From: Phycisphaeraceae bacterium
GTDB lineage: Bacteria > Planctomycetota > Phycisphaerae > Phycisphaerales > Phycisphaeraceae
NCBI GenBank assembly: GCA_020849625.1
Contig: JADLFV010000050.1
Coordinates: forward strand, 1-64,000
Length of the DNA stretch: 64,000 nucleotides
Reading direction: 5' to 3'
Under the pieces are notes generated by a model, which was not told where the DNA came from, searched no databases, and saw nothing but the letters and a program-made list of their open reading frames with translations. Of this stretch, positions 1 through 64,000 are shown one piece after another; position 1 is the first letter of the stretch, and every line of letters begins with the position of its first letter. A program made the translations under genes and the position numbers.

Positions 1-1
1 A

Positions 2-118
2 AGGCGAAGCATTGCGCCAAAAGCCTACGGCTTCCGCACCTTCGACGCCGTACAAGTCGCGCTCTATCACCAACTTAGCTGTCTACCCGAACCGCAGATC
101 ACCCATAGATTCTGCTGA
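2..118 (+). pseudogene. 3' end of an ISL3-like transposase, cut by the window edge
   Basis: Frame 2 is open from the window edge to a TGA at 116-118 and encodes 38 residues. They contain the stretch AYGFRTFDAVQVALYHQL and end in EPQITHRFC. The 'aYGFRtF' block followed by a short hydrophobic tail resembles the C-terminus of ISL3-family transposases. Only the tail is visible, so whether the element is intact cannot be judged. It is followed after 10 nt by an AT-rich palindrome and is convergent with the aldo/keto reductase gene. The family call is tentative, and another DDE family with a similar tail is possible. Confidence 0.5.
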
Positions 119-128
119 GGAGGCGAAC

Positions 129-151
129 TTATTTAAGTTAAATATGTTCTT
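129..151. repeat. AT-rich palindromic repeat, copy 1
   Basis: The core TTATTTAAGTTAAATAT is an almost perfect 17-base palindrome followed by GTTCTT. A near-identical copy (22 of 23 bases) lies at 62486-62508. Both copies sit in convergent gene gaps and stand out against GC-rich surroundings. The function is unknown. Confidence 0.7.
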
Positions 152-220
152 CTGAGTCGAGCCCATGCGAGGGCGGGGTTGTTGGTTTCTGGTTTCTGGT
201 AGATGGGTGGCGGCGCGGTG

Positions 221-1252
221 TCAAGCGCATGTGCAGGTGGCGATGGCCTGGGTGATGGTGGACCGCTCTTGGGCGCTGAGGGTGACCGAGCCGGCGCCGG
301 CGTTGTCGATGGATTGCTGAGCGTTGCGCGAGCCGCAGAGCACGTGGGTGCAGCCGGGCTGGGCCAGCGTCCAGGCCATGGTCAGTTGCGTGAGGCTGAT
401 GTGATGCTTGTCAGCGATGGGGCGCATGAGGTCAAGCATGGCCAGCACTTTGCGCACGTTGTCGGGCTTGAAGCGGTCGTTGTAACGGCGCTGATCTCCT
501 TCAGGGTAAGTGCGATCGGGTGTGACTTTGCCGGTGAGCAGGCCCAGGGCCAGCGGGCTATAGGCGAGGAAGGCGATATGGTCGGCCGCGCACTTGGGCA
601 GGTTCGACGTTTCAAACTTGCGATCGAGCATGGAGTACAACTCCTGATCGCTATCGACTTGGCCGAAGCGGCGGTACTCGTCGATTTCCTGCGGCGTGGC
701 GTTGGAGACACCGATAGCGCGGATCTTGCCTTCTTTTTTCAGTTCCAGCAGCGCGCCCATGCGCTCCTCGATGGAGGTGCTGTCGTATTGCCAGTGAGTC
801 TGGTAGAGGTCGATCACATCGGTGCGCAGGCGTTTTAGGCTCTGTTCGACTTCCTGTCGGATGCCGTCGCGTCCGCTGTAGATGAAGACGTCGAAGCTTT
901 CGGACTGATCCAGTTCGCGGGACCAGCTGGCGAGCGAGTTTGTGGAGGTGAACATCAGGTGCGCCCGTTTTTTCTGCTGCTCGGTCAGGTCCCAGCGCAT
1001 GGTGCACTTGGTGGCCAGGACCACCTTGTCGCGGCGGTCGGCGATGGCCTTGCCCACGACTTCTTCGCTGTGGCCGAAGCCATAGATAGGCGCGGTGTCG
1101 AGCAGGTTGCCGCCGGCATCGAGGAAGGCGTGGATGGCGCGGATGGATTCAGCCTCATCATCGCCGCCCCAGGTCCAGCCGCCGATGGCCCAGGCCCCGA
1201 GGCCGACCACGGAAGCTTGAATGCCTGAGGCGCCAAGCGGACGCATGTTCAT
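221..1252 (-). CDS. Aldo/keto reductase
   Basis: This 343-residue protein is a probable cytoplasmic NADPH-dependent oxidoreductase of the AKR superfamily. The N-terminal barrel strand (LGASGIQASVVGLGAWAIGG) and the DTAPIYG block are present. The catalytic tetrad is readable as D52, Y57, K82 (LATKC) and H153 (YQTHW). The region between K82 and H153 is somewhat long. The start at 1252 is preferred because AAAGG lies 8 nt upstream; an upstream in-frame extension to 1330 lacks AKR similarity. The substrate cannot be inferred. It is the 3' neighbour of a URO-D-like gene on the same strand, with a REP-like hairpin between them. Confidence 0.9.
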   Translation of the reverse strand: MNMRPLGASGIQASVVGLGAWAIGGWTWGGDDEAESIRAIHAFLDAGGNLLDTAPIYGFGHSEEVVGKAIADRRDKVVLATKCTMRWDLTEQQKKRAHLMFTSTNSLASWSRELDQSESFDVFIYSGRDGIRQEVEQSLKRLRTDVIDLYQTHWQYDSTSIEERMGALLELKKEGKIRAIGVSNATPQEIDEYRRFGQVDSDQELYSMLDRKFETSNLPKCAADHIAFLAYSPLALGLLTGKVTPDRTYPEGDQRRYNDRFKPDNVRKVLAMLDLMRPIADKHHISLTQLTMAWTLAQPGCTHVLCGSRNAQQSIDNAGAGSVTLSAQERSTITQAIATCTCA

Positions 1253-1322
1253 GTCGTTGACCTTTCGCGAAAAGCAAAAGCGCAGAATCGTAACGGGTTG
1301 CCCGAACCATTCTACAGATTGG

Positions 1323-1348
1323 GGATCCACGGATCAGAATCCGCGGGC
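1323..1348. repeat. REP-like hairpin, degenerate copy
   Basis: CCACGGATCAGAATCCGCGG can fold into an imperfect stem. It matches the hairpins at 13681-13708 and 21605-21632 (CCACGGATTGAATCCGYGGG). It lies downstream of the URO-D-like gene and may act as its terminator or mRNA stabiliser. Confidence 0.55.
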
Positions 1349-1379
1349 ATCGTGAGATGACACTTGAATCGGGTGATAT

Positions 1380-2393
1380 TTACTTCCGGGGGGGGCAGAA
1401 GGCGCGGAGGTTTTCGCTGGCGGTGCCGGGGGGTACTTCGCAGCCGGGCTGGAGGATGAAGCGGCTGTCGGGGCCGCCGGCATCGTCGATGCACTTGCGG
1501 GCGGCGGCGGCAATCTGCTGCGGGTTACCTTCCATGAGCACGCTGACCGGATCGAAGTTGCCGCAGAGAGTGACGTCGTCGCCGACGATGGCACGAGCCC
1601 GGTCGAGGGGGACCATGTAGTCGATGTCGAGGATGTCGGCGCCGACGGTCGCCAGGTGCGGCAGCAGCGCGTTGATGTTGCCGCAGATGTGCAGCTTGAC
1701 AAAGGCGCCCATGTCGTGGATCGCGGCGAACAGCTTGCGTTCCCAGGGCCAGACAAACTGCTCGAACAACTGCGGCCCGATGATGCTGGCGGCCGCGTCG
1801 CCCACGCCGATGATGTCTGCCCCGGCTTCAACCTGCTTACGGGCGAAGTGAATCGCGTTGTCCACGATGCGTTCGCTGGCGGCATGGAACATCTTCGGGT
1901 CATCGAGAAGATCGACCATGGCGTCCTGCAATCCGCGCAGGTCGGCATATTCCGCCATCGGGCCTTCTACCCAGCCGCACACCATCACGTCGTCGCGCAC
2001 GGCCGCCTTCTCGTCGATAATGCACTCGATGCGACCGCGCGGGCGCAGATGGGCCATGGGATCGAACGTCATCAGCTTCTCAACGTCCTTCGGTTCTTTG
2101 AGCAATCGATCGCGCGGTACGCCCACGCCCTCATCCGGCCAGTCGAACTGCATGCCGAAAGCCTGAGCTTCACACCAGGGATCGGACATAACGCTGACCC
2201 AGTCGGTGTGGAAGTCGCGCATGACGGCGATCTGACCGGCCGCCAGCACGTGGCCGTCGAGGTAGTAATCGCGATAGCTGCGTCCGATGTGGTGGGCAGC
2301 CCACTGCATGACGATGGGCGTGACGGGCACGCGGTCGTGTTTTTCGCCGCGCACGGTGGCCAGCAGTCGTTGCTTGGGTGTCATGGCAACCAT
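1380..2393 (-). CDS. Uroporphyrinogen decarboxylase-family (URO-D/MtaA-like) protein
   Basis: This 337-residue protein has a URO-D-type TIM barrel. The N-terminal motif MTPKQRLLATVRGEKHDRVP and the C-terminal stretch FILQPGCEVPPGTASENLRA are typical of the MtaA/URO-D superfamily, which is broader than heme synthesis and includes corrinoid methyltransferases. No other heme genes are adjacent, so a true HemE role is unlikely. The start could be 2393 or 2384; neither has a clear Shine-Dalgarno sequence. The last codons and stop (Pro-Pro-Arg-Lys-stop) are supplied by the iterated CTTCCGGGGG motif, where family members usually continue for several residues, so the tail may have been rewritten by the repeat. 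Confidence 0.8.
   Translation of the reverse strand: MVAMTPKQRLLATVRGEKHDRVPVTPIVMQWAAHHIGRSYRDYYLDGHVLAAGQIAVMRDFHTDWVSVMSDPWCEAQAFGMQFDWPDEGVGVPRDRLLKEPKDVEKLMTFDPMAHLRPRGRIECIIDEKAAVRDDVMVCGWVEGPMAEYADLRGLQDAMVDLLDDPKMFHAASERIVDNAIHFARKQVEAGADIIGVGDAAASIIGPQLFEQFVWPWERKLFAAIHDMGAFVKLHICGNINALLPHLATVGADILDIDYMVPLDRARAIVGDDVTLCGNFDPVSVLMEGNPQQIAAAARKCIDDAGGPDSRFILQPGCEVPPGTASENLRAFCPPRK
1383..1392 (+). repeat. Iterated motif CTTCCGGGGG, copy 1
   Basis: Exact 10-mer overlapping the last codons and stop of the URO-D-like gene. A REP-like hairpin follows about 35 nt downstream in the sense of that gene, as also happens after lptB. Confidence 0.75.
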
Positions 2394-2473
2394 CAGCGTA
2401 CCGCGGCGAGGCGCTGGAAACACGCTGGATTTTAGCTGGATTTGCTACGCAATTGATCGGGGCGGCTGGAACG

Positions 2474-5266
2474 CTACCAGGCCGGGGGCTCGGAAGCGGT
2501 GTCCTTGTTGCGTCGGCGGCGCAGTTCGAGGAAGGCGGGCATGAGGGTCCAGCAGGAAAGCATGGTCATGCCGATGCCGACGGTGAGCACGAAGCCAAGG
2601 CTATAGAGCCCGCGGTGATGAGCAAACATCATGGCTGCGAAACCGATCATGGTGGTGTAAGCGGTCAGTGACACGCCTTTGCCGGTGCCGCCGGAGAGGC
2701 CGAGCGGCCGGGTGTCGCGGTCCTGGCGATAGCGATGGATGATATGGACGCCGAAGTCAACGCCGATGCCGAACATCAGCGGCAGGACGATGATGTTGGC
2801 GGGATTGATGGTCATGTTTTCAAACCCGGCCAAGCCCGCCAGGTACATCACGCCGAACGTCGCGGCAAAGCCCACTGCCACCGGCGCCAGCGTGGCCGCG
2901 GCATCGATCAGTTTGCGGAAGTCGATCCACACCAGCACGAACACGATCACCAGGGCCATCACGCCGGCCTGCGTGTAAGAGCGACGGATCAGGTCACCGC
3001 TGTGATAGACCTGCACGATGACGCCGGTGACATCGGGATCGACCGATTCGATCTGCTCCACGAAGTGGCCCAGGAATCGCGGGTCGAGCGGATCGGTGAT
3101 GTCGGCGGGGACTTTGGGGTTGATCTCCAGCAGGTACTTGCGACCATCGGGCGTGTCGGTGTAGTAGGAGCGCAGGGCGGCCGGTGAAAGATCCTCGACG
3201 GTAATGGGCGAGGTATCGAGGACGGTCAGCAGATAACCGCGGGTATCGCGCTGCCAGTTTTCGAAATCGCGCTGGAGGGCGAGCAGTTGCACCTGCCGTT
3301 GGCCGTCGGTCAGATCGCGGTTGGTCTGCACCAGTTGGTTCAGGGCGTCCTGAATGGGTTGCCAGGCTTGACGGGTCTCGTCATCGGGCAGGTTGGCCAG
3401 GAAGGCGGGGAAGCTGAACTGGGCGTTGGTCAGTTGCACCAGCAGCGGCATCGGTTGTTGCAGGCTCAGTGTGGGTTTGGTGCGCTCGATGGCATTGCGC
3501 AGTGCGTTGATGCGCTTGCGGCGTGCTTCGTCATCAGGCGGAATGATGGCCGTGATCCCGCCGACCGATTCGACGCTCTCCAGCCTCCGAAAGCGATCTG
3601 CTCTCGACGCGGCTTCATCCAGCGAATTGACGATGCTGACGGCCGTGTAGATCTCCTGCTTGCCTTCACGGGCGATGTGCTGCTGCCACTGCACGCTGGG
3701 CAGATCGCGCGGCAACAGGGCCAGCAGGTTGTAATCGAATCGCATCTGGGCGATGGCCCACAGCGAGGCGGCGAACACCAGCGCTGTGGCGATCAGCGTC
3801 CAGATCGGATGGCGCGCAAACGGCATCACCCAGCGGTCCTCGTAGAAATGGACGAAGCGATCCTCCATGCGCACCGTCTGGTGATGGCGGGTTTTGAGCA
3901 GGCGCAGCAGGGCTGCGAACGCGCTGAACATGGCGATCAGGCACAGCAGCACACCCACGGCGGCGATCAGGCCCATCTCCGCCACGCCGCGAAAGTCGGT
4001 GAACAACGTGGTGGCGAAGGCCGCAGCCGTGGTCACCGCACCGGTCAGCACGCCCGGTCCGGTGGCGGCGAACGTGTCGCGCAGTGCGGCGGCCATGCCT
4101 TCGACGTCGTCGGGGTAATCGTGGCGCACGCGCTCGAAGCGGCTGGCCAGGTGAATGGCGAACGCCACACCCAGCCCCAGCAGGATCATGGTGAACGTGA
4201 TGCTGATCACCTGCAGGTGTCCGATCGCCAGCGTGGTGAAGCCGAAGGTCCAAGCGATGCCGATGCCCAGGGCGGTCATCATCACCAGCGGCAGGCGGAA
4301 GCTGTGGAAAGCCAGCACCAGCAGCACGGCGATCAGCACGGCCGCCACGATGGAGGCCACCGTCGAGTCATGCTGCACTGCCGCGGTTTCGTCGGTGTCG
4401 ATCACGTCGATGCCGGTGAGCCCGAACGGCACATCCGGATACTTGGCGCGGTATTCATCGATCAGTTGCCGCACGCGCTCGATGGGCTTGCTGAAGGGAT
4501 TCATCGCCTGCTGGTCGAGTTTGGGTGTCACGCGGATCAACAGCAGGCGATCGTTGGGCGTGGCCAGATACTGCCACGGCGCGCGGTAGCTGCCCCCGTC
4601 GCCCTGTTCGCTCATCATGGTGGCCGCCATCAGGTCCACCGGCTGGTCGGCGGGCGTGGTCAATCGCTTGTCGATGGCGCGGAGCAACCCGACGAAGAAG
4701 CCGATCTCCTGCGGATCGGCCGTGATCTGATCGCCGGCCACAAACATCCGCTGCTGCATCTGCTCCATCATGCCCGCAAAGAACGCAGCCGGTGAATCGC
4801 TGCCCAGCAGCAGTTGAGCGCCTTGTTCGATCTCCCGCAGATGGGCGTCGAACTGCTCGGCCGGCTCCAGGCGCATGGCCTTGGGACTGATCTGCGATTG
4901 GCTGAATCCCCAGGTCGCCCACTCCACGTCCGGGTCGTCGGCCAGGGCCTGGCCTAGTTCGTGCACCAGTTGCTGCGCCTGCTCGGCGATGTGCTCATCG
5001 GGCTCGCCGGTCGCACTGTGCGTATCGACCACGACGTACATGTCGCTTTCGCCGCGGAAGGTGTTGATCCAGGTCAGGTAGCGGCGATTGAAGTCCAGCT
5101 CCTGCGAGATCAGTGCGTTGCGGTCCGGTTCAAAGTGAAGCCACAACACCGAGATGACCACCGACGCCACCGCCAGCAGCGCCGCTGCCGTCAGGATCGG
5201 CCAGGGATGTCGGCTGACCATTCCCGCCCAGGCGGCAAGCCATCGATGTCGCGCCTTGTCATGCAT
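2474..5266 (-). CDS. MMPL/RND-family transporter (HpnN-like)
   Basis: This 930-residue inner-membrane protein has the classic duplicated RND plan. There is one N-terminal membrane helix (ILTAAALLAVASVVISVLWL), a large periplasmic domain, a five- to six-helix block (about residues 300-470, with VVISITFTMILLGLGVAFAIHLASRFE), a second helix and periplasmic domain, and a second helix block with NIIVLPLMFGIGVDFGVHIIHRY. The GxGxDFxxH and GLGVAFAIH motifs are those of MMPL/HpnN-type lipid exporters. HpnN carries hopanoids to the outer membrane; no hopanoid genes are visible here, so the cargo is unproven. It is separated from the FapA-family gene by a short gap containing the iterated motif. Confidence 0.85.
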   Translation of the reverse strand: MHDKARHRWLAAWAGMVSRHPWPILTAAALLAVASVVISVLWLHFEPDRNALISQELDFNRRYLTWINTFRGESDMYVVVDTHSATGEPDEHIAEQAQQLVHELGQALADDPDVEWATWGFSQSQISPKAMRLEPAEQFDAHLREIEQGAQLLLGSDSPAAFFAGMMEQMQQRMFVAGDQITADPQEIGFFVGLLRAIDKRLTTPADQPVDLMAATMMSEQGDGGSYRAPWQYLATPNDRLLLIRVTPKLDQQAMNPFSKPIERVRQLIDEYRAKYPDVPFGLTGIDVIDTDETAAVQHDSTVASIVAAVLIAVLLVLAFHSFRLPLVMMTALGIGIAWTFGFTTLAIGHLQVISITFTMILLGLGVAFAIHLASRFERVRHDYPDDVEGMAAALRDTFAATGPGVLTGAVTTAAAFATTLFTDFRGVAEMGLIAAVGVLLCLIAMFSAFAALLRLLKTRHHQTVRMEDRFVHFYEDRWVMPFARHPIWTLIATALVFAASLWAIAQMRFDYNLLALLPRDLPSVQWQQHIAREGKQEIYTAVSIVNSLDEAASRADRFRRLESVESVGGITAIIPPDDEARRKRINALRNAIERTKPTLSLQQPMPLLVQLTNAQFSFPAFLANLPDDETRQAWQPIQDALNQLVQTNRDLTDGQRQVQLLALQRDFENWQRDTRGYLLTVLDTSPITVEDLSPAALRSYYTDTPDGRKYLLEINPKVPADITDPLDPRFLGHFVEQIESVDPDVTGVIVQVYHSGDLIRRSYTQAGVMALVIVFVLVWIDFRKLIDAAATLAPVAVGFAATFGVMYLAGLAGFENMTINPANIIVLPLMFGIGVDFGVHIIHRYRQDRDTRPLGLSGGTGKGVSLTAYTTMIGFAAMMFAHHRGLYSLGFVLTVGIGMTMLSCWTLMPAFLELRRRRNKDTASEPPAW

Positions 5267-5340
5267 GGCAAGCCGACATCGTACAACATGCGTGCCACCG
5301 AGGCGACGGCGCGGCGTGCCACAGGTTGCCCTTCATGTTA

Positions 5341-5350
5341 CTTCCGGGGG
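5341..5350 (+). repeat. Iterated motif CTTCCGGGGG, copy 2
   Basis: Exact copy lying immediately after the TGA stop of the FapA-family gene (complement 5351-5353), in the gap before the HpnN-like gene. Confidence 0.75.
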
Positions 5351-6793
5351 TCAGGCGGCTTTGCGGGTGAACGGTTCGCTGATCTCGACCAGGGGTCCGC
5401 CGCTGGCGGTGGTGCGATAGACGGGCACGCCTTCACGATCGACACGGATGCGGATGGGCCCGGGATGGGCGTCCTTGATGCGATAGCTGCGCTTGTCGAA
5501 ATGGAAGATGACGCCGGCGTGCAGCATTTTTTCCACCTGCACATCGACCACGCGCAGGGACTCGATCTTCCGCTCGACCGCCTCCAGCGCGGCTTGCGTT
5601 TTGTCCAGCAACTCCTGGGCTGCGGGTAGTTCGCCGGCGACGCGCTGGATTCTCTGGCGGTTGGCGTCGCTCTTGCGATCGCGGGCGGGCATGCGTTTGA
5701 TGGCCTCCAGCTCCTCGTTCAGGACGCGGTGTTGCTTGCGGACCTTCTCGATCAGCACCTGCAATTGCAGCAGCAGCGGTTCGAGCCGGGGCACGGTGCC
5801 GACGACGATGTTGGTCTGCACGCCGCCGTTGGACCCGAGGTTGGCCACGTGGACGGGGCCGGTGACGGTCAGGTGTCCGCCGATGATGGAGCCGCTTTTC
5901 ATGGACACGCCGCCGTGGACGACGATCTGGCAGTTGATGATCTCACGATCGATCATCAGGTCGCGGCGGACCTCGGCGGTGACGCCATCAAGGTATCGTC
6001 CGCGCAAGTTGCCGCCGACGGATGCTTTGCCCTGCTCGCGGCCGGCAAAACCGCCGGCCACGATGACGTCTCCGCCGGCTTCGAGCGAGGCGGCCTCCAC
6101 CAGCCCGCGCACTTCCACGTCGCCGCTGGCCTTGATGAAGAAGCAATCCTTGACGCCGCGATTGACGACCACCGAACCGGCGAACTCGATGTTGCCGGTG
6201 GAGAAGTCCACGCCATCGTTGATCTGCAGCACCTGCTGAATGCGTGCGGTGCGATCCTTGCGGGCGAACAGGCCGGGCACATTGGCGATGAGGTTGCCCT
6301 GTTCGTCAGCCCGGATGGTGTCATCAAGGCGCAGCAGAGCGGGCTTGCCGGGGCGGGCGGGAATGGGTTTGCCGGCGACGTCGCAGCCGTCCTGGCCGGG
6401 ATCGGGCGCGATGAGCCGGCCGAGCTTCTGATCGGCTTCGACCATGATGAAGGCTGAGCGATCGTAGTGGGAATTGCTGCGGGCGATCTGTTTTTCGTGC
6501 CACTTGTCGATGGTCCATTCGACGGTGCCGTCGGTGCCGTGGCGCGGCGCGGCGCCCTGAGCGATGATGCCGCTGCCGGCTTTGCCGGGCGTACGGGGCG
6601 CAGCCAGCAGGGCGTCGAGTTTCCGGGCCACTTCGTCGGTGAGCTTGACCTCCGCTTCTTCGAGCATCTTGTCCAGATGCGGGCGGGTCAGTTGGTTGGG
6701 ATCGGGATCGGCAGGAATCAACAGCTCAGCGGTGAGCTTGTCTGTTGACACGATCACCTGCAGCAGGTCCGGATTGTGTGGGTCCGAGGGCAT
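5351..6793 (-). CDS. FapA-family (DUF342) protein
   Basis: This 480-residue protein combines an N-terminal helical region, a FapA N-terminal domain (GQDGCDVAGKPIPARPGK is the characteristic 'G.dG.dv.G..I' block), a right-handed beta-helix of repeated 'sGdVevrGlve.asleAgGdvivaGGfaG' units, and a coiled coil (LLQLQVLIEKVRKQHRVLNEELEAIKR onward). This is the DUF342/FapA architecture, which is linked to polar localisation and surface sensing in other bacteria. The start at 6793 is chosen because GGAG lies 6 nt upstream. The stop is immediately followed by the iterated motif. The cellular role here is unknown. Confidence 0.85.
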   Translation of the reverse strand: MPSDPHNPDLLQVIVSTDKLTAELLIPADPDPNQLTRPHLDKMLEEAEVKLTDEVARKLDALLAAPRTPGKAGSGIIAQGAAPRHGTDGTVEWTIDKWHEKQIARSNSHYDRSAFIMVEADQKLGRLIAPDPGQDGCDVAGKPIPARPGKPALLRLDDTIRADEQGNLIANVPGLFARKDRTARIQQVLQINDGVDFSTGNIEFAGSVVVNRGVKDCFFIKASGDVEVRGLVEAASLEAGGDVIVAGGFAGREQGKASVGGNLRGRYLDGVTAEVRRDLMIDREIINCQIVVHGGVSMKSGSIIGGHLTVTGPVHVANLGSNGGVQTNIVVGTVPRLEPLLLQLQVLIEKVRKQHRVLNEELEAIKRMPARDRKSDANRQRIQRVAGELPAAQELLDKTQAALEAVERKIESLRVVDVQVEKMLHAGVIFHFDKRSYRIKDAHPGPIRIRVDREGVPVYRTTASGGPLVEISEPFTRKAA

Positions 6794-6949
6794 GCCTGGC
6801 TCCAGAGGCGCCACCGCGCTTGCGCGGTTGGACCCCCCCACGCAAAACAACACCAGCCGATTCAGAAAACATCGGTTGCAGTCATGTCATCGTCAGGTTC
6901 GCGGCCGCACTGCACGGCCGATGGCGGAATTCGCCGCCGGCAAGGTCCG

Positions 6950-7381
6950 CTAACCCGCCACCGCCAGGCGGGTGGAAGATGAGTCCACGATCAGGTGGGC
7001 GATGGTGCACTGTGCCAGGGCCTGGCGCAACTGCTGAATGGTGTTGCGGCAGGCGCCGTGCAGTCGATCCGCACAGGCGGCCAGGGCGGGGTGGTTGGCC
7101 TGGATGGGAATGGCAGGCTGAATGGGGCCGTCGAGCGCCTCGACCACTTCCAGCAGGGTCAGTTGAGCCGGGTCACGATCCAGCACGTAGCCGCCACTGC
7201 GTCCCAGCGTGCTGCGCAGAAGTTGCTGGCGGGCCAGGGCCTGCAGGATCTTGAGTGTGGAATCGACGGGAATTTCCAGGTGAGCCGCGACCTGCCGGGC
7301 CTGCACGGGCCCCTCCTGGCGACGGGTCGCCAGGTAAGCCAGGGCCACGGCGGCGTAGGCGACGGATTTGCTCATTTTCAT
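6950..7381 (-). CDS. Rrf2-family transcriptional regulator
   Basis: This 143-residue winged-helix regulator has the Rrf2 N-terminus (MSKSVAYAAVALAYLATRRQEGPVQARQVAAHLEIP), the recognition helix region and the LGRSGGYVLDRDPAQLTLLEVVEALDG block. Only two cysteines (CADRLHGAC) occur where IscR/NsrR have three cluster ligands, so Fe-S ligation is uncertain. The start at 7381 is supported by AGGAG 7 nt upstream. The gene stands alone between the FapA-family and GGDEF genes; an imperfect palindrome 160 nt upstream is a candidate autoregulatory operator. Confidence 0.88.
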   Translation of the reverse strand: MKMSKSVAYAAVALAYLATRRQEGPVQARQVAAHLEIPVDSTLKILQALARQQLLRSTLGRSGGYVLDRDPAQLTLLEVVEALDGPIQPAIPIQANHPALAACADRLHGACRNTIQQLRQALAQCTIAHLIVDSSSTRLAVAG

Positions 7382-7542
7382 CGAACCGCTCCTGGTGGCA
7401 TAGACCACACGAGACGGGGGCGGCCGAATCAAGATCCGTTGTGATCCCGCAGCAAGGCACGGGAAGCGAGCTAATTGGGGCAACCTGATCGCAGGACGTG
7501 GCGATCAAGGCCCCGAGACTGGACCACCCCACTGACTGAACG

Positions 7543-7558
7543 ATACCTATATCGGGAT
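7543..7558. promoter_or_regulatory. Possible Rrf2-type operator
   Basis: ATACCTATATCGGGAT matches its own reverse complement at 12 of 16 positions (AT-CC-ATAT-GG-AT). It lies in the gap between the GGDEF gene and the Rrf2 gene. Binding by the Rrf2 protein is inferred from position and symmetry only. Confidence 0.3.
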
Positions 7559-7617
7559 AACACGGAGCCGACTTGATGGGTTTTTCAAGTTGCTGAAAAA
7601 GTGGCGGTCCGCCTCGC

Positions 7618-8574
7618 TCAGAGATTGCCCGGCTCGGCGGCAGGTTCTTGCGGCACGAACAGATGGATGCCGGCCCGGCCGTGATTCTTGACCCGATAAA
7701 GGGCCTGATCAGCACAGCGCACCAGTTGTTCACTGCTGACGCAGCGAGCACTCTTCATGGTGGCCACGCCGATGCTCAGCGACAGGCGCACCGGCGAATG
7801 GGGTAACTCGTTGGCAGCCATCTGCTCGAACTTCTCGCTGATGCGGCGGGCCACCTGTATGGCGTGCTCGGTGTCTGTGTCCGGCAGCAGCACGATGAAC
7901 TCGTCGCCGCCGAAGCGCCCCGCCAGGTCCATCTGCCGACAGTTGGCCTCCAGAATGCGCCCCATGCGCTCGAGAATCACGTCGCCCTGCTGGTGGCCGA
8001 AGGTGTCGTTGAGCTGCTTGAAGCGGTCGAGGTCGATCATCAGGCAGGCCAGGTCGTGATCGCGGCGCAGGGCCTCCGCCACGTGGCGATCGAGGGCCTT
8101 GGCGAAAGCGCGGCGGTTGGCCAGCCCGGTCAGCGGATCGGTGGCTGCCATGTGCCGCAACTGCTCCAGCAGATGCGCGTTCTGCCGCTTGATGCGGTGC
8201 AGTTCCAGGTTCTTCTCCACCACGATGGGAATGGCGAACAGGTAATCGCCCGCCTTGACCACGTAGTCATAAGCGCCCTGGCGAATGGCGGCGATGGCGT
8301 TTTCCAGAATGCCCTCGCCGGTGACCAGCACCACCGGCTTATCCGGACATTGCCCCAGCACGTGATGCAGCACATCAAGGCCCGTGCCGTCGGGAAGATT
8401 CATGTCCGTCAGCACCAGGTCGAAATCCTGCGGGTTCTGCTGTCGGGCTTCGCCGAGGGATGCCGTCCGGCGCGTGCAGGGCGAGCCGAAATGGTCAGCC
8501 AGCGTCTCGCAGATCAGGTCCGCGGTGTCCGGATCGTCTTCCACGACCAACAGATGGGGCACAAATCCAGACAT
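7618..8574 (-). CDS. Response regulator with GGDEF domain (diguanylate cyclase)
   Basis: This 318-residue cytoplasmic signalling protein has a receiver domain at residues 8-125, with acidic pair E12-D13-D14, phosphoacceptor D57 (LVLTDMNLPDGTG), T85 and K107. A GGDEF domain at 145-305 carries an intact FGGDEF (221-226). An RxxD inhibitory site (RQMD, 213-216) stands five residues before GGDEF, so product inhibition is expected. It should make c-di-GMP under control of an unlinked histidine kinase, since no kinase gene is adjacent. This is a PleD-like arrangement with a single receiver. Confidence 0.93.
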   Translation of the reverse strand: MSGFVPHLLVVEDDPDTADLICETLADHFGSPCTRRTASLGEARQQNPQDFDLVLTDMNLPDGTGLDVLHHVLGQCPDKPVVLVTGEGILENAIAAIRQGAYDYVVKAGDYLFAIPIVVEKNLELHRIKRQNAHLLEQLRHMAATDPLTGLANRRAFAKALDRHVAEALRRDHDLACLMIDLDRFKQLNDTFGHQQGDVILERMGRILEANCRQMDLAGRFGGDEFIVLLPDTDTEHAIQVARRISEKFEQMAANELPHSPVRLSLSIGVATMKSARCVSSEQLVRCADQALYRVKNHGRAGIHLFVPQEPAAEPGNL

Positions 8575-8928
8575 GTCGTAGGCATCGGTCCGCCGCGTTG
8601 TGCAGTTTAGCCTGCCCCGGTTGGGATTGGCTTAGAAACGACTGTTGGCCGATCCAGTCCGAAAATAAAACGTCCCCTAGTCGTTGGGGGGGTCCAGTCA
8701 TCAGACGACCAGGGGAACTGGGTGATGTCAAACGTGATAGCCGGCGATGCTCGTCACGGCTGGTTTCCTGCGGGTTGATTGGTACTTCCGCGGAACCCCA
8801 TGTTGCTATGGGTATATCGTGTAGATCGCGTGCGCAAGATGAGTCCAACGGGCAAAAATGTAAAAATTGTTTCCGGTTTCCCCGCGTTTCCCGACAGTCG
8901 CGGGACGTGACGGTTCATGTCGGCTCGC
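8575..8928. other. Intergenic region with a weak hairpin
   Basis: No convincing gene is seen in these 354 bases. GTCCCCTAGTCG near 8671 can pair imperfectly with CGACCAGGGGAAC near 8704. This might terminate the antiporter transcript or belong to a leader of the GGDEF gene. Neither is supported further. Confidence 0.3.
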
Positions 8929-10572
8929 TTACGCTCCCCGGGTCGCTTCCACCACCAGGGCCTGGCCTACGCTGGTTTCCTCCGCCACCACCACGTGCGC
9001 TCCGGCCGTGGCGATCTGTTGGGCATACAGGTTATAGCGGGCACGGGCGATGATCCGTGCCTGCGGCGCCAGGGCCCGCGCCTGCTGCACCGCTGCGATC
9101 GCCGCCCGATGGTCCGGCAGGGTGACTACCACCTCGCGGGCTGAAGAGATCTGGGCATGCTGGAGCACTTCCGCCTGAGCGGCATCACCGACCAGAGCCC
9201 GCCGCCCGTGATTGCGCGCTTCCATCACCGAACGCACGTTCAGATCGATGACCACCACCGTCGTCGCCTGCGCTTCGAGCGCCTCGGCCACCTCGCGGCC
9301 CGCAGGCCCGAAGCCGATCACGATCACATGATCCGACAACGCTGTCTCCTGCACAGCCGGCTCATCCTTGACCCCGCTGCGCAGCCAGCCGCGCCGCCGC
9401 AACACCGACTCCGCACCCGCTCCCAGAGCCGGACCATAACGGATCAGGTACGGCGTCACCAGCAGCGTCGCCAGCGTCACACTCACCAGCAGCTTGAAGG
9501 CCGCTTCACCCAGCATCGGTTGGCCCTGACTGGCGATCACGAAGCTGAACTCCCCCATTTGCGCCAGGCACAGGCCTGTCGCGATGGCGTGACGATGGGC
9601 TATGCCCAGACGCCGCCCCACCAGCCACACGATCAGCGTCTTGCCCACGATCACCGCCCCCGTCACCGCCAGCAGCAGCGGCAGATGCCAGCCCATCCAG
9701 CCGAGGTCGGCCAGCATCCCGATGGAGGAGAAAAACAGCGTCATAAACAGCGTTTTGAGCGCACCGACGTCGGCGCGAATCTGCGTCACCAGCGGCGATT
9801 CACCGATGATCACACCCGCCAGGAACGACCCTAACGCCGGGCTCAGCCCCAACTCGTTCGACACCCATGCCGAACCCAGCGCCATCACCACCGCCAGCAG
9901 GATCGGAAGCTCCCGGTTGCCCATCACCGAGCGCGAGCGCGTGATCCGCGGCAGCACGTAACGGGCGGCCAGAATGAACGCCCCCACCAGCACCGCGGCG
10001 AAGAGAAGCTCCTTCAACAGCACCAGCACGATCGACGCCGCACCAGCCGCTTCACCACTTCCGGGGGCGGGGGGGGCGAGCGAGTCGATCAGCAGCACCA
10101 ACGGCACCACCGCGATGTCCTGCAGCAGCAGGATGCCCAGGCTCATGCGCCCGTGCACCGAGTCGATCTCGCCGCGGGCCGCCAGCGTGCGCAGCACCAC
10201 CGCCGTGCTGGACAGCGCAGCCGCCGCACCCACGACAACCGCGGCGCCCACGCTGCTGCGCAGCCCGAAGACCACAGCCGCGAAACCCAGCAGGGTCAGC
10301 GTGATCTGAAACAATCCGCCCAGCAGCGCGGCGCCGCCCAGCCGCTTGAGCCTTTGCCAACTGAACTCCAGCCCGATGGAAAACAGCAGCAGGGCCACGC
10401 CCAGGTCCGCCAGTCCCGCCACCAGGTCCCGCGACGGAATCCACGGCGCCACCGCCATGCCCGCCAGCAGGTACCCCACGATCGCGCTCTGCCGCAGCCG
10501 CTCCGCCACCGCACCCAGAACTACCGCGGCGCCCAGCAGGATCAGAATCTGAAGTAGAAAAGACCAGTCCAT
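8929..10572 (-). CDS. Monovalent cation:proton antiporter, CPA2 family, with RCK/TrkA-N domain
   Basis: This 547-residue KefB/YbaL-like membrane protein has about 12 helices in residues 1-385. They include the discontinuous-helix region SNELGLSPALGSFLAGVIIGES and the second half QMGEFSFVIASQG. A cytoplasmic Rossmann domain from about 410 (HVIVIGFGPAGREVAEAL, then VVVIDLN) gates transport by NAD(H). It probably exchanges K+ or Na+ for H+. The ATG at 10572 was chosen over a GTG 9 nt upstream. A Pro/Ala/Gly loop (APPAPGSGEAAGAAS) near residue 170 is encoded by a full-length copy of the iterated motif (10055-10079) and lies between predicted helices. Confidence 0.9.
   Translation of the reverse strand: MDWSFLLQILILLGAAVVLGAVAERLRQSAIVGYLLAGMAVAPWIPSRDLVAGLADLGVALLLFSIGLEFSWQRLKRLGGAALLGGLFQITLTLLGFAAVVFGLRSSVGAAVVVGAAAALSSTAVVLRTLAARGEIDSVHGRMSLGILLLQDIAVVPLVLLIDSLAPPAPGSGEAAGAASIVLVLLKELLFAAVLVGAFILAARYVLPRITRSRSVMGNRELPILLAVVMALGSAWVSNELGLSPALGSFLAGVIIGESPLVTQIRADVGALKTLFMTLFFSSIGMLADLGWMGWHLPLLLAVTGAVIVGKTLIVWLVGRRLGIAHRHAIATGLCLAQMGEFSFVIASQGQPMLGEAAFKLLVSVTLATLLVTPYLIRYGPALGAGAESVLRRRGWLRSGVKDEPAVQETALSDHVIVIGFGPAGREVAEALEAQATTVVVIDLNVRSVMEARNHGRRALVGDAAQAEVLQHAQISSAREVVVTLPDHRAAIAAVQQARALAPQARIIARARYNLYAQQIATAGAHVVVAEETSVGQALVVEATRGA
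10055..10079 (+). repeat. Iterated motif, extended copy inside the antiporter gene
   Basis: CCACTTCCGGGGGCGGGGGG and further Gs. The core 10-mer is at 10058-10067. In the antiporter it encodes Ala-Pro-Pro-Ala-Pro-Gly-Ser-Gly in an inter-helix loop. Confidence 0.75.
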
Positions 10573-10656
10573 GCGCCGCACATCGTATCAACCCCCCCGC
10601 CGCTGAATCCGGCCCACACCTGACGATGTTGGTTCCGCTTGGACTCTCCCACACAG

Positions 10657-10678
10657 CCGGCGAGCTACGCCTCGCCGG
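10657..10678. repeat. REP-like hairpin CCGGCGAG-CTACG-CTCGCCGG type, copy 1
   Basis: CCGGCGAGCTACGCCTCGCC forms a strong stem, extended outward by CACACA and TGTGTG. It lies between the antiporter start and the 3' end of the small membrane gene. A second member at 11143-11164 shares CGAGGCGTAGCTC. Confidence 0.65.
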
Positions 10679-10699
10679 AAGCGTGTGTGAGCATCATGG

Positions 10700-11038
10700 T
10701 CACCGTAACAACAATTGGAATGGTGTTACTGACCATGGGGGGGCAACAATCACGATCGAGCCCGCGACAATCAGGACTATCACAAGAATTGCAATCGTGG
10801 CGACATCGCGCCTGGTCCAGGTTGAGCGCAGGATCCACCACAAGAACAGCCCAGAACCGAACAGCGCCAGGACCAGCATACCTGTTATGACCGCATACTT
10901 TTCCGTACCCAGGAGCGTCGTCATGTCCTGAGGCGGACGATATGGCGTTCGTACGAACTCGAAGAGAACCCACTCCACGACGGCGAAGCCGCAGACCGCC
11001 ATGGCGGCGCGATTTCTGTGAAGGCTACGGCGTTTCAT
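10700..11038 (-). CDS. Small hypothetical membrane protein
   Basis: This 112-residue protein has a basic N-terminus (MKRRSLHRNR) and three hydrophobic segments: AAMAVCGFAVVEWVLFEFV, YAVITGMLVLALFGSGLFLWWIL, and TIAILVIVLIVAGSIVIVA. The start at 11038 has GGAG 8 nt upstream, which supports translation. No family is recognised. It is bracketed by two copies of a REP-like hairpin and stands apart from its neighbours, so context gives no functional clue. Confidence 0.6.
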   Translation of the reverse strand: MKRRSLHRNRAAMAVCGFAVVEWVLFEFVRTPYRPPQDMTTLLGTEKYAVITGMLVLALFGSGLFLWWILRSTWTRRDVATIAILVIVLIVAGSIVIVAPPWSVTPFQLLLR

Positions 11039-11654
11039 GGGACGCGCTCCGTGGTTTGACGATGAGTATGCGCCAGCAAGCAGGTATAGCATCAGGCTGA
11101 TCTCGTTGACTGTCAGTCGATAGTCAGCGACTTTTGCGACGTCCGGCGAGGCGTAGCTCCCCGGCTTCTATGAATGACGGCTATTGATGTGCGCATATCC
11201 GATTTCATCGGTCCGAGCGTCAACTCATCGAGCTTTCACTGCCGTCGTGCGATCTGACGCACTCGATCAGCGCGGAACAATCATGCAACGATCGCAACAG
11301 TTTATCGGACTTTTGATCACCGCGCGCGCGAGTCTGGGTAAAACAGATGGCGCAGGTAAGGCATTGTCGCTGAGATGTGCGTGATCTTTTTCGCATGATT
11401 GTGGTTTTTGTGATTGGCGCGGGGTAGTATCGAAGGCATCGAAGTCCGGCAGGACTGGAGAGGAAGGAGCCTGCCCAGAAACCGTTCGCATGGATTTGGC
11501 ACTAACGCCATCAGGTGTGTCGTCAATATCCTGTGCGAACGTATCGGGCTGATCCTTCACGAGTGATCGAATGTCGCGGCGCTTCGGCGATGTGTAGCCG
11601 GAGCACGCGATGGAATCATGCGCCACACGGTGCATCAAGCGTGAGGAGTTGATT
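11039..11654. other. Intergenic region with one REP-like hairpin
   Basis: Six hundred bases without a convincing gene. The REP-like sequence CCGGCGAGGCGTAGCTCCCC sits at 11143-11164. The rest probably includes the promoter region of the PEP-CTERM gene, but no -35/-10 pair stands out. Confidence 0.5.
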
Positions 11655-12455
11655 GTGTTTAATCAGTTCAGCAAGCACACTGAGGCGGCGATGGCGGCAA
11701 TGATCCTGGCGACGGCGGGTATGGCGACAAGCCCGGCTCGGGCTGCGGTCATTGGGACGGCGGACATCGTGGCCATTCCCCAGGGCGTGACCGGCTCGGG
11801 CAACGGCACGCTCGACCTGCGAATGTTCACGTATTCCGGCTCGGAAATTCAGAACACCTCCGGCGCGTTCAATGGCGACAACGGCAACAACACGCTGCCT
11901 CATGCCGGCGGAGCGGACACCGCTTCCTTTGCCGAGTCCTACGTCACCACGGCTGGTGATTTGAAAGCTTACTACAACCTCAACTTCGCCCCGGGCAGCA
12001 TCAACCAGATCATGCTCATGCTGGACCTCAATGAGACGGGCGGCGGCGAACCGAACAACACGCTGGCCAAGCTGGACGTGATCCTCAATCCCACCAGCAT
12101 CCAGAGCAATCCCAGTCCGCTCGGCGACGTGTCCAGCGCCACGCAAGCGGCGATCAACCAGGTTTACAGCGGTGGGTCGGTCATCGCCAACCTGAGCCCG
12201 CAGCCCGCTGCCAACATCCCCGTCAACAGCCAGGGCGCGGGCTTTGCCGATTACGCCATCTTCACCGGCATCAATCCGTTCAACCTCAACGACAGCGACG
12301 TACTGCTGTTCAACGTCAGCATGAGTGTGCTGAGCAACGGCTCGGAAGAAATCTTCCTCAGCGGTTCCTACGCGCCGCTGGACATCGCGCCCGAGCCGGC
12401 ATCGCTGGCGCTGCTGGCGACCGGTGGATCGCTGCTGCTGCGCCGCCGGTGCTAA
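11655..12455 (+). CDS. PEP-CTERM sorting-domain protein
   Basis: This 266-residue exported protein begins with a signal peptide (charged start, then MAAMILATAGMATSPARA) and ends with a PEP-CTERM tail: PEPASLALLATGGSLLLRRRC, that is, the PEP motif, a hydrophobic span and an Arg cluster. Such tails are cut by exosortase, and the protein is delivered to the surface or exopolysaccharide. The centre is rich in Asn, Gly, Ser and Thr with no recognised enzymatic domain. The GTG at 11655 is preferred because AGGAG lies 6 nt upstream; an ATG at 11610 has no such site. The matching XrtA-type polysaccharide genes are 40 kb away. Confidence 0.88.
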   Translation: MFNQFSKHTEAAMAAMILATAGMATSPARAAVIGTADIVAIPQGVTGSGNGTLDLRMFTYSGSEIQNTSGAFNGDNGNNTLPHAGGADTASFAESYVTTAGDLKAYYNLNFAPGSINQIMLMLDLNETGGGEPNNTLAKLDVILNPTSIQSNPSPLGDVSSATQAAINQVYSGGSVIANLSPQPAANIPVNSQGAGFADYAIFTGINPFNLNDSDVLLFNVSMSVLSNGSEEIFLSGSYAPLDIAPEPASLALLATGGSLLLRRRC

Positions 12456-12538
12456 GGCGCTTGCGATTCTGAATTCCATATTTCAGCAGCATGGGGGGAT
12501 GGTTATCATGGTGCGCTTCAATCGCGAGGCAAGCACCC

Positions 12539-13663
12539 ATGCCCAACTTCAATGGCCTGTGCGTCAACCTGTCGAACCTGTCGCTGCTGTCGAACGCACA
12601 GACGCGCTCGATCAGCCCGGAGAACCCCGACGGCGCAAAAGGCGGCGGCGGGCGGGCGGTGGATGAGAACCATCAACCGTCAAAGGGACTGGGACGCGGC
12701 TGGAAGGTGCGGCCGTGCGTGACGATCGAGGGCGGGCAGACGTTTGAAGTGGCCAACATTGAAGGGCCGGGTGCGATTCAGCAGATCTGGATGACGCCGA
12801 CGGGCGTGTGGCGGTTCAACATCCTGCGCTTCTACTGGGACGACCAGGAGCAACCGAGCGTCGAGTGCCCGGTGGGCGACTTCTTCGCCAGTGGATTCGG
12901 ACATCGCGATGACTTTCGCCAGATCAATTCGCTGGCGGTGTGCGTGAACCCCGGAAGTGCTTTTAATTGCTATTGGCCCATGCCCTTCCGGGGGCGGTGT
13001 CGGATCACGCTGGAGAATCTGGATACCCGGCCGATGGTGCTGTATTACCAGGTGAACTACGCGCTCAATGACGTGCCGGTGGACGCGGCGTATTTCCACG
13101 CTCAATTTCGGCGGGTGAATCCGCTGCTGTTCAAGCGGGTGTACACCATTCTCGACGGCGTGCGTGGGTCGGGACATTACGTGGGCACCGCCATGAGCTG
13201 GGGCGTGAACAACAACGGCTGGTGGGGTGAAGGCGAAATCAAGTTTTACCTCGATGGCGACATACCCAAAGGAAACGATGTCGCGGAGCATGGCGGCGAT
13301 GCGTTCCCCACCATCTGCGGTACGGGTACCGAGGATTACTTCTGCGGCTCGTACAACTTCGAGGATCGGGCGATCAGGAAATACTGCCAGTTCACCACCG
13401 CCTACTGCGGCCTGCCCCGCGTGTCGCAGCCGGACGGGACGTACCACTCGCAGCAGCGCTTCGACATGTATCGCTGGCACATCACCGATCCGGTTCGCTT
13501 CCAGCGTGACATCACGGTGACCATGCAGGCGCTGGGCTGGCGGCAAGACAAGCGATATCTGCCCCTGCAGGATGACATCGCGTCGGTGGCGTACTGGTAT
13601 CAGCAGTTGCCGACGGGGAAGTTCCCGGCGCTGCCCTCAAGGGATGCGTTGGAGATTGTGTGA
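12539..13663 (+). CDS. DUF2961 / GH172-family glycoside hydrolase
   Basis: This 374-residue protein matches DUF2961, founding family of GH172 (difructose-anhydride synthase and alpha-D-arabinofuranosidase activities are known in the family). Recognisable blocks are IEGPGAIQQIWMT, NILRFYWDDQEQPSVECPVGDFF, FNCYWPMPFRGRCRITLEN and GTGTEDYFCGSYNF, whose Glu lies in the conserved acidic region. No signal peptide is evident from the chosen ATG (12539, GAGG 9 nt upstream). The actual sugar substrate cannot be told. Two copies of the iterated motif (12949-12958 with four Cs; 12985-12994) fall inside conserved blocks without an obvious insertion. Confidence 0.88.
   Translation: MPNFNGLCVNLSNLSLLSNAQTRSISPENPDGAKGGGGRAVDENHQPSKGLGRGWKVRPCVTIEGGQTFEVANIEGPGAIQQIWMTPTGVWRFNILRFYWDDQEQPSVECPVGDFFASGFGHRDDFRQINSLAVCVNPGSAFNCYWPMPFRGRCRITLENLDTRPMVLYYQVNYALNDVPVDAAYFHAQFRRVNPLLFKRVYTILDGVRGSGHYVGTAMSWGVNNNGWWGEGEIKFYLDGDIPKGNDVAEHGGDAFPTICGTGTEDYFCGSYNFEDRAIRKYCQFTTAYCGLPRVSQPDGTYHSQQRFDMYRWHITDPVRFQRDITVTMQALGWRQDKRYLPLQDDIASVAYWYQQLPTGKFPALPSRDALEIV
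12985..12994 (+). repeat. Iterated motif CTTCCGGGGG inside the GH172 gene
   Basis: Exact 10-mer within the conserved Pro-Phe-Arg-Gly-Arg block. A near copy with four Cs in the opposite orientation (CCCCGGAAGTGC) begins at 12949, 36 nt upstream, so the two form an inverted pair. Confidence 0.65.
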
Positions 13664-13680
13664 TCCCGGGAAGCGAGGGA

Positions 13681-13708
13681 AGCCCACGGATTGAATCCGC
13701 GGGCTTCG
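13681..13708. repeat. REP-like hairpin between convergent genes
   Basis: The stem GCCCACGGATT / AATCCGCGGGC, followed by TTCGG, lies between the convergent GH172 and lptB genes. It is the same family as 1323-1348 and 21605-21632 and may serve as a bidirectional terminator. Confidence 0.7.
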
Positions 13709-13731
13709 GGGCGCATCTTCCAAGAGCGGCG

Positions 13732-13741
13732 CTTCCGGGGG
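13732..13741 (+). repeat. Iterated motif CTTCCGGGGG directly after the lptB stop
   Basis: Exact copy that abuts the TAA stop of lptB (complement 13742-13744). The REP-like hairpin lies 24 nt further on, repeating the arrangement seen at 1323-1392. Confidence 0.75.
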
Positions 13742-14485
13742 TTACCCGAACTCGTCGCCTTTGAAAGTCGAGCCGAGGTAGAGCTTGCGCACCTGGTCGT
13801 TGTTGATGATCTGCCTGGGCGTGCCCTCGGCGAAGACGGTGCCCTCGAAGATGACGTAGGCCCGATCGACGACTTCCAGGGTGCGCTGCACGTTGTGGTC
13901 GGTGACGAGGATGGCGATGCCCTCGCGGCGCAGGCGGCGGACCTCGCGTTGAAGATCCTCCACGGCCACGGGATCGACGCCGCTGAAAGGCTCATCGAGC
14001 AGGATCAGCAGCGGCTGGCAGACCAGGGCGCGGGCGATTTCGAGTTTGCGTTTTTCACCGCCGGAGCAGAGTCGGGCCTGTTGGCGGCGGATGGTGGTCA
14101 GCCCGAACTGTTCGAGCAGTTGGTCGGCCCGCTGGCGGCGATCAGCGCGGGAGAGGGGGCGGGTTTCGAGGATGGCCATCAGGTTTTGTTCGACGGTCAG
14201 CCGCTGGAAGATGGACGGTTCCTGCGACAGGTAGCCCATGCCGCGCTGGGCGCGTTGGTACATGGGCAGTCGGGTGACATCCTGGCCGTTGAAGATGACC
14301 GAGCCGTCCTCGGGGCTGATCATGCCGATGGTCATGCGGAAGCTGGTGGTTTTGCCGGCCCCGTTGCGACCGAGTAGGCCGACAATCTCGCCCTCCGCCA
14401 CGTCGAATGACACGTGATTGACCACGGTGCGGCCGGAGTAGGTCTTGACCAGGTTGTTGGCTTTGAGAATGAACACGCTGGACAT
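13742..14485 (-). CDS. lptB: LPS export ABC transporter ATP-binding protein LptB
   Basis: This 247-residue cytoplasmic ATPase would drive lipopolysaccharide extraction with LptFG. Walker A is GRNGAGKTT (39-47), the Q-loop is LSQEP, the signature is CSGGEKRKLEIARAL (140-154), Walker B is LLILLDEP (159-166) and the switch is TDHNV. The length and the ending, with its 'E(G)TPxxIxxNxxVRxxYLGxxF' consensus, are typical of LptB rather than a generic branched-chain transporter. LptF, LptG, LptA and LptC genes are not next to it. It is divergent from the ABC-2 permease gene. Confidence 0.9.
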   Translation of the reverse strand: MSSVFILKANNLVKTYSGRTVVNHVSFDVAEGEIVGLLGRNGAGKTTSFRMTIGMISPEDGSVIFNGQDVTRLPMYQRAQRGMGYLSQEPSIFQRLTVEQNLMAILETRPLSRADRRQRADQLLEQFGLTTIRRQQARLCSGGEKRKLEIARALVCQPLLILLDEPFSGVDPVAVEDLQREVRRLRREGIAILVTDHNVQRTLEVVDRAYVIFEGTVFAEGTPRQIINNDQVRKLYLGSTFKGDEFG

Positions 14486-14676
14486 GATACCGGGTGACGC
14501 CGAAAGCTGAGCGGAGCGAAGCGTCGGATGGCGCGATGTACGGCAGGGGTGGGTGTCGGTTGGGAATCGGGGCGATATCCGGGGCTTCGTCGCGTGGCTC
14601 CTCAGCCCTCGGCTTTCTGCGTCAGGAAGTTTGTGATTCGCTCCTCGGGCTGCGGCTTTGATTATCCTATTGTGCG

Positions 14677-16551
14677 ATGGGCGTGCTGTGGCATTACCTG
14701 TGGCGACTGGGCGTGGGCAACCCGATGGTGTTGCGCGTGGTGCACAATGGATCGCGCCACCTGCGCCACCTGTGGGCCCGGCTGGGTTACCTGGGGGCCA
14801 TGGTGATGCTGATGCTGGTGGGACTGCTGGCCGGGCAAGGCATGAGCGGCGAGGTGAGCCTGGTCGATCTGGCCAAGAGCGGCTCGGACCTGTTCCGCTG
14901 GATCAGCTACACGCAGGTCATATTGATCTGCCTGCTGGCGCCGCTGTTCATGGCCACCGCCATCGCCCAGGAGCGGGCCGGCCAGACCATGGAAATCCTG
15001 CTGACCACGCCGCTGAGCAATCTGCAGATCGTGCTCGGCTCATACCTGGGTCGGTTGTTTTTCGTGTTGACGTTGCTGGCCAGCGGATTGCCGCTGTTCG
15101 CGGTGCTGCTGATCTTCGGCGGCGTGCCGATGAAGTCGGTGTTCATCAGCTTCGCGGTGGCGGCCGAGACAGCCATGTTCATGGGCGCAGCGGCGGTGAC
15201 GCTGTCGGTGTTCCGAGCCGGCGGACGCAAGGCGGTGTTCGCGTTCGTCATCGGCATGGCCGGTTACCTGGTCGGTGCGTACCTGTTCGATCGCTGGCTG
15301 CTTCAGCCCTACAGCGCGGGGACTACGACCTGGCTGACGCCGATCCATCCGCTGCTGGTGCTCGAATCGACCATGCGCACGGCCACCTACCACCCGCCCG
15401 CGCCCGAAACACTTGGACACCTTCCGGGGGTGGTGGCGTTTTACCTGGGTCGGCCGTTCGCTGCGTTTTCGATGCTGAGCATCGCCGCCACGGTGCTGAT
15501 GCTGGTCGCCAGCGCGTTGATGCTGCGTTACCTCAGCAGCAGCGGCGCGGTGATGCTGACGTGGATGCAGAAGCAGATTCACATCGGCCCGGTGCGCGGC
15601 GAAGGTTGGCCGGCCCGCTCGGTGTGGAGCAACCCGATCGCCTGGCGCGAGGCGCACACCCGCGGCGGGGGCGGGGTGGGGTTCACCGCCCGCTGGTCGT
15701 TCACGGCCGTGGGTCTGCTGGCGACCGCGGTGTTGCTGTTGCTGCACCACATGAACGCACTGCCGACCTTGCCCAACAAGACCACCGCCACCGAGAGCTT
15801 CCGGGCGCTGCTGACCTGGATGCTGCTGGTGCAGATGGCAGTGATCGGGCTGGTGGCGATCTACATGAGTGCCGGCTGCGTGAGCAAGGAGCGCGAGGAT
15901 GGCACACTGGACCTGATGCTGACGACGCCGGTGTCGCCCAAGCAATACATCTGGGGTAAGCTGCGGGGGCTGGTCAGCTTCCTGGGCGCGCTGATCGCCA
16001 CGCCGGTGGTTTCGCTGCTGATGGTCAGCGTCTATGTTGCGATCGCGCAGATGATGCAGTGGGACACGGCCGGGTCGGTGGTGGGCATGCCCAGCGGAGC
16101 CAGTTACGTGCAGCGCTGGACGCCACTGGTGTTGTACGAGTCGCCGCTGCTGATGTTGCTGCTGCTGCTGCCGTTCGTGTCGCTGTGCGTGATGATGGGG
16201 ATGAACTGGTCGCTGAAAGCGCGCGGCGTGCTGGGGGCGGTGATCCCGACATTGGCGGTGGTCAGCGTGCTCGTTTTGCTGATGGGATTCTGCGGGTACA
16301 ACACAGCCGCGAACCTGCCGATCATCGGGCCGCTGGTCAACGCATTCAGTCCGGTCAGCGGGTTGCTGATGATAGTCGATCCGTGGAACTGCGTGGCGGA
16401 GTTTGCCGGCAACGAGTTCGGTACGCGAGTGCTGCTGCTGATCGCTGCGTGCATCGCCGCCGCCGGCTACTGCCTGATCGTCTGGGGCATCCTGCAGCAC
16501 ATGGTCAGCGGGTTTGATCAGACTGTGCGCAGGCTGTCGGGGACGGGATGA
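14677..16551 (+). CDS. ABC-2-type transporter permease (two tandem membrane modules)
   Basis: This 624-residue integral membrane protein has at least ten hydrophobic helices in two halves. Each half contains the ABC-2 hallmark of an elbow followed by 'E(R/K)xxGxxxxLLxTPlSxxxxxxGkxxg': QERAGQTMEILLTTPLSNLQ at about 110 and KEREDGTLDLMLTTPVSPKQ at about 410. No ATPase gene adjoins it on the same strand; the divergent neighbour is LptB-like, so the ATPase partner is probably encoded elsewhere. The substrate is unknown. The iterated motif at 15421-15430 encodes His-Leu-Pro-Gly-Val in a loop. Confidence 0.82.
   Translation: MGVLWHYLWRLGVGNPMVLRVVHNGSRHLRHLWARLGYLGAMVMLMLVGLLAGQGMSGEVSLVDLAKSGSDLFRWISYTQVILICLLAPLFMATAIAQERAGQTMEILLTTPLSNLQIVLGSYLGRLFFVLTLLASGLPLFAVLLIFGGVPMKSVFISFAVAAETAMFMGAAAVTLSVFRAGGRKAVFAFVIGMAGYLVGAYLFDRWLLQPYSAGTTTWLTPIHPLLVLESTMRTATYHPPAPETLGHLPGVVAFYLGRPFAAFSMLSIAATVLMLVASALMLRYLSSSGAVMLTWMQKQIHIGPVRGEGWPARSVWSNPIAWREAHTRGGGGVGFTARWSFTAVGLLATAVLLLLHHMNALPTLPNKTTATESFRALLTWMLLVQMAVIGLVAIYMSAGCVSKEREDGTLDLMLTTPVSPKQYIWGKLRGLVSFLGALIATPVVSLLMVSVYVAIAQMMQWDTAGSVVGMPSGASYVQRWTPLVLYESPLLMLLLLLPFVSLCVMMGMNWSLKARGVLGAVIPTLAVVSVLVLLMGFCGYNTAANLPIIGPLVNAFSPVSGLLMIVDPWNCVAEFAGNEFGTRVLLLIAACIAAAGYCLIVWGILQHMVSGFDQTVRRLSGTG
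15421..15430 (+). repeat. Iterated motif CTTCCGGGGG inside the ABC-2 permease gene
   Basis: Exact 10-mer in a predicted loop. It is read in a different codon phase from most other coding copies (CTT CCG GGG). Confidence 0.65.
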
Positions 16552-16557
16552 TTGAAA

Positions 16558-16630
16558 ATGGAAGATGGCAGATGGCAAATGGCAGATGTATCTTGTTTTT
16601 CCTTACCATTTGCCATCTGCCATCTTCCAT
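16558..16630. repeat. Long perfect inverted repeat upstream of nadA
   Basis: The arms 16558-16582 and 16606-16630 are perfect 25-base reverse complements built from GGCAGATGG/GGCAAATGG units. A 23-nt loop contains TTGTTTTTCC. It lies just after the permease stop and 25 nt before the nadA start. It may terminate the permease transcript or shape the nadA leader. The internal repetition suggests a dispersed palindromic element. Confidence 0.8.
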
Positions 16631-16654
16631 CTGCCATGTGACTATAATTCCCCC

Positions 16655-17851
16655 ATGCTCTGGCAGCCCCCATTAGCCCCCAAATACCATGAAATGAGCG
16701 AGGAACAGCTCATCAGCGCCATCACCGCGCGGCGCAAGCACCTTGGCGATCAAGTGATCATCCTCGGCCACCACTATCAACAGGATGAGGTCATCGCCTT
16801 CGCCGACTTCACCGGCGACAGCTTCAAACTCAGCCAACTTGCCGCCGAGCGCGTGCGACAGACCGGCGCCAAATACGTAATCTTCTGCGGTGTCCACTTC
16901 ATGGCCGAGAGCGCCGACGTGCTGGCGCCGGAGGATGTGAGCGTGATCCTGCCCGACCTGGGGGCCGGCTGCTCCATGGCGGACATGGCTGACCACGAGC
17001 AGGTGCTCGATGCGTGGGACGCGATACATCAATCGTTTGAAAAGTCTAACTTCCGGGGCCGCGTGATTCCCATCTGTTACATGAACTGCACGGCCGCGAT
17101 CAAGGCCTTCTGCGGCGAGCACGGCGGCGCGGTGTGCACGTCGAGCAATTGTCAGCGCATTTTCGAGTGGGCCCTGGCCGGCGGCACGCAACCGCTGCGC
17201 GAAGGGGAAGAAATCAAGATTCTGTTCATGCCCGATCAGCACCTGGGGCGCAACACCGCAGCCATGATGGGTTACGACGTGATCACGCAGACGGCCGTGT
17301 GGGACCCACACGACCCCGACGGCCGCGGCGGATTGGACGAGCAGACGATCAACGACGTCACGTTTCTGCTGTGGAAGGGGCACTGCTCGGTTCACAAGCT
17401 GTTTCGTCCCGAGCACGTGGACCAGGCCCGCGCCGAGTGGCCGGACGTGCACGTGATGTGCCATCCCGAGTGCGCCTACGAAGTGTGCCAGAAAGCGGAC
17501 TCCACCGGCTCGACCGAGCAGATCATCGCGGCGGTCGAAAATGCAAAGCCCGGCTCGCGCTGGGCGATCGGCACCGAGGTGCACCTGGTCAATCGCGTAG
17601 CGGAGCGTGCCAACAAGCGCGACGTGCAGGTGCGCATTTTGTCGCAGTGCCAGTGCCTGTGCACCACGATGTACCGCATCGATTTGCCGCACCTGCTCTG
17701 GGTGCTGGACGAACTGGCTGCGGGGCGCGTGGTCAACCAGATCAAGGTCGAGCGCGCGACAAGCCACTGGGCCAACATCGCCCTGGATCGCATGCTCAAG
17801 ATCACCGCCGCCGCCAAGGCGCAAGCTTCGCCGTCCGTGCCGGTGGATTGA
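16655..17851 (+). CDS. nadA: Quinolinate synthase A
   Basis: This 398-residue enzyme condenses iminoaspartate with dihydroxyacetone phosphate to quinolinate, the first committed NAD precursor. The three pseudo-symmetric domains are visible: VIILGHHYQQDEVIAFADFTGDSF, VIFCGVHFMAESADVL, and PICYMNCTAAIKAFCGEHGGAVCTSSN. The 4Fe-4S ligand cysteines fall in FCGVHFMAE, MCHPEC and the C-terminal QCQCLCTTMYRID block. The start ATG 16655 follows a long hairpin and has no strong Shine-Dalgarno sequence; a more distal in-frame ATG would fall within the hairpin. nadB and nadC are not in the window. Confidence 0.95.
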   Translation: MLWQPPLAPKYHEMSEEQLISAITARRKHLGDQVIILGHHYQQDEVIAFADFTGDSFKLSQLAAERVRQTGAKYVIFCGVHFMAESADVLAPEDVSVILPDLGAGCSMADMADHEQVLDAWDAIHQSFEKSNFRGRVIPICYMNCTAAIKAFCGEHGGAVCTSSNCQRIFEWALAGGTQPLREGEEIKILFMPDQHLGRNTAAMMGYDVITQTAVWDPHDPDGRGGLDEQTINDVTFLLWKGHCSVHKLFRPEHVDQARAEWPDVHVMCHPECAYEVCQKADSTGSTEQIIAAVENAKPGSRWAIGTEVHLVNRVAERANKRDVQVRILSQCQCLCTTMYRIDLPHLLWVLDELAAGRVVNQIKVERATSHWANIALDRMLKITAAAKAQASPSVPVD

Positions 17852-17945
17852 GAACATGCAGCGCCGCGTGGCCGCGGCGGCTAAACGGTTTAGCTCCGGT
17901 GGCCACGCCGGGTGGGGAGAACACCGCACCGACAGGAAACGTTCC

Positions 17946-20363
17946 GTGACCGATCGCTCCATTCGATTGCCCATCACCTTGCCGCCGGACGCAATGCAGC
18001 GGCGCACCTGTGGGCCGTGCATCCAGGAGCGGCTGTCGCGGCGGCCGGGCATTCGGCGGGCGGCGGTGGTGATGGCGCCGGATGATGGCGGCGCGTTTCT
18101 CGACCTGGACTACGACGCCGATCAGATTTCGCTAGAGCAGGTCAACGGCTACCTCAAGACAGCCGGCAGTTGCTTCGCCCCGACGCTCGATCACGTGGTG
18201 CTGAGCGTCACCGGCATCGGCTCGGCCCAGGATGAACGCACCATCCGCCGCGCGGTGCAGCAGCTTCCGGGTGTGCGATGCGTGGCCAATGCCGCTTCAG
18301 GGACGGTGCGCCTCGAGTACGACACCTTGCAGTGTACGCTCGAGCGCATCGAGCAGGAGCTAGAATTGCTGGGTGTGCAGCGCGTGGACGAGCCGCCCCC
18401 GGGAATGGCCCCGGATGTGTCGCCTGAATCGCACCATCCGCGCGAAGCGCCGGCCGCGACGCTGCAACTGCCTCAGCCGCGCTGGTGGCGTCAGGCCCTG
18501 GCCCAGACCGATTTCGTGATGGCGGTGCTGGCGGGCCTGTTCCTGCTGGCGGGATTCCTGGTGCACGTCAATGGTGGGCCGGAAGCCCTGCGAGTGGCGC
18601 TGCTGGCGATCAGTTACGTCTGCGGCGGTTTCTTCCCCGTGCAGGACACCGTGCGCACGCTGATGCGCTTCCGCCTGGACATTGATGTGCTGATGTTCCT
18701 GGCTGCATTCGGCGCGGCCTCGCTGGGCCATTACGAAGAAGGTGCGATGCTGCTGTTTCTCTTCTCGCTGGGCGGAGCGGGCGAACACCTGGCCATGCAG
18801 CGGGCCCGCAGTGCCATCCAGGCGCTGACCAAACTCGCGCCGCGCACGGCCATGCTCATCGAAACCGACGGCCGACGCCGCGAGGTCGATGTCGAGGAAC
18901 TGCGCATCGGCGATCACGTGTTCGTGGCGCCAGGCCAGCAACTGCCCGCCGACGGCCGCATCACCCGCGGCGACAGCGCCATCGATCAGTCGCCCATCAC
19001 CGGCGAATCGGTGCCGCTGGAGAAAACCGTCGGCGACGAGGTGTTCGCCGGCACGCTCAACGGCAACGGCGCCATCGAAGTCGAAGTGCTCAAGCGCACG
19101 CAGGACAACACGCTGAGCAAGCTCATTCGCATGGTCGAACACGCCCAGTCAACCAAGAGCCCCACGCAGGCCTTCACCGACAAAGTCGAACAGTGGTACG
19201 TCCCGGGCGTGGTGGTGGCGACGGCTCTGCTGGCCGTGCTGCCGCCGCTGCTTGGTTTCGAGCCAGCCCGCGAGCACAACAACAACTGGGCCGGCTGGTT
19301 CTATCAGGCCATGGCGTTTCTCACCGCCGCGTCTCCGTGCGCTTTGGCCATCGGCACACCCGCGGCCGTGCTCAGCGGCATCGCGCGGGCCGCGCGGGGC
19401 GGCGTGCTGGTCAAGGGCGGTATCCACCTGGAAAATCTCGGCCGCGTGCGCGCCATCGCCTTCGACAAGACCGGCACATTGACCGTCGGCAAACCGCAGG
19501 TGACCGACGTTGTGTCGCTCGATGATGCGATCGATGAAAACGAACTGCTGGAGTTAGCTGCGGCCGTGGAGCGCGGCAGCCGTCACCCTTTGGCCATCGC
19601 CATCGTCGAGGCCGCCGAAGGGCGCGGCCTGATCCAACGCCAGGCGGACGACATCGAGCAGACGCCCGGCCACGGTATCCTGGGCAACGTCGATGGCCGC
19701 ACCCTGCGTCTCGGACGAAATGCCGATGGTTTGTCCGAAGCAATTGAGCTGGAAAAACAGGGCAAAACCGTGGTGGCCATGAGCGAGGACGACAAGACGC
19801 TGGGCCTGATCGCACTGGCAGATGAGCCGCGCGAAGGCGTACGCGAGATGATCGAGCAGCTTCATGCGCTGGGCATCCGTCACACCATCATGCTCACCGG
19901 CGACAACGCCCGCACCGCCGAAGCTGTAGCCAAACGCGTGGGCATCGACGAACAGATGTCCGACCTGCTGCCCGAGCAGAAGCTGGACAAGGTGCGCGAG
20001 CTTGACGCCCAGCACAAGCGCGTGGCCATGGTCGGCGACGGTGTGAATGATGCGCCCGCATTGGCCAACGCCACCGTCGGCATCGCCATCGGCGGATCGG
20101 GTTCGGATGTCGCGATGGAGACCGCCGACATCGTGGTGCTCGGCCGCGACCTTCACCGCATGGGCGAAGCGATCGGCGTCTCCCGCTTCAGCCGCCGCAT
20201 CATCGTGCAGAACCTGGTGATCGCCCTGGGCGTGATCGCCATCGTCTCTCCCATCGCCGCGCTGGGCGGCGCCCCGATCTCCATCGCGGTGCTGCTGCAC
20301 GAGGGCTCGACGGTGGTGGTCGTGCTTAACGCGCTGCGGATATTGCGGTACAAGGCGCGGTGA
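17946..20363 (+). CDS. P1B-4-type heavy-metal-exporting P-type ATPase
   Basis: This 805-residue pump carries TGES (352), the metal-site SPC (463-465), DKTGTLT (507), HP (in GSRHPLA), GDGVNDAP (697) and a final HEGST (785). The pair SPC plus HEGST marks the P1B-4 group (CoaT/CtpD-like; Co, Fe or Zn efflux). Two N-terminal ferredoxin-like domains are degenerate: the first has CGPC at 22-25, while the second keeps the fold outline but has lost its CxxC (GIGSAQDE). The GTG at 17946 is preferred because of AGGA 8 nt upstream; an ATG at 17856 is an alternative. The gene follows nadA after about 95 nt. Confidence 0.92.
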   Translation: MTDRSIRLPITLPPDAMQRRTCGPCIQERLSRRPGIRRAAVVMAPDDGGAFLDLDYDADQISLEQVNGYLKTAGSCFAPTLDHVVLSVTGIGSAQDERTIRRAVQQLPGVRCVANAASGTVRLEYDTLQCTLERIEQELELLGVQRVDEPPPGMAPDVSPESHHPREAPAATLQLPQPRWWRQALAQTDFVMAVLAGLFLLAGFLVHVNGGPEALRVALLAISYVCGGFFPVQDTVRTLMRFRLDIDVLMFLAAFGAASLGHYEEGAMLLFLFSLGGAGEHLAMQRARSAIQALTKLAPRTAMLIETDGRRREVDVEELRIGDHVFVAPGQQLPADGRITRGDSAIDQSPITGESVPLEKTVGDEVFAGTLNGNGAIEVEVLKRTQDNTLSKLIRMVEHAQSTKSPTQAFTDKVEQWYVPGVVVATALLAVLPPLLGFEPAREHNNNWAGWFYQAMAFLTAASPCALAIGTPAAVLSGIARAARGGVLVKGGIHLENLGRVRAIAFDKTGTLTVGKPQVTDVVSLDDAIDENELLELAAAVERGSRHPLAIAIVEAAEGRGLIQRQADDIEQTPGHGILGNVDGRTLRLGRNADGLSEAIELEKQGKTVVAMSEDDKTLGLIALADEPREGVREMIEQLHALGIRHTIMLTGDNARTAEAVAKRVGIDEQMSDLLPEQKLDKVRELDAQHKRVAMVGDGVNDAPALANATVGIAIGGSGSDVAMETADIVVLGRDLHRMGEAIGVSRFSRRIIVQNLVIALGVIAIVSPIAALGGAPISIAVLLHEGSTVVVVLNALRILRYKAR

Positions 20364-20378
20364 TATACTGGGGGCATT

Positions 20379-21617
20379 ATGGGGGATCCTCCCGCCAACG
20401 AGTACTTGGCCGCGCTGGAATGCTTCGTCGTCGATAACGACGAACTGCTGCAACTGGAAGAGCGCATCGGCCGATTCAGCATCTTCGACGCCTTGGGCAT
20501 TGTCAACAACGAAATTCGTCACAGTAATTTTCTAGCCTGGCTGCTGGATCCCAACGAATCGCACGGCCTGGGCGGGCTGTTCCTCAAGGCGGTGCTGATG
20601 GACCTGCTGCGCCAGACCGACCCAGAACAACGCCTGTTCAGCCCGATCCAACTCGACGGCGGCGAGCTGCGCGGCGTGCAGGTCCGCCGTGAATGGAACC
20701 ACATCGACCTGTTGATCACCTGCGACGACCCCAGCTTCGTCATTGCGATCGAAAACAAAATCTACAGCAGCGAACACACAAACCAACTGGCCCGCTACCA
20801 AAAGATCATCACGGAAATCCCGGATTTAGCCAAACACGAGCAGCGGCAGTTTGTTTATCTGACCCGCGAGGGAGACGAGCCAAGCGAGGACGACTGGACG
20901 GTTTACAGCTACGCCGACCTGCACCGCGTGCTGAGCAAAGTGCGCGCAGCCTCCGGCGACCAGATGGGCGACGACGTGCGGACGTTTCTGGACCACTATC
21001 TGCGCATGATCGGGAGCCGGTTTATGGATGACGAGAAGATTGAGGAACTGTGCCAGACGATTTACAAGAATCATCGGCAGGTTCTGCGGTTGATTTGGGA
21101 AAAGGCCGGGGCTGGCGATGGCGAAGTCATACATCAGCTTGCCGCAATAGCGCAACAACATGCGGACTGGGTAGTACTACGCAGTACTGTACGCTGGCTA
21201 TTCTTGTTGCCTCGCTGCTGGGAAGCATTGTTCAATGACCTCAAACAGTATGCAATACGTTCAGATAGGCCTTTGATCGTGTACGTCAATATGTGGCAAG
21301 GCTTATGCCGGTTAGCTATTGAGGTAGGTGAATTCAACGATCAGATACAGCGGCGTCAGCTCATCGATCGTCTGACCGCAGATCCAAATGAGTTTGGACT
21401 CAAGTCAAAACGTCAGTCAACCAAATACACGATATTGTTCAGCCATACGTTGGCTAAGTGGGAAGATGGCGAAGAACCACCAATTCAAAAATGCGCTGAA
21501 GCATTTCAGTCGTTACTGGAAAAGCTCGATCAGCGCCTCGTGGGTGTTCCAAATGCCCTGCGACCCATTATCGAGCAGTGGGAGCGGGAGCGGCAAGGGA
21601 AGAAACCCACGGATTGA
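20379..21617 (+). CDS. PD-(D/E)XK nuclease family protein (PDDEXK_4-like)
   Basis: This 412-residue protein starts with an RFSIFDALGIVNNEIRHSNFLAWLLDP block typical of the PDDEXK_4 family. The nuclease core is readable as D110 (HIDLLI) followed by E125-N-K127 (VIAIENKIYSSEHTNQLARYQ). The C-terminal 190 residues have no recognised motif and are encoded by visibly AT-richer DNA. The last residues, Lys-Lys-Pro-Thr-Asp, and the stop codon lie inside a REP hairpin (21605-21632), so the natural C-terminus may have been replaced. Relatives are found in defence islands, but no partner gene is adjacent, so a role in DNA restriction is inference. The true function is unknown. Confidence 0.8.
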   Translation: MGDPPANEYLAALECFVVDNDELLQLEERIGRFSIFDALGIVNNEIRHSNFLAWLLDPNESHGLGGLFLKAVLMDLLRQTDPEQRLFSPIQLDGGELRGVQVRREWNHIDLLITCDDPSFVIAIENKIYSSEHTNQLARYQKIITEIPDLAKHEQRQFVYLTREGDEPSEDDWTVYSYADLHRVLSKVRAASGDQMGDDVRTFLDHYLRMIGSRFMDDEKIEELCQTIYKNHRQVLRLIWEKAGAGDGEVIHQLAAIAQQHADWVVLRSTVRWLFLLPRCWEALFNDLKQYAIRSDRPLIVYVNMWQGLCRLAIEVGEFNDQIQRRQLIDRLTADPNEFGLKSKRQSTKYTILFSHTLAKWEDGEEPPIQKCAEAFQSLLEKLDQRLVGVPNALRPIIEQWERERQGKKPTD

Positions 21618-21632
21618 ATCCGTGGGCTTCGG
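21605..21632. repeat. REP-like hairpin spanning the nuclease stop codon
   Basis: CCCACGGATTGAATCCGTGG forms a perfect stem whose first arm supplies the TGA stop of the upstream nuclease gene. It is followed by GCTTCGG as at 13681-13708. It lies 22 nt upstream of a RAYT-like transposase fragment, the usual partner of REP sequences. Confidence 0.75.
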
Positions 21633-21653
21633 CTTGCGGAAAGGAGGGGTGGT

Positions 21654-21880
21654 ATGGCGGCGTGGAATGGGTGGTATCACTTGATGAGCAACACGTACGG
21701 GACGTGGCTGCCGGGTGATGGGCGGGGGTTTCGCACGCGGGATCATCGGGAGCACGTGGAGGGGGATTACAGGAAGCCGCCGCCGGTGGGGGTGTATGAA
21801 CAACGCCATGCGCGGGCGCGGGGATTGATGCGGCGCGAGCCGGTGGTTTTGTCACTCGAAGCGCGGCGGGTGGTCTGGAT
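21654..21880 (+). pseudogene. RAYT/Y1-transposase-like N-terminal remnant
   Basis: The segment begins MAAWNGWYHLMSNTYGTWLP and continues GDGRGFRTRDHREHVEGDYRKPPP, then GLMRREPVVLSLEARRVVW. The 'TYGTWLPGD-RGFRTR-HREHVEGDYK-PPP' block resembles a family of IS200/Y1-like (REP-associated) transposases. After about 75 codons the similarity stops abruptly and the DNA becomes an IS1380-type transposase on the opposite strand. The open frame runs on to 21959 only by chance. The HUH and catalytic Tyr region is missing, so it is dead. Family assignment is from memory of the motif. Confidence 0.6.
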
Positions 21881-22483
21881 CACGACGGCGGCCGCCTTGA
21901 TCAGATGCGGGCGCCAGGTGCAGGGCTGGCTGCGGCGCAGCGCCCGGGGCAACCGATGATGGCGCCGCGCGGCGTTGAACAGGTTGTAGGCGGCGGTGTG
22001 CGGCAGAAAGCGGAAGAAGTTGGCCACGACGCGATGGCAACTAATACGGATTCCATATGTAACTTGTGCGTCCATTCTCCTGTTAGCCCCGGGCTTTGCC
22101 CGGGGATACCCCCGGCAGAGCCGGGGGCTAATGGTGAGGATCGCACGAGGATTTATCGTGATCCGTATTAGCCGGTCCATGAGCAGGCCATTTTTGAGTT
22201 CATCCATGCGCTGATCGCTTTCGCCGCGCCGGATGTCATCGCCGTTCTGGCGTTGGCCGTCAGCGGCGCTGACGATCGTCTCGCCGGGTCGTTCAATCAC
22301 AATGCGGCGCGGATTCGTGCCCTGGGCGTGGCACTCGGCCTTGGCCACCACGGCGCAAGAGCGGTCCCACGATTCAACCTGGTAAGCGAAGCACAGGAAC
22401 CGGCGCTTTTTCTGCCCGGTGGCTTCGTACTGCTTGACCGCCTGCTTCATCAGGGCGGCGGCTATCTGATTGATCCGCTCGTT
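21860..22483 (-). pseudogene. IS1380-family transposase C-terminal remnant
   Basis: Reading right to left, about 165 transposase codons remain. The first part contains RFLCFAYQVESWDRSCAVVAKAE, then NPRRIVIERPGETI and ESDQRMDELKNGLLMDRL. After the MITE-like insertion it resumes as SCHRVVANFFRFLPHTAAYN, AQP-like SQPCTWRPHLIKAAAVVIQTTRR. The 'R-(L)SCHR-xxANxFR-xLxxxAAYxL' block is characteristic of IS1380 DDE transposases. The N-terminal half is absent, replaced at 22486 by a composite repeat. The C-terminus abuts the RAYT-like fragment. The reading frame stays open across the insertion by coincidence. Confidence 0.7.
22041..22171. mobile_element. 131-bp MITE-like element inside the IS1380 remnant
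   Basis: The perfect 11-base terminal inverted repeats CTAATACGGAT (22041-22051) and ATCCGTATTAG (22161-22171) bound a non-coding insert. The insert splits the conserved Arg-Leu / Ser-Cys-His-Arg block of the transposase. The middle holds two GC-rich hairpins, TTAGCCCCGGGCTTTGCCC... and ...CCCCCGGCAGAGCCGGGGG, arranged head to head. The ends allow a TA target duplication, but restoring the reading frame would then need one extra base, so the target site is unresolved. Confidence 0.75.
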
Positions 22484-22485
22484 GA

Positions 22486-22643
22486 CCGCCAAGACGCCAA
22501 GAGCGCCAAGATAAATGGCCAGAATTATGTAACCACAGATTGCGCAGATGACGCAAATTAAGAGGGTCTGAATCTGCGTAATCCGTGAAATCTGCGGTTC
22601 CTGTCTTGTTGCTTCCTTGGCGCTCTTGGCGTCTTGGCGGTTC
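22486..22643. repeat. Composite dispersed repeat, locus A
   Basis: The outer arms CCGCCAAGACGCCAAGAGCG (from 22488) and CTTGGCGCTCTTGGCGTCTT (from 22616) are reverse complements. The interior shares the segment ATGGCCAGAATTATGTAACC with locus C and an AATCTGCG-rich module with loci C and D. Short reading frames here are repeat-derived. Confidence 0.85.
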
Positions 22644-22684
22644 AATCCGTTTGCCGCTTGAGATGTTGATCCCGCCCCGTTCGA

Positions 22685-24439
22685 TCACTCCGCCGCGCCG
22701 GCGTCGAAGGTGATGCCGTTGCGGTCGAGCAGGGTGCCGGTGGTGCGGTAGAGTTCGGCGATGGCGCTGTTGTAGTCGCGGAGGGCGGCGACTTCCTGGA
22801 TTTCGGCGTCGGCCAGGCGCTGCTGGGTGCTGAGTTTGAGGTCGAGCAGGAATTCGGGGGTCAGGGCGATGCCGGCGGCTTCCTGTTCTTCGATGGCGCG
22901 CAAACTGTCGGCCGCAGCGCGGCGGGCGGCGCGGGCGGAGCCGATCAACTCGTAGTTGGTCCGCACGGTGCGCAGGGCGGTCTTGACCGCCAGCACCACG
23001 TCCTCGGCCAGGCGCTGATAGTCGAGCACGGCCGACTGTCGCTGCAGGCGGGTCTGCTGATACTGAGCCTGCGGGCCGCGGTTGCCGATGGGCATAGAAA
23101 ACCTGGCGCTGAGGATGTAGTCGATGAAGTCGGCCTCGGAGAGATTGTCGTAGGAATCGTCTCCGCTGCCGGTTGACAGGCCGTTGAATCCCACGGCGGC
23201 TGAGAGGGTCAACTCCGGCAGGCGCAAGTTGTCGGCCACGCGCTGACGGACGGAAGCGTCTTTGATGGCCAGGAGGGCCTGCTGCATTTCGGGGCGCTGG
23301 CGGAGGGCGGTGGTCACCGCGTCCAGCAGGTTGAACTGCACGGGGTCTTCCACCGGCGTCTCCACGGGCACGATCAGGGTTTCATCGGCCACGGGCAAGT
23401 CGGGTGCGTTGATGAGGCGCTTGAGTTTGTCGGAGGCGTCGCGCACCAGTTGGCGGGCGCGGATCACATCGCCGCGGCGCAGCTCCACGAAGCTGTTGGC
23501 TTCGGTGATCTGCACGGGGGTGACATCGAAGTCCGCGCGCTTGCTGAGCCGATCGCGGTCATCAACGGTGCGCTCGTGCAGTCGCTTCTGCACCAGCAGT
23601 TGATGGCGGGCGAAGACCAGGTCCCAGTAGGCCTGCTCGGTCTGGGCCAGCAAGTCGAGCAGTTGGCCGCGCAGGGCCTGGGCCTCGCTCTCTCGGGCGC
23701 TGCGAGCCAGGACGATTTCGGCCCGGTTCACGTCGCTGCCGAAGTTGCGCAGCAGCGGCTGAGCGAGGCTGAGGGTGACATCGCTGTCGTAGTAGTGGCT
23801 GACACCGAAGAAGCTGGTCGTGCTGTCGTAGCGGTTGAAGTTGGTGGCCGCCTCGATGCTGCCGCCGCTGATCAGGCGTTTGTTGATGCCGGTGGTGACG
23901 CTGAGGTTTTCATCCTGTTTGTTGCCGCCGACGCCGGGGATGATGCCGGCCGGTTGGGGCGTATCCAATTTCTGCCAGCCGGCCTCGGTGAAGAAGGTGG
24001 CGTCGAAGGCAGCCTCGGCCTGGACGACCTGGCTGTCGGCGATGGCGGGGCGCAAGCGGGCCACGCGCAGGTCCAGGTTGTGCTCCACAGCCAACTGCAT
24101 CACGCGCTGCAGCGACAACTGCACCACGCGCTCGTCCGTGCGGCCCATCAGATCGTCGCCCAGCTCGACCGGCTGATCGGCGTAGGCTGCCAGCCCGCTG
24201 ATGCGATCCAGCTCCGCTCGGCGCTCGTCGGACAATTCCGCTTCCACGTCCGAGGGCTCGCGGTTCAGTTCGACCGTGGGGGCATCGGGAATCGCCTGCA
24301 ACTGTCGGCGGTGCGATTCGATCAGCGACTGGCGCAGTTCCTGTTCGGGAGCCATATCCAACGGCCCCCGGCAGCCGCCGACCAATGCGACAGCCGCAGC
24401 CAACATGACATAACGTGCGTGGGTAGTCATGGTGGACAT
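22685..24439 (-). CDS. TolC-family outer membrane efflux lipoprotein
   Basis: This 584-residue precursor has a lipoprotein signal (MTTHARYVMLAAAVALVGGC, lipobox LVGGC). It then has two outer-membrane-efflux repeats, with long heptad helices (LARSARESEAQALRGQLLDLLAQTEQAYWDLVFARHQLLVQ; AARRAAADSLRAIEEQEAAGIALTPEFLLDLKLSTQQRLADAE). This is the architecture of the outer-membrane partner of tripartite exporters. No inner-membrane or adaptor gene is adjacent, so the substrate is unknown. The start may be 24439 or 24430. A region of about 100 residues between the lipobox and the first repeat is unusually long. Confidence 0.85.
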   Translation of the reverse strand: MSTMTTHARYVMLAAAVALVGGCRGPLDMAPEQELRQSLIESHRRQLQAIPDAPTVELNREPSDVEAELSDERRAELDRISGLAAYADQPVELGDDLMGRTDERVVQLSLQRVMQLAVEHNLDLRVARLRPAIADSQVVQAEAAFDATFFTEAGWQKLDTPQPAGIIPGVGGNKQDENLSVTTGINKRLISGGSIEAATNFNRYDSTTSFFGVSHYYDSDVTLSLAQPLLRNFGSDVNRAEIVLARSARESEAQALRGQLLDLLAQTEQAYWDLVFARHQLLVQKRLHERTVDDRDRLSKRADFDVTPVQITEANSFVELRRGDVIRARQLVRDASDKLKRLINAPDLPVADETLIVPVETPVEDPVQFNLLDAVTTALRQRPEMQQALLAIKDASVRQRVADNLRLPELTLSAAVGFNGLSTGSGDDSYDNLSEADFIDYILSARFSMPIGNRGPQAQYQQTRLQRQSAVLDYQRLAEDVVLAVKTALRTVRTNYELIGSARAARRAAADSLRAIEEQEAAGIALTPEFLLDLKLSTQQRLADAEIQEVAALRDYNSAIAELYRTTGTLLDRNGITFDAGAAE

Positions 24440-24483
24440 GATAGCGGGAAGGGGTGAGGCTTGAGGGGTGAGAGGTGAGGGGT

Positions 24484-24565
24484 GGGGGATGAGGCTTGAG
24501 ACTTGAGGCGCCGGAATAGATCGTTGGTTCGATTTCCGCGCCTCAAGTCTCAAGCCTCATCCCCC
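24484..24565. repeat. Long perfect inverted repeat upstream of glycogen synthase
   Basis: The arms 24484-24510 and 24539-24565 are perfect 27-base reverse complements made of GAGGCTTGAG/ACTTGAGGC units, with a 28-nt loop. It lies between the divergent tolC-like and glycogen synthase genes. A shorter relative is at 40167-40235. Confidence 0.8.
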
Positions 24566-24619
24566 ATGCCTTCCATTCTCTGTACAATCGAGGCCCGGAT
24601 TGGTATTGAAGGCCCGCCC

Positions 24620-26578
24620 ATGGCGAGAAAAAAGACAGGCAGTTCGATCCCCCGCCGTCACCGCGAGCGCACGCCCAAGAAATCCGCGTCCGAATCGCTG
24701 CCGCCGGCCGCACCGGGGTTGCCGCCGCTGCCGCCGGTGCCCGCCGTCGAGCCGCCGCCGGCGCCCGCGGACGATGCGCAGAGTTCGGGCCGGCGTCTGG
24801 CCGAGCCGCTGCTGCTGGAAGTGTCGTGGGAAGTGTGCAACCAGTTGGGCGGGATTTACACCGTGCTGCGCTCCAAGGTGCCGAGCATGGTGGCCCGTTG
24901 GGGCAGTCGCTATTGCCTGATCGGGCCGTACAACCATCACGCGGCCCAGGTGGAGTTCGAGGCGGCCCCGCTGGTCGGGCCGATCGGCCAGGCGGTGCAG
25001 CAGATGCGCGACATGGGCTTCTACGCCCACTACGGTCGCTGGCTGGTCAGCGGTCGGCCGCACGTGGTGCTGCTGGAGGGCTGGCATGCTCAGCGAGTGC
25101 TGCACGAGGTCAAGTATCGCCTGTATGCCGACCACAGCATCCCCACGCCAGCCGACGATTCGCTGGTCAACGACGTGGTGATGTTCGGCGAGTGCGTGCG
25201 GATGTTCCTGTCGATGCTGGGCCAGACCGAGGCGCGGCGGCGCAAGCTGGTGGCGCACTTCCACGAATGGATGGCCGGGGCCGCGGTGCCCATGCTGCGC
25301 AAGGAGAACTGGCCGGGCTCGATCGTGTTCACCACGCACGCCACGCTGCTGGGGCGCTACCTGGCGACGCACAACCCGCTGTTTTACGACCATCTGCCCT
25401 TTTTCAACGCCGACGCCGAGGCCCACCACTACAACGTCGAGGCCCAGCATCGCATCGAGCGCTCGGCCGCCCACGGCTCGCATGTGTTCACCACCGTCAG
25501 CGACATCACTGCTGAGGAGTGCAAGCACCTGCTGGGGCGCCACCCCGACGTGCTGCTGCCCAACGGGCTGAACATCGAGCGATTCACCGCCACCCACCAG
25601 TTCCAGAACCTGCACAACGAATACAAGGCAAAAATTCACCAGTTCACCATCGGCCACTTCTTCCCCAGCTACAACTTCGATCTCGAGCAGACGCTCTACA
25701 TGTTCACCAGCGGGCGCTACGAGTACCGCAACAAAGGCCTGGACCTGACCATCGAATCGCTGGCCCGGCTCAACCATCGGCTCAAGGAGGCCGGGGCCGC
25801 GGTCAACGTCGTCTTCTTCATCATCACCCGGGCCCCTTATCGCTCGATCAACGTCGCGGCCCTGCAATCCAACGCCATGCTCAACGAATTGCGCGAGGCG
25901 GCTGACACCATCAAGAGCAAGATCGGCGACCGTCTATTCTACGAGGCTGCGGCCGGGCACATTCCCGACCTGAACACGCTGGTCGATGACTACTGGCGGC
26001 TGCGCCTGCGCCGCACCATGCTGGCCTGGCGGCGCGAAAGCCTGCCCCCCATCGTCACCCATGATCTGCAGGACGACGCCAACGATGCGATCCTGCGCCA
26101 GTTGCGGGCCTGCGCCCTGTTCAACGGCCGCGACGACCCGGTCAAGATCATCTATCACCCCGACTTTATCACGCTGACCAATCCGCTGTTCAGCATGGAC
26201 TACGACCAGTTCGTGCGCGGCTGCCACCTGGGCGTGTTCCCCAGCTACTACGAGCCGTGGGGCTATACCCCGCTGGAGGCGGTGGCCCTGGGCGTGCCCG
26301 CGATCACCAGCGATCTGTCCGGCTTCGGGTCCTACCTGACCAGCCTGGTGGCCAACCACGACGAGCGCGGCGTCTATGTCATTCGCCGCCGCGGCCGCGA
26401 CTTCAACGATGCCGCCAACCAGTTGACCGACCGCCTGTTCCGCTATTGCCAGCTCTCCCGCCGCGAACGCATCGCCCTGCGCAACAGTGCCGAATCCTTC
26501 AGCGAGCACTTCGACTGGCACAACCTCGGCAAGCGCTACCACGAAGCCCACGAACTGGCCCTGGATCGACTGAGCTGA
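24620..26578 (+). CDS. Eukaryote-type (GT3) glycogen synthase
   Basis: This 652-residue glycosyltransferase is predicted to extend alpha-1,4-glucan from a nucleotide sugar. GT3 landmarks are present: LLEVSWEVCNQLGGIYTVLRSK near residue 75, FTTHATLLGRYL, HVFTTVSDITAEE, LLPNGLN, TSGRYEYRNKGLDLTIESLARL and the acceptor-loop block GVFPSYYEPWGYTPLEAVALGVPAITSDLSGFG with its catalytic Glu. This is the fungal/animal-type family, not GlgA (GT5), though some bacteria have it. The first 65 residues are a basic then Pro/Ala-rich extension unlike the core and probably disordered. The ATG at 24620 follows the repeat; earlier in-frame codons lie in repeat DNA. The Arg cluster sensing glucose-6-phosphate in eukaryotes was not identified. 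Confidence 0.9.
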   Translation: MARKKTGSSIPRRHRERTPKKSASESLPPAAPGLPPLPPVPAVEPPPAPADDAQSSGRRLAEPLLLEVSWEVCNQLGGIYTVLRSKVPSMVARWGSRYCLIGPYNHHAAQVEFEAAPLVGPIGQAVQQMRDMGFYAHYGRWLVSGRPHVVLLEGWHAQRVLHEVKYRLYADHSIPTPADDSLVNDVVMFGECVRMFLSMLGQTEARRRKLVAHFHEWMAGAAVPMLRKENWPGSIVFTTHATLLGRYLATHNPLFYDHLPFFNADAEAHHYNVEAQHRIERSAAHGSHVFTTVSDITAEECKHLLGRHPDVLLPNGLNIERFTATHQFQNLHNEYKAKIHQFTIGHFFPSYNFDLEQTLYMFTSGRYEYRNKGLDLTIESLARLNHRLKEAGAAVNVVFFIITRAPYRSINVAALQSNAMLNELREAADTIKSKIGDRLFYEAAAGHIPDLNTLVDDYWRLRLRRTMLAWRRESLPPIVTHDLQDDANDAILRQLRACALFNGRDDPVKIIYHPDFITLTNPLFSMDYDQFVRGCHLGVFPSYYEPWGYTPLEAVALGVPAITSDLSGFGSYLTSLVANHDERGVYVIRRRGRDFNDAANQLTDRLFRYCQLSRRERIALRNSAESFSEHFDWHNLGKRYHEAHELALDRLS

Positions 26579-26670
26579 TCCCCCTTGACGTAACTCATGA
26601 AATCGCAAGAATCTGGACGATAAAGAGGCTTGTTCTGAACCACCCCACATGAGTGGACGTAAGAAAACAG

Positions 26671-27498
26671 ATGCCGCGGGATCTACCAGACTACAATCAT
26701 CCGCCACTTGTCGAGGTTGTTCTTTCGGTGCAATTCGATGAGTTGATCGAGTTTTCTCTGCCACATTTTGGATTACTTTGGCAGAAAAAGTACAGATCAC
26801 AATTCCCACGGACAGAAATTCACCCACCCCTTAATATCTCCACAGAGCGATTTGGTGTACGAAGTTCATCCCGTCCTGTAGTCAAGCTGGAGATGCTTGA
26901 ACCCCCCCCGTTGCCGCGTTTATGGATGCTAAATGACGAATCAGGAGGGCTTATCCAGATACAAACCAACCGTATCGCCTACAACTGGCGCAAGACCCGT
27001 GGGGAATATCCGCACTATGAGACGATTCGGCCAAAATTTGAACTAGCCTTGCGTGAGTTCTGCTCCTTCGTAGAGGAAGAAAACCTAGGCAACGTCACAC
27101 CCAACCAATGTGAAATCACGTATGTAAATCATATTGAACGACATGGCGTTTGGGAGCACCACGGCCAGGTGGAAAAGGTATTCAACTTTTGGTCGCACAG
27201 TCAACACGCAACCGGTCTACCGAACACCCCCGAGAACGTAACGTTCTCAATTAACTATATTCTGCCCTCTCCCACAGGTATTCCCCGGGGGCGGCTTCAC
27301 GTCTCAATGAAGCCCGTGTTCACACGCGACAATGCTGAGCCACTGTTCGAGTTGAAACTTACGGTTAGAGGGTATCCAGGCGACCAATCGCCGCGGGATT
27401 GCCTTGATTTCATGGACCAAGGACACAATTCTATTGTCAGGGGATTTACGGCTATTACCACGCCGGCAATGCACGACGCATGGGGAAGAAAACAATGA
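26671..27498 (+). CDS. TIGR04255-family protein, first gene of a three-gene cassette
   Basis: This 275-residue protein opens with MPRDLPDYNHPPLVEVVLSV and has the spaced motifs of the sporadically distributed TIGR04255 family: a PPLVEV start, GGLIQIQTNRIAYNWR, and ...CEITYVNHIE in the middle. The family has no established function. No membrane segment or known catalytic motif is seen. The DNA is markedly AT-richer than the flanking genes, which suggests recent transfer. An in-frame GTG at 26653 is an alternative start. The stop overlaps the next start (ATGA), so the first two genes are translationally coupled. Confidence 0.8.
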   Translation: MPRDLPDYNHPPLVEVVLSVQFDELIEFSLPHFGLLWQKKYRSQFPRTEIHPPLNISTERFGVRSSSRPVVKLEMLEPPPLPRLWMLNDESGGLIQIQTNRIAYNWRKTRGEYPHYETIRPKFELALREFCSFVEEENLGNVTPNQCEITYVNHIERHGVWEHHGQVEKVFNFWSHSQHATGLPNTPENVTFSINYILPSPTGIPRGRLHVSMKPVFTRDNAEPLFELKLTVRGYPGDQSPRDCLDFMDQGHNSIVRGFTAITTPAMHDAWGRKQ

Positions 27499-28046
27499 CA
27501 ACTACATCGTCAGTAGAATCCCCAATCCTAGATCAACTTACCGAGAAAGATGTTACCCCCGCGCCACCCCCGCTTCACGAGAGTGAAAGTGACCTAATAA
27601 TTGATCGCCGGAGTATCTATTATTATCAAGAACCAAATACTCTTAAAGGATCTGTCGTTATTGCTTCTGGCCAAGGCTCTCCTCCTGTGTGGTTAGAATC
27701 GGTTTTCAAGAACCTTGCTTCCATTGCGAAGCTACCTACCAATTGGGATAGCTACGGCGCAAAGAAGATATCACGTGACGTAATGCGTGAGTCGCTTCTT
27801 GTGCTTTTAGAACTTGGCCCCGACGGTCTCCCTACGCCCTCTGTTGTTCCCACAAGCAATGGAGATATTCAACTCGAGTGGCATGAACTGGGTATCGATA
27901 TGGAAATTGAGATAAAGCCCTACGGGCCTTCGCATATTTACTTTCGGGACTCCGCCACAAATATAGAGGAAGATCTTGAGCTAAAAGGTGATGTTACTGG
28001 CTTGGGCAATCGCCTCCGCGATCTTGCTCGTAGGAGTAGGGGTTGA
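27495..28046 (+). CDS. Uncharacterised protein, second gene of the TIGR04255 cassette
   Basis: This 183-residue soluble protein has no recognised domain. A low-complexity N-terminus leads to a recognisable core: ...SIAKLPTNWDSYGAKKISRD, then VVPTSNGDIQLEWHELGIDMEIEI, a pattern recalled from small proteins beside TIGR04255 genes. The ATG at 27495 overlaps the previous stop by 4 bases and has GGGGAAG about 8 nt upstream. The AT-rich composition is shared with both neighbours. Antitoxin, immunity or adaptor roles are conceivable, but nothing in the sequence decides. Confidence 0.7.
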   Translation: MTTTSSVESPILDQLTEKDVTPAPPPLHESESDLIIDRRSIYYYQEPNTLKGSVVIASGQGSPPVWLESVFKNLASIAKLPTNWDSYGAKKISRDVMRESLLVLLELGPDGLPTPSVVPTSNGDIQLEWHELGIDMEIEIKPYGPSHIYFRDSATNIEEDLELKGDVTGLGNRLRDLARRSRG

Positions 28047-28062
28047 TCCGGGAGAACTGCCT

Positions 28063-28470
28063 GTGGTTTCGTACCAGGACGATCCAACTGTCAAGGATGG
28101 CTGGGATCTGTGGCGTAGGATCAGGCCAGAATGGTGGGTTCCAGATAAAAACATTGGCAGAATGAAGGTTTCATCTGCCGCCTTCACCGATTCAAGCGAT
28201 GGCAGTGGCATGTCGGTGCATCTTGCTGAATTGGTACGAAACTCGGGAGGCGACGAGCGAGATGTTTTGGCCAATTATGCTGGTTGTGGACTCGCTTCCT
28301 TCAAAGCAAGTGTTGCGCGTAAACATGGACAAGGCATTTACCGGCATCCTCGGCCTGAGGATCCCTCTCATGCAGAAGTATTCGGTCCCAAACCTCGATC
28401 TGTACAAAGAGCCTTGGCGAAAGAATGCGTCGTGTTGATCGAACCCGGCCCACCTCTTCAGACAGAGTAA
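28063..28470 (+). CDS. Uncharacterised protein, third gene of the TIGR04255 cassette
   Basis: About 135 residues. Clear family-like blocks are LWRRIRPEWWVPD, MKVSSAAFTDSSDGSGMSVH, LANYAGCGLASFKASVARKHGQGI, and a C-terminal DPSHAEVFGPKPRSVQRALAKE. Conserved-looking Ser, Asp, His and Arg residues hint at an enzyme or nucleic-acid-binding fold, but no family name can be given. The GTG at 28063 has GGGAG 8 nt upstream and sits 17 nt after the preceding stop. An ATG at 27991 would add a hydrophobic stretch that is probably only the shadow of the overlapping gene. Confidence 0.65.
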   Translation: MVSYQDDPTVKDGWDLWRRIRPEWWVPDKNIGRMKVSSAAFTDSSDGSGMSVHLAELVRNSGGDERDVLANYAGCGLASFKASVARKHGQGIYRHPRPEDPSHAEVFGPKPRSVQRALAKECVVLIEPGPPLQTE

Positions 28471-28490
28471 ATCCAAAACAACGTGAATCC

Positions 28491-29162
28491 ATGCCCCTGG
28501 ACATCACCTATCTCGGACACTCCGGCTTCCTCTTTTCCGACGGCACACTCACCCTCGCGGTCGATCCTTACCTGACCGGCAACCCCGTGGCGGTGCAGAA
28601 GCAGGAGGAAATCTACTGCCACTACATCGCCCTGACCCACGGCCACGGCGACCACCTCGGCGACACGATCCCCATCGCCCGCCGCTGCAAGGCCACCGTC
28701 ATCGCGCCTTACGAAGTCTGCAACTACCTCAACGAACAGGGCATCGACAAGACGGATGCGGGCAACCCCGGCGGCCGCATCGAACTGCCCTTCGGATCGA
28801 TCGCCTTCACGCCCGCCATCCATTCCTCCAGCTATGAAGGTCGCTACATGGGCCTCGCCTGCGGCCTGGTCATCCGCATGGGCGACAAGTGCATCTATCA
28901 TGCCGGCGACACGGCGCTGTTCAGCGACATGAAGCTCATCGGCCAGATCGCCAAACCCGACGTCGCGTGTCTGCCCTGCGGCGGCCGCTACACCATGACG
29001 CCGGCTCTGGCGAAGATCGCCGCCGAGTACGTCGCCGCACCGGTCGCCATTCCGATCCACTGGAAAACTTATCCCAAACTGGCCCAGGACATCCGCGACT
29101 TCGCTCCCCAGGGCGTGCGGGTCAAAGCGATGAAACCCGGCGAAACCTGGCGCTGCGAGTAA
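28491..29162 (+). CDS. UPF0173-like metal-dependent hydrolase (metallo-beta-lactamase fold)
   Basis: This 223-residue hydrolase has the short MBL form. It shows MPLDITYLGHSGFLFSDGTL, DPYLTGNP, the zinc motif THGHGDHLGD (H-x-H-x-D-H), a second ligand region TPAIHSS, then YHAGDTALFSDM and the C-terminal IPIHWKTYP. This is typical of the YtkL/UPF0173 family of predicted Zn-dependent hydrolases, whose substrate is unknown. The composition returns to the GC-rich norm, so it probably does not belong to the AT-rich cassette ending 20 nt upstream. Confidence 0.88.
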   Translation: MPLDITYLGHSGFLFSDGTLTLAVDPYLTGNPVAVQKQEEIYCHYIALTHGHGDHLGDTIPIARRCKATVIAPYEVCNYLNEQGIDKTDAGNPGGRIELPFGSIAFTPAIHSSSYEGRYMGLACGLVIRMGDKCIYHAGDTALFSDMKLIGQIAKPDVACLPCGGRYTMTPALAKIAAEYVAAPVAIPIHWKTYPKLAQDIRDFAPQGVRVKAMKPGETWRCE

Positions 29163-29170
29163 CAGAGGTT

Positions 29171-29335
29171 GAACCGCCAGGACGCCAGGAGCGCCAAGAA
29201 ATACATCAAGCAAAGAAATAGCCGCAAAAAGTCGCAGAAGTCGCAAATAGAAAATAGATGTCGGGGGCATCCTTTTTGCGCCTCTTGCGCCTTTTTGCGG
29301 TCAAATCCTTGGCGCTCTTGGCGTCTTGGCGGTTC
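29171..29335. repeat. Composite dispersed repeat, locus B
   Basis: The outer arms GAACCGCCAGGACGCCAGGA (29171) and CTTGGCGCTCTTGGCGTCTT (29308) are the same family as loci A and C. The interior differs, containing a smaller palindromic pair GCCGCAAAAAGTCGCAGAAG / TTTGCGCCTCTTGCGCCTTT. Confidence 0.85.
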
Positions 29336-29365
29336 AAACCGACACACCGGGTCGGCCACTGCCGA

Positions 29366-30265
29366 TCAATCATGATTGCGTTTCGCCCACGTGGTCCACG
29401 CGAACTTCGCCGCCCGGCTCAGGGCCCACCAGTACCAGATACTGATCACAATCAGCAGCAACATTTGACCCGGCAACAACATATAAAGGATACAATCCTC
29501 CATAATATAGCGAAGAAGAAATCTACTTCTAAAGAATGGCATTTGTTCGAGCCAATCCCATATCCATTCATTTGTAACCAGCAAAGTTAAGCCGACGAGC
29601 AATGCCAGTATCACCATGGCGAAATAGATCGCAGCCGCCAGCATCTTGCGCGGCAAACGAGCCGCCAACGTGGCCGCGTGCCGCAGCAAAAAGAACGCGC
29701 CCGCCAGCAAGCACAGCATCATGGTCCACGAACACCACTCCATCGCCTGCTGTACGAAATCCAACTCTAGCCCCCAACCCTCGCGCAGCAAAAACACAAA
29801 CATCAGCACCAGAAACAATCCCAAGGCGACAACCCACGTCCCCCGCGCCAAGCACCGGGCGCTGAAGGGCGACACACGATCGATGCGGCTCGGATCCGGC
29901 CGCGTTGCTTTGATAAAACCATAGATCAACAGCCCGATCGCGGCAGCCTGCGGCAGCACAAATACAATCAGCGGCATGTCCTGGATGTCCAACACCGTTC
30001 CTATCACCGCCGCCAGTGCCAGAAACAGCGCGGACTAAGCAAACAGGTTCAACCCCTCCCAGATGTGCTTGAGCCACCTGGGATCGCAGTAGCGCAGGCG
30101 GTTGCCATAGATGGTGCGGCCGACGGCGGTGCCGCATTCGGGGCAGGCGGCGTCGCGGTGGATGGTGCGCAGGTTGTAGCCACACTTGATGCAGGGCGTC
30201 TCGCTGGTCAGGCGGCCCTGCTCATCGAACGACATCCCAAATTGTTCATCCCCCGCGCTGGTCAT
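29366..30265 (-). pseudogene. Zinc-ribbon multi-pass membrane protein split by an in-frame TAG
   Basis: Residues 1-76 (30265 to 30038) contain a zinc ribbon (CIKCGYNLRTIHRDAACPEC) and an RYCDPRWLKHIWEGLNLFA segment, then a TAG stop at 30035-30037. The same frame then continues without interruption as SALFLALAAVIGTVLDIQDMP for 222 more codons with four to five membrane helices. Ribbon followed by helices is a common planctomycete design, so both parts look like one ancestral gene of about 299 codons. A single substitution such as TGG to TAG would explain it. Alternatives are a sequencing error, readthrough, or two separate proteins restarting at 30007. Confidence 0.7.
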
Positions 30266-30295
30266 GCGAGCATTCTAACCAACTGGACAGAAGTT

Positions 30296-30452
30296 GAACC
30301 GCCAAGACGCCAAGAGCGCCAAGATCAATGGCCAGAATTATGTAACCATAGATTGCGCTGATGACGCAGATGAAGACGGTTTGAATCTGCGCAATCTGTG
30401 TAATCTGCGGTTCCTGCATTCCTTCTTGGCGATCTTGGCGTCTTGGCGGTTT
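30296..30452. repeat. Composite dispersed repeat, locus C
   Basis: The outer arms GAACCGCCAAGACGCCAAGA (30296) and CTTGGCGATCTTGGCGTCTT (30425) flank an interior close to locus A, sharing ATGGCCAGAATTATGTAACC. The right arm runs into the stop codon of the substrate-binding-protein gene. Confidence 0.85.
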
Positions 30453-31437
30453 AATCCGTTTTCGCGGCTAGTGTTTCGGGCGTCACAGCAGCGGAGGGCA
30501 GGATGTACGTCGTCTTGGGCTTGAAGTCTTTGTCCTCCAGGATCTTCATACCCACCTCGACCGCTTTGTCCACGCACAGCGGATAGATGAAGGTGGCGCT
30601 GAGGTAGCCCTTGCGCACGTATTCCTGTCCCTCGTCGGGCAGGCCGTCCACGCCGACGAAGATCACCTGTTTGGCCAGCTCGGGATTCTTCTCCTTGACC
30701 ACCAGGTACGCGCCGTAGGCCATCGGGTCGTTGTGGCCATAGACCACGTCGATGCGACCTTCGGTGGCGTTGTAGGCTTCCTCCATGCGGGTCATGGCTT
30801 CGTTCTGGAACCAGTTGCCGGTGCCGCTGAAGACGGTTTCGATTTCGGGATACTTGTCGAGGATTTCGTAAGCGCCGTCGTGGCGATCGCCGGCCGCCTT
30901 GACGCCTTTCATGCCGGTCAACTCGACGACGCGGCCCTTGGGTGAGCCGTTCTTTTTGGTCAACTGCTCCACAATGAAACGACCAGCCATGCGGCCGATC
31001 TCGACGTTGTCGCAACTGATGAAAGTGGTGTAATTCGGTTGAGCGATGTCTCGCTCGAGGCAGATCGTGGGAATGCCCGCCTCCATGGCCTTGCCCATCA
31101 CGGCGGTGAGCGAGTTGCGCTCGAGGGGCGCGACGATCAGCAGGTCGGGCTGGCGCTGGATGGCGTTTTCAATCTGGCTGATCTGTTTGGCGGCATCGGC
31201 TTGGCCGTCGGTGATGACGAACACGACCTGCGGATACCGGGCGAAGGCCGCGGCGAACTGCTTGTTCTGTTCGGCGCGGTAGGGCTCGGCATTGTTGCAT
31301 TGGCTGAAGATCACCAGGTATTTGGCTGCCTGTTCGCCGGATGCGCCTGCCGGGGCGTTGCCGCTTTCCGTTTTGCCGCAACCGACCAGACAGAGCGAAA
31401 CCGCCAGGACCGCAGCCGTGATCAACCCTCGTTGCAT
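30451..31437 (-). CDS. ABC transporter sugar-type substrate-binding lipoprotein
   Basis: This 328-residue precursor has signal MQRGLITAAVLAVSLCLVGC and lipobox LVGC. It continues as a type-I periplasmic binding protein of the RbsB class (YLVIFSQCNNAEPYRAEQNKQF, DLLIVAPLERNSLTAVMGKA, VYGHNDPMAYGAYLVVKE, VIFVGVDGLPDEGQEYVRKG). It would capture a small sugar or related ligand and hand it to the permease encoded upstream. The start at 31437 has GGGAG 7 nt upstream. It is the last gene of a five-gene minus-strand set with the permease, the ATPase and two M14 peptidases. Confidence 0.9.
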   Translation of the reverse strand: MQRGLITAAVLAVSLCLVGCGKTESGNAPAGASGEQAAKYLVIFSQCNNAEPYRAEQNKQFAAAFARYPQVVFVITDGQADAAKQISQIENAIQRQPDLLIVAPLERNSLTAVMGKAMEAGIPTICLERDIAQPNYTTFISCDNVEIGRMAGRFIVEQLTKKNGSPKGRVVELTGMKGVKAAGDRHDGAYEILDKYPEIETVFSGTGNWFQNEAMTRMEEAYNATEGRIDVVYGHNDPMAYGAYLVVKEKNPELAKQVIFVGVDGLPDEGQEYVRKGYLSATFIYPLCVDKAVEVGMKILEDKDFKPKTTYILPSAAVTPETLAAKTD

Positions 31438-31481
31438 GTTGCATCTCCCTGTTAAATGACCCGTTGCCGGGTAATAGCGTA

Positions 31482-32543
31482 TCAGTTTGTCGTGCTGCCG
31501 CGCCACTGCCGCCACCAGCGGGTGACGGCGCCGAGGGAAATCGTCTGAGCGACCACCGCCAGGATGATGACCAGAGCCATGATCATCGACTGCACGTTGG
31601 CGTCCACGTTGTTCAGGCCGAGGATGTTGGTGAGGATCGCGATGACCAATGCGCCGATGACGGTGCCGGTGACGCTGCCGCGCCCGCCGGCCAAGGAGGT
31701 GCCGCCGATGACGACCACGGCGATGACGCTCAGCTCGGCGGCGATGCCTTCGTTGGGATTGCCGTTGTTGGTGCGGGCACAGGTGAACACACCGGCGACG
31801 CCCGCCAGTAGGCCGGTGAGTGTGTACACAGCCGCCAGCACGCGGCGGGTGGGCAGGCCGGCGTACTGCGCAGCGCGGGCGTTGTCACCCATTGCCCGCA
31901 CATAGCGCCCTAACACCGTGCCCCACAGCAGCAATCCGAACGCGATCGCCAGAAGCAGGAACGCGCCGATGACCACCGACTTCTGTGACATGATGTGGGC
32001 GAAGTGGATCGCTGAATCCGACTGTCCACCCACCAGGCCGATCTGCTCATTGTTGACCACCAGGCGAGCTAAACCGCGGATGCCGATCATGGTCGCCAGG
32101 GTGATGATGAACGGCTGAATGCGCAGCAGGGCGATCAACCCGCCGTTGACCAGCCCCACCAGGCCGCCGGCCACCATGCTTGCGATCATCGCTGTCGCCA
32201 TCGAGGTCTGCTGCTCGACAAGCAGGGTGGCGCAGACGACTGCGGACAGAGCAATGGTGCTGCCGACGCTCAGGTCGATGCCGCCGGTGAGGATGACGAA
32301 GGTCATGCCCAGTGCGATGATGGCCACGGGACTGTTGGCCCGCAGCAGGTCGGTGAGGTTTTCAATCTTCAGAAAGATCGGCCAGTGCTCGACAGTGCAG
32401 GAAAGCCCGAACAGGTTGTAGGTGTATTCACCGCGCGTGCGCGGGCTGAAGATGACCGCGAAGGTGAACAGAATCGCCAGCACGATCAGCGACTGCACCA
32501 GGTCGCGGCGATGTGTGAGGAAATTGGTCAACCACTGTTTCAT
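31482..32543 (-). CDS. ABC transporter permease, RbsC-like
   Basis: This 353-residue inner-membrane protein has eight to ten helices. It carries the BPD_transp_2 hallmark NSPVAIIALGMTFVILTGGIDLSVGS near residue 70 and the C-terminal ELSVIAVVVIGGTSLAGGRGSVTGTVIGAL. It forms the channel of a ribose-type importer with the ATPase encoded 12 nt upstream and the binding protein 44 nt downstream. The specific sugar cannot be inferred. Confidence 0.92.
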   Translation of the reverse strand: MKQWLTNFLTHRRDLVQSLIVLAILFTFAVIFSPRTRGEYTYNLFGLSCTVEHWPIFLKIENLTDLLRANSPVAIIALGMTFVILTGGIDLSVGSTIALSAVVCATLLVEQQTSMATAMIASMVAGGLVGLVNGGLIALLRIQPFIITLATMIGIRGLARLVVNNEQIGLVGGQSDSAIHFAHIMSQKSVVIGAFLLLAIAFGLLLWGTVLGRYVRAMGDNARAAQYAGLPTRRVLAAVYTLTGLLAGVAGVFTCARTNNGNPNEGIAAELSVIAVVVIGGTSLAGGRGSVTGTVIGALVIAILTNILGLNNVDANVQSMIMALVIILAVVAQTISLGAVTRWWRQWRGSTTN

Positions 32544-32555
32544 CGGATGCGTTCC

Positions 32556-34121
32556 TCAACCTGCCTGGGGCCGGGCATGACCTGCGGCGGCGCTGGTGGC
32601 GTGGGTCAGCACCTGCTCCTGCGTGGTTCGCCGGGCATCGAAATCGGCTGCGACGCGCCCTTCGTTGAGCACCACCACGCGATCGCAGCAGCGCAGAAGC
32701 TCGGGCAACTCGCTGCTGACCATCAAAACGGCCTTGCCGCGGCGGGCCAGGTCTTCGATGATGGCGTAAATATCCTCCTTGGCCCCGATGTCCACGCCAC
32801 GCGTGGGGTCATCGAGGAAATACAGATCCGCCTCGCGCAGCAACCAGCGTCCGATCAGCACCTTCTGCTGGTTGCCGCCGCTCAGTGAAGAAACGACCGC
32901 CTGCGGAGCGGCCGCCTTGAGGCGCGTCTGGCGGCCGACGTGATCGGTCTGCTGCGCTTCGCGCCGCCGGCGAATCCAGCCGAGATTATTCAAACTGTCG
33001 AGCACGGCAATCGAGGCGTTCTCGCGTACGCTCATCTGCATCATCAGGCCCTCGGCCTTGCGATCGCGCGGTAGCAGTGCGACGCCGCGCTTCATGGCCT
33101 GCCGCGGGGTGTGGGGCCGATAGGGCTGACCCTTGAGCGTCATCTGCCCGCCGAGGATGGGGTCAAGACCAAAGAGCGCCCGGCCGACCTCGCCGCGCCC
33201 CGCGCCCACCAGGCCAGCCAGTCCCACCACTTCGCCGGCGGCAACTTGCAGCGACACATCGCGCAGTCCGGCCGTGCGCAGGTTATTGATCGAGAGCAGC
33301 GGGCGATCCGTGGCGCAGGCGGCCGCATGGGCGTCGCTGCGCACGTCGTGGCCGATCATCATGCGCACCAGTTCCGCCATGTCGGTCTGTTTCGCCGGGC
33401 GGGTGCCGACGTAGCGGCCGTCGCGCAGCACGGTGATGCGATCGCAGATGCGAAACACCTCGTCCATCTTGTGCGTCACGTACAGACACGCCACCCCGTC
33501 GCGGCGAAGCTGATCAATCACCGCAAACAAACGCTCGACCGCTTCATCGGTCAACGCGCTGGTCGATTCGTCGAACACGATCACCCGGGCGTTCATGGAA
33601 AGAGCGCGGGCGATGGCGACCAGTTGCTGCTGTGCCACGGACAGGCTGTGCACGGGCGTGTGCGGCGAGAGCTCAGACAAACCCACCCGCGACAAGGCCG
33701 GCCGCGCGAACTGGGCCATGGCCCGGTAGCTGACTGCGAATCGCTCCTGGTAGCGCAGGTTGCCGATGGCGATGTTCTCGGCAATCGACAGATGAGCGAA
33801 CAGGTCCAGTTCCTGGAAGATGATGGTCACGCCGAGGCGCTGGGCGTCGAGGGGGTTGCGAATGCTGACCGGCTTGCCATCGATGGTCAGGCGGGCGGCG
33901 GTGGGGGGCAGAGCGCCGGCCAGGACTTTGCCCAGCGTGCTTTTGCCCGCGCCGTTTTCACCCATCAGGGCGTGCACTTCGCCGCCGAAGACATCGAGGC
34001 TCACATCATCCAGCGCCACGACTCCGCCGAAATGCTTGCTCACGCCGCGCGCGGTCAGCAGGGGTTGGCCCGAAGGCGTCATGACTTCATCATAACCGTG
34101 GCCCGGTCGCGGGGCATTCAT
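32556..34121 (-). CDS. ABC transporter ATP-binding protein, RbsA-like (two nucleotide-binding domains)
   Basis: This 521-residue fused ATPase has an N-terminal domain with Walker A GENGAGKST, signature LSVAQQQLVAIARAL and Walker B VIVFDEST. The second domain has the usual degenerate P-loop (GLVGAGRGEVGR), signature LSGGNQQKVLIGRWL and Walker B LYFLDDPTRGVDIGAKEDIY, as in RbsA/MglA. The ATG at 34121 overlaps the stop of the upstream peptidase gene as ATGA, which shows tight translational coupling of the peptidase with the transporter. Confidence 0.93.
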   Translation of the reverse strand: MNAPRPGHGYDEVMTPSGQPLLTARGVSKHFGGVVALDDVSLDVFGGEVHALMGENGAGKSTLGKVLAGALPPTAARLTIDGKPVSIRNPLDAQRLGVTIIFQELDLFAHLSIAENIAIGNLRYQERFAVSYRAMAQFARPALSRVGLSELSPHTPVHSLSVAQQQLVAIARALSMNARVIVFDESTSALTDEAVERLFAVIDQLRRDGVACLYVTHKMDEVFRICDRITVLRDGRYVGTRPAKQTDMAELVRMMIGHDVRSDAHAAACATDRPLLSINNLRTAGLRDVSLQVAAGEVVGLAGLVGAGRGEVGRALFGLDPILGGQMTLKGQPYRPHTPRQAMKRGVALLPRDRKAEGLMMQMSVRENASIAVLDSLNNLGWIRRRREAQQTDHVGRQTRLKAAAPQAVVSSLSGGNQQKVLIGRWLLREADLYFLDDPTRGVDIGAKEDIYAIIEDLARRGKAVLMVSSELPELLRCCDRVVVLNEGRVAADFDARRTTQEQVLTHATSAAAGHARPQAG

Positions 34122-35437
34122 CGCAGCGACTGCATCAGGCTGAGGATGGCCGCGACGTGGCGCTGCTGGTTGTCCAGCAGTTGCTCGGGAGTGACTTGAT
34201 CAGTCAGCGAGGACGCGAGCGCGTCGGGGCTGTGTCGTTCGACGTCGAAGCCGGGCGCGTTGAACTGGCGATAGGACCATGTGGGCAGCGAGCCGGGCGT
34301 GGTCTTGATGCGCAGGTAATCGTGATCGTCTGCTGGATCATCCGGCCGCACGTAGCCACGGGCGTAGGCGTCAAAAACTTCGCGGCAGCGCTGAATGTAC
34401 TCAGCGTCCTCGGCGGCGGCGGCAGGCGCCCACAGGCAGTAACCGGCCACGCTGCACAGGTGATGGTAGCTGAGCACGACCGTCGGCGGATGGTTTTTCA
34501 GAAAAGATACGACCGCCTGCGTCTCCGGCTCGCTGACGGGATAGGGGCCGCGATAGGTGCCCGAATCCGGATCGGCTGACGATCCGCCGTACATGAAGCT
34601 TTCCTTCTCCCAGTCGCCGGGGAAGTTGCGGTTCAGATCGACGGAGATCATGTTGCGGCGCAGATACCAGGGCACGCCCTCGACCGCGTGCTGCCGCTCG
34701 TCGAGGTTCACGCAGGGGATGGCGACGATCGACACGTCGTCGAAAATCTCGCGATGATTTTCCAGCAGGTCGCGCACCGCATAAAGAATCAGCTCCGGCC
34801 CGGCCTCCGATGCGTGAACCGCGCCGATCAAAGCCACGCGCTTGTCCGAATCGCCCACCGTCAAGCCCCAGATGTCCCGCCCCTGCAGCGTGCGCCCGGC
34901 GACCGCCACCTTCATCATGTCGGGGAAATCCTCCTGCAGTTTGCGGGTCGCCGCGGCGACTTTGTCCATCGGCCACCATACGCGCGGATCGCGCACCCGC
35001 ACGCCCACCGGCCCGTTGGGCGCGCCGCCCGGCAGGCCCACCCAGTAGGCATAGGTCGCGCCCACCGTCACGTTTTCATCCACCCAACGGAAACTGCGCT
35101 TGACGTTGACCTGCACGGGGCCTTCGTGGATCAGGTCGTCATCGCTACAGGTCAGGCCGTGGAAATACTCGTCGCGATCCTTGCCGAACAGAAAGTCCAC
35201 CTGCCGGCGATAGATGCGCACGTGCTCGAACAGCGGCTGATCCTTGTCGTCGTACCACGGGCCGCGCATGAACGTGAGAGAGACGTTGCCATCTTCGACC
35301 CGCGCCCGCAGGAAGATGAACTGTTTGTGCTGGGCGACGTATGCCGCATCCGCGGGTTGTTCCTCCGATCGCGCCGGTGGCGATGATGCGACGACCATCC
35401 ACATCATGATCAGGCACGTGATCGCAACTTTGTTCAT
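34118..35437 (-). CDS. Secreted M14-family zinc carboxypeptidase
   Basis: This 439-residue precursor starts with a signal peptide (MNKVAITCLIMMWMVVASSPPARS) and a roughly 130-residue beta-rich N-terminal domain. The M14 catalytic domain follows: zinc ligands H208 and E211 (GAVHASEAGPE), substrate-binding Asn-Arg in DLNRNFP (267-273), the third ligand at H325 or H326 (LSYHH) and general base E400 (GFDVERHS). It should act in the periplasm or outside the cell on peptide or amide C-termini. It is a tandem paralogue of the next gene, and its stop overlaps the transporter ATPase start. Confidence 0.88.
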   Translation of the reverse strand: MNKVAITCLIMMWMVVASSPPARSEEQPADAAYVAQHKQFIFLRARVEDGNVSLTFMRGPWYDDKDQPLFEHVRIYRRQVDFLFGKDRDEYFHGLTCSDDDLIHEGPVQVNVKRSFRWVDENVTVGATYAYWVGLPGGAPNGPVGVRVRDPRVWWPMDKVAAATRKLQEDFPDMMKVAVAGRTLQGRDIWGLTVGDSDKRVALIGAVHASEAGPELILYAVRDLLENHREIFDDVSIVAIPCVNLDERQHAVEGVPWYLRRNMISVDLNRNFPGDWEKESFMYGGSSADPDSGTYRGPYPVSEPETQAVVSFLKNHPPTVVLSYHHLCSVAGYCLWAPAAAAEDAEYIQRCREVFDAYARGYVRPDDPADDHDYLRIKTTPGSLPTWSYRQFNAPGFDVERHSPDALASSLTDQVTPEQLLDNQQRHVAAILSLMQSLR

Positions 35438-35461
35438 GTGCTTCTCCCAGACAGCCTTGGT

Positions 35462-36781
35462 TCAACGCAGTAATTGCAGCAGATTCAGAATGGCCGCTTC
35501 GTGCATCGCACGATTTTCGTTCAGCAGCTCGATGGTGGTGTGGTCGGTCAGTGACGGCTCCAGCGACGCAACCCAGTGGCTCTCGACGTCGAAGCCGGGG
35601 ATGTCCAACTGCCGGTAGCAGTAGTTGGGCAGCGAACCGGGCATGGCCTTGAAGACCAGGTAGCTGTCTTTTTCGTTCTCGACCGGGCCTTCGACGCTCT
35701 TGTAGCCCTCGGTGAAGGCGTCGTAAACGCGGCGGCAGCGCTCGACGTAGGCTTCGTCCCCGGCGGCCAACTGCGGGCCCCACAGGCAGCGGCCGCTGAC
35801 GCTGGCCACGTGGTGATAACTCAGAAGCACCATCGGGCGATGCGCTTCGAGAAAGGCAATCACCGCTTTGGTCTCCGGCTCGCTGGCGGCCTCGGGTCCG
35901 CGATAGGTGCTGCCGCCGGGCTTGCTGCTGTCGCCGCCGTAGAGATAGCTGGGGATCTCCCAGTCGGCCGGATAGTTGCGGTTCAGATCGATGCCCTTGG
36001 GATTGGTGCGCAGATAAGGCGCGACGCCCTCCGCCTGGGCCTGGCGACGGTCCTGGTTGACGCAGGCAATGGCCACGATCGATACGTCGTCGAACAGCTC
36101 AGGGTGTTTGCTCAGCAACTGGCGGATGATGTGCAGAATTAATTCCGGCCCGGACTCGCCGGCGTGCAGCGCCCCGATCAGAGCCAGTCGCTTGCTGCCG
36201 CGCCCGGCGGTGATGCCCAGCAGGTTGCGCTCTTCATGCGTCTTGCCGATGACCTCCACGTCCACCAGGTCGGGGAAGTCTTTGTGAAGGGCGGCCGCCT
36301 CGGTGGCGATGCGCTCGGCGGTCCACCAGACCTGCGGATCGCGCACCTTGACTGATGATGAACCGGTCGCTGCGCCCTGCACGGGACCGGCCCAGTAGGC
36401 GTACACGTTGCCGATGGCTGCCGTGTCATCAATGTAGGTGAACTGCTGTCCGTCCTGGCGGATCGACCCTTCATAGATGACGTCCTGATCGCTGCGGGTC
36501 AGGTTGCGCAGCGCTTCCCACTTGTCATTGCCGAAGGTGAACGGGATCAGTTTGCGATAGATGCGCAGCTTCTGAAACAGCGGGTTGTATTTCGGATCGG
36601 CGTAGTGCCCATCACGATTGAAGGTCACGAGCACCTTGCCGTCATGCAGCGTTGCCTTGACCGAAGCCAGGGCCTTGTGCTGGTTCAACTCCGCGGCATC
36701 CTGGGCCAGGACACTTGACACCGAGGCAATCGCGAATAATACGAGGCCGGCCACAAGACACGGACGGGTCCGCTGCTTCAT
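35462..36781 (-). CDS. Secreted M14-family zinc carboxypeptidase (tandem paralogue)
   Basis: This 439-residue precursor has signal MKQRTRPCLVAGLVLFAIAS and a VSSVLAQ cleavage region. It is collinear with the 34118 gene product: same N-terminal domain (IYRKLIPFTFGNDKWEALRNLTRSD), GALHAGESGPE with the HxxE zinc motif, DLNRNYPADWE, LLSYHHVASVSGRC and GFDVESHW. It probably arose by duplication. The start at 36781 has GGAG 7 nt upstream; the longer frame to 36850 lacks a signal. It is the first gene of the peptidase-ABC set, so the promoter should lie just beyond 36781. Confidence 0.88.
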   Translation of the reverse strand: MKQRTRPCLVAGLVLFAIASVSSVLAQDAAELNQHKALASVKATLHDGKVLVTFNRDGHYADPKYNPLFQKLRIYRKLIPFTFGNDKWEALRNLTRSDQDVIYEGSIRQDGQQFTYIDDTAAIGNVYAYWAGPVQGAATGSSSVKVRDPQVWWTAERIATEAAALHKDFPDLVDVEVIGKTHEERNLLGITAGRGSKRLALIGALHAGESGPELILHIIRQLLSKHPELFDDVSIVAIACVNQDRRQAQAEGVAPYLRTNPKGIDLNRNYPADWEIPSYLYGGDSSKPGGSTYRGPEAASEPETKAVIAFLEAHRPMVLLSYHHVASVSGRCLWGPQLAAGDEAYVERCRRVYDAFTEGYKSVEGPVENEKDSYLVFKAMPGSLPNYCYRQLDIPGFDVESHWVASLEPSLTDHTTIELLNENRAMHEAAILNLLQLLR

Positions 36782-37014
36782 GTGCCTTCTCCAAGAAGGG
36801 CTGCAATAACGGTTGTGCAGCATTGTACCGGCGTTCCAATGCTGCCTCAAACACGGCGCGGCATGGCCAGGCCGGATGCGGCATTTGCGCGCGGCACCGG
36901 GTTGCCCACCTGTCGCGATTTTCTCAGATCTGCGGCGCGCTGCGACAAATCAGGCGCATACAACTGCAAAACCACCTTGCTCGCCTGGCCGGGGTGCGCT
37001 AGCCCGCCTGCATG

Positions 37015-37050
37015 AAAAAAGGCCCGGCAAGGCCGAAGCCAAGCCGAGCC
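37015..37050 (-). terminator. Intrinsic terminator on the minus strand
   Basis: On the minus strand GGCTCGGCTTGGC pairs with GCCTTGCCGGGCC around a TTCG loop and is followed by six Ts. The nearest recognised gene entering it from upstream on this strand is far away, so it ends an unannotated transcript. The iterated motif (37051-37060) abuts its 5' side. Confidence 0.8.
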
Positions 37051-37060
37051 CTTCCGGGGG
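37051..37060 (+). repeat. Iterated motif CTTCCGGGGG adjoining a terminator
   Basis: Exact copy in non-coding DNA immediately next to the stem of the minus-strand terminator. Confidence 0.75.
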
Positions 37061-37260
37061 CAAAGTTGTTTGGACCGAGATAAATCCCGAATCCACCAGT
37101 ATGATATCCAGCGAAAACGCCATTGCAAGTGGTCTCATACCCAAAAACATTCGGTCGCAACAAACCGTAAATTATCATGAAAATGCCTGTATAGCACCTG
37201 TATATGGGTGGGGCAGATGGCAATAACCTGACAAATAAACACATATACGATAATCAATCT
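37051..37260 (-). ncRNA. Possible small RNA or short mRNA ending at the 37015-37050 terminator
   Basis: This AT-rich stretch upstream of a strong intrinsic terminator contains no recognised gene. A minus-strand frame from 37181 (MIIYGLLRPNVFGYETTCNG...) runs through the terminator to 36999, which is unusual for a real protein. The transcript start is unknown and no promoter pair is convincing. It may be a small regulatory RNA; the call rests on the terminator and on composition. Confidence 0.3.
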
Positions 37261-37329
37261 AAATTCTCCAGCGCCGCTACGCCATGTGGCTGTTCATTCA
37301 AATAAAAAAATGTCCCCGGAAAATCCGAC

Positions 37330-38264
37330 ATGACAACCACGCAAATCGTCCACCTCGGCGTCATCGGGGCCGGCGCCATTTGCCGCGACCGTCACCTGCC
37401 CGCTCTGCGTGATATGGCAGGGGTGAAATTGTCCGTTGTCTGCAACCGCAGCCCGCAGAGCCGTTGCCGCATGGCTGAGCAGTTCGGCTTCGCTGACATC
37501 GAGAGCGACTGGCGGGCGCTCGTGCAGCGCGACGATATCGACGCGGTGCTCATCGGCACCTGGCCCTACACCCACGCTGAGATGTCCATCACTGCGCTCG
37601 ATGCGGGTATGCACGTGTTCTGTCAGGCTCGCATGGCTGCGACGCTGGATGAGGCGCGGGCCATGGTTGATGCCGCCGCCGCTTGCCGCGACATGGTTAA
37701 CCAGGTCTGTCCGCCGCCCATGCGCATGCCCTTCGAGCCTAACGTCAAGAAGCTGCTGGCCGACGGCGCACTGGGCGAACTCCGTCTGGTGCGCATCGAA
37801 GCTTTTGATGACAGTTGCCTCGGCCCGCTGCACTGGCACCAGCGCGTCGCGACACGCCCATCGCCACTAAGCCGGATGAGAACGGCAATCCCTATGCCAT
37901 CCGCATCCCGCAACAGGTCACGATCCATGGTCGCCTCGCAGCTGGCTGCCCCTTCGTCGAAATCCACAGCGGCCTGCACCGCGGCCCCAAACGCATGATG
38001 CTGGAACTGATCGGCTCCAGGGCCTCGCTCACCTGGGACTTTCTGGCCTCCACATTGAGTATCGACGGCAAGCCCCTCGACGTGCCCGCCGACCTGCAGC
38101 GCACCTGGCGCGTGGAAACGGATTTCATCGACGCCGTGCGCGGCAAAAGCGGTCACGGCTTCAGCAACAGCTTTGCTGAGGCTAACCGCTACATGATCAA
38201 GATGGACGCCCTGCACCGCAGTGCCCGCGAAGGCCGAATTGTACGGCGCAGCGAGTATGACTGA
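37330..38264 (+). pseudogene. Gfo/Idh/MocA-family oxidoreductase with internal deletion and frameshift
   Basis: The N-terminal Rossmann part is good (IVHLGVIGAGAICRDRHLPAL, then IDAVLIGTWPYTHAEMSITALDAGMHVFCQ) up to RLVRIEAFDDSCLGPLHWHQRV near 37850. The C-terminal part resumes in another frame as DTPIATKPDENGNPYAIRIP and runs to EGRIVRRSEYD at 38264. Compared with intact relatives, roughly 30-35 residues of the catalytic centre between these blocks are missing, and the frame shifts at the join. The product cannot be a functional dehydrogenase. The first frame alone ends at 37998. Confidence 0.8.
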
Positions 38265-38277
38265 GAGAAGAAGCAAC

Positions 38278-38490
38278 CCGCGGATGAACGCACATGAAAC
38301 GCAGATCAGCGCGGATATAAAAATCACAATCAGCCACGGATGAACACGGAGTGACACGGATGCAGTTCAATTCTTTTGTTTGATCCGTGCCCCTCCGTGT
38401 TCATCCGTGGCAAAAACTCATCCGCGTTTATCTGCATTCATCCGCGGTTGCCTTTTCGAAATCTGAGTAATCTGCGAAATCTGTGGTTCT
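38278..38490. repeat. Composite dispersed repeat, locus D (nested palindromes)
   Basis: The inner arms CCACGGATGAACACGGAGTG and CTCCGTGTTCATCCGTGG lie within outer arms based on CCGCGGATGAACGC and TTCATCCGCGG. The 3' side carries an AATCTG-rich module shared with loci A and C. The segment TCCGCGTTTATCTGCATTCA recurs almost unchanged in locus E. Confidence 0.85.
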
Positions 38491-38516
38491 TTCTCTGCCC
38501 GCTACACTGATCAGCA

Positions 38517-38855
38517 GTGAACGAGTCGATCGACAAGCTGACATGGTCCGTTCTGTTGGGGCGGTGGGTACAGTTCGCCCGCAGCGCGGCGGCGCTGCCG
38601 CGCGAGGGTGACGGCAAGAAACTGCGAGACTCGGTGGCCGACCTGATCATGCTGCAGGCCGTGTGGTTTGCCTTGCAGCATCTGCCGGAGTTGGACGCCA
38701 ACCAGCGGGCCCTCGGCCTCGACCGCGCGGGCGTGTTGATCGAAAAGCACGAGCAGGCCCTGCGCCGGCGCTGGGAAGATTCACCCATGCCCGAGTCGAT
38801 GCAGCAACTGATCGACGACGCCCGCCGCCAATGGTCCGCCGCCGGCGGAGGCTGA
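38517..38855 (+). CDS. Hypothetical protein, probably helical
   Basis: This 112-residue soluble protein starts at a GTG (VNESIDKLTWSVLLGRWVQF) and reads as mostly amphipathic helix (SVADLIMLQAVWFALQHLPEL, LIEKHEQALRRRWEDSPMPESMQQLIDDARRQW). No catalytic motif or named domain is recognised. Coding potential is supported by balanced composition and by the absence of another good frame. It stands between repeat locus D and the convergent GT9 gene. Confidence 0.6.
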   Translation: MNESIDKLTWSVLLGRWVQFARSAAALPREGDGKKLRDSVADLIMLQAVWFALQHLPELDANQRALGLDRAGVLIEKHEQALRRRWEDSPMPESMQQLIDDARRQWSAAGGG

Positions 38856-39019
38856 TGAGCATGACACACAAACTTGGGATCAACGTTGCCGACGCCCCCG
38901 GCGACCTCGTCGCCACGCCGCCCAGCTCATCACGGCATATCGAGATGATCGCGGGAGGTGATGTGGAAGTTGGTGCGGTGGGGCACAAGGTTTGTGTGGG
39001 GCGCGAGTGTGGCGGGGGA

Positions 39020-40102
39020 TCAATCGCGGGCCATGGCCTGCAGAACCTTCTGCCAGACGGCGTCCAGTTCGATGCGGCGGATGATCGAGTCGTCGTCCAG
39101 TTGGCTGCGGTAGTCGGCCAGTTCCTGGGGATCGATCTGCGGCGGCTGGATGACGGACGACTCGCGGCGATAGGGCCCCACGGCTGCGGGATCGGTGGGG
39201 CCGAAGATCGCCACGATGCGGCGATCAAAACCGACGGCCAGGTGCAGGGCGGCTGAGTCGTTGGCGACCAGCAGGTTGCAGCGCGAGAGCAGGGCCATCA
39301 TCTGTCCCACCGTTGTGGTCGGCGCCAGGGCGCGGTCGGCCACCGACACGTCGTCCTTGCGCCGCATTTGGCGCAGGTTCTCCAGCAGCGCCCGCGTGGC
39401 GTCGCGCTCGTCGGGGGCGGCCAGCACGATCAGGTGATCGCCGGCCACGCGCTCGGTCAGCAGTTTGCGGGCCAGGCTGGTGTAGCGTTCGATCGGCCAG
39501 CGCTTGCAACCCCAGCGGGCGGTGGGTGCGATGCAGGCGTAACCTCGATCGGTCAATTTGTTTTCAGCGATGAACTGTTCGAGCCAGGCGCGGTCCTGCT
39601 CGCCCACGTACAGCTTCATGTCGGCAACAATCTTGTGGCCCATGTCCGCCACCAGGTGCAACGTGCGATCGACGGTGTGCACAGCATGGGCGGGCACGAA
39701 CACACGCTGGGTATAGGCAAAGTGCCCCAGCTCGCGAGCATCAGCAAATCCCACGCGCTGCGGGGCGCGGGTCAGCCAGGCAAACAATCCCGAGCGGAAC
39801 AGGCCCTGGCAATCGATGACCAGATCGTAGTGGTTACGACGAAGCGTGCGGGCGAAGCGCAGGCCTTCGATGGTGGCTCGCGGCGACAGGCCGAAGTAGC
39901 TGAGCCGGCGGCGGGGAAAACAGACGACGCCGTTGAGGTCGGGGTGGTGACGCACGGCGTCGGCGAACGGCTCGTTGATCAGCCAGTCGATGTGAGCGTC
40001 GGGGTACGCTCTTCGCAGGCTGACCAGCACGGGCGTGGTGCGGGCGACGTCGCCGAGGGCCGAGGGTCGAACAATAAGAATGCGCGGCCGGCCTTCGGGC
40101 AT
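39020..40102 (-). CDS. Glycosyltransferase family 9 (heptosyltransferase-like)
   Basis: This 360-residue GT-B enzyme has a typical GT9 start (RILIVRPSALGDVARTTPVLVSLRRAYPDAHIDWLIN) and NHYDLVIDCQGLFRSGLFAWLT. The donor-site half has IAPTARWGCKRWPIERYTSLARKL and LLVANDSAALHLAVGFDRRIVAIFGPTDPAAVGPY. It would add a heptose or other sugar to lipid A core or a related surface glycan from the cytoplasmic face. No other core-sugar gene adjoins it. Confidence 0.9.
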   Translation of the reverse strand: MPEGRPRILIVRPSALGDVARTTPVLVSLRRAYPDAHIDWLINEPFADAVRHHPDLNGVVCFPRRRLSYFGLSPRATIEGLRFARTLRRNHYDLVIDCQGLFRSGLFAWLTRAPQRVGFADARELGHFAYTQRVFVPAHAVHTVDRTLHLVADMGHKIVADMKLYVGEQDRAWLEQFIAENKLTDRGYACIAPTARWGCKRWPIERYTSLARKLLTERVAGDHLIVLAAPDERDATRALLENLRQMRRKDDVSVADRALAPTTTVGQMMALLSRCNLLVANDSAALHLAVGFDRRIVAIFGPTDPAAVGPYRRESSVIQPPQIDPQELADYRSQLDDDSIIRRIELDAVWQKVLQAMARD

Positions 40103-40166
40103 GGAAACAGATTACCCGGCGCGGTTCGCCGATGCGAGCGGGGGGTGGGGAAGGCTTGGGGCTTGG

Positions 40167-40235
40167 GGCTTGAGGCTTGAGACTGTGGTTGTGAGCCGCC
40201 CTTGGTTAGGCGCCTTACCACTCAAGCCTCAAGCC
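40167..40235. repeat. Inverted repeat of GAGGCTTGAG units upstream of the phosphoesterase gene
   Basis: The perfect 15-base arms GGCTTGAGGCTTGAG (40167-40181) and CTCAAGCCTCAAGCC (40221-40235) lie between the divergent GT9 and metallophosphoesterase genes. They are built from the same units as the 24484-24565 element. Confidence 0.75.
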
Positions 40236-40269
40236 TCACCGCTCAGGCCTCCTCGTTATACTCTGGCCC

Positions 40270-41031
40270 ATGCCCACGGCGATCATTTCCGACATCCACG
40301 CCAACGTTGACGCCCTGCAGGTGGTGCTGGCGGACATCGACCGGCGGGGCATCCAGAAAATCGTCTGCCTGGGCGACATCATCGGTTACGGCCCCAACCC
40401 GCTGGAGTGCCTGGACCTGGTGCGGCAGCGCTGCCAATGGGCCCTGATGGGCAATCACGACTTCGCGGTGCTGTACGAGCCAACCAGCTTCAACCTCAGC
40501 GCCGAGCAGGCTTGTTTCTGGACGCGGCGGCAGTTCGAGGATGAGCCGGACGAGCAACTGCGGCGGCAGCGTTTCGAGTACCTGGGCAACCTGGAGATCA
40601 AGCGTCACGATGAAGGGGCGCTCTGGGTTCACGCCTCGCCGCGGCGGCCGATCAACGAATACATCTTCCCAGACGACGTGATCACCGCGCCGTCGAAGAT
40701 GGCCCAGATTTTCGATCGCATCCAGTGGCGTGCCTTCTGCGGGCACACGCACGTGGTGGGCGTGTTCACCGACGAGCCGGACTTCTATCCCCCGGCCGAC
40801 CTGGGCGGCAAGTACAGTTTCACTGAAGACGAAAAGTGCATCGTCAACCCGGGCAGCGTGGGCCAGCCGCGCGACCGCGATCCGCGGGCCAGCTACTGCA
40901 TCCTTGATGACGAGATGACCCGCGTGCAGTTCGTGCGTCTGGACTACGACATCCAGGCGGTGATCGACAAGGTCGATGCCATTCCGCAGCTCAGCGAGTT
41001 TCTGGGTCAGCGTTTGCTGGAGGGGCGGTAG
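40270..41031 (+). CDS. Calcineurin-like metallophosphoesterase
   Basis: This 253-residue cytoplasmic enzyme has all metal-binding blocks: DIHAN at residue 8, LGDIIGYGP at about 37, GNHD at about 61, a mid-protein WVHASPRRPINEY, and GHTH at about 157. It ends with a VNPGSVGQPRDRDPRASY block typical of the YfcE/protein-phosphatase-like subgroup. It hydrolyses phosphoester bonds; the natural substrate (protein, dinucleoside polyphosphate or nucleotide) is unknown. The start follows an inverted repeat by 35 nt. Confidence 0.92.
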   Translation: MPTAIISDIHANVDALQVVLADIDRRGIQKIVCLGDIIGYGPNPLECLDLVRQRCQWALMGNHDFAVLYEPTSFNLSAEQACFWTRRQFEDEPDEQLRRQRFEYLGNLEIKRHDEGALWVHASPRRPINEYIFPDDVITAPSKMAQIFDRIQWRAFCGHTHVVGVFTDEPDFYPPADLGGKYSFTEDEKCIVNPGSVGQPRDRDPRASYCILDDEMTRVQFVRLDYDIQAVIDKVDAIPQLSEFLGQRLLEGR

Positions 41032-41067
41032 AGAGAGACGGCCGCTGAAGCGGCCTCCGCCGAATGG

Positions 41068-41430
41068 TCAGCGGACCGCGCCGCTGAGGGTGCCGATCGC
41101 TTCCTGCAGATCGTCGAACAGGGCGAACACTTCGTCGAGTCGGGTGATCTTCAGCAGCGTGTTGATGTTGCCATCCTTGAGCACCAGGGCGATGCGGCCG
41201 CGACAGTGCTCGACTTCCTGGCGGAACGACAATAGTTCGCTGAGGCAACTGGAAGGCATGAACAGCACCGCTTCCAGGTCGAAGATGAAGTGCAGCGCCT
41301 TGTCGTAGCGCATGCGCTCGGTGGCTTCGGCGACAGCCTGCTGGAAGTCGTCGTGCGACAACTCGGCGCGATGCACACGCACCGTCACGCATGAGCCGTC
41401 CTGCTCAAGTTCGATACCGCTGGGCAACAT
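41068..41430 (-). CDS. STAS-domain protein (anti-sigma factor antagonist-like)
   Basis: This 120-residue single STAS domain has beta-strand ELEQDGSCVTVRV, central FDLEAVLFMPSSCLSELLSF and ending LLKITRLDEVFALFDDLQEA. The Ser-Ser of MPSSCL is at the position phosphorylated in SpoIIAA-type antagonists. It probably works by binding a switch kinase (none in the window). It is a paralogue of the STAS gene ending at 41566 on the same strand, with about 135 nt between them. Confidence 0.82.
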   Translation of the reverse strand: MLPSGIELEQDGSCVTVRVHRAELSHDDFQQAVAEATERMRYDKALHFIFDLEAVLFMPSSCLSELLSFRQEVEHCRGRIALVLKDGNINTLLKITRLDEVFALFDDLQEAIGTLSGAVR

Positions 41431-41565
41431 CGCCGGTCACTCCTGTCGGACGTTGAAGTTATCGGCAATGTGGCGCGGCCGGTGTGCGCGAGGCCGGGAC
41501 CAGTGGCAATTTATGCAGGTTTGCCGTCTGTCCAGTCGTCACGACCGGCACAGAGCGACGATGTT

Positions 41566-41928
41566 TCAGGCTGACTGCCGCAACCGGGCCATCGCCTCGT
41601 CCACGCTGGCGGTCAACTCGAACAGCAGGTCCAGCCGCGTCATGCGCAGCAGGAACTCGACGTTGGGCTGGCACTGGGCCAGGGCGATGTGCCCGCTGGC
41701 GTGCTGCACCGGTGACAGCAGGGCGAACAGTTTGGCCAGGCAGGCGGAGTCCAGGTACTCGACGTGCGACATGTCGAAGACCACGTTGACGGCCCGGCCG
41801 TCTTCGATCTTCGGGCAGATCTCAGCCACCATATCGCGCATCTGGGGTGCGGTGACCACCGGCTCCAGCGGCTCGACCGCCACCGTGTCACCTTGATGAG
41901 AAATCTGGAAGCCACTTATATCCATCAT
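41566..41928 (-). CDS. STAS-domain protein (anti-sigma factor antagonist-like), upstream paralogue
   Basis: This 120-residue STAS domain has ISHQGDTVAVEPLEPVVTAP, NVVFDMSHVEYLDSACLAKL and FLLRMTRLDLLFELTASVDEAM. The SpoIIAA-like 'hhDSxhLxxL' core is better conserved than in its neighbour, with Ser in YLDSACL as the likely phosphorylation site. The start is at 41928 (Met-Met), with GGG about 6 nt upstream. Two unlike STAS proteins in tandem suggest a partner-switching pathway with distinct inputs, but the cognate RsbW/RsbU genes are not visible. Confidence 0.85.
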   Translation of the reverse strand: MMDISGFQISHQGDTVAVEPLEPVVTAPQMRDMVAEICPKIEDGRAVNVVFDMSHVEYLDSACLAKLFALLSPVQHASGHIALAQCQPNVEFLLRMTRLDLLFELTASVDEAMARLRQSA

Positions 41929-42000
41929 GACCGCCCTTTGGGGGAATGCCCGGGATCTTGCTTCCGACAATTACATCGGTTCTTAATGGCCGCGGGTACC

Positions 42001-43173
42001 CTATGGATTTAATGATTCAATTTCGCCCTGGACAAGTTTTCCTTCGGCGAAAGCCGCCACTTTGACGCCCGATAAGTGAAAACCCCACTTTACAACGGCC
42101 AAACCGATAGCCAGGTTGCCCCGCAGCGGCGATAACGTGCTGCTGGTCAGGCCGCCGACGATTTCCTGAAAATCAGTTTCCGCTTTCATCAACTGCGCGC
42201 CAGCTACGGGCAGCAGGTCGGACTCAAAGCTGATCGCCGCGGTGATCTTCCGGGGGTGGCCGCGATCGCGCATGCGTGCCACGATTTCCTGGCCGAGGTA
42301 ACAACCCTTGGTGTGACTGACCGCCTGTTCCAGCACGCCTGTCTCGGCCGGCAGCGAATCGGGGCCGAAGTCGATGTGATAGAGCGGCGACCGCTGCTCG
42401 ATGCGGGCGGTGTTGTAGGCGTCCCAACCGATCGGCCGACCACGCAGCGACTGGCGGCGGCGCGAGGCGAACTGGGCATCGGGCTCGGCGCCGTGCTCGT
42501 AGCCGATCGCTTCCAGCAGCGCGTCGTACACCTTCAGCGCCGAATCAGCCCTCACCCACAGGCGAAAGCCCGGTGAGCCGCAATCGTCCCAGCGACAGGC
42601 CCAGGCGTGTTCATCGTCATTCAGTTTCTGTGCCCGATGCTGTCCGACGTCCATGGTCGCCGGATCGCCCGCCTGCGTGATCGCCGTCAGCGCTGCAGCC
42701 GACGCCGGGCCGATCAGCGCCAGGCAGGTGCGCCGGTCGCTGATGTTTTCAAGCGTGACGTCCTCGGTGAACAACCGCTTGTCCAGCAACTGCCGCAGGG
42801 GCTCGACGTCGAAGACATCGGTGTCCAGCCAGGTATCCCCCCCGGAAGTGTCGCCGTGATGCACGATCAGATCGGCGACGATGCGGCCCTTTTCGTCAAG
42901 CTGGAAGCTGCGCCGGCTGGTCCCGGCAGCCATGGTGTTGATGTCCTGGGTCAGCATTCGGTGCAGAAAGTCCTGCCGATCCGCCCCCGTGACGCGCAGC
43001 AACCCGCGCTGCGGCAGGTGCATCAGCCCCACAAAGCGGCGGACGGCTGCGTATTCGGCGCCGCCAGCCCCAAAGTCGCGCACCATCTGCACATCCGCCT
43101 CGGCCGGGCCGAAACAGAACATCTGGCCGCCAAGCTGCTCGATCCGTTGCGTAAGGTCAGGTTTCTCAGACAT
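42001..43173 (-). CDS. ygfZ: Folate-binding Fe-S repair protein YgfZ (GcvT-like)
   Basis: This 390-residue protein is of the GcvT/YgfZ superfamily. It has an N-terminal folate-binding domain (LLRVTGADRQDFLHRMLTQDINTM) and the YgfZ signature KGCYLGQEIVARM near residue 290 with its key Cys, then a C-terminal barrel (VAAFAEGKL...). YgfZ supports Fe-S enzyme maintenance in a tetrahydrofolate-dependent way. No glycine-cleavage genes adjoin it, which supports YgfZ over GcvT. Two copies of the iterated motif (42247-42256, 42839-42848) are in the gene; the latter encodes HHGDTSGGDTWLD in a loop. Confidence 0.85.
   Translation of the reverse strand: MSEKPDLTQRIEQLGGQMFCFGPAEADVQMVRDFGAGGAEYAAVRRFVGLMHLPQRGLLRVTGADRQDFLHRMLTQDINTMAAGTSRRSFQLDEKGRIVADLIVHHGDTSGGDTWLDTDVFDVEPLRQLLDKRLFTEDVTLENISDRRTCLALIGPASAAALTAITQAGDPATMDVGQHRAQKLNDDEHAWACRWDDCGSPGFRLWVRADSALKVYDALLEAIGYEHGAEPDAQFASRRRQSLRGRPIGWDAYNTARIEQRSPLYHIDFGPDSLPAETGVLEQAVSHTKGCYLGQEIVARMRDRGHPRKITAAISFESDLLPVAGAQLMKAETDFQEIVGGLTSSTLSPLRGNLAIGLAVVKWGFHLSGVKVAAFAEGKLVQGEIESLNP
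42247..42256 (+). repeat. Iterated motif CTTCCGGGGG in ygfZ
   Basis: Exact copy. On the gene strand it reads CCC CGG AAG (Pro-Arg-Lys) in the YgfZ region after the KGCYLGQE signature. Confidence 0.65.
42839..42848 (-). repeat. Iterated motif in ygfZ, opposite orientation
   Basis: CCCCCGGAAG on the plus strand, extended by extra Cs and a T. In ygfZ it encodes Asp-Thr-Ser-Gly-Gly in a loop. Confidence 0.7.
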
Positions 43174-43233
43174 GCACACATCCTATGCCCAATCGCCTTG
43201 GTTGAGACAACCCGGCGCGGTACGCTAGCCAAT

Positions 43234-43692
43234 ATGTCCGGGACTGCGCTGGACCATCACGGCGGCCGCTTCCTCGACGACGAGCAACGCCATCGCGTCG
43301 AGCAGGCTGTCACCGCCGCCGAGCAGCGGACCAGCGCCGAGTTGAAGGTCATCGTTGTGCGTCACTGCTGGGACAACCTGCGCCGCAAGGCGCGGGCACT
43401 TTTTCGCAAACACGGCCTGGACAAAACGGCCGAACGCAACGCAGTGATGATCCTGGTGGTCACCGCCAATCGCGAGCTTCTGATCTACGGCGACCAGGGC
43501 ATCCACCAGCACGTCGGCGATGAATTCTGGTCTGCTGTGTGCGACGACATGATCGAGCGATTCCGACAGGGCAAGCCCGCCGAGGCGCTGATCGAGGGCA
43601 TCAGGCAACTGGGAGACGCGCTGGCGACGCACTTCCCGCATCAGGTTGACGATGTCAACGAGCTATCCAACGAGGTGGTGGCCGATGGTTAA
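43234..43692 (+). CDS. TPM-domain protein
   Basis: This 152-residue protein has a TPM fold (DDEQRHRVEQAVTAAEQRTSAELKVIVVRHCWDN; NAVMILVVTANRELLIYGDQGIHQHVGDEFW; PAEALIEGIRQLGDALATHFP). TPM domains occur in membrane- or thylakoid-associated proteins, and the family has a reported phosphatase-like activity in plants. No signal peptide is seen, so this copy is likely cytoplasmic. It is the first of three overlapping genes; its stop overlaps the next start by 8 bases. Confidence 0.85.
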   Translation: MSGTALDHHGGRFLDDEQRHRVEQAVTAAEQRTSAELKVIVVRHCWDNLRRKARALFRKHGLDKTAERNAVMILVVTANRELLIYGDQGIHQHVGDEFWSAVCDDMIERFRQGKPAEALIEGIRQLGDALATHFPHQVDDVNELSNEVVADG

Positions 43693-44512
43693 GCCGCTGC
43701 TGATCCTGTTGTGCCTGTTGGCGACCACGGCTTCCCTTGCGGGGGCGCCCTATCCGCAGCCGGATGCTGGTTATGTCACCGACCTGGCCGGCCTGCTCAG
43801 TGCCGGCGAGCAGGAGCAGATCGAGCAATGGCTGTGGCAGGTCGAGGAAAAGACCGGCACCGAAATCGCCGTGGTCACCATCCCATCCATGAGCAAGTAC
43901 CCCGGTGCAGCGACCGGTTCCATCGAGTCGTTCGCTCGCGGCCTGTTCGACGCCTGGGACATCGGCAACATGCCGGAAAACAAAGGTGTGCTGCTGCTGG
44001 TTTCGGTCGGCGATCGCAAGGCCCGCATCGAGCTTGGGGCCGGCTACGGCTCGGGCATGGACCGCCAGGCCAGCGCCATCATGCAGCGCGACATCATTCC
44101 CCAATTCAAAAACAACGACTACGCCGGCGGCATTACCGCAGGTGTGGTCAGCATCATGCAGACCTTCGCCAACGCAGCCCCCGCCCCCGGAAGTGCAGGC
44201 GCAAGTGGCGCAAGCGGAGGCGGCGTCTTCGGCATGAGCGGTTCTTCGCTGCTGATCGACCTGGCGATCATTGCGGTGTGCACGCTGATCGGCATCAGCC
44301 TCTACCGCCACGGAAAACGCGGCTGGGGGTGGATCGCCATCGGCCTGCTGATCGTGCTCACGCTGTTCGCGCTGCGCAGCCTGTTGCGCGTCACGGTGGA
44401 GCTGGCTCAGAGCAGCGGGCAGGGCAGCAGCGGCGGGTGGTCGTCGGGCGGCTTCGGCGGCAGCTTCGGCGGCGGTTTCAGCGGTGGCGGCGGCGCGACA
44501 GGGAGCTGGTGA
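43685..44512 (+). CDS. YgcG-like TPM-domain protein with signal peptide and Gly-rich tail
   Basis: This 275-residue precursor has signal MVKPLLILLCLLATTASLAG and a TPM domain (YVTDLAGLLSAGEQEQIEQWLWQVEEKTGTEIAVVTIPS; NKGVLLLVSVGDRKARIELGAGYG). A linker (AAPAPGSAGASGASGGG) is encoded by the iterated motif. Two membrane helices follow (LLIDLAIIAVCTLIGISLY, WIAIGLLIVLTLFALRSLL), and the tail GGFGGSFGGGFSGGGGATGSW ends in the SGGGGA-SW form common in this family. It probably faces the periplasm. Confidence 0.88.
   Translation: MVKPLLILLCLLATTASLAGAPYPQPDAGYVTDLAGLLSAGEQEQIEQWLWQVEEKTGTEIAVVTIPSMSKYPGAATGSIESFARGLFDAWDIGNMPENKGVLLLVSVGDRKARIELGAGYGSGMDRQASAIMQRDIIPQFKNNDYAGGITAGVVSIMQTFANAAPAPGSAGASGASGGGVFGMSGSSLLIDLAIIAVCTLIGISLYRHGKRGWGWIAIGLLIVLTLFALRSLLRVTVELAQSSGQGSSGGWSSGGFGGSFGGGFSGGGGATGSW
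44178..44195 (-). repeat. Iterated motif, extended copy in the YgcG-like gene
   Basis: CCCCCGCCCCCGGAAGTG (core 44184-44193) encodes Ala-Pro-Ala-Pro-Gly-Ser in the linker between the TPM domain and the membrane helices. Confidence 0.75.
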
Positions 44513-44961
44513 TGAGACACGAACCACGACGCAGCCCCAAGTGCCCCGCCTGCGGGCGCTGGCTGGATGAAAGAAAACTTCGCAACAGCGAGCAGACCGC
44601 GTACCTGTGCCCGCGCTGCCAGGGCTGCTGGTTCGATGGCGGCGATCTGGAGAGTGCCCTGAGCGTGGCCTCACGCGGGCTGGCGGCGCCGAAGGACGCG
44701 CCCGAAGGCGATCGGCCGTGCCCGCGCGACGGCACACTCATGCGCCAGTTCGACTATCCCCAGACCCTGGCCAGGATCGACATGTGTCCCCGCTGCCGCG
44801 GCATCTGGCTGGATGCGCGCGAGTTGCAGGAGATCAGGGTCGTGCGCAGCGACCTGGCCAGGCGCGGCAAGCTGGAACGTGATGCGCCCCCGGTCGGCAT
44901 CAAGGGCTGGCTTATCCAGTTCATCGACGACTCGTTCGACGACCTGTTCGGCGGCGGTTGA
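44512..44961 (+). CDS. TFIIB-type zinc-ribbon protein
   Basis: This 149-residue protein has two zinc ribbons of the zf-TFIIB type: [13 protein letters not shown]...[15 protein letters not shown] at 11-50 and [13 protein letters not shown]...[17 protein letters not shown] at 72-108. The 'CPxCxGxWLDxxEL' second knuckle is diagnostic. A C-terminal helix ends [13 protein letters not shown]. The function of the family is unknown. Its ATG overlaps the previous stop (TGATG), so the three genes form an operon linking TPM proteins to a zinc-ribbon protein. Confidence 0.85.
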
Positions 44962-45022
44962 TTTCGCAAGATGTGCGGCCGTGCATTATCATGCGCGGTC
45001 CCACCATCCAAGGAGTTTGACC

Positions 45023-46225
45023 GTGGCCAAGAAAACCATCGCCGATATCAATGTCAAAGGTAAAAAGGTTCTCATGCGGGTCGATTTCAACGTCCCGCTG
45101 GATGACGATCGCCACGTCACTGACGATCGCCGCATCCGCATGGCGGTCCCGTCGATCAAGAAAGTGCTCGACGGCGGCGGCAGCGTGATACTTATGTCGC
45201 ACCTGGGCCGACCCAAGGGCGAGCCGGACGCCAAGTTCAGCCTCAAGCCCGCGGCTGACGGTTTGAGCAAGCTGCTGGGCAGGCCGGTGATCATGGCGGC
45301 CGACACCGTGGGGCCGGATGCCAAAGCCAAAGTTGCGGCGCTATCCACTTCCGGGGGCGGGCAAGTGCTGGTGCTGGAGAACGTGCGTTTCAACAAGGGT
45401 GAAAAGAAGGGCGATGACGCTGCTTACGTCTCAGCCCTGGCCGGCTTTGCCGATGCCTACTGCAACGATGCCTTCGGCACCTGCCACCGCACCGAGGCTT
45501 CGATGTACGCGGTGCCCAAAACCATCAAGGAAGCGGGCAAGCCGGCGGTCGTCGGCTACCTGGTCGAAAAGGAAATCAAGTACCTCTCCGACACGCTGGC
45601 CAAGCCGGCCCGCCCGTTCGTGGCCATCCTCGGCGGGGCGAAAGTCAGCGACAAGATCAGCGTCATCGACAACCTGCTTTCGATCTGCGACCAGGTGCTG
45701 ATCGGTGGCGCGATGGCCTACACCTTCAGCCTGGCCAGCGGCGGCAAGGTCGGCAAATCGCTGGTCGAGCCGGACAAGATCGACCTGGCCAAGCAACTCA
45801 TTGAAAAGGGTGGCAAGAAGCTGGTGCTGCCGGTGGACACGCATTGCGGCGACGACTTCAAGGGCGACTGCAACAAGAAGGTCGTGCCCGCCGGCCAGAT
45901 CCCCGACGATTTCCAGGGCCTGGACATCGGCCCCGAGACGGCGGTGAAGTATGCCGCGCTGGTCAAAGCAGCCAAGACCGTGGTGTGGAACGGCCCGATG
46001 GGCGTCTTCGAGATGCCGCCCTTCGATGCCGGCACCAAGGCTGTGGCCCAGGCCATCGCCGACAGCAGCGCTACCTCTATCATCGGCGGCGGCGACAGTG
46101 CCGCGGCCATCGAGCAGCTTGGCTATGCCGACAAGGTCAGTCACGTCTCCACTGGCGGCGGGGCTTCGTTGGAGATGCTGGAGGGTAAGAAGTTCGAGTC
46201 CGTGGCCATCCTGGACGAGAAATAA
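45023..46225 (+). CDS. pgk: Phosphoglycerate kinase
   Basis: This 400-residue glycolytic enzyme transfers phosphate from 1,3-bisphosphoglycerate to ADP. The family signature [14 protein letters not shown] is at the N-terminus. Also seen are [53 protein letters not shown], the nucleotide-site WNGPMGVFE and the C-terminal [11 protein letters not shown]...[11 protein letters not shown]. The GTG at 45023 has AGGAG 8 nt upstream. An insertion of about three residues ([17 protein letters not shown]) just before the LENVRF block is encoded by the iterated motif. Confidence 0.97.
45345..45362 (+). repeat. Iterated motif, extended copy in pgk
   Basis: CCACTTCCGGGGGCGGGC (core 45348-45357) encodes Ser-Thr-Ser-Gly-Gly-Gly, which lengthens the loop before the conserved LENVRF block of phosphoglycerate kinase. 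Confidence 0.8.
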
Positions 46226-46284
46226 ATCGGCCATTTAGCGGCACGGCGGATTGGCGAAACGCCCCCTTCCACGAGCGTGGGAAT

Positions 46285-46566
46285 TCACTGCGCGTCGTGC
46301 GGCGGTGGTTTTTCGTCGGGCTTGTTGTCGTTGATCCTTGTGGGGATGACGGTGCCGACGAAGACAGCCACGGCCACGATGACCCCGCCGATGATGATCG
46401 AGGTGATGATGATGGCGGACTGAGCCTCGCTGCCCATCTCCCGGCCGATGATCATCACCAGCAGCGGCAAACAGACAAACAGGAACACGCCGGCCATGAT
46501 CCCGAGACGGGACAGGCCCTTATTGAATTCCACGGCGTTGTGCTTTTCGTTTCGATCTTTACTCAT
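46285..46566 (-). CDS. Small two-helix membrane protein downstream of the ECF sigma gene
   Basis: This 93-residue protein has a charged N-terminus (MSKDRNEKHNAVEFNKGLSR), two membrane helices (LGIMAGVFLFVCLPLLVMII, AIIITSIIIGGVIVAVAVFVGTVI) and a polar tail. Its start overlaps the stop of the sigma-factor gene by 8 bases, so the pair is co-translated. Position suggests an anti-sigma or sensor role, but it lacks the usual zinc-binding anti-sigma motif (HxxxCxxC). No family is recognised. Confidence 0.7.
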   Translation of the reverse strand: MSKDRNEKHNAVEFNKGLSRLGIMAGVFLFVCLPLLVMIIGREMGSEAQSAIIITSIIIGGVIVAVAVFVGTVIPTRINDNKPDEKPPPHDAQ

Positions 46567-47062
46567 GGCGAGTGCTCCTGTTGTCGGCGTGTTTTTCAGC
46601 CAGCGCCCGGCGCAGATTTTTCAGCGCGTAACGAGCGCTGCTGGCTGCGGTGTTGATCGAGATTGACAGGGTCTGTGCAATCTGTCGAAACGACATGCCC
46701 GTGTAGTATTTCATGCGCAGCACCGCCTGCTGTGTGGCAGGCAACCCATCCAGGGCGCGTTCGAGTGTCAACGGATCGATGTCCCATGACTGCTGCTGCT
46801 CCATGACCGGCTCGGCCTGGTCCGTCAAAGCCTGAAGCGTGCGCCGTCGCGCTCTTCGCTTCAGGGCGTTGAGCCGCACCGCGCGGTGCACGTACGGCCG
46901 CAATCGCCTGGGCGGTTGCTCCTGCTCGATGCGCCACACCGCTGCCAGCGTGTCCTGCACGGTATCTTCCGCATCATGCGCATCGTGTAGCACCCGCATG
47001 GCGATCGCGATCAGCCGGCGGCGCTCTTTCTGAACCAACGCACTGAGCCGGTCGTTCTGCAA
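46559..47062 (-). CDS. ECF-type RNA polymerase sigma factor
   Basis: This 167-residue sigma-70-family protein has region 2 (IAIAMRVLHDAHDAEDTVQDTLAAVWRIEQEQPPRRLRPYVHRAVRLNALKRRARR) and region 4 (LDGLPATQQAVLRMKYYTGMSFRQIAQTLSISINTAASSARYALKNLRRAL). A helix-turn-helix lies at MSFRQIAQTLSISINTAASS. The arrangement fits a group-4 sigma factor. It is coupled to a small membrane protein gene that overlaps its 3' end. Confidence 0.88.
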   Translation of the reverse strand: MQNDRLSALVQKERRRLIAIAMRVLHDAHDAEDTVQDTLAAVWRIEQEQPPRRLRPYVHRAVRLNALKRRARRRTLQALTDQAEPVMEQQQSWDIDPLTLERALDGLPATQQAVLRMKYYTGMSFRQIAQTLSISINTAASSARYALKNLRRALAEKHADNRSTRHE

Positions 47063-47184
47063 GGCTGCGCCACCGTCCTCATATAAGATAGACCCGCGTC
47101 TGCACGGCTTTGTCTGTACATCATCGCTTTTTTATCTCGCTTCGCGCGGGATACCGCCGAAGCCGCAATGTGAGAAACGCTAGA

Positions 47185-47897
<713 letters not shown>

Positions 47898-47901
<4 letters not shown>

Positions 47902-48563
47902 GCGGCCGGGCGATCATCTTCGACTTTGATGGCGTCATCCTCGACACCGAGATGACCATCTATGAATCCTGGCGCCGCCAGTACGAGAAGCACGGCCATC
48001 CGCTGCCGCTGGACAACTGGATCACCGTGCTGGGCATGCCCGCGCATCAGCGCGACTTTCACGCGGAACTGGAAGCGCTCTGCGGTTGCATCTTCGATCG
48101 AGCCGAACTCAAAGCCCAGCGCCTGGTGCAGATTCGCGCCGCGCTGAACGGCCGCCCGCCGCGGCCGGGCATCACCGACTGGCTGGAGCAAGCCAAACGG
48201 CTGGATGTGGCACTGGCGGTGGCGTCGGGGTCCGGTCACGGCTGGGTCGATGAGCATCTGTGCCGGTTGGGCTTGATCGACTATTTCGCGGCCGTGATCT
48301 GCAGCGAAGACACCAGCGCGCACAAGCCCGGTCCCGAGCCGTTCCTGGCCGCGGCCCGTGCTTTGCAAATCGATCCACGTCAGTGTGTGGTCGTCGAAGA
48401 TTCACCCAACGGCATCCGCGCTGCCAAGGCGGCCGGCATGTTCGCCATCGCTTATCCCACGGACATGACGCGCGGTCAGGACTTCGCTTCGCTCGGCGCG
48501 GACATCATCACCGAGTCGCTCGATCAACTCGACCTCAAAGACGTGCTGGCCGGCAGCGGCTGA
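47898..48563 (+). CDS. HAD-superfamily hydrolase (beta-phosphoglucomutase/phosphatase-like)
   Basis: This 221-residue HAD subfamily IA protein has motif I FDFDGVILDTE with nucleophile Asp at about 9, motif II Ser in LAVASGSGH, and motif III Lys in SAHKPGPEPFLAAA. Motif IV is VVVEDSPNGIRAAKAAGM. The helical cap lies at about 18-90. It likely acts on a phosphosugar such as phosphoglycolate or hexose phosphate; coupling to rpe supports a sugar-phosphate role. Its 3' end overlaps the convergent mutM gene by 40 bases. Confidence 0.9.
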
Positions 48564-49375
48564 CAGCGCGGACACGCCACGGTGGTGCGCCCGCCGCAGG
48601 TGAATCGATCGAGCGTTTGCTTGCACTTGACGCACCGCTTTCCGCCGCGATCGTAGACCTTGTGCTTGTTCTGGTAGTTGCCTTTCTTGCCGTCGGCGTC
48701 CACGAACGTGTGTTTGCTCGACCCTCGGAAGGCGATGGCCCGCCGCATGATCCGCCGCAGATGGCGTACCAGTGTCTGAACCTGCTGCAAGGTGAGATCC
48801 CTTCCGGGGGTGGTCGGGTGAATGGACGATGCGAACAGGGCCTCGTCGGCGTAGATGTTGCCCACACCGGCCAGCAGAGTTTGATCGAGCAGAGCCGCCT
48901 TGATCGCGCAGCTTCGTTTGCTCAACCCCGCGTGCAGATGTCTGGCGCTGATCGCCAGGGCATCGGGGCCGAGTTTCGCCCAGCGCGCTTGGCGCATCTG
49001 CTGCTCATCATCGAACACCCACAGCCCGCCGAACCGCCGCGGATCGCGGAACACCATCGCGCCCCCGCCCCCGGAAGTGACCCCGGCATCAAAATGCCAC
49101 ACCACGTGATCGTGTTTTTGACTCCGCGATTGTGAGCGCACCGTTAACGAACCGGTCATTCCCAGGTGCGCGCACACGCAGCGCCCGTCGTCATAAACAA
49201 ACGCCAGTTGCTTGCCGTGGCGCAGCAGTTGCACGATGCGGCCGCCGCGCCGCAGCAGTGTCACATCCCCGCGCACCACCTGCGGCCGACGGATGGTCAC
49301 CCGCACAATCGCCCGCCCCAGGGCCAGGCTCTGCAAGGATAGACGCACCGTTTCGACTTCCGGCAACTCGGGCAT
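48524..49375 (-). CDS. mutM: Formamidopyrimidine-DNA glycosylase
   Basis: This 283-residue repair enzyme removes oxidised purines. The N-terminal catalytic proline follows the initiator (MPELPEVETVRLSLQ). Also present are HLGMTGSL, DPRRFGGLWVF, the helix-two-turn-helix QTLLAGVGNIYADEALF, SSKHTFVDADGKKGNYQNKHKVYDR and a zinc finger CVKCKQTLDRFTCGGRTTVACPRC. Two iterated-motif copies lie inside. One at 49062-49079 gives DAGVTSGGGGAMVFRDPRRFG, a longer Gly-rich loop than usual; one at 48801-48810 gives HPTTPGRDL. Convergent overlap with the HAD gene is 40 bases. Confidence 0.95.
   Translation of the reverse strand: MPELPEVETVRLSLQSLALGRAIVRVTIRRPQVVRGDVTLLRRGGRIVQLLRHGKQLAFVYDDGRCVCAHLGMTGSLTVRSQSRSQKHDHVVWHFDAGVTSGGGGAMVFRDPRRFGGLWVFDDEQQMRQARWAKLGPDALAISARHLHAGLSKRSCAIKAALLDQTLLAGVGNIYADEALFASSIHPTTPGRDLTLQQVQTLVRHLRRIMRRAIAFRGSSKHTFVDADGKKGNYQNKHKVYDRGGKRCVKCKQTLDRFTCGGRTTVACPRCQPLPASTSLRSS
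48801..48810 (+). repeat. Iterated motif CTTCCGGGGG in mutM
   Basis: Exact copy encoding Thr-Pro-Gly-Arg on the gene strand, at a site where homologues are variable. Confidence 0.65.
49062..49079 (-). repeat. Iterated motif, extended copy in mutM
   Basis: CCCCCGCCCCCGGAAGTGAC (core 49068-49077) encodes Val-Thr-Ser-Gly-Gly-Gly-Gly in a surface loop before the DPRRFG block. Confidence 0.8.
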
Positions 49376-49532
49376 GAAATGGATTGTACGCCCCGCACTG
49401 GACCCAGCCACCGGGTGACCTATCATAAACCGCCCGCGACTGGCTAAAGTGGTGGCGCCTGGCCGCCACACGCTGACGCCGGCGACCGATTCGGTCGATG
49501 CCAATTCATGAGGTCGCGGCCTGGGGTGTGCC

Positions 49533-51740
49533 ATGAGCAAAGACAAAGCCCAAACCCAAACCGAACTACCGGACGCCGAGGCGTTTCTCAACCGCGAGTT
49601 GACCTGGCTGGAGTTCAATCGCCGCGTGCTGCACGAAGCGCTGGACGAGCGCACGCCGCTGCTGGAGCGGGTGGCGTTCCTGGCCATCTTCAATTCCAAC
49701 CTCGATGAGTTCTTCCAGAAGCGGGTGGGCGGGCTCAAGCGGCAGATCGCGGCAGGGATATTGACCCGCACGCTCGACGGCCTGACGCCGCAGGAGCAAC
49801 TGGTTCGCATCCGCGCCGCGGTGCTGCCCATGCTCGAACAGCAGGCGGACTGCTACACGCAGCAGATCAAGCCCGCCCTGGCGGTGCACGGCGTACACCT
49901 GCTGCGCTGGGAAGAGCTGGCCGACGCCGAGCAACAGTTCGCCCGCCGCTATTTCCGCGAAAATCTTTTTCCCGTGCTGACGCCGCTGGCGTTCGATCCG
50001 GGTCATCCGTTTCCGTTCATCAGCAACCTGAGCACCTCGCTGGGCGTGATGCTGCGTCCGCCCCCGGAAGATGGGGCGACTCCAGCATCGGACGACGAGG
50101 ACCCTTCCGGGGGCGGGGGCGGCAGGATGCAGTTTGCCCGGGTGAAAGTGCCGGAGATTCTGCCCGGCTGGATTCGCGTCAACCCGGATCAGCTCAACGG
50201 ACAATGGCGCTATGTGAACCTGTGCGAAATGATCCGTCACAACCTGGCGGACCTGTTCGAGGGCATGGACATCCGTGCGGTCGAGCCCTTCCGCATCAGC
50301 CGCAACGCCGACGTCGAGCGTGATGACGACGATGCCGAGGATTTGCTGGAGATGGTGGAGCAGGAGCTGCGCGAGCGCCGCTTCGCCCGGGCCGTGCGCC
50401 TGGAGATTGAGAACAACCCAGCCCGCCCGATGGCGCGCTTGCTGACGCACGAACTGGACCTGGAGGACCAAGACGTTTACGAGATGAAGGCCGAGTTGGA
50501 CTACACCGATCTGTGGACGGTGCACGAGGTGAATCTGCCCGCCCTGAAGCACAAGCCGTGGTCCCCGGTGCTGCCGCCGCGCCTGGCTGATCAGGACGCC
50601 AACATTTTCAACGTCATCCGAACCGGCGACGTGATGGTGCACCATCCCTACGAATCGTTCGCCGCCAGCGTGGAGCGCTTCATCAGCGCCGCCGCCAGCG
50701 ACCCGGACGTGATTGCCATCAAGCTGACGCTGTATCGCACCCAGCCCGATTCGCCGTTCATCCGCCAGATGATCCGCGCCGCCGAGAGCGGCAAACAGGT
50801 GGTGTGCCTGGTGGAACTCAAGGCCCGTTTCGACGAGCAGCGCAACGTGCAGATCGCTCAGACGCTGGAAAAAGCCGGGGTTCACGTGGTGTACGGCCTG
50901 GTCGGGCTCAAGACGCACACCAAGACCGCCCTCGTGGTCCGCCGTGAGTCCTCTGGCCTGCGCTGCTATGCCCATGTCGGCACCGGTAACTATCACCCAA
51001 AGACCGCTCAGCTCTACACCGACCTGGGCCTGTTCACCGCCGACCCGCGCCTGACCGGCGACCTGGTCGAACTGTTTCATCACCTGACCGGGCGCAGCAT
51101 CAAGCGCGACTTCCCCCATCTGCTGATCGCCCCGGTCAACATGCGCCGCCGCTTCATGGAATTGATCGAACGCGAGATCGAATACGCCAAACTCTGGAGC
51201 AAACAGGGCGGGAATGCGGACGACTCCACTTCCGGGGGCGGGGGCCCGCGCATCATCGCCAAGATGAACAGCCTCGAAGATCGCAAGGTCTGCCTGAAGC
51301 TCTACGAAGCTTCACGGGCCGGCGTCAAAATAGACCTGATCGTTCGCGGTTTCTGCTGCCTGCGTCCTGGCGTACCCGGAATGAGTGAAAACATATCCGT
51401 TATCAGCGTCATCGGCCGCTTCCTGGAACACTCGCGCATCTTCTACTTCCACAACAACGGCAAAGCCGAATACTTCATTGGCTCGGCCGACTGGATGTAC
51501 CGCAACCTCTCCAACCGCGTCGAGTGCATCACCCCGATCTACGACCAGACGCTGCAGGTCCGCCTGCGCCAGATCCTCGACCTGATGCTGGCCGACCGCC
51601 GCCAGGCATGGGACATGCAATCCGACGGCACATATGTGCAGCGCCAACCCGACCCGGCAGATCCCTCGACCGCCCTCGGCACCCACGAGCGCCTGATGGA
51701 CCTGGCCCGCCGCGAAGCCGCCGTCGGCGAGATGGAATAA
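49533..51740 (+). CDS. ppk1: Polyphosphate kinase 1
   Basis: This 735-residue enzyme makes polyphosphate from ATP. The four-domain layout is clear: N-terminal FLNRELTWLEFNRRVLHEA, head domain, and two phospholipase-D-like catalytic domains. The first of these holds CYAHVGTGNYHPKTAQLYTDLGLFT with the autophosphorylated His; the second has LVRGFCCLRPGVPG and HSRIFYFHNNGKAEYFIGSADWMYRNL. Two insertions relative to typical PPK1 are made of iterated-motif DNA. The first (RPPPEDGATPASDDEDPSGG) lies before the FARVKVPEILP block. The second (GGNADDSTSGGGGPRIIAKM) lies in the loop before the second PLD domain. Confidence 0.97.
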   Translation: MSKDKAQTQTELPDAEAFLNRELTWLEFNRRVLHEALDERTPLLERVAFLAIFNSNLDEFFQKRVGGLKRQIAAGILTRTLDGLTPQEQLVRIRAAVLPMLEQQADCYTQQIKPALAVHGVHLLRWEELADAEQQFARRYFRENLFPVLTPLAFDPGHPFPFISNLSTSLGVMLRPPPEDGATPASDDEDPSGGGGGRMQFARVKVPEILPGWIRVNPDQLNGQWRYVNLCEMIRHNLADLFEGMDIRAVEPFRISRNADVERDDDDAEDLLEMVEQELRERRFARAVRLEIENNPARPMARLLTHELDLEDQDVYEMKAELDYTDLWTVHEVNLPALKHKPWSPVLPPRLADQDANIFNVIRTGDVMVHHPYESFAASVERFISAAASDPDVIAIKLTLYRTQPDSPFIRQMIRAAESGKQVVCLVELKARFDEQRNVQIAQTLEKAGVHVVYGLVGLKTHTKTALVVRRESSGLRCYAHVGTGNYHPKTAQLYTDLGLFTADPRLTGDLVELFHHLTGRSIKRDFPHLLIAPVNMRRRFMELIEREIEYAKLWSKQGGNADDSTSGGGGPRIIAKMNSLEDRKVCLKLYEASRAGVKIDLIVRGFCCLRPGVPGMSENISVISVIGRFLEHSRIFYFHNNGKAEYFIGSADWMYRNLSNRVECITPIYDQTLQVRLRQILDLMLADRRQAWDMQSDGTYVQRQPDPADPSTALGTHERLMDLARREAAVGEME
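50061..50122. repeat. Inverted pair of iterated motifs forming an inserted loop in ppk1
   Basis: CCCCCGGAAG (50061-50070) and CTTCCGGGGGCGGGGGCGGC (from 50104) face each other across about 33 bases rich in Asp/Glu codons. They can form a hairpin and together encode the extra residues Pro-Pro-Pro-Glu ... Pro-Ser-Gly-Gly-Gly. Confidence 0.8.
51226..51246 (+). repeat. Iterated motif, extended copy in ppk1
   Basis: CCACTTCCGGGGGCGGGGGC (core 51229-51238) encodes Ser-Thr-Ser-Gly-Gly-Gly-Gly-Pro in a loop about ten residues longer than in typical PPK1. Confidence 0.8.
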
Positions 51741-51755
51741 GTGCAGAGGCCAATG

Positions 51756-51870
51756 CGCCACGAAGGCACGAAGGAAGGCGAGAATTCAGCAGCATTGCAT
51801 GAATCCGCGTTTATCTGCGTTCATCCGCGGTTTCATTCATATTCTTCGTGTCCTTCGTGCCTTCGTGGCG
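51756..51870. repeat. Composite dispersed repeat, locus E
   Basis: The perfect 20-base arms CGCCACGAAGGCACGAAGGA (51756) and TCCTTCGTGCCTTCGTGGCG (51851) enclose a module TCCGCGTTTATCTGCGTTCA that also occurs in locus D. It lies between ppk1 and the exopolysaccharide locus. Confidence 0.85.
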
Positions 51871-51955
51871 AATCTCCGTCCGGATAATCATTGCGGCGCC
51901 GCGTCTCATAATCAGTCGCGGCAGGCGGCGGCGGTCAAAGGCCGACATAAGCCAC

Positions 51956-52552
51956 ATGCGTACCAGCCGCGCGATGTCTGTGGCTGTTGCCGTCCTCGTG
52001 GCGGTCGGCTGTGCTGCCACGCCAACCGGGCCCGGCGCGGGTGGTGCGGGTGAGGCCGGGCCGGCGGTCGCGGCGCGGCCGTACCACATCGGGATCGGCG
52101 ATCGCCTGCAGATGATCGCCCCGACGATTCCCGAACTGACCGACCTGGAGGCCGCGGTGCGCGAGGATGGTTACATCCGGCTGCCGCTGCTGGGAGAGGT
52201 GTTTGCCGCCGGGCGCTCGCCGGCCCAACTTGGCTCGGAAATTCAGGAGAAACTTCACCGCTACTACGTAGCCCCCGCGCTGCGGGTGCGGGTGTCGCTG
52301 CACGATTCACAATACTGGTTCGCCGAGTCGGGCGACGTGCGGGTGAAGATGCCTTACACCGGGGCTGATCATCCGCGTGATGCGTTGAAGGTGCTCAACC
52401 GCGGCGGGCGCGTGGGATTTGTCCTTTGGCGGGCTGACGAGTCGGGGCGGCTGCAACAGGCGACGCTGGATGGGCAGCCGCTGGAGACGGGCGACGTGGT
52501 GCGCTTGACCAGCGGCGGCGGCCTGGCGCTGAGCGAAAGGGGTTCGCGGTGA
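51956..52552 (+). CDS. Polysaccharide export lipoprotein (Wza-like)
   Basis: This 198-residue precursor has lipoprotein signal MRTSRAMSVAVAVLVAVGC, a Poly_export domain (YHIGIGDRLQMIAPTIPELTDLEAAVREDGYIRLPLLGEVFAAGRSPAQLGSEIQEKL) and a short SLBB-like C-terminal part. It would form or contribute to the outer-membrane export channel of an exopolysaccharide. It is shorter than Wza and lacks the second SLBB unit. Its TGA overlaps the GTG start of the Wzz-like gene, opening a run of plus-strand exopolysaccharide genes. Confidence 0.85.
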   Translation: MRTSRAMSVAVAVLVAVGCAATPTGPGAGGAGEAGPAVAARPYHIGIGDRLQMIAPTIPELTDLEAAVREDGYIRLPLLGEVFAAGRSPAQLGSEIQEKLHRYYVAPALRVRVSLHDSQYWFAESGDVRVKMPYTGADHPRDALKVLNRGGRVGFVLWRADESGRLQQATLDGQPLETGDVVRLTSGGGLALSERGSR

Positions 52553-54024
52553 TTGTCAGCATGCTGCGCCAGGTGTGGATCGATCGCCGCCGGCGTCTGT
52601 ACCCGGCCGCGGTTGCGGCGCTGGTGGTATGGTCAGCGGTGTGGCTGACGCCGCGCAGCTATGAAGCAACCGCCAGCCTGCGCTGGTCGGGCAAGCAGTC
52701 CCGGCCGCACGTCGCCGGCCAGGCCAACCTGATGGGCACTGCACCGCAGCAGGAACTGACCAGTCGCACCGTGCTGGAGGCGGTGATCGATGACGCGAAC
52801 TTGCCTTTCGCGGCCGAGTTCGATCGCACGCCGGAGGGCGAACTGACCCAGACCGGGCGCACCCAGCGCGATCGACAGCTCGATGACCTGGCTGCCAGCG
52901 TCCACGCCCGCACGGTGGTTTCCACGGAAGCCGCCGACGTGATCGCGGTTTCAGTGCGCAATCGTAATTCCGCAACTGCGGCCCAATTGGCCAACGGTTT
53001 GATCGATCACTACCTGGTCATCGCCGCCCGCCAGCAGCGCCAGCAATCTGCCGAGACCGAGGCGTTTCTCAACCAGCAGATTCAGCAGCAGCAGGACAAT
53101 CTGACCGCCCTGTCCGCCCGCAAGGCGCAGCTCGAGCAGGACAATCCCGCCCTGCGCAGCGGAGAAGCAGCGGTCCTGCGCGATTCGATGATGGCTGCCC
53201 GTGCGGAACTGGGCGGTATCGATCAGCAATCGACGCAGCTTAAGCAGCAGCACGAGGCGCTGGGCAAGTGGATCAGCGAGCAGCCCGAACAATTGGAGCA
53301 GCGCACGCGCGGCCGCAATCCGCAGGTGGCGCAGCTTCAGAATCAACTGGCCCAGCTCGACCAACAGCTCAATGAGCATCGCTACAAGTGGGGCCGCACC
53401 GATGAGCATCCCCTGGTGCAGAAGACGCTTCAGGAGCGCGACGCGGTGCAGAAAAAGCTCAAGGCCACGCCGCTGTACATCGACCTGGCGGCCCAGCGCC
53501 AGGACAACCCCGCCCGTCTCGAAGCCCAGGCCAAGCTGGAGACGCTCGATGCCCAACTCAAGGCGTTGACCGCGCGGCGCGACACGCTGGGCAAGCAAGT
53601 TGAGAAGCTGGACGCCCAGCAGTTGACCGCATTCGCCGGGCGCAACGAATACGACGACGTGACGCGGCAACTGGACGACGCCCAACAGCAACTGGATGAT
53701 TGGCGACAGAAGCAGCGCGAGTTGATGCTGGCCCAGTCAGCCGGCGCCATCGGAGGTGGCGCCGCCTTGAGCGTGATGGATCGCGCCCAGCCGCCGCGCA
53801 GCCCCGTCTTTCCTCCGCCCGGCGCGGGTTGGTTGCTGGCGCTGCTGGCGGCTGCAATGACGGTGACAGCCGGTGCGCTGTCGCGGCGGAAGTCGGATGT
53901 GGGTTTCCATGACCTTGACGATGCTGAGCAGGAACTGGCCATGCCCGTGCTGGGCGCGCTGGTGGACGCCAACGACAGTGACGATCAGGGTCCGCAGCAG
54001 ACCTGGTGGCCGAAAGCAGCATGA
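52549..54024 (+). CDS. Wzz/GumC-like chain-length determinant protein
   Basis: This 491-residue polysaccharide co-polymerase has a first membrane helix (RLYPAAVAALVVWSAVWLTP), a Wzz periplasmic start (YEATASLRWSG) and a long coiled coil (about 165-410). The coil is very Gln-rich: QQRQQSAETEAFLNQQIQQQ, LAQLDQQLNEH and TRQLDDAQQQLDDWRQKQREL. A second helix (GWLLALLAAAMTVTAGALS) follows. It would span the periplasm and set chain length with the Wza-like protein and the cytoplasmic kinase. The start is GTG, overlapping the upstream stop. Confidence 0.88.
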   Translation: MIVSMLRQVWIDRRRRLYPAAVAALVVWSAVWLTPRSYEATASLRWSGKQSRPHVAGQANLMGTAPQQELTSRTVLEAVIDDANLPFAAEFDRTPEGELTQTGRTQRDRQLDDLAASVHARTVVSTEAADVIAVSVRNRNSATAAQLANGLIDHYLVIAARQQRQQSAETEAFLNQQIQQQQDNLTALSARKAQLEQDNPALRSGEAAVLRDSMMAARAELGGIDQQSTQLKQQHEALGKWISEQPEQLEQRTRGRNPQVAQLQNQLAQLDQQLNEHRYKWGRTDEHPLVQKTLQERDAVQKKLKATPLYIDLAAQRQDNPARLEAQAKLETLDAQLKALTARRDTLGKQVEKLDAQQLTAFAGRNEYDDVTRQLDDAQQQLDDWRQKQRELMLAQSAGAIGGGAALSVMDRAQPPRSPVFPPPGAGWLLALLAAAMTVTAGALSRRKSDVGFHDLDDAEQELAMPVLGALVDANDSDDQGPQQTWWPKAA

Positions 54025-54105
54025 ATTACCGGACGTATGGCGATATGAGGCAGGCAGCCGGTACAATGAAGGGTTCCCGTCACCGATTGATCAGGGTTGC
54101 CCACC

Positions 54106-55029
54106 ATGTATGAAAATTTCTACAACCTGCTGCTGCCGCCGTTCGCCAACACGCCGAACTCGCGCTTCTTCTTCGAGACCGAGCAGCATCGCGAGGCGCT
54201 GGCCAAGCTGGAGTATGTCGTGCGCAACCGCCGCGGCTTCGCCCTGGTCACCGGCGAGGTCGGCTCAGGCAAAACCACGCTCACCCGCACGCTGCTGCGC
54301 CGCCTGGGCTCCGAGGTCCGCGCCTGCCTGATCAACAACACCCGCGTCAGCTCCACCGAGCTGGTCAAGATGATCTCCAGCGAGTTTCAGCTCGACCTGC
54401 CCGAGAAGCCGGACAAGGCGACCTATCTGACCGCCATGCGCCGCTTCGTCGAACATCAGTACGCCATCGGCCGCAATGTGGTGATCATCATCGATGAGGG
54501 CCAGTGCCTGAGCATCGATGAACTGGAAGAGCTGCGGTTGCTGACCAATCTGGAAAACGAAACCGACAAGCTGGTGCAGCTTCTGATCCTGGGCCAGCCC
54601 GAATTGCGGGCCATGCTCAAGCACGAGCGTCTCAAGCCGCTGATCCAGCGCATCGCGATGTACACGCACCTGGGGCCGATGAGTTTCGACGACATGACCA
54701 AGTACATCGCCTACCGCCTGGTGCGGGCCAGCAACGAGCGGCCGAACGTGGACTTCTCGCGCGAGGCGCTGCAGATGATCTACCAGCGCTCCAGCGGTAT
54801 ACCGCGCGTGGTCAACCTGGTTTGCGACAACGCGCTGCTGGTCGGCTACTCGCGCAACACGCGGCTGATCGATTCGTCGGTCGTGCGCCGAGCGGTCGAT
54901 CAGATGATGCCCAACTTCAACAACGAGGGCTTCGGCCCGGCCGACCTGGGCGAGGACGCCACGCTGGGCAATGCCCCTGACGAAATGATTCAGCCGACGC
55001 AGGAGTACGAGGATGGGCGACGTCTATGA
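54106..55029 (+). CDS. XrtA-system-associated ATPase (ExeA-like AAA)
   Basis: This 307-residue protein resembles the TIGR03015-type ATPase of exosortase/exopolysaccharide loci. It has MYENFYNLLLPPFANTPNSRFFFETEQHREAL, Walker A TGEVGSGKTTLTR at about 44, Walker B VVIIIDEGQCLS at about 128, and the sensor-like LLILGQPELR and SGIPRVVNLVCDNALLVGY. It is probably cytoplasmic, with a role in polysaccharide assembly that is not biochemically defined. The ATG 54106 is preferred over the upstream TTG. The 3' end overlaps the kinase gene by 17 bases. Confidence 0.9.
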   Translation: MYENFYNLLLPPFANTPNSRFFFETEQHREALAKLEYVVRNRRGFALVTGEVGSGKTTLTRTLLRRLGSEVRACLINNTRVSSTELVKMISSEFQLDLPEKPDKATYLTAMRRFVEHQYAIGRNVVIIIDEGQCLSIDELEELRLLTNLENETDKLVQLLILGQPELRAMLKHERLKPLIQRIAMYTHLGPMSFDDMTKYIAYRLVRASNERPNVDFSREALQMIYQRSSGIPRVVNLVCDNALLVGYSRNTRLIDSSVVRRAVDQMMPNFNNEGFGPADLGEDATLGNAPDEMIQPTQEYEDGRRL

Positions 55030-56014
55030 CGCCATGAACCGCCGCCCGGAGCCCCAAACTCCGACGGCGCCGCACGACACGGATTCCACGGTTTTTTCCG
55101 ACCGCCAGGAACCGGCGAACCTCCTGGATTCCTCGGGGGATTCCGCTTTCCTGCAGAATGGGACCAGCCAGTGGGAGATGCCCGAGGTGATGGAGACCGG
55201 CGGCCTGCCGCTGGAGGAAGTCATGCCCCTGGCCCAGGCCCGGCCCGGCAAACCGCTGCACAATCAGCAGCCGGTGCATCTACGCCTCTCCGATGCGCAC
55301 GGGGCCGCCACCAACAACCATCCCGGTCCGGTGACCGTGCCCGGCGGTTGCGTGCCCAACGTCGCCTCGCATCGCGATCGCACGGGGCTGGTTTGCGAAC
55401 AGTATCGTCAACTGCGGGCCCAGATCCTGGCCCACAGCAAGGATCGCAAGCGGCAGACGCATCTGTTCACCAGCTCCGAGCCGCGCGAGGGCAAGAGCCT
55501 GACTGTGGTGAACCTGGGCGTCGTCTTCGCGGAGCTTGCCAACAATCGCACGCTGCTGATCGAGGCGGACCTGCGCCGCCCGTCGTTTCAGAAGATCTTC
55601 GGCCGACCGTTCCTGATCGGCCTGTCCCACGTGCTGCGCGGCGATATCGAAGATGAGGCGGAAGCGATCCACCCCACGATGTATCCGAACTTGCACGTGA
55701 TGCCCGCCGGCGAGCAGAAGCGCGACGAGGCCGGTGAACTGCTGGCCGGGTCGGCCATGGTGCGTCTGCTGGATCGGCTGAAGGATCGTTACGAGCACAT
55801 CCTGATCGACTCGCCGCCGGTGACGCACGCCGCCGACGCCTGCGTGCTGGGCGCGCTGTGCGATGAGACGGTGCTGGTGGTGCGCCTGCATCGCACGCCG
55901 CGCAAGGTGGCCCGCCGCTCCAAGCAACTACTGGAGGCGGCCGGCTGCACGATGGCCGGCTCCATCCTGGTCGGGGCCGAGCAGCAAAAGACACAGGAGT
56001 CCCGCGAGGCATGA
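55013..56014 (+). CDS. CpsD/BY-kinase-like polysaccharide biosynthesis ATPase
   Basis: This 333-residue cytoplasmic protein is of the tyrosine-kinase/ParA-like CpsD family. After about 110 variable residues come TGLVCEQYRQLRAQIL, Walker A SSEPREGKSLTVVNLG, Walker A' LLIEADLRRP and Walker B HILIDSPP. No C-terminal tyrosine cluster is present, so classical autophosphorylation is doubtful, as in several XrtA-locus members. It would pair with the Wzz-like protein. AGGAG precedes the ATG, and the stop overlaps the next start (ATGA). Confidence 0.88.
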   Translation: MGDVYDAMNRRPEPQTPTAPHDTDSTVFSDRQEPANLLDSSGDSAFLQNGTSQWEMPEVMETGGLPLEEVMPLAQARPGKPLHNQQPVHLRLSDAHGAATNNHPGPVTVPGGCVPNVASHRDRTGLVCEQYRQLRAQILAHSKDRKRQTHLFTSSEPREGKSLTVVNLGVVFAELANNRTLLIEADLRRPSFQKIFGRPFLIGLSHVLRGDIEDEAEAIHPTMYPNLHVMPAGEQKRDEAGELLAGSAMVRLLDRLKDRYEHILIDSPPVTHAADACVLGALCDETVLVVRLHRTPRKVARRSKQLLEAAGCTMAGSILVGAEQQKTQESREA

Positions 56015-57330
56015 GCACACTGCGACTGCATCCCGGCTTCCACGATGCGCCCGCCCGACGCGTGCTGATGCTCACCCATCGCGTGCCATACCCGCCCGAC
56101 CGCGGCGATCGCATCCGCAGTTGGAACCTGCTGCGGCAACTGGCGGAAAACTTTGAGCTGTCCCTGGCCTGCACCAGTGATGAAACAAGCCTCGCCCCCG
56201 GAAGCGAACAGGCGCTGCGCCGGCACGTGCGGCAACTGGCCATCCAGCGCATCGATCCGCTGACCATGCGCCTGCGCGGGGCAGCCGCCCTGGCCTGCGG
56301 CGCGGCGCTGACGCCCACCATACTCTATCGCCGCGAACTGGCCAAGACCATTCGCCAGTGGCACACCGAGCAGCCCTTCGACGCGGTGTTGACCTTCTGC
56401 ACCGGCATGATCGGCTACGCCCGTCTGCTGACGCACTTTCGCTATCGCAAGCCGGGCAGCAAGCCGGTGCGACACGTGCTGGACCTGGTGGATGTCGATT
56501 CAGTCAAGTGGCGGCGTTTCGCCCAGAGCACCCGGTCGCCGCTGCGCTGGGTCTATGCCGCCGAGGCCCGGCGCCTGCGCCACATCGAAGCGGGCGAACA
56601 CGACTGGTTCGACGCGGTCACCGTGGTCAGCGAAGCCGAGGCGGAAACGTATCGCCGGCACGTGGGCGATCACAGCCGCCTGTACGTGGTCAGCAACGGC
56701 GTGGATGGTTCGTACTTTTTCCCGCTGCCGGAATCGAGCAAGCCGAAGGTCGCGTTCGTGGGCGTGCTGGATTACAAGCCGAACATCGACGGCATTTGCT
56801 GGTTCACGAATGAAGTCTGGCCGCTCGTTCTGGAACAGATTCCGGGGGCGCAACTGCTGATCGTGGGCAAGCGGCCGACCGCCGCGGTGCGTGACTTGGG
56901 GCTGCGGGTAAGCGTAAAGGTGTATCCCGACGTGCCCGATGTGCGCAAATACCTGGCCAAGGCCGCAGCGGTGATCGCGCCCCTGCAGATCGCGCCGGGC
57001 ATTCAGAACAAGGTGCTGGAAGCGATGGCCAGCCGCCGCGCGGTGATCGCCACCCCCGGAAGTGCCGCAGGGATTAACGCGACGCCGGGCGAGCACCTGC
57101 TGATCGCCGAAGGTCCGCGCCATTATGCGGGTCTTGTCTGCCGCGCACTCAACGACGTGTCGTTCCGCCAGCGCATCGCCAAGGCGGCCCGGCAGTTGAT
57201 CGAGCGGCGTTACGCCTGGGACCGCGTGCTGGAGCCGATGATCGGCCTGCTGGCGGGGCGCGTCGAAGTCCAGGCGCGGCCGCTGTCACCGATTGATGAT
57301 CAGATCACGCCGCCCGCCATTGCAGCGTGA
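56011..57330 (+). CDS. XrtA-system glycosyltransferase (TIGR03087-like, GT4)
   Basis: This 439-residue GT-B enzyme opens with RRVLMLTHRVPYPPDRGDRIRSWNLLRQLA, the hallmark of the TIGR03087 group found in PEP-CTERM/exopolysaccharide loci. The donor half has VAFVGVLDYKPNIDGICWF, ALLIVGKRP-like AQLLIVGKRPT and the EX7E-type region IAPGIQNKVLEAMASRRAVIATPGSAAGI. The last step it catalyses is unknown. Iterated-motif copies at 56195-56204 and 57053-57062 encode Ala-Pro-Gly-Ser and Thr-Pro-Gly-Ser. The 3' end overlaps the convergent deacetylase gene by 26 bases. Confidence 0.9.
   Translation: MSTLRLHPGFHDAPARRVLMLTHRVPYPPDRGDRIRSWNLLRQLAENFELSLACTSDETSLAPGSEQALRRHVRQLAIQRIDPLTMRLRGAAALACGAALTPTILYRRELAKTIRQWHTEQPFDAVLTFCTGMIGYARLLTHFRYRKPGSKPVRHVLDLVDVDSVKWRRFAQSTRSPLRWVYAAEARRLRHIEAGEHDWFDAVTVVSEAEAETYRRHVGDHSRLYVVSNGVDGSYFFPLPESSKPKVAFVGVLDYKPNIDGICWFTNEVWPLVLEQIPGAQLLIVGKRPTAAVRDLGLRVSVKVYPDVPDVRKYLAKAAAVIAPLQIAPGIQNKVLEAMASRRAVIATPGSAAGINATPGEHLLIAEGPRHYAGLVCRALNDVSFRQRIAKAARQLIERRYAWDRVLEPMIGLLAGRVEVQARPLSPIDDQITPPAIAA
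56195..56204 (-). repeat. Iterated motif in the XrtA glycosyltransferase gene
   Basis: CCCCCGGAAG on the plus strand, encoding Ala-Pro-Gly-Ser in the N-terminal half of the enzyme. Confidence 0.65.
57053..57062 (-). repeat. Iterated motif in the XrtA glycosyltransferase gene, second copy
   Basis: CCCCCGGAAG followed by TGCC, encoding Thr-Pro-Gly-Ser-Ala in a conserved block without visible insertion. Confidence 0.65.
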
Positions 57331-58225
57331 AGTTGCTGTTGCGGTCAGCGATGGCGCGGCAGTAGTCCAGTGATTGTTTAATTGTCTGCCACGGTCCGCC
57401 GTAGGCCAGGATGCGGCGCAGCTTGTCGTAGCTGGAGCGCAGGCCGGTGTAGGTGCGCAGCCGGCCGGTCAGCGACAGCGGCAGGCGCGGCATGTCGGGG
57501 TCGAACTCCCAGGGATGAAAGTACAGGATGGCCGGTCGATTCTGCTCGGCTGCCTGGCGCAGACCCGTCAGCATCATTTGCAGCGGCAGCAGGCGGAAGT
57601 ATCCTCCGCCCGCCACCGGCACGTGTCGCCCCAACGCCTGCCAGACCAGCGGCGGCAACTCCAGCAGCATCGGCCCGCCCGGCGAGGACTTGACGTAAAA
57701 CGGCTCGCACGGCGCTTGCGGCACGCCATACTGCGGATGATGCACGGGAAAGATCGATGCATCGTAAACGAAGCCAAGATCGCTGAGCACATCCACCGCC
57801 CAGGCGGTCTGCGTGGTGACCGACCAGGTGGGCGCGCGGTACCCGAGTACAGGCCGGCCGATGATGTCCTCGATGGTGTTGCGGGCACGAATGACATCCT
57901 CGCGGAACGTGCTGGTATCAAGCCGATGCAGGCGTTGATGCCACGAGCCGTGAGTGGCGATCTCGTGGCCGGCCTGGGCACAGCGGCGCAGAAGCTGCGG
58001 GTGCGACTCGGCGATGTAGCCCAGGAAAAACAGCGTCGCCTTGCAGTTCGTCTCGTCGAACAGCGCCAGCAGTTTGTCCATGCACGGCTCGACCCGCGTG
58101 GGCCATTGGCACCAGCGATCCGGCTTGACAGCGGACTGGGCGGCCTCGATCTGGAAATACTCCTCCACGTCAACGCTGATGCAGCGAACGGGGGGGGCGA
58201 TTTGTTCTGGGGTTTGGGGCATCAT
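57305..58225 (-). CDS. XrtA-system polysaccharide deacetylase (TIGR03006-like)
   Basis: This 306-residue NodB-fold enzyme with a DUF3473-like C-terminus begins ISVDVEEYFQIEAAQ, whose metal-site Asp lies in SVDVEEYF. It continues with ATLFFLGYIAESHPQLLRR, AGHEIATHGSWHQRLHRL (His ligands), GYRAPTWSVT and the C-terminal YFHPWEFDPDMPRL. This order is typical of the deacetylase in exosortase/exopolysaccharide clusters. It probably N-deacetylates the exported polymer, though no signal peptide is seen. It is convergent with the glycosyltransferase gene. Confidence 0.9.
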   Translation of the reverse strand: MMPQTPEQIAPPVRCISVDVEEYFQIEAAQSAVKPDRWCQWPTRVEPCMDKLLALFDETNCKATLFFLGYIAESHPQLLRRCAQAGHEIATHGSWHQRLHRLDTSTFREDVIRARNTIEDIIGRPVLGYRAPTWSVTTQTAWAVDVLSDLGFVYDASIFPVHHPQYGVPQAPCEPFYVKSSPGGPMLLELPPLVWQALGRHVPVAGGGYFRLLPLQMMLTGLRQAAEQNRPAILYFHPWEFDPDMPRLPLSLTGRLRTYTGLRSSYDKLRRILAYGGPWQTIKQSLDYCRAIADRNSNFTLQWRAA

Positions 58226-58346
58226 CCGATAATGCTCACCCCCGGCGGCCGGTTCTTCTCATGGCGTATCGGTCAGGGTGCATTGCGGGCTTAAACAGAC
58301 TAAGCACCGCCGCGGATTGCGCCGATGAGCACACAGGGCGGTCACC

Positions 58347-59264
58347 ATGATAACAACGGAAGATGGCCCAACTCAGCCGGTCCGCAAGCGCAAGTGGAAG
58401 ATCCTGCGCCGTGCGCTGCTGATCGTGCTGCTGCTGATCGTGTCGGTGATGGGCGGCGTGGTGTTCCTGCTGCGCTCGCAGACGCCGCAATGGAAAGAGC
58501 ACCAACGGTTCCTGTCCACGCACAGCACCGCACAGATCGAGCAACTGGCCGCCGGCGCGGAGAAGACCATCGAGCAGGTGATCAGCGGTGACATCGAGGC
58601 GCTGCTGGCCCAATCGTCATCTGCGTCTGCTTCACCTGATGCGAAACCGGCGACAGCCCCGGGAGCATCGAACGGCGACGCCGGGGAGGAAAAGCCGATC
58701 GACCCGACGATGATCCGCATCGACGAGGTGCGCAAGCTTTCGCTGACCCGGGACGAGTTGGCCGCCTTGGTCACCGCCCGTTACGAACAGTGGCTCGATT
58801 CGCGCGGCTACGTCAAGCCGGCAGAATTAACCGAACCGATGATCCAGCCGGAAGGCGCACAGTTGGTCGCGGCGTTCAAGTTTGTGACCCGCGGTTTTTC
58901 GCAGGTATTCACAGCGCGGTTCGACCTGGTATTCCACGATGACGGCTACGCCACGCTGAAGCTCGACAGCCTCCAGGCCGGCCGCATGCCGATTCCCGCA
59001 GCCGAGGTGAGCGACTACCTGCGGAAGAATGCCGGCAACTCCGCCCTGGCGGCCGGGGAGTGGCTCAGCAAATTGGAGGATCTGCGCTTCAAGCCGGTGC
59101 TCGATGATCTGCCCTACCGCCGTCGGGCCCGCGTGCTAGGGTTCAATTCCGAAGGCGAGATCGTGGAACTGACCATCCGCGTACAGGACTTCCGCACCTA
59201 TGCTGAAACCAACGCCAGGCAGGAGGCACAGATGCGTACCGCCGAGGTGGCTACGGGTTTCTGA
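58347..59264 (+). CDS. Hypothetical single-pass membrane protein
   Basis: This 305-residue protein has a short basic cytoplasmic tail (PVRKRKWKILRRA), one membrane helix (LLIVLLLIVSVMGGVVFLL) and a large presumably periplasmic part with a Ser/Ala-rich linker (about 90-115). The rest reads as a compact beta-rich domain (EGAQLVAAFKFVTRGFSQVFTARFDLVFHDDGYATLKLDSLQAGRMPIP). No known family is recognised. It follows the exopolysaccharide genes on the plus strand but is separated by about 120 nt from the deacetylase start. Confidence 0.7.
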   Translation: MITTEDGPTQPVRKRKWKILRRALLIVLLLIVSVMGGVVFLLRSQTPQWKEHQRFLSTHSTAQIEQLAAGAEKTIEQVISGDIEALLAQSSSASASPDAKPATAPGASNGDAGEEKPIDPTMIRIDEVRKLSLTRDELAALVTARYEQWLDSRGYVKPAELTEPMIQPEGAQLVAAFKFVTRGFSQVFTARFDLVFHDDGYATLKLDSLQAGRMPIPAAEVSDYLRKNAGNSALAAGEWLSKLEDLRFKPVLDDLPYRRRARVLGFNSEGEIVELTIRVQDFRTYAETNARQEAQMRTAEVATGF

Positions 59265-59271
59265 CGGGCTA

Positions 59272-59291
59272 CCGCGTCGCGGACGACGCGG
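59272..59291. terminator. Hairpin after the 58347-59264 gene
   Basis: CCGCGTCG-CGGA-CGACGCGG is a perfect 8-base stem with a 4-base loop, 8 nt after the stop codon. There is no U-tract, so it is only a candidate terminator. Confidence 0.45.
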
Positions 59292-59671
59292 CTGGAAACT
59301 GTTCAGACTGCGAATATTTCAGCCGCATTATCCTCGATGCGAGCTGATTCACAATAGCGCACGGGGTTTCTGAATCTTCCGGGTAGGATATAGATTAAAT
59401 ACTTCCTCGTCTTAGCCGTATGGTTGTCGGCTTGTGGATTGTCTGGGGGGTCAAGACGTTAAATTCATGCATGTCAGGGTTTGTGGCATCCACTCCGATG
59501 TGGGAAAGCTATGCGTTCACGACATGCCGTCGGTCGGTCGAATGGTATCTGCGCGTTGGTTGTGGACAACGAAGCCAGTTGGTGGTTGGTTGACGAGGGG
59601 CGCAGCGGTTGGTTCAGCGACGCCTGACGTGCGCTTCTGCACGGGTTATCCACGGATTTGACGACAGGATC
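59292..59671. other. Candidate replication origin next to dnaA
   Basis: This is a 380-base non-coding gap beside dnaA. DnaA-box-like nonamers are TTATCCACG (59646-59654), TGTGGACAA (59561-59569) and TGTGGATTG (59433-59441), each within one or two bases of the consensus in one orientation. A short AT-richer stretch, GGATATAGATTAAATACTTC, lies near 59386. The evidence is composition, box matches and dnaA proximity. A short open frame at 59434-59661 has no protein-like features. Confidence 0.45.
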
Positions 59672-61078
59672 TCACGCCGGGGCGATCTGGCCGTCAAGAT
59701 GGGCGACCTGTTGAGCGAAGGCTGGCTCGGTCAGGCAGCGGTCGTCCACGGTGCGGATTGAGTGCATGACCGTGGTGTGGTCGCGTCCGCCGAAGTATCC
59801 GCCGATCTCCTCCAGACTGAAGCGGGTTCGCTGGCGAGCCAGGTACATGCAGACCTGCCGCGGCTCGGTGACCGACTTGTGCCGTCGCCGGCTCTGGAGG
59901 TCCGACAGCTTGACGTTGTAGTAGCGGGTGACCACGTCGATGATCTGCTGGAGCGTCACCTGCGAGGTCTGTCCGTCGCTAGGCGGCTCACCGAGAGCAG
60001 CTCGAGCCAGTTCCATGTCGATGGCGCGACTTTGCAGGGCGGCGTGGCCGATGACGGTGGTGATAGCGCCTTCCAGTTCGCGGGCGTTGGAGTCCACGCG
60101 GGTGGCGATGAAGCTGATTACGTCGTCGGGCACTTCGATGCCGCGCAGGCGGGCCTTGGCGCGGAGGATGGCGACGCGCGTCTCGTAGTGCGGCTTGGTC
60201 ACGTTGGCGACCAAGCCCCAGTTGAAGCGGCTGACCAGGCGCTCCTCCAGGTGCGGAATGTCCGCCGGCGGGGCGTCCGAGGACAACACGATCTGTCGGC
60301 TGGACTGGTACAACTCATTGAACGTGTGGAAGAACTCCTCCTGTGAACGCTCGCGGTTGCCGCCGCCAAGGAAATGGATGTCGTCGAGCACCAGCAGGTC
60401 AACGTGGCGATAGCGGTGACGGAACTCCGCCATTTTGCCGGCCTGCACGCATTCGATGAATTGATTCATGAACGCGTCGCAGGAAACATAAAGGATGCTG
60501 GTCTGCGGCCGCTCGCGCAGCACCTGCTGGCAGATGGCCTGGAGCAGATGCGTCTTGCCCAAGCCGACGCCGCCGTGGATGAACAGCGGGTTGTAGGTAT
60601 TGCCCGGCTGATTGGCGACGGCGACGGCCGCGGCATAGGCCAGTTGGTTGTTGGGCCCGGTGATGAAGTTGTCGAAGCTGTAGTCGGGACTCAGGACGAT
60701 CTGGTCGGGACTGTCGTGGTGGTCGCCGTTGTCCGAGAGGCGTTTCTGGATGCCGGTCGGGGTCGTTGCGACAGCAGCGGCAGCGGCGACGGTGGAGTGC
60801 GCAGGCGAAGGCGCGGCGTAGTTGGCCGCTTCCTCGGCCGTGATGAAGCGCACGCCCACCAGCTTGCCGGTGGAGGTTTGAGCCGCCTCGTTGAACTGCT
60901 CGATGCACTTGCGTTGCAGGTAATCGCGCTGCACGCTGGAGGGCGTGGCGATCACCAGCAGGCCGCTGCTGAGGTCGATCGGCTCAAGGGCCTCGAACCA
61001 CTGGCGGCTGATGGAGGCGTACCGACTCCGCAGATACGCCATCATGTCACGCCAAAGCGTCGGATCGACTCGCGCCAT
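59672..61078 (-). CDS. dnaA: Chromosomal replication initiator protein DnaA
   Basis: This 468-residue protein has domain I (LWRDMMAYLRSRYASISRQWFEALEPI), then a poorly conserved Ala-rich linker (about 85-125). The AAA+ domain has YSFDNFITGPNNQLAYAAA, Walker A GGVGLGKTHLL, Walker B LLVLDDIHFL and SSDAPPADIPHLEERLVSRFNWGLV. Domain IV ends with the DNA-binding signature GGRDHTTVMHSIRTVDD. It binds DnaA boxes to start replication. It stands alone, without dnaN beside it, as is usual in planctomycetes, and is divergent from the GlmU-like gene. Confidence 0.97.
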   Translation of the reverse strand: MARVDPTLWRDMMAYLRSRYASISRQWFEALEPIDLSSGLLVIATPSSVQRDYLQRKCIEQFNEAAQTSTGKLVGVRFITAEEAANYAAPSPAHSTVAAAAAVATTPTGIQKRLSDNGDHHDSPDQIVLSPDYSFDNFITGPNNQLAYAAAVAVANQPGNTYNPLFIHGGVGLGKTHLLQAICQQVLRERPQTSILYVSCDAFMNQFIECVQAGKMAEFRHRYRHVDLLVLDDIHFLGGGNRERSQEEFFHTFNELYQSSRQIVLSSDAPPADIPHLEERLVSRFNWGLVANVTKPHYETRVAILRAKARLRGIEVPDDVISFIATRVDSNARELEGAITTVIGHAALQSRAIDMELARAALGEPPSDGQTSQVTLQQIIDVVTRYYNVKLSDLQSRRRHKSVTEPRQVCMYLARQRTRFSLEEIGGYFGGRDHTTVMHSIRTVDDRCLTEPAFAQQVAHLDGQIAPA

Positions 61079-61257
61079 CGTTCAGCGTCCAGCCCGCATT
61101 GGGTTGACGAGATGTCCCTGAATCCCACCAGGAGCGCTTCGCACCGTGCAGCAGCGCCACGAACATGCAGAAACTAACGCCCCGGACCCGGTTGTGTCAA
61201 TGGGCGTTTCTAACCGATATCATCCAAGGCCCACCGCGACGCGAGAAATCGGGTTTT

Positions 61258-62352
61258 ATGAAGCATGTGAATCTGCTGATTTACGACGACCAACGCGGCT
61301 GCTGGGGGCCGCTGACTGATTTGCGCCCGATCTTCGACGTTCGCAGCGGCGCTGTCTCCAATCGAACAAGGATCGAGCGAACGGTGGGCCGATCCGCGGC
61401 CGCGCTTTCGGTGCCGGCCCGCCTGGCGGCAGTGATGCGCCGCCGCGAGCCGAACCAGGTGATCAATGGCGAACAATACGACGGCCGCTGGTTGGTCGTC
61501 AACGGCCGCTGGAACGGGCTCGAGGAGCCGCCCGCCGGCGCGGTGATGGAACTCGACGGCCGCAAAGTGCCCGACCTGCTCGCCCAGCCGCCGGAGGTTG
61601 AAAGCAAGAATGTCATAGCACGACCGTGGCACATTCTCGATCAACTCGAACGCACGCTGGCCGACGATCTGGCGGCATGGACCGGCGCACGCATCGCGCC
61701 GACCGCCCGCGTTCACGCCTCGGCGGTGATCGATGAATCGCTGGGCCCGGTCGTCGTTGACGAGCATGTCGTGCTCGAGCCGTTGTCTGTGGTACAGGGG
61801 CCGGCCTACATCGGCCCGCACACCGTGTTGCGCAGCTTCGCCCATCTGCGTCCGCACAGCGCTGTGGGGCCGTACTGCCGCGTGGGCGGCGAAGTGTCCT
61901 TCAGTATCTTCCAAGGCCAGAGCAACAAGGCACATGTCGGCTACCTTGGCCACGCCTTGGTCGGCCAGTGGGTCAACCTGGGGGCCGCCACCACCTGCTC
62001 CAACCTCAAGAACACCTACGGTCGCGTGCGCGTGCAACTGTCCGCTGACCTGCCCGCGCAGGACTCCGGCCGCATATTCCTTGGCCCGATCGTCGGGGAT
62101 CACAGCCGCCTGGCCATCGGCACATTCATCCGCACCGGCGCGGTGATCGGCACCGGCAGCATGATTGCCCAGCCGGGTCGCTTCACCCCGCCGCACGTGC
62201 CGCCGTTCACCTTCCTGACCGACGTCGGCCCGCAAAGCTATGACTTTGACAAGTTCCTGACCACCGCCCGCACCGCGATGGACCGCCGCGGCATCACCCT
62301 AGACGACGCCGAAGCCGACCTGCTGCGCTGCCTGTCCCAGTCCACCGTCTGA
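61258..62352 (+). CDS. GlmU-like sugar nucleotidyltransferase/acyltransferase (TIGR03991-like)
   Basis: This 364-residue protein has an N-terminal GlmU_Nter-like domain (HVNLLIYDDQRGCWGPLTDLRPIFDVRSGAVSNRTRIER) and a C-terminal left-handed beta-helix of hexapeptide repeats (about 165-330: APTARVHASAVIDESLGPVVVDEHVVLEPLSVVQGPAYIGPHTVLRSFAHLRPHSAVGPYCRVGGEV). GYLGHALVGQWVNLGAATTCSNLKNTYG matches the acetyl-CoA region. This resembles the alternative GlmU (UDP-GlcNAc pyrophosphorylase/acetyltransferase) of Bacteroidetes and relatives. It probably makes an activated sugar for cell-envelope polymers. The start at 61258 is chosen because homology begins there. Confidence 0.82.
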   Translation: MKHVNLLIYDDQRGCWGPLTDLRPIFDVRSGAVSNRTRIERTVGRSAAALSVPARLAAVMRRREPNQVINGEQYDGRWLVVNGRWNGLEEPPAGAVMELDGRKVPDLLAQPPEVESKNVIARPWHILDQLERTLADDLAAWTGARIAPTARVHASAVIDESLGPVVVDEHVVLEPLSVVQGPAYIGPHTVLRSFAHLRPHSAVGPYCRVGGEVSFSIFQGQSNKAHVGYLGHALVGQWVNLGAATTCSNLKNTYGRVRVQLSADLPAQDSGRIFLGPIVGDHSRLAIGTFIRTGAVIGTGSMIAQPGRFTPPHVPPFTFLTDVGPQSYDFDKFLTTARTAMDRRGITLDDAEADLLRCLSQSTV

Positions 62353-62485
62353 TCATCACGCGCAGTCGGACACCCTCGGACATCATTGGTCATTGTCGAT
62401 CGCCGTCGTCGTCGCACTCCCGTCACGACGCAGAACACCCACAAAACGCACTTCATTGGCCCAAACGGCTCTCTGCGGGAAGAAA

Positions 62486-62508
62486 TTATTTAAGTTAAAT
62501 AAGTTCTT
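62486..62508. repeat. AT-rich palindromic repeat, copy 2
   Basis: TTATTTAAGTTAAATAA is a perfect odd palindrome followed by GTTCTT, identical but for one base to 129-151. It lies in the 292-base convergent gap between the GlmU-like gene and mcsB. Short direct repeats of TACGTCGCGGT near 62589 and 62612 are the only other structure in the gap. Confidence 0.7.
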
Positions 62509-62644
62509 GGTGTCGCGACGGATTGAGCGGGAGATCGTGAGTTGGGGTGCGGTTGGGGTGCGGTTGGGTAGGAGCGTTTCGGGGAGTTGTACGTCGCGGT
62601 TGGCGTGGCGTGGTACGTCGCGGTGGGGCGGGAGCGGGCGGGGG

Positions 62645-63718
62645 TTACGGTGTGCGGCGGACACCGAGGCGCTGGCGGACGAGGTTGGCGCGGGCGATGC
62701 GGCGTTCGGCGGGGTTCATGGTTTTGCCCATGATCCGCTGCAGGTGGGCGGGCTGGCAGATCAGAAGCAGTTCATTGAGCGAGCGCAGGTCGATGGCGTC
62801 CAGCCGGCCGAGGGTGACGCCGAGGCGCACATGGCTGAGCAGGGCGAAGGTTTCCTCGCTGGTCAGCAGGCGGGCGTGGGTGAGCACGGCCCAGGCGCGA
62901 TAGACACGATCGTCGAGCTGTTCGGGGCGATCGCGCAACAAGGCGGCGCGGGCCTGCTGCTCGTAGGCGATGATCTGCGGCACGACGGTCTGCTCGAAGT
63001 CAGCCAGGATTTCGGCTTCGCTGCGGCCGAGGGTGGTCTGGTTGGAGATCTGGTAGAGATCGCCGAGTGCTTCGGAGCCTTCGCCGAACAGGCCGCGCAC
63101 CGCCAGGTGCAGATCGCGTGCGGCGCGGCGGACCTTTTCGATCTGGCCGGTGAGCTTGATGGCGGGCAGGTGCAGCATGACCGAGACGCGCAATCCGGTG
63201 CCGACGTTGGTGGGGCAGGCGGTCAGGTATCCGAAGCGCGGGCTGAAGGCGAAGTCGAGGCTGTCCTCGAGAGCGTCGTCGATGCGGTTGATCTGTTCGT
63301 AGGCTTCGGCCAGTTGCATGCCGCTGCGCAGCACCTGGATGCGCAGGTGGTCTTCTTCGTTGACCATGATGGCGAAGGTCTCATCGGAGCCGATGGCGAC
63401 GCCGCGCGGGGAATCGTCAGCCGCGCTGACCAGTTGCCGGCTGACCAAGTGGCGTTCGACCAGCAGCTCGCGATCGAGGCGGGGACTGTCGCGCATATCG
63501 ACCCAGAACAGGCTGTCGCTGATGCGATGGCTGGAGGTGATCTGCTGTTTGGCGGTTTCGAGGATGTCCATCCGCTGGCGTTGCATGGCGCGGTTGACGA
63601 AAGGGTAGCCGGCGAGGTTGCGGGCGAGTCGGATGCGGCTGGAGATCACCACGTCGCTGTGTGGGCCGGCCCCGCGCAGCCATTCGCCGGCGTGTTCGGT
63701 GATCTGTCGCAGGGTCAT
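62645..63718 (-). CDS. mcsB: Protein-arginine kinase McsB
   Basis: This 357-residue phosphagen-kinase-fold enzyme phosphorylates arginines in proteins, marking them for ClpCP in Firmicutes. Nucleotide-site arginines lie in DVVISSRIRLARNLAGYPF. Also present are GSDETFAIMVNEEDHLRIQ (catalytic Glu region), LTACPTNVGTGLRVSVMLHLP and the McsB-specific YQISNQTTLGRSEAEI. It is followed by a C-terminal domain with the RLGxxxGRL-type segment. The upstream gene is mcsA-like, matching the conserved mcsA-mcsB order. ctsR and clpC are outside the window or absent. Confidence 0.93.
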   Translation of the reverse strand: MTLRQITEHAGEWLRGAGPHSDVVISSRIRLARNLAGYPFVNRAMQRQRMDILETAKQQITSSHRISDSLFWVDMRDSPRLDRELLVERHLVSRQLVSAADDSPRGVAIGSDETFAIMVNEEDHLRIQVLRSGMQLAEAYEQINRIDDALEDSLDFAFSPRFGYLTACPTNVGTGLRVSVMLHLPAIKLTGQIEKVRRAARDLHLAVRGLFGEGSEALGDLYQISNQTTLGRSEAEILADFEQTVVPQIIAYEQQARAALLRDRPEQLDDRVYRAWAVLTHARLLTSEETFALLSHVRLGVTLGRLDAIDLRSLNELLLICQPAHLQRIMGKTMNPAERRIARANLVRQRLGVRRTP

Positions 63719-63756
63719 GGCGGTCTCTTTCGTCGGGTCAGCAGGGTGAACGCGGG

Positions 63757-64000
63757 TCAGTTGCCTGGGATGTCGGAACGTTCGGTGCTTCCCGGGGAAG
63801 GGGGACAGATGCGATGGATGTCGTCGCGCAGGCGGGCGGCCAACTCATAGTCTTCGCGGGTGACCGCCTCATCGAGGCGTTGGCGCAGTTGCGTGAGTTG
63901 TTCCTGGCGATCTTGGCCGGAGCCGCAGCGTCGGGGCACTTTGCCCACGTGGTGGCCGCCGCCGTCGTGAGCCCGTTCCAGCAGGGGGCTGATCTGGCGT
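63757..64000 (-). CDS. mcsA: McsA-like protein with UvrB/UvrC motif (5' end beyond the window)
   Basis: The visible C-terminal 80 residues read ISPLLERAHDGGGHHVGKVP and, after a short spacer, a UVR motif QEQLTQLRQRLDEAVTREDYELAARLRDDIHRI. 'LLERIHG-xxxHxGKxP' followed by UVR is the McsA signature. The zinc-finger N-terminus lies outside the window. McsA activates McsB. The stop is 38 nt before the mcsB start, so both are likely co-transcribed. Confidence 0.85.
   Translation of the reverse strand, partial: RQISPLLERAHDGGGHHVGKVPRRCGSGQDRQEQLTQLRQRLDEAVTREDYELAARLRDDIHRICPPSPGSTERSDIPGN

What the first reader, a model, noticed from the sequence alone, without database searches (positions are those of the whole stretch)
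26671..28470. Compact AT-rich three-gene TIGR04255 cassette, candidate uncharacterised system
Three tightly packed same-strand genes (an ATGA overlap, then a 17-nt gap) encode a TIGR04255 protein, a 183-residue protein with a PTNWDSYGAKKIS core, and a 135-residue protein with RRIRPEWWVPD and SSAAFTDSSDGSGMSVH blocks. They are visibly AT-richer than glycogen synthase and the hydrolase on either side. TIGR04255 is sporadic and of unknown function. Tight coupling plus sporadic spread and foreign composition fits a defence or toxin-antitoxin-like module.
Basis: partly seen in the sequence, partly recalled or inferred. Interest (0 to 1): 0.68.

Follow-up and report, generated by a model that had tools for sequence, protein, structure and literature searches.

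The report
Three-gene toxin–antitoxin-like module (TIGR04255)
This small mobile set of three genes looks like a self-poisoning switch: the third gene resembles enzymes that stick ADP-ribose onto molecules, the second is probably its antidote, and the first is a widespread family of unknown function that turns out to sit next to many different bacterial toxins.

Summary
Three coupled genes (26671-27498, 27495-28046, 28063-28470) lie in a region of 46-53% GC between 60-68% GC flanks. They form a real unit: of 80 relatives of the first gene, from many phyla, 77 are followed by the same two genes in the same order. The DNA identity of one near-identical pair stops near the cassette ends. The third protein, which Pfam and NCBIfam do not recognise, folds confidently (pLDDT 95) into an ADP-ribosyltransferase (ART) fold. 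The second shares its domain with the candidate defence protein PDC-M32A, whose partner PDC-M32B is a homologue of the third. The first, TIGR04255, folds like TBP. Elsewhere TIGR04255 heads other three-gene operons ending in PIN, MazF, HicA-like, zeta or other proteins, with repeated partner exchange on its tree. The third gene is broken more often than the others. Best reading: a tripartite toxin-antitoxin module with an ART-fold toxin, a dedicated antitoxin, and TIGR04255 as the constant third component, analogous to SecB in TAC/CmdTAC systems but not shown to share its fold. Toxicity, neutralisation and trigger are untested. Phage defence is possible but not shown; the neighbours are mostly housekeeping genes.

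The parts
26671..27498 (+). p1: TIGR04255 family protein, 275 aa; TBP-like/helix-grip fold; proposed third component (sensor, chaperone or regulator)
   Evidence: TIGR04255 8e-18; model pLDDT 94.0, pTM 0.91; Foldseek best matches TBP E 2e-4; VIA best phosphagen kinases Z 8-8.8 and TBP Z 6.4
27495..28046 (+). p2: 183 aa; variable N-terminal ~70 aa, then conserved 'NWDSYGA' domain; proposed antitoxin
   Evidence: PDC-M32A C-terminal domain 8e-11, matched by all 10 p2 relatives scanned; constant neighbour of p3
28063..28470 (+). p3: 135 aa; ADP-ribosyltransferase-fold protein, conserved R18, F41, S51, R86, H103; proposed toxin
   Evidence: model pLDDT 95.3, pTM 0.88; VIA matches Tpt1/KptA Z up to 7.9, AvrPphF ORF2 7.0, TreTu 5.4, Tse2 5.2, DarT 4.8, RES 3.7, ParT 3.4; conserved residues
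26585..26612 (+). possible promoter upstream of the cassette (weak consensus match, not above chance)
   Evidence: 3 sites found against 1.8 expected

Best explanation
The three genes form one mobile tripartite toxin-antitoxin module. p3 is the toxin, an ART-fold enzyme that probably uses NAD+ to modify an essential cell molecule. p2 is the antitoxin: its conserved C-terminal domain holds p3 inactive and its long variable N-terminal part makes it labile. p1 (TIGR04255) is the constant third component; it acts on p2, most likely by keeping it folded or stable in the way SecB does in TAC and CmdTAC, and lets go when it is titrated by a signal, which may be a phage product. Shown here: the fixed gene set, its horizontal spread, the ART fold of p3 by prediction, the p2-p3 pairing with other first components, the pairing of TIGR04255 with other toxin types, and the excess of broken p3 genes. 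Inferred: toxicity, neutralisation by p2, and the role and trigger of p1.
For: Gene set p1-p2-p3 in 77 of 80 contigs found by p1 alone, always in that order, and not coupled to outside genes: only 9/73 upstream and 6/73 downstream neighbours lie co-directional within 60 nt. p3 ART fold: nearly all matches down to rank 37 are ART enzymes or toxins from many families. p2-p3 recur with other first partners: PDC-M32A, where a different N-domain is fused to a p2 domain, and a DUF3467-like gene. TIGR04255 without p2-p3 heads other three-gene operons ending in PIN (L129, L127, L106, L112, L101, L102), PemK/MazF (L123), a HicA-like protein (L103), a metallo-beta-lactamase (L074), DUF7689 (L117-L119) or a 'TQ-C-D' protein, and zeta toxin on a Vibrio plasmid. 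The TIGR04255 tree needs 22 partner changes for 10 classes; starred branches force at least 4 for p2p3, 3 for PIN, 7 for TQ-C-D. p3 is split or truncated in 10 of 115 loci, p2 in 1 of 115, p1 in 3 of 107 (Fisher p = 0.01 against p2, 0.007 against p1+p2, 0.035 for split genes only).
Against: No biochemical or growth data. Foldseek E-values for p3 are weak (best 0.097) and Z stays under 8, a range where chance arrangements occur; the case rests on ART folds filling the list. The third catalytic Glu of most ARTs is not among the near-invariant residues; H103 may stand in its place, so activity is not assured. p1 resembles TBP rather than SecB, so the chaperone role is by analogy only. A hydrophobic N-terminal segment seen in PIN- and TQ-C-D-class middle proteins is not clear in p2 (mean maximum hydropathy 0.9). 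Some p3 breaks may be assembly errors.
Confidence: 0.63

Rival explanations
1. Same toxin-antitoxin pair, but p1 is a transcriptional regulator like omega in omega-epsilon-zeta or PaaR in paaR-paaA-parE: its TBP-like saddle binds the operon's promoter DNA and sets p2-p3 levels.
For: TBP-like fold of p1; p1 is always the first gene, as in omega-epsilon-zeta (general knowledge), and one TIGR04255 operon ends in a zeta toxin.
Against: In one TIGR04255 class the middle protein has its own helix-turn-helix, which would make a second regulator redundant. In PDC-M32A the first component is fused to the p2 domain, pointing to protein contact. The TBP matches have low TM-scores (0.25-0.29).
Confidence: 0.2
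2. A phage-defence (abortive infection) system: p1 senses infection directly and switches on p3, with p2 as adaptor rather than classical antitoxin.
For: p2 and p3 relatives make up PADLOC's candidate defence system PDC-M32, reported in S. meliloti prophages (PMC12429752). CmdTAC is a three-gene ART defence system (PMC11618068). Two contigs of the viral collection carry the cassette.
Against: Neighbours are mostly housekeeping; only a few of 139 match defence models. No infection data. This overlaps with the best explanation and differs mainly in purpose.
Confidence: 0.12
3. p3 is a non-toxic ART-like or Tpt1-like RNA-processing enzyme and the operon is a metabolic or RNA-repair accessory unit with no addiction logic.
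For: The best structural matches of p3 are Tpt1/KptA RNA 2'-phosphotransferases.
Against: Only the Tpt1 stretch of about residues 80-186 is matched, so its N-terminal part is absent from p3. Constant pairing with p2, mobility, toxin partners in other TIGR04255 operons and the excess of broken p3 fit addiction better.
Confidence: 0.05

Closest known systems
PDC-M32 (PDC-M32A + PDC-M32B), PADLOC phage-defence candidate
   Same: p2 matches the C-terminal domain of PDC-M32A and the p3 profile matches PDC-M32B proteins (L215, 1e-15); same order p2 then p3.
   Different: PDC-M32A has another N-terminal domain fused to the p2 domain and no TIGR04255 gene; the window's p3 itself gives no PDC-M32B hit at E<=1.
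CmdTAC and SecB-type TAC (toxin-antitoxin-chaperone) systems
   Same: Three-gene logic with an exchangeable toxin-antitoxin pair and a constant third protein; the CmdTAC toxin is also an ADP-ribosyltransferase (PMC11618068; PMC5105189).
   Different: The third component is TIGR04255 with a TBP-like fold instead of a SecB homologue, its gene comes first, and no C-terminal chaperone-addiction region was identified.
TIGR04255 family (NCBIfam, function unknown)
   Same: p1 is a member: 65 bits against a cut-off of 30.
   Different: p1 belongs to a low-scoring subgroup tied to p2-p3.
ADP-ribosyltransferase toxins of TA modules (DarT, ParT, RES)
   Same: Predicted fold of p3.
   Different: No sequence similarity detected; R18-S51-H103 pattern without a conserved catalytic Glu; no detected relation of p2 to their antitoxins.

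Membership tests
TIGR04255 family | NCBIfam model score above the curated cut-off of 30 bits over its length | tested here: met
   65.1 bits, profile positions 2-252 of 252
ADP-ribosyltransferase superfamily (p3) | ART fold | tested here: met
   model pLDDT 95; ART structures fill nearly all ranks down to 37; prediction only
ADP-ribosyltransferase superfamily (p3) | catalytic signature (R-S-E, H-Y-E or variant) and NAD+-dependent transfer | tested here: inconclusive
   R18, S51, R86, H103 near-invariant in 75 sequences, no near-invariant Glu; activity not testable here
Type II toxin-antitoxin module | compact operon of toxin and cognate antitoxin genes, sporadic and mobile | tested here: met
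   compact, sporadic and mobile operon; that the genes are toxin and antitoxin is inferred
Type II toxin-antitoxin module | toxin inhibits growth and antitoxin neutralises it by binding | not testable with these tools
   indirect only: excess of broken p3 genes
SecB-type TAC system | third gene homologous to SecB | tested here: inconclusive
   p1 has no Pfam match at E<=1; SecB is not among the structures listed, which does not exclude it
SecB-type TAC system | C-terminal chaperone-addiction extension on the antitoxin | tested here: inconclusive
   in p2 the variable stretch is N-terminal and the conserved domain C-terminal
PDC-M32 (PADLOC) | full-length PDC-M32A protein | tested here: not met
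   only positions 263-353 of 375 are matched, by p2
PDC-M32 (PADLOC) | PDC-M32B protein | tested here: inconclusive
   window p3 no hit, but p3 relative L082 hits at 8e-5 and the p3 profile finds M32B proteins at 1e-15

The most novel reading that the evidence does not exclude
TIGR04255 is a previously unrecognised general third component of tripartite toxin-antitoxin systems: a TBP-fold sensor or chaperone that is combined by gene exchange with at least seven unrelated third-gene types (ART, PIN, MazF, HicA-like, zeta, metallo-beta-lactamase, DUF7689 and a 'TQ-C-D' family) and senses one common signal such as phage infection.
Probability: 0.42. Interest if true: 0.86.

Novelty: new variant of a known kind. 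Interest (0 to 1): 0.72.

Why it matters
TIGR04255 is an uncharacterised protein family; the literature library held here has no paper naming it. Linking it to toxin-antitoxin operons with exchangeable effectors gives it a testable function, adds an ART-fold family that sequence searches miss, and suggests that the SecB-type TAC principle may have evolved a second time with another fold. It also connects the PADLOC candidate PDC-M32 to a wider modular set of p2-p3 systems.

Tried and rejected
Sequence searches of PDB with profiles of p1, p2 and p3 found nothing useful (p1 gave one E 0.03 match to a mitoribosomal protein, taken as chance). The window cassette DNA has no match in 40 near relatives. 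The downstream hydrolase is not next to glycogen synthase in relatives, so no clean empty site could be shown. No phage genome record matched p1 and no plasmid record matched the window's p3 at E<=1e-3. Clustering in defence islands was looked for and not supported (no background control). A shared hydrophobic N-terminal segment in all middle proteins was considered and dropped, because p2 and the DUF7689 class lack a strong one. Reading p1 as an enzyme like phosphagen kinase (VIA Z about 8) was set aside: such Z values are common for models without a clear match and identity is 5-8%. SecB was not among the listed structural matches of p1. p2 has no structural model because both prediction jobs went to p1 and p3.

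Full report
What is there. Three same-strand genes lie at 26671-27498 (p1, 275 aa), 27495-28046 (p2, 183 aa) and 28063-28470 (p3, 135 aa). p1 and p2 overlap by ATGA; the p2-p3 gap is 16 nt. GC is 0.46-0.53 inside and 0.60-0.68 in the genes on both sides. p1 belongs to TIGR04255. p2 and p3 match nothing in Pfam or NCBIfam. The genome has a single TIGR04255 gene, and none of 40 near relatives has the cassette DNA.

Conservation of the unit. In a sample of 294 genomes of the same phylum, 67 TIGR04255 loci occur in 51 genomes, and 25 of them are followed by p2 and p3, in that order. A scan of one genome per species with a p1 profile returned 80 loci from Planctomycetota, Acidobacteria, Nitrospira, Proteobacteria, Chloroflexi, Gemmatimonadetes, NC10, Actinobacteria and others. 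In 77 of the 80, p2 and p3 follow; one is cut by the contig end, one has p2 but only a remnant of p3, one has p1 alone. The query came from cassette-linked p1 proteins, so this holds for that subgroup, not for all TIGR04255. The cassette stands alone: few neighbours are close and co-directional. A Mycobacterium paragordonae plasmid carries it beside a MobF relaxase.

Mobility. A contig of the viral collection (L212) and a Bryobacterales contig (L149) share 2.67 kb at 95% identity that spans the cassette with short margins; beyond that the flanks differ. Pairs L150/L152 (86%) and L157/L166 (83%) show a similar limit.

p3. Its model is confident (pLDDT 95.3, pTM 0.88). Foldseek E-values are weak, but its best hits are Tpt1/KptA and AvrPphF ORF2. 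VIA-align gives Tpt1/KptA Z up to 7.9, AvrPphF ORF2 7.0, TreTu 5.4, Tse2 5.2, DarT 4.8, VPA0770 4.5, then bacterial ART toxins, RES 3.7, ParT 3.4 and PARPs. Apart from a hypothetical Caulobacter structure (2o0p/2o0q), the list is ART superfamily down to rank 37. Each Z alone is below the trust level; that one superfamily fills the list is the argument. S51 is invariant and R18, F41, R86, H103 nearly so in 75 sequences. R18 and S51 fit the first two positions of the R-S-E class; H103 may stand in for Glu. This last step is inference.

p2. It matches the C-terminal domain of PADLOC's PDC-M32A (8e-11), as do all ten p2 relatives tested. In PDC-M32 loci, a different N-domain is fused to the p2 domain and a p3 homologue (PDC-M32B) follows. 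In another locus p2-p3 follow a DUF3467-like gene. p2-p3 is therefore a core pair with an exchangeable first component. The M32A N-domain also occurs without p2 beside a PIN-like gene (read by eye).

p1. Its model is confident (pLDDT 94), and is TBP-like by Foldseek (E 2e-4, low TM-score), with phosphagen kinase domains at Z 8-8.8. A QxQ..R...NW motif is nearly invariant.

TIGR04255 with other partners. Where p2-p3 are absent, TIGR04255 is still mostly the first gene of a tight co-directional trio: middle protein, then PIN (L129, L127, L106, L112, L101, L102), PemK/MazF (L123), HicA-like by eye (L103), metallo-beta-lactamase (L074), DUF7689 (L117, L118, L119, L093), or an unnamed 'TQ-C-D' family (13 loci, middle protein sometimes HTH). 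On a Vibrio plasmid the trio ends in a zeta toxin. On the TIGR04255 tree the ten partner classes need 22 changes, and starred branches force repeated exchange (quick tree, SH-aLRT only). Pfam confirmed representatives of the PIN, PemK, metallo-beta-lactamase and DUF7689 classes; the remaining assignments follow by similarity read by eye.

Toxin signature. p3 is split or truncated in 10 of 115 loci, p2 in 1 of 115, p1 in 3 of 107 (Fisher p = 0.01 and 0.007, 0.035 for splits only). A costly gene is expected to break first. Assembly errors cannot be excluded but should hit all three genes.

Mechanism. The best-supported model is a tripartite toxin-antitoxin module: p3 an ART-fold toxin, p2 its antitoxin, p1 the constant component that controls p2. 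The closest working analogues are SecB-type TAC systems, where one chaperone family serves HigBA, HicAB and MqsRA pairs (PMC5105189), and CmdTAC, where release of the chaperone by a phage capsid protein frees an ART toxin (PMC11618068). p1 is not shown to be SecB-like, so this is likeness of logic, not membership. The regulator rival (omega- or PaaR-like) remains open.

Defence. Of 139 neighbouring proteins, a few match PADLOC at 1e-10 (type III restriction enzyme, PDC-S35, TIR, CapP, PDC-S09), while most Pfam-matched neighbours shown are housekeeping. There was no background control. Defence is possible, not shown.

Novelty. No paper in the library names TIGR04255; PDC-M32 is mentioned as a candidate in one. 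Subscription journals are not covered.

Noticed in passing
window 22374-22688, 29165-29200, 30290-30360: Short interspersed repeat read as 'NRQDAKSAK / PPRRQERQ' in several ORFs on both strands, outside the cassette.
   Followed up: no
L247 645-1848; L229 907-2320: p2-p3-like pairs preceded by a small DUF3467-like gene (L247; similar by eye in L229) instead of TIGR04255.
   Followed up: partly
L220 695-2103, L230 785-2376: PDC-M32A N-terminal domain without the p2 domain, next to a PIN-like gene: another exchangeable first component.
   Followed up: partly
L121, L122, L111, L126, L110, L125, L128, L115, L116, L130, L094, L098, L067: Unnamed third-gene family with a 'TQ(D/T/A)CD' motif following TIGR04255, often with an HTH middle protein; candidate new effector family.
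   Followed up: partly
L212 9848-10376 and L149 9850-10366: 51-nt imperfect inverted repeat downstream of the cassette, near the end of the shared mobile segment.
   Followed up: no
L266 2237-7219 (Rhizobium plasmid pCB3060_2): TIGR04255 trio beside multiubiquitin/ThiF/DUF6527 genes.
   Followed up: no
L263 4001-5831 (Crinalium plasmid pCRI9333.03): TIGR04255 followed by two unnamed genes, a trio of unknown class, with an HNH endonuclease and a DNA methyltransferase nearby.
   Followed up: no
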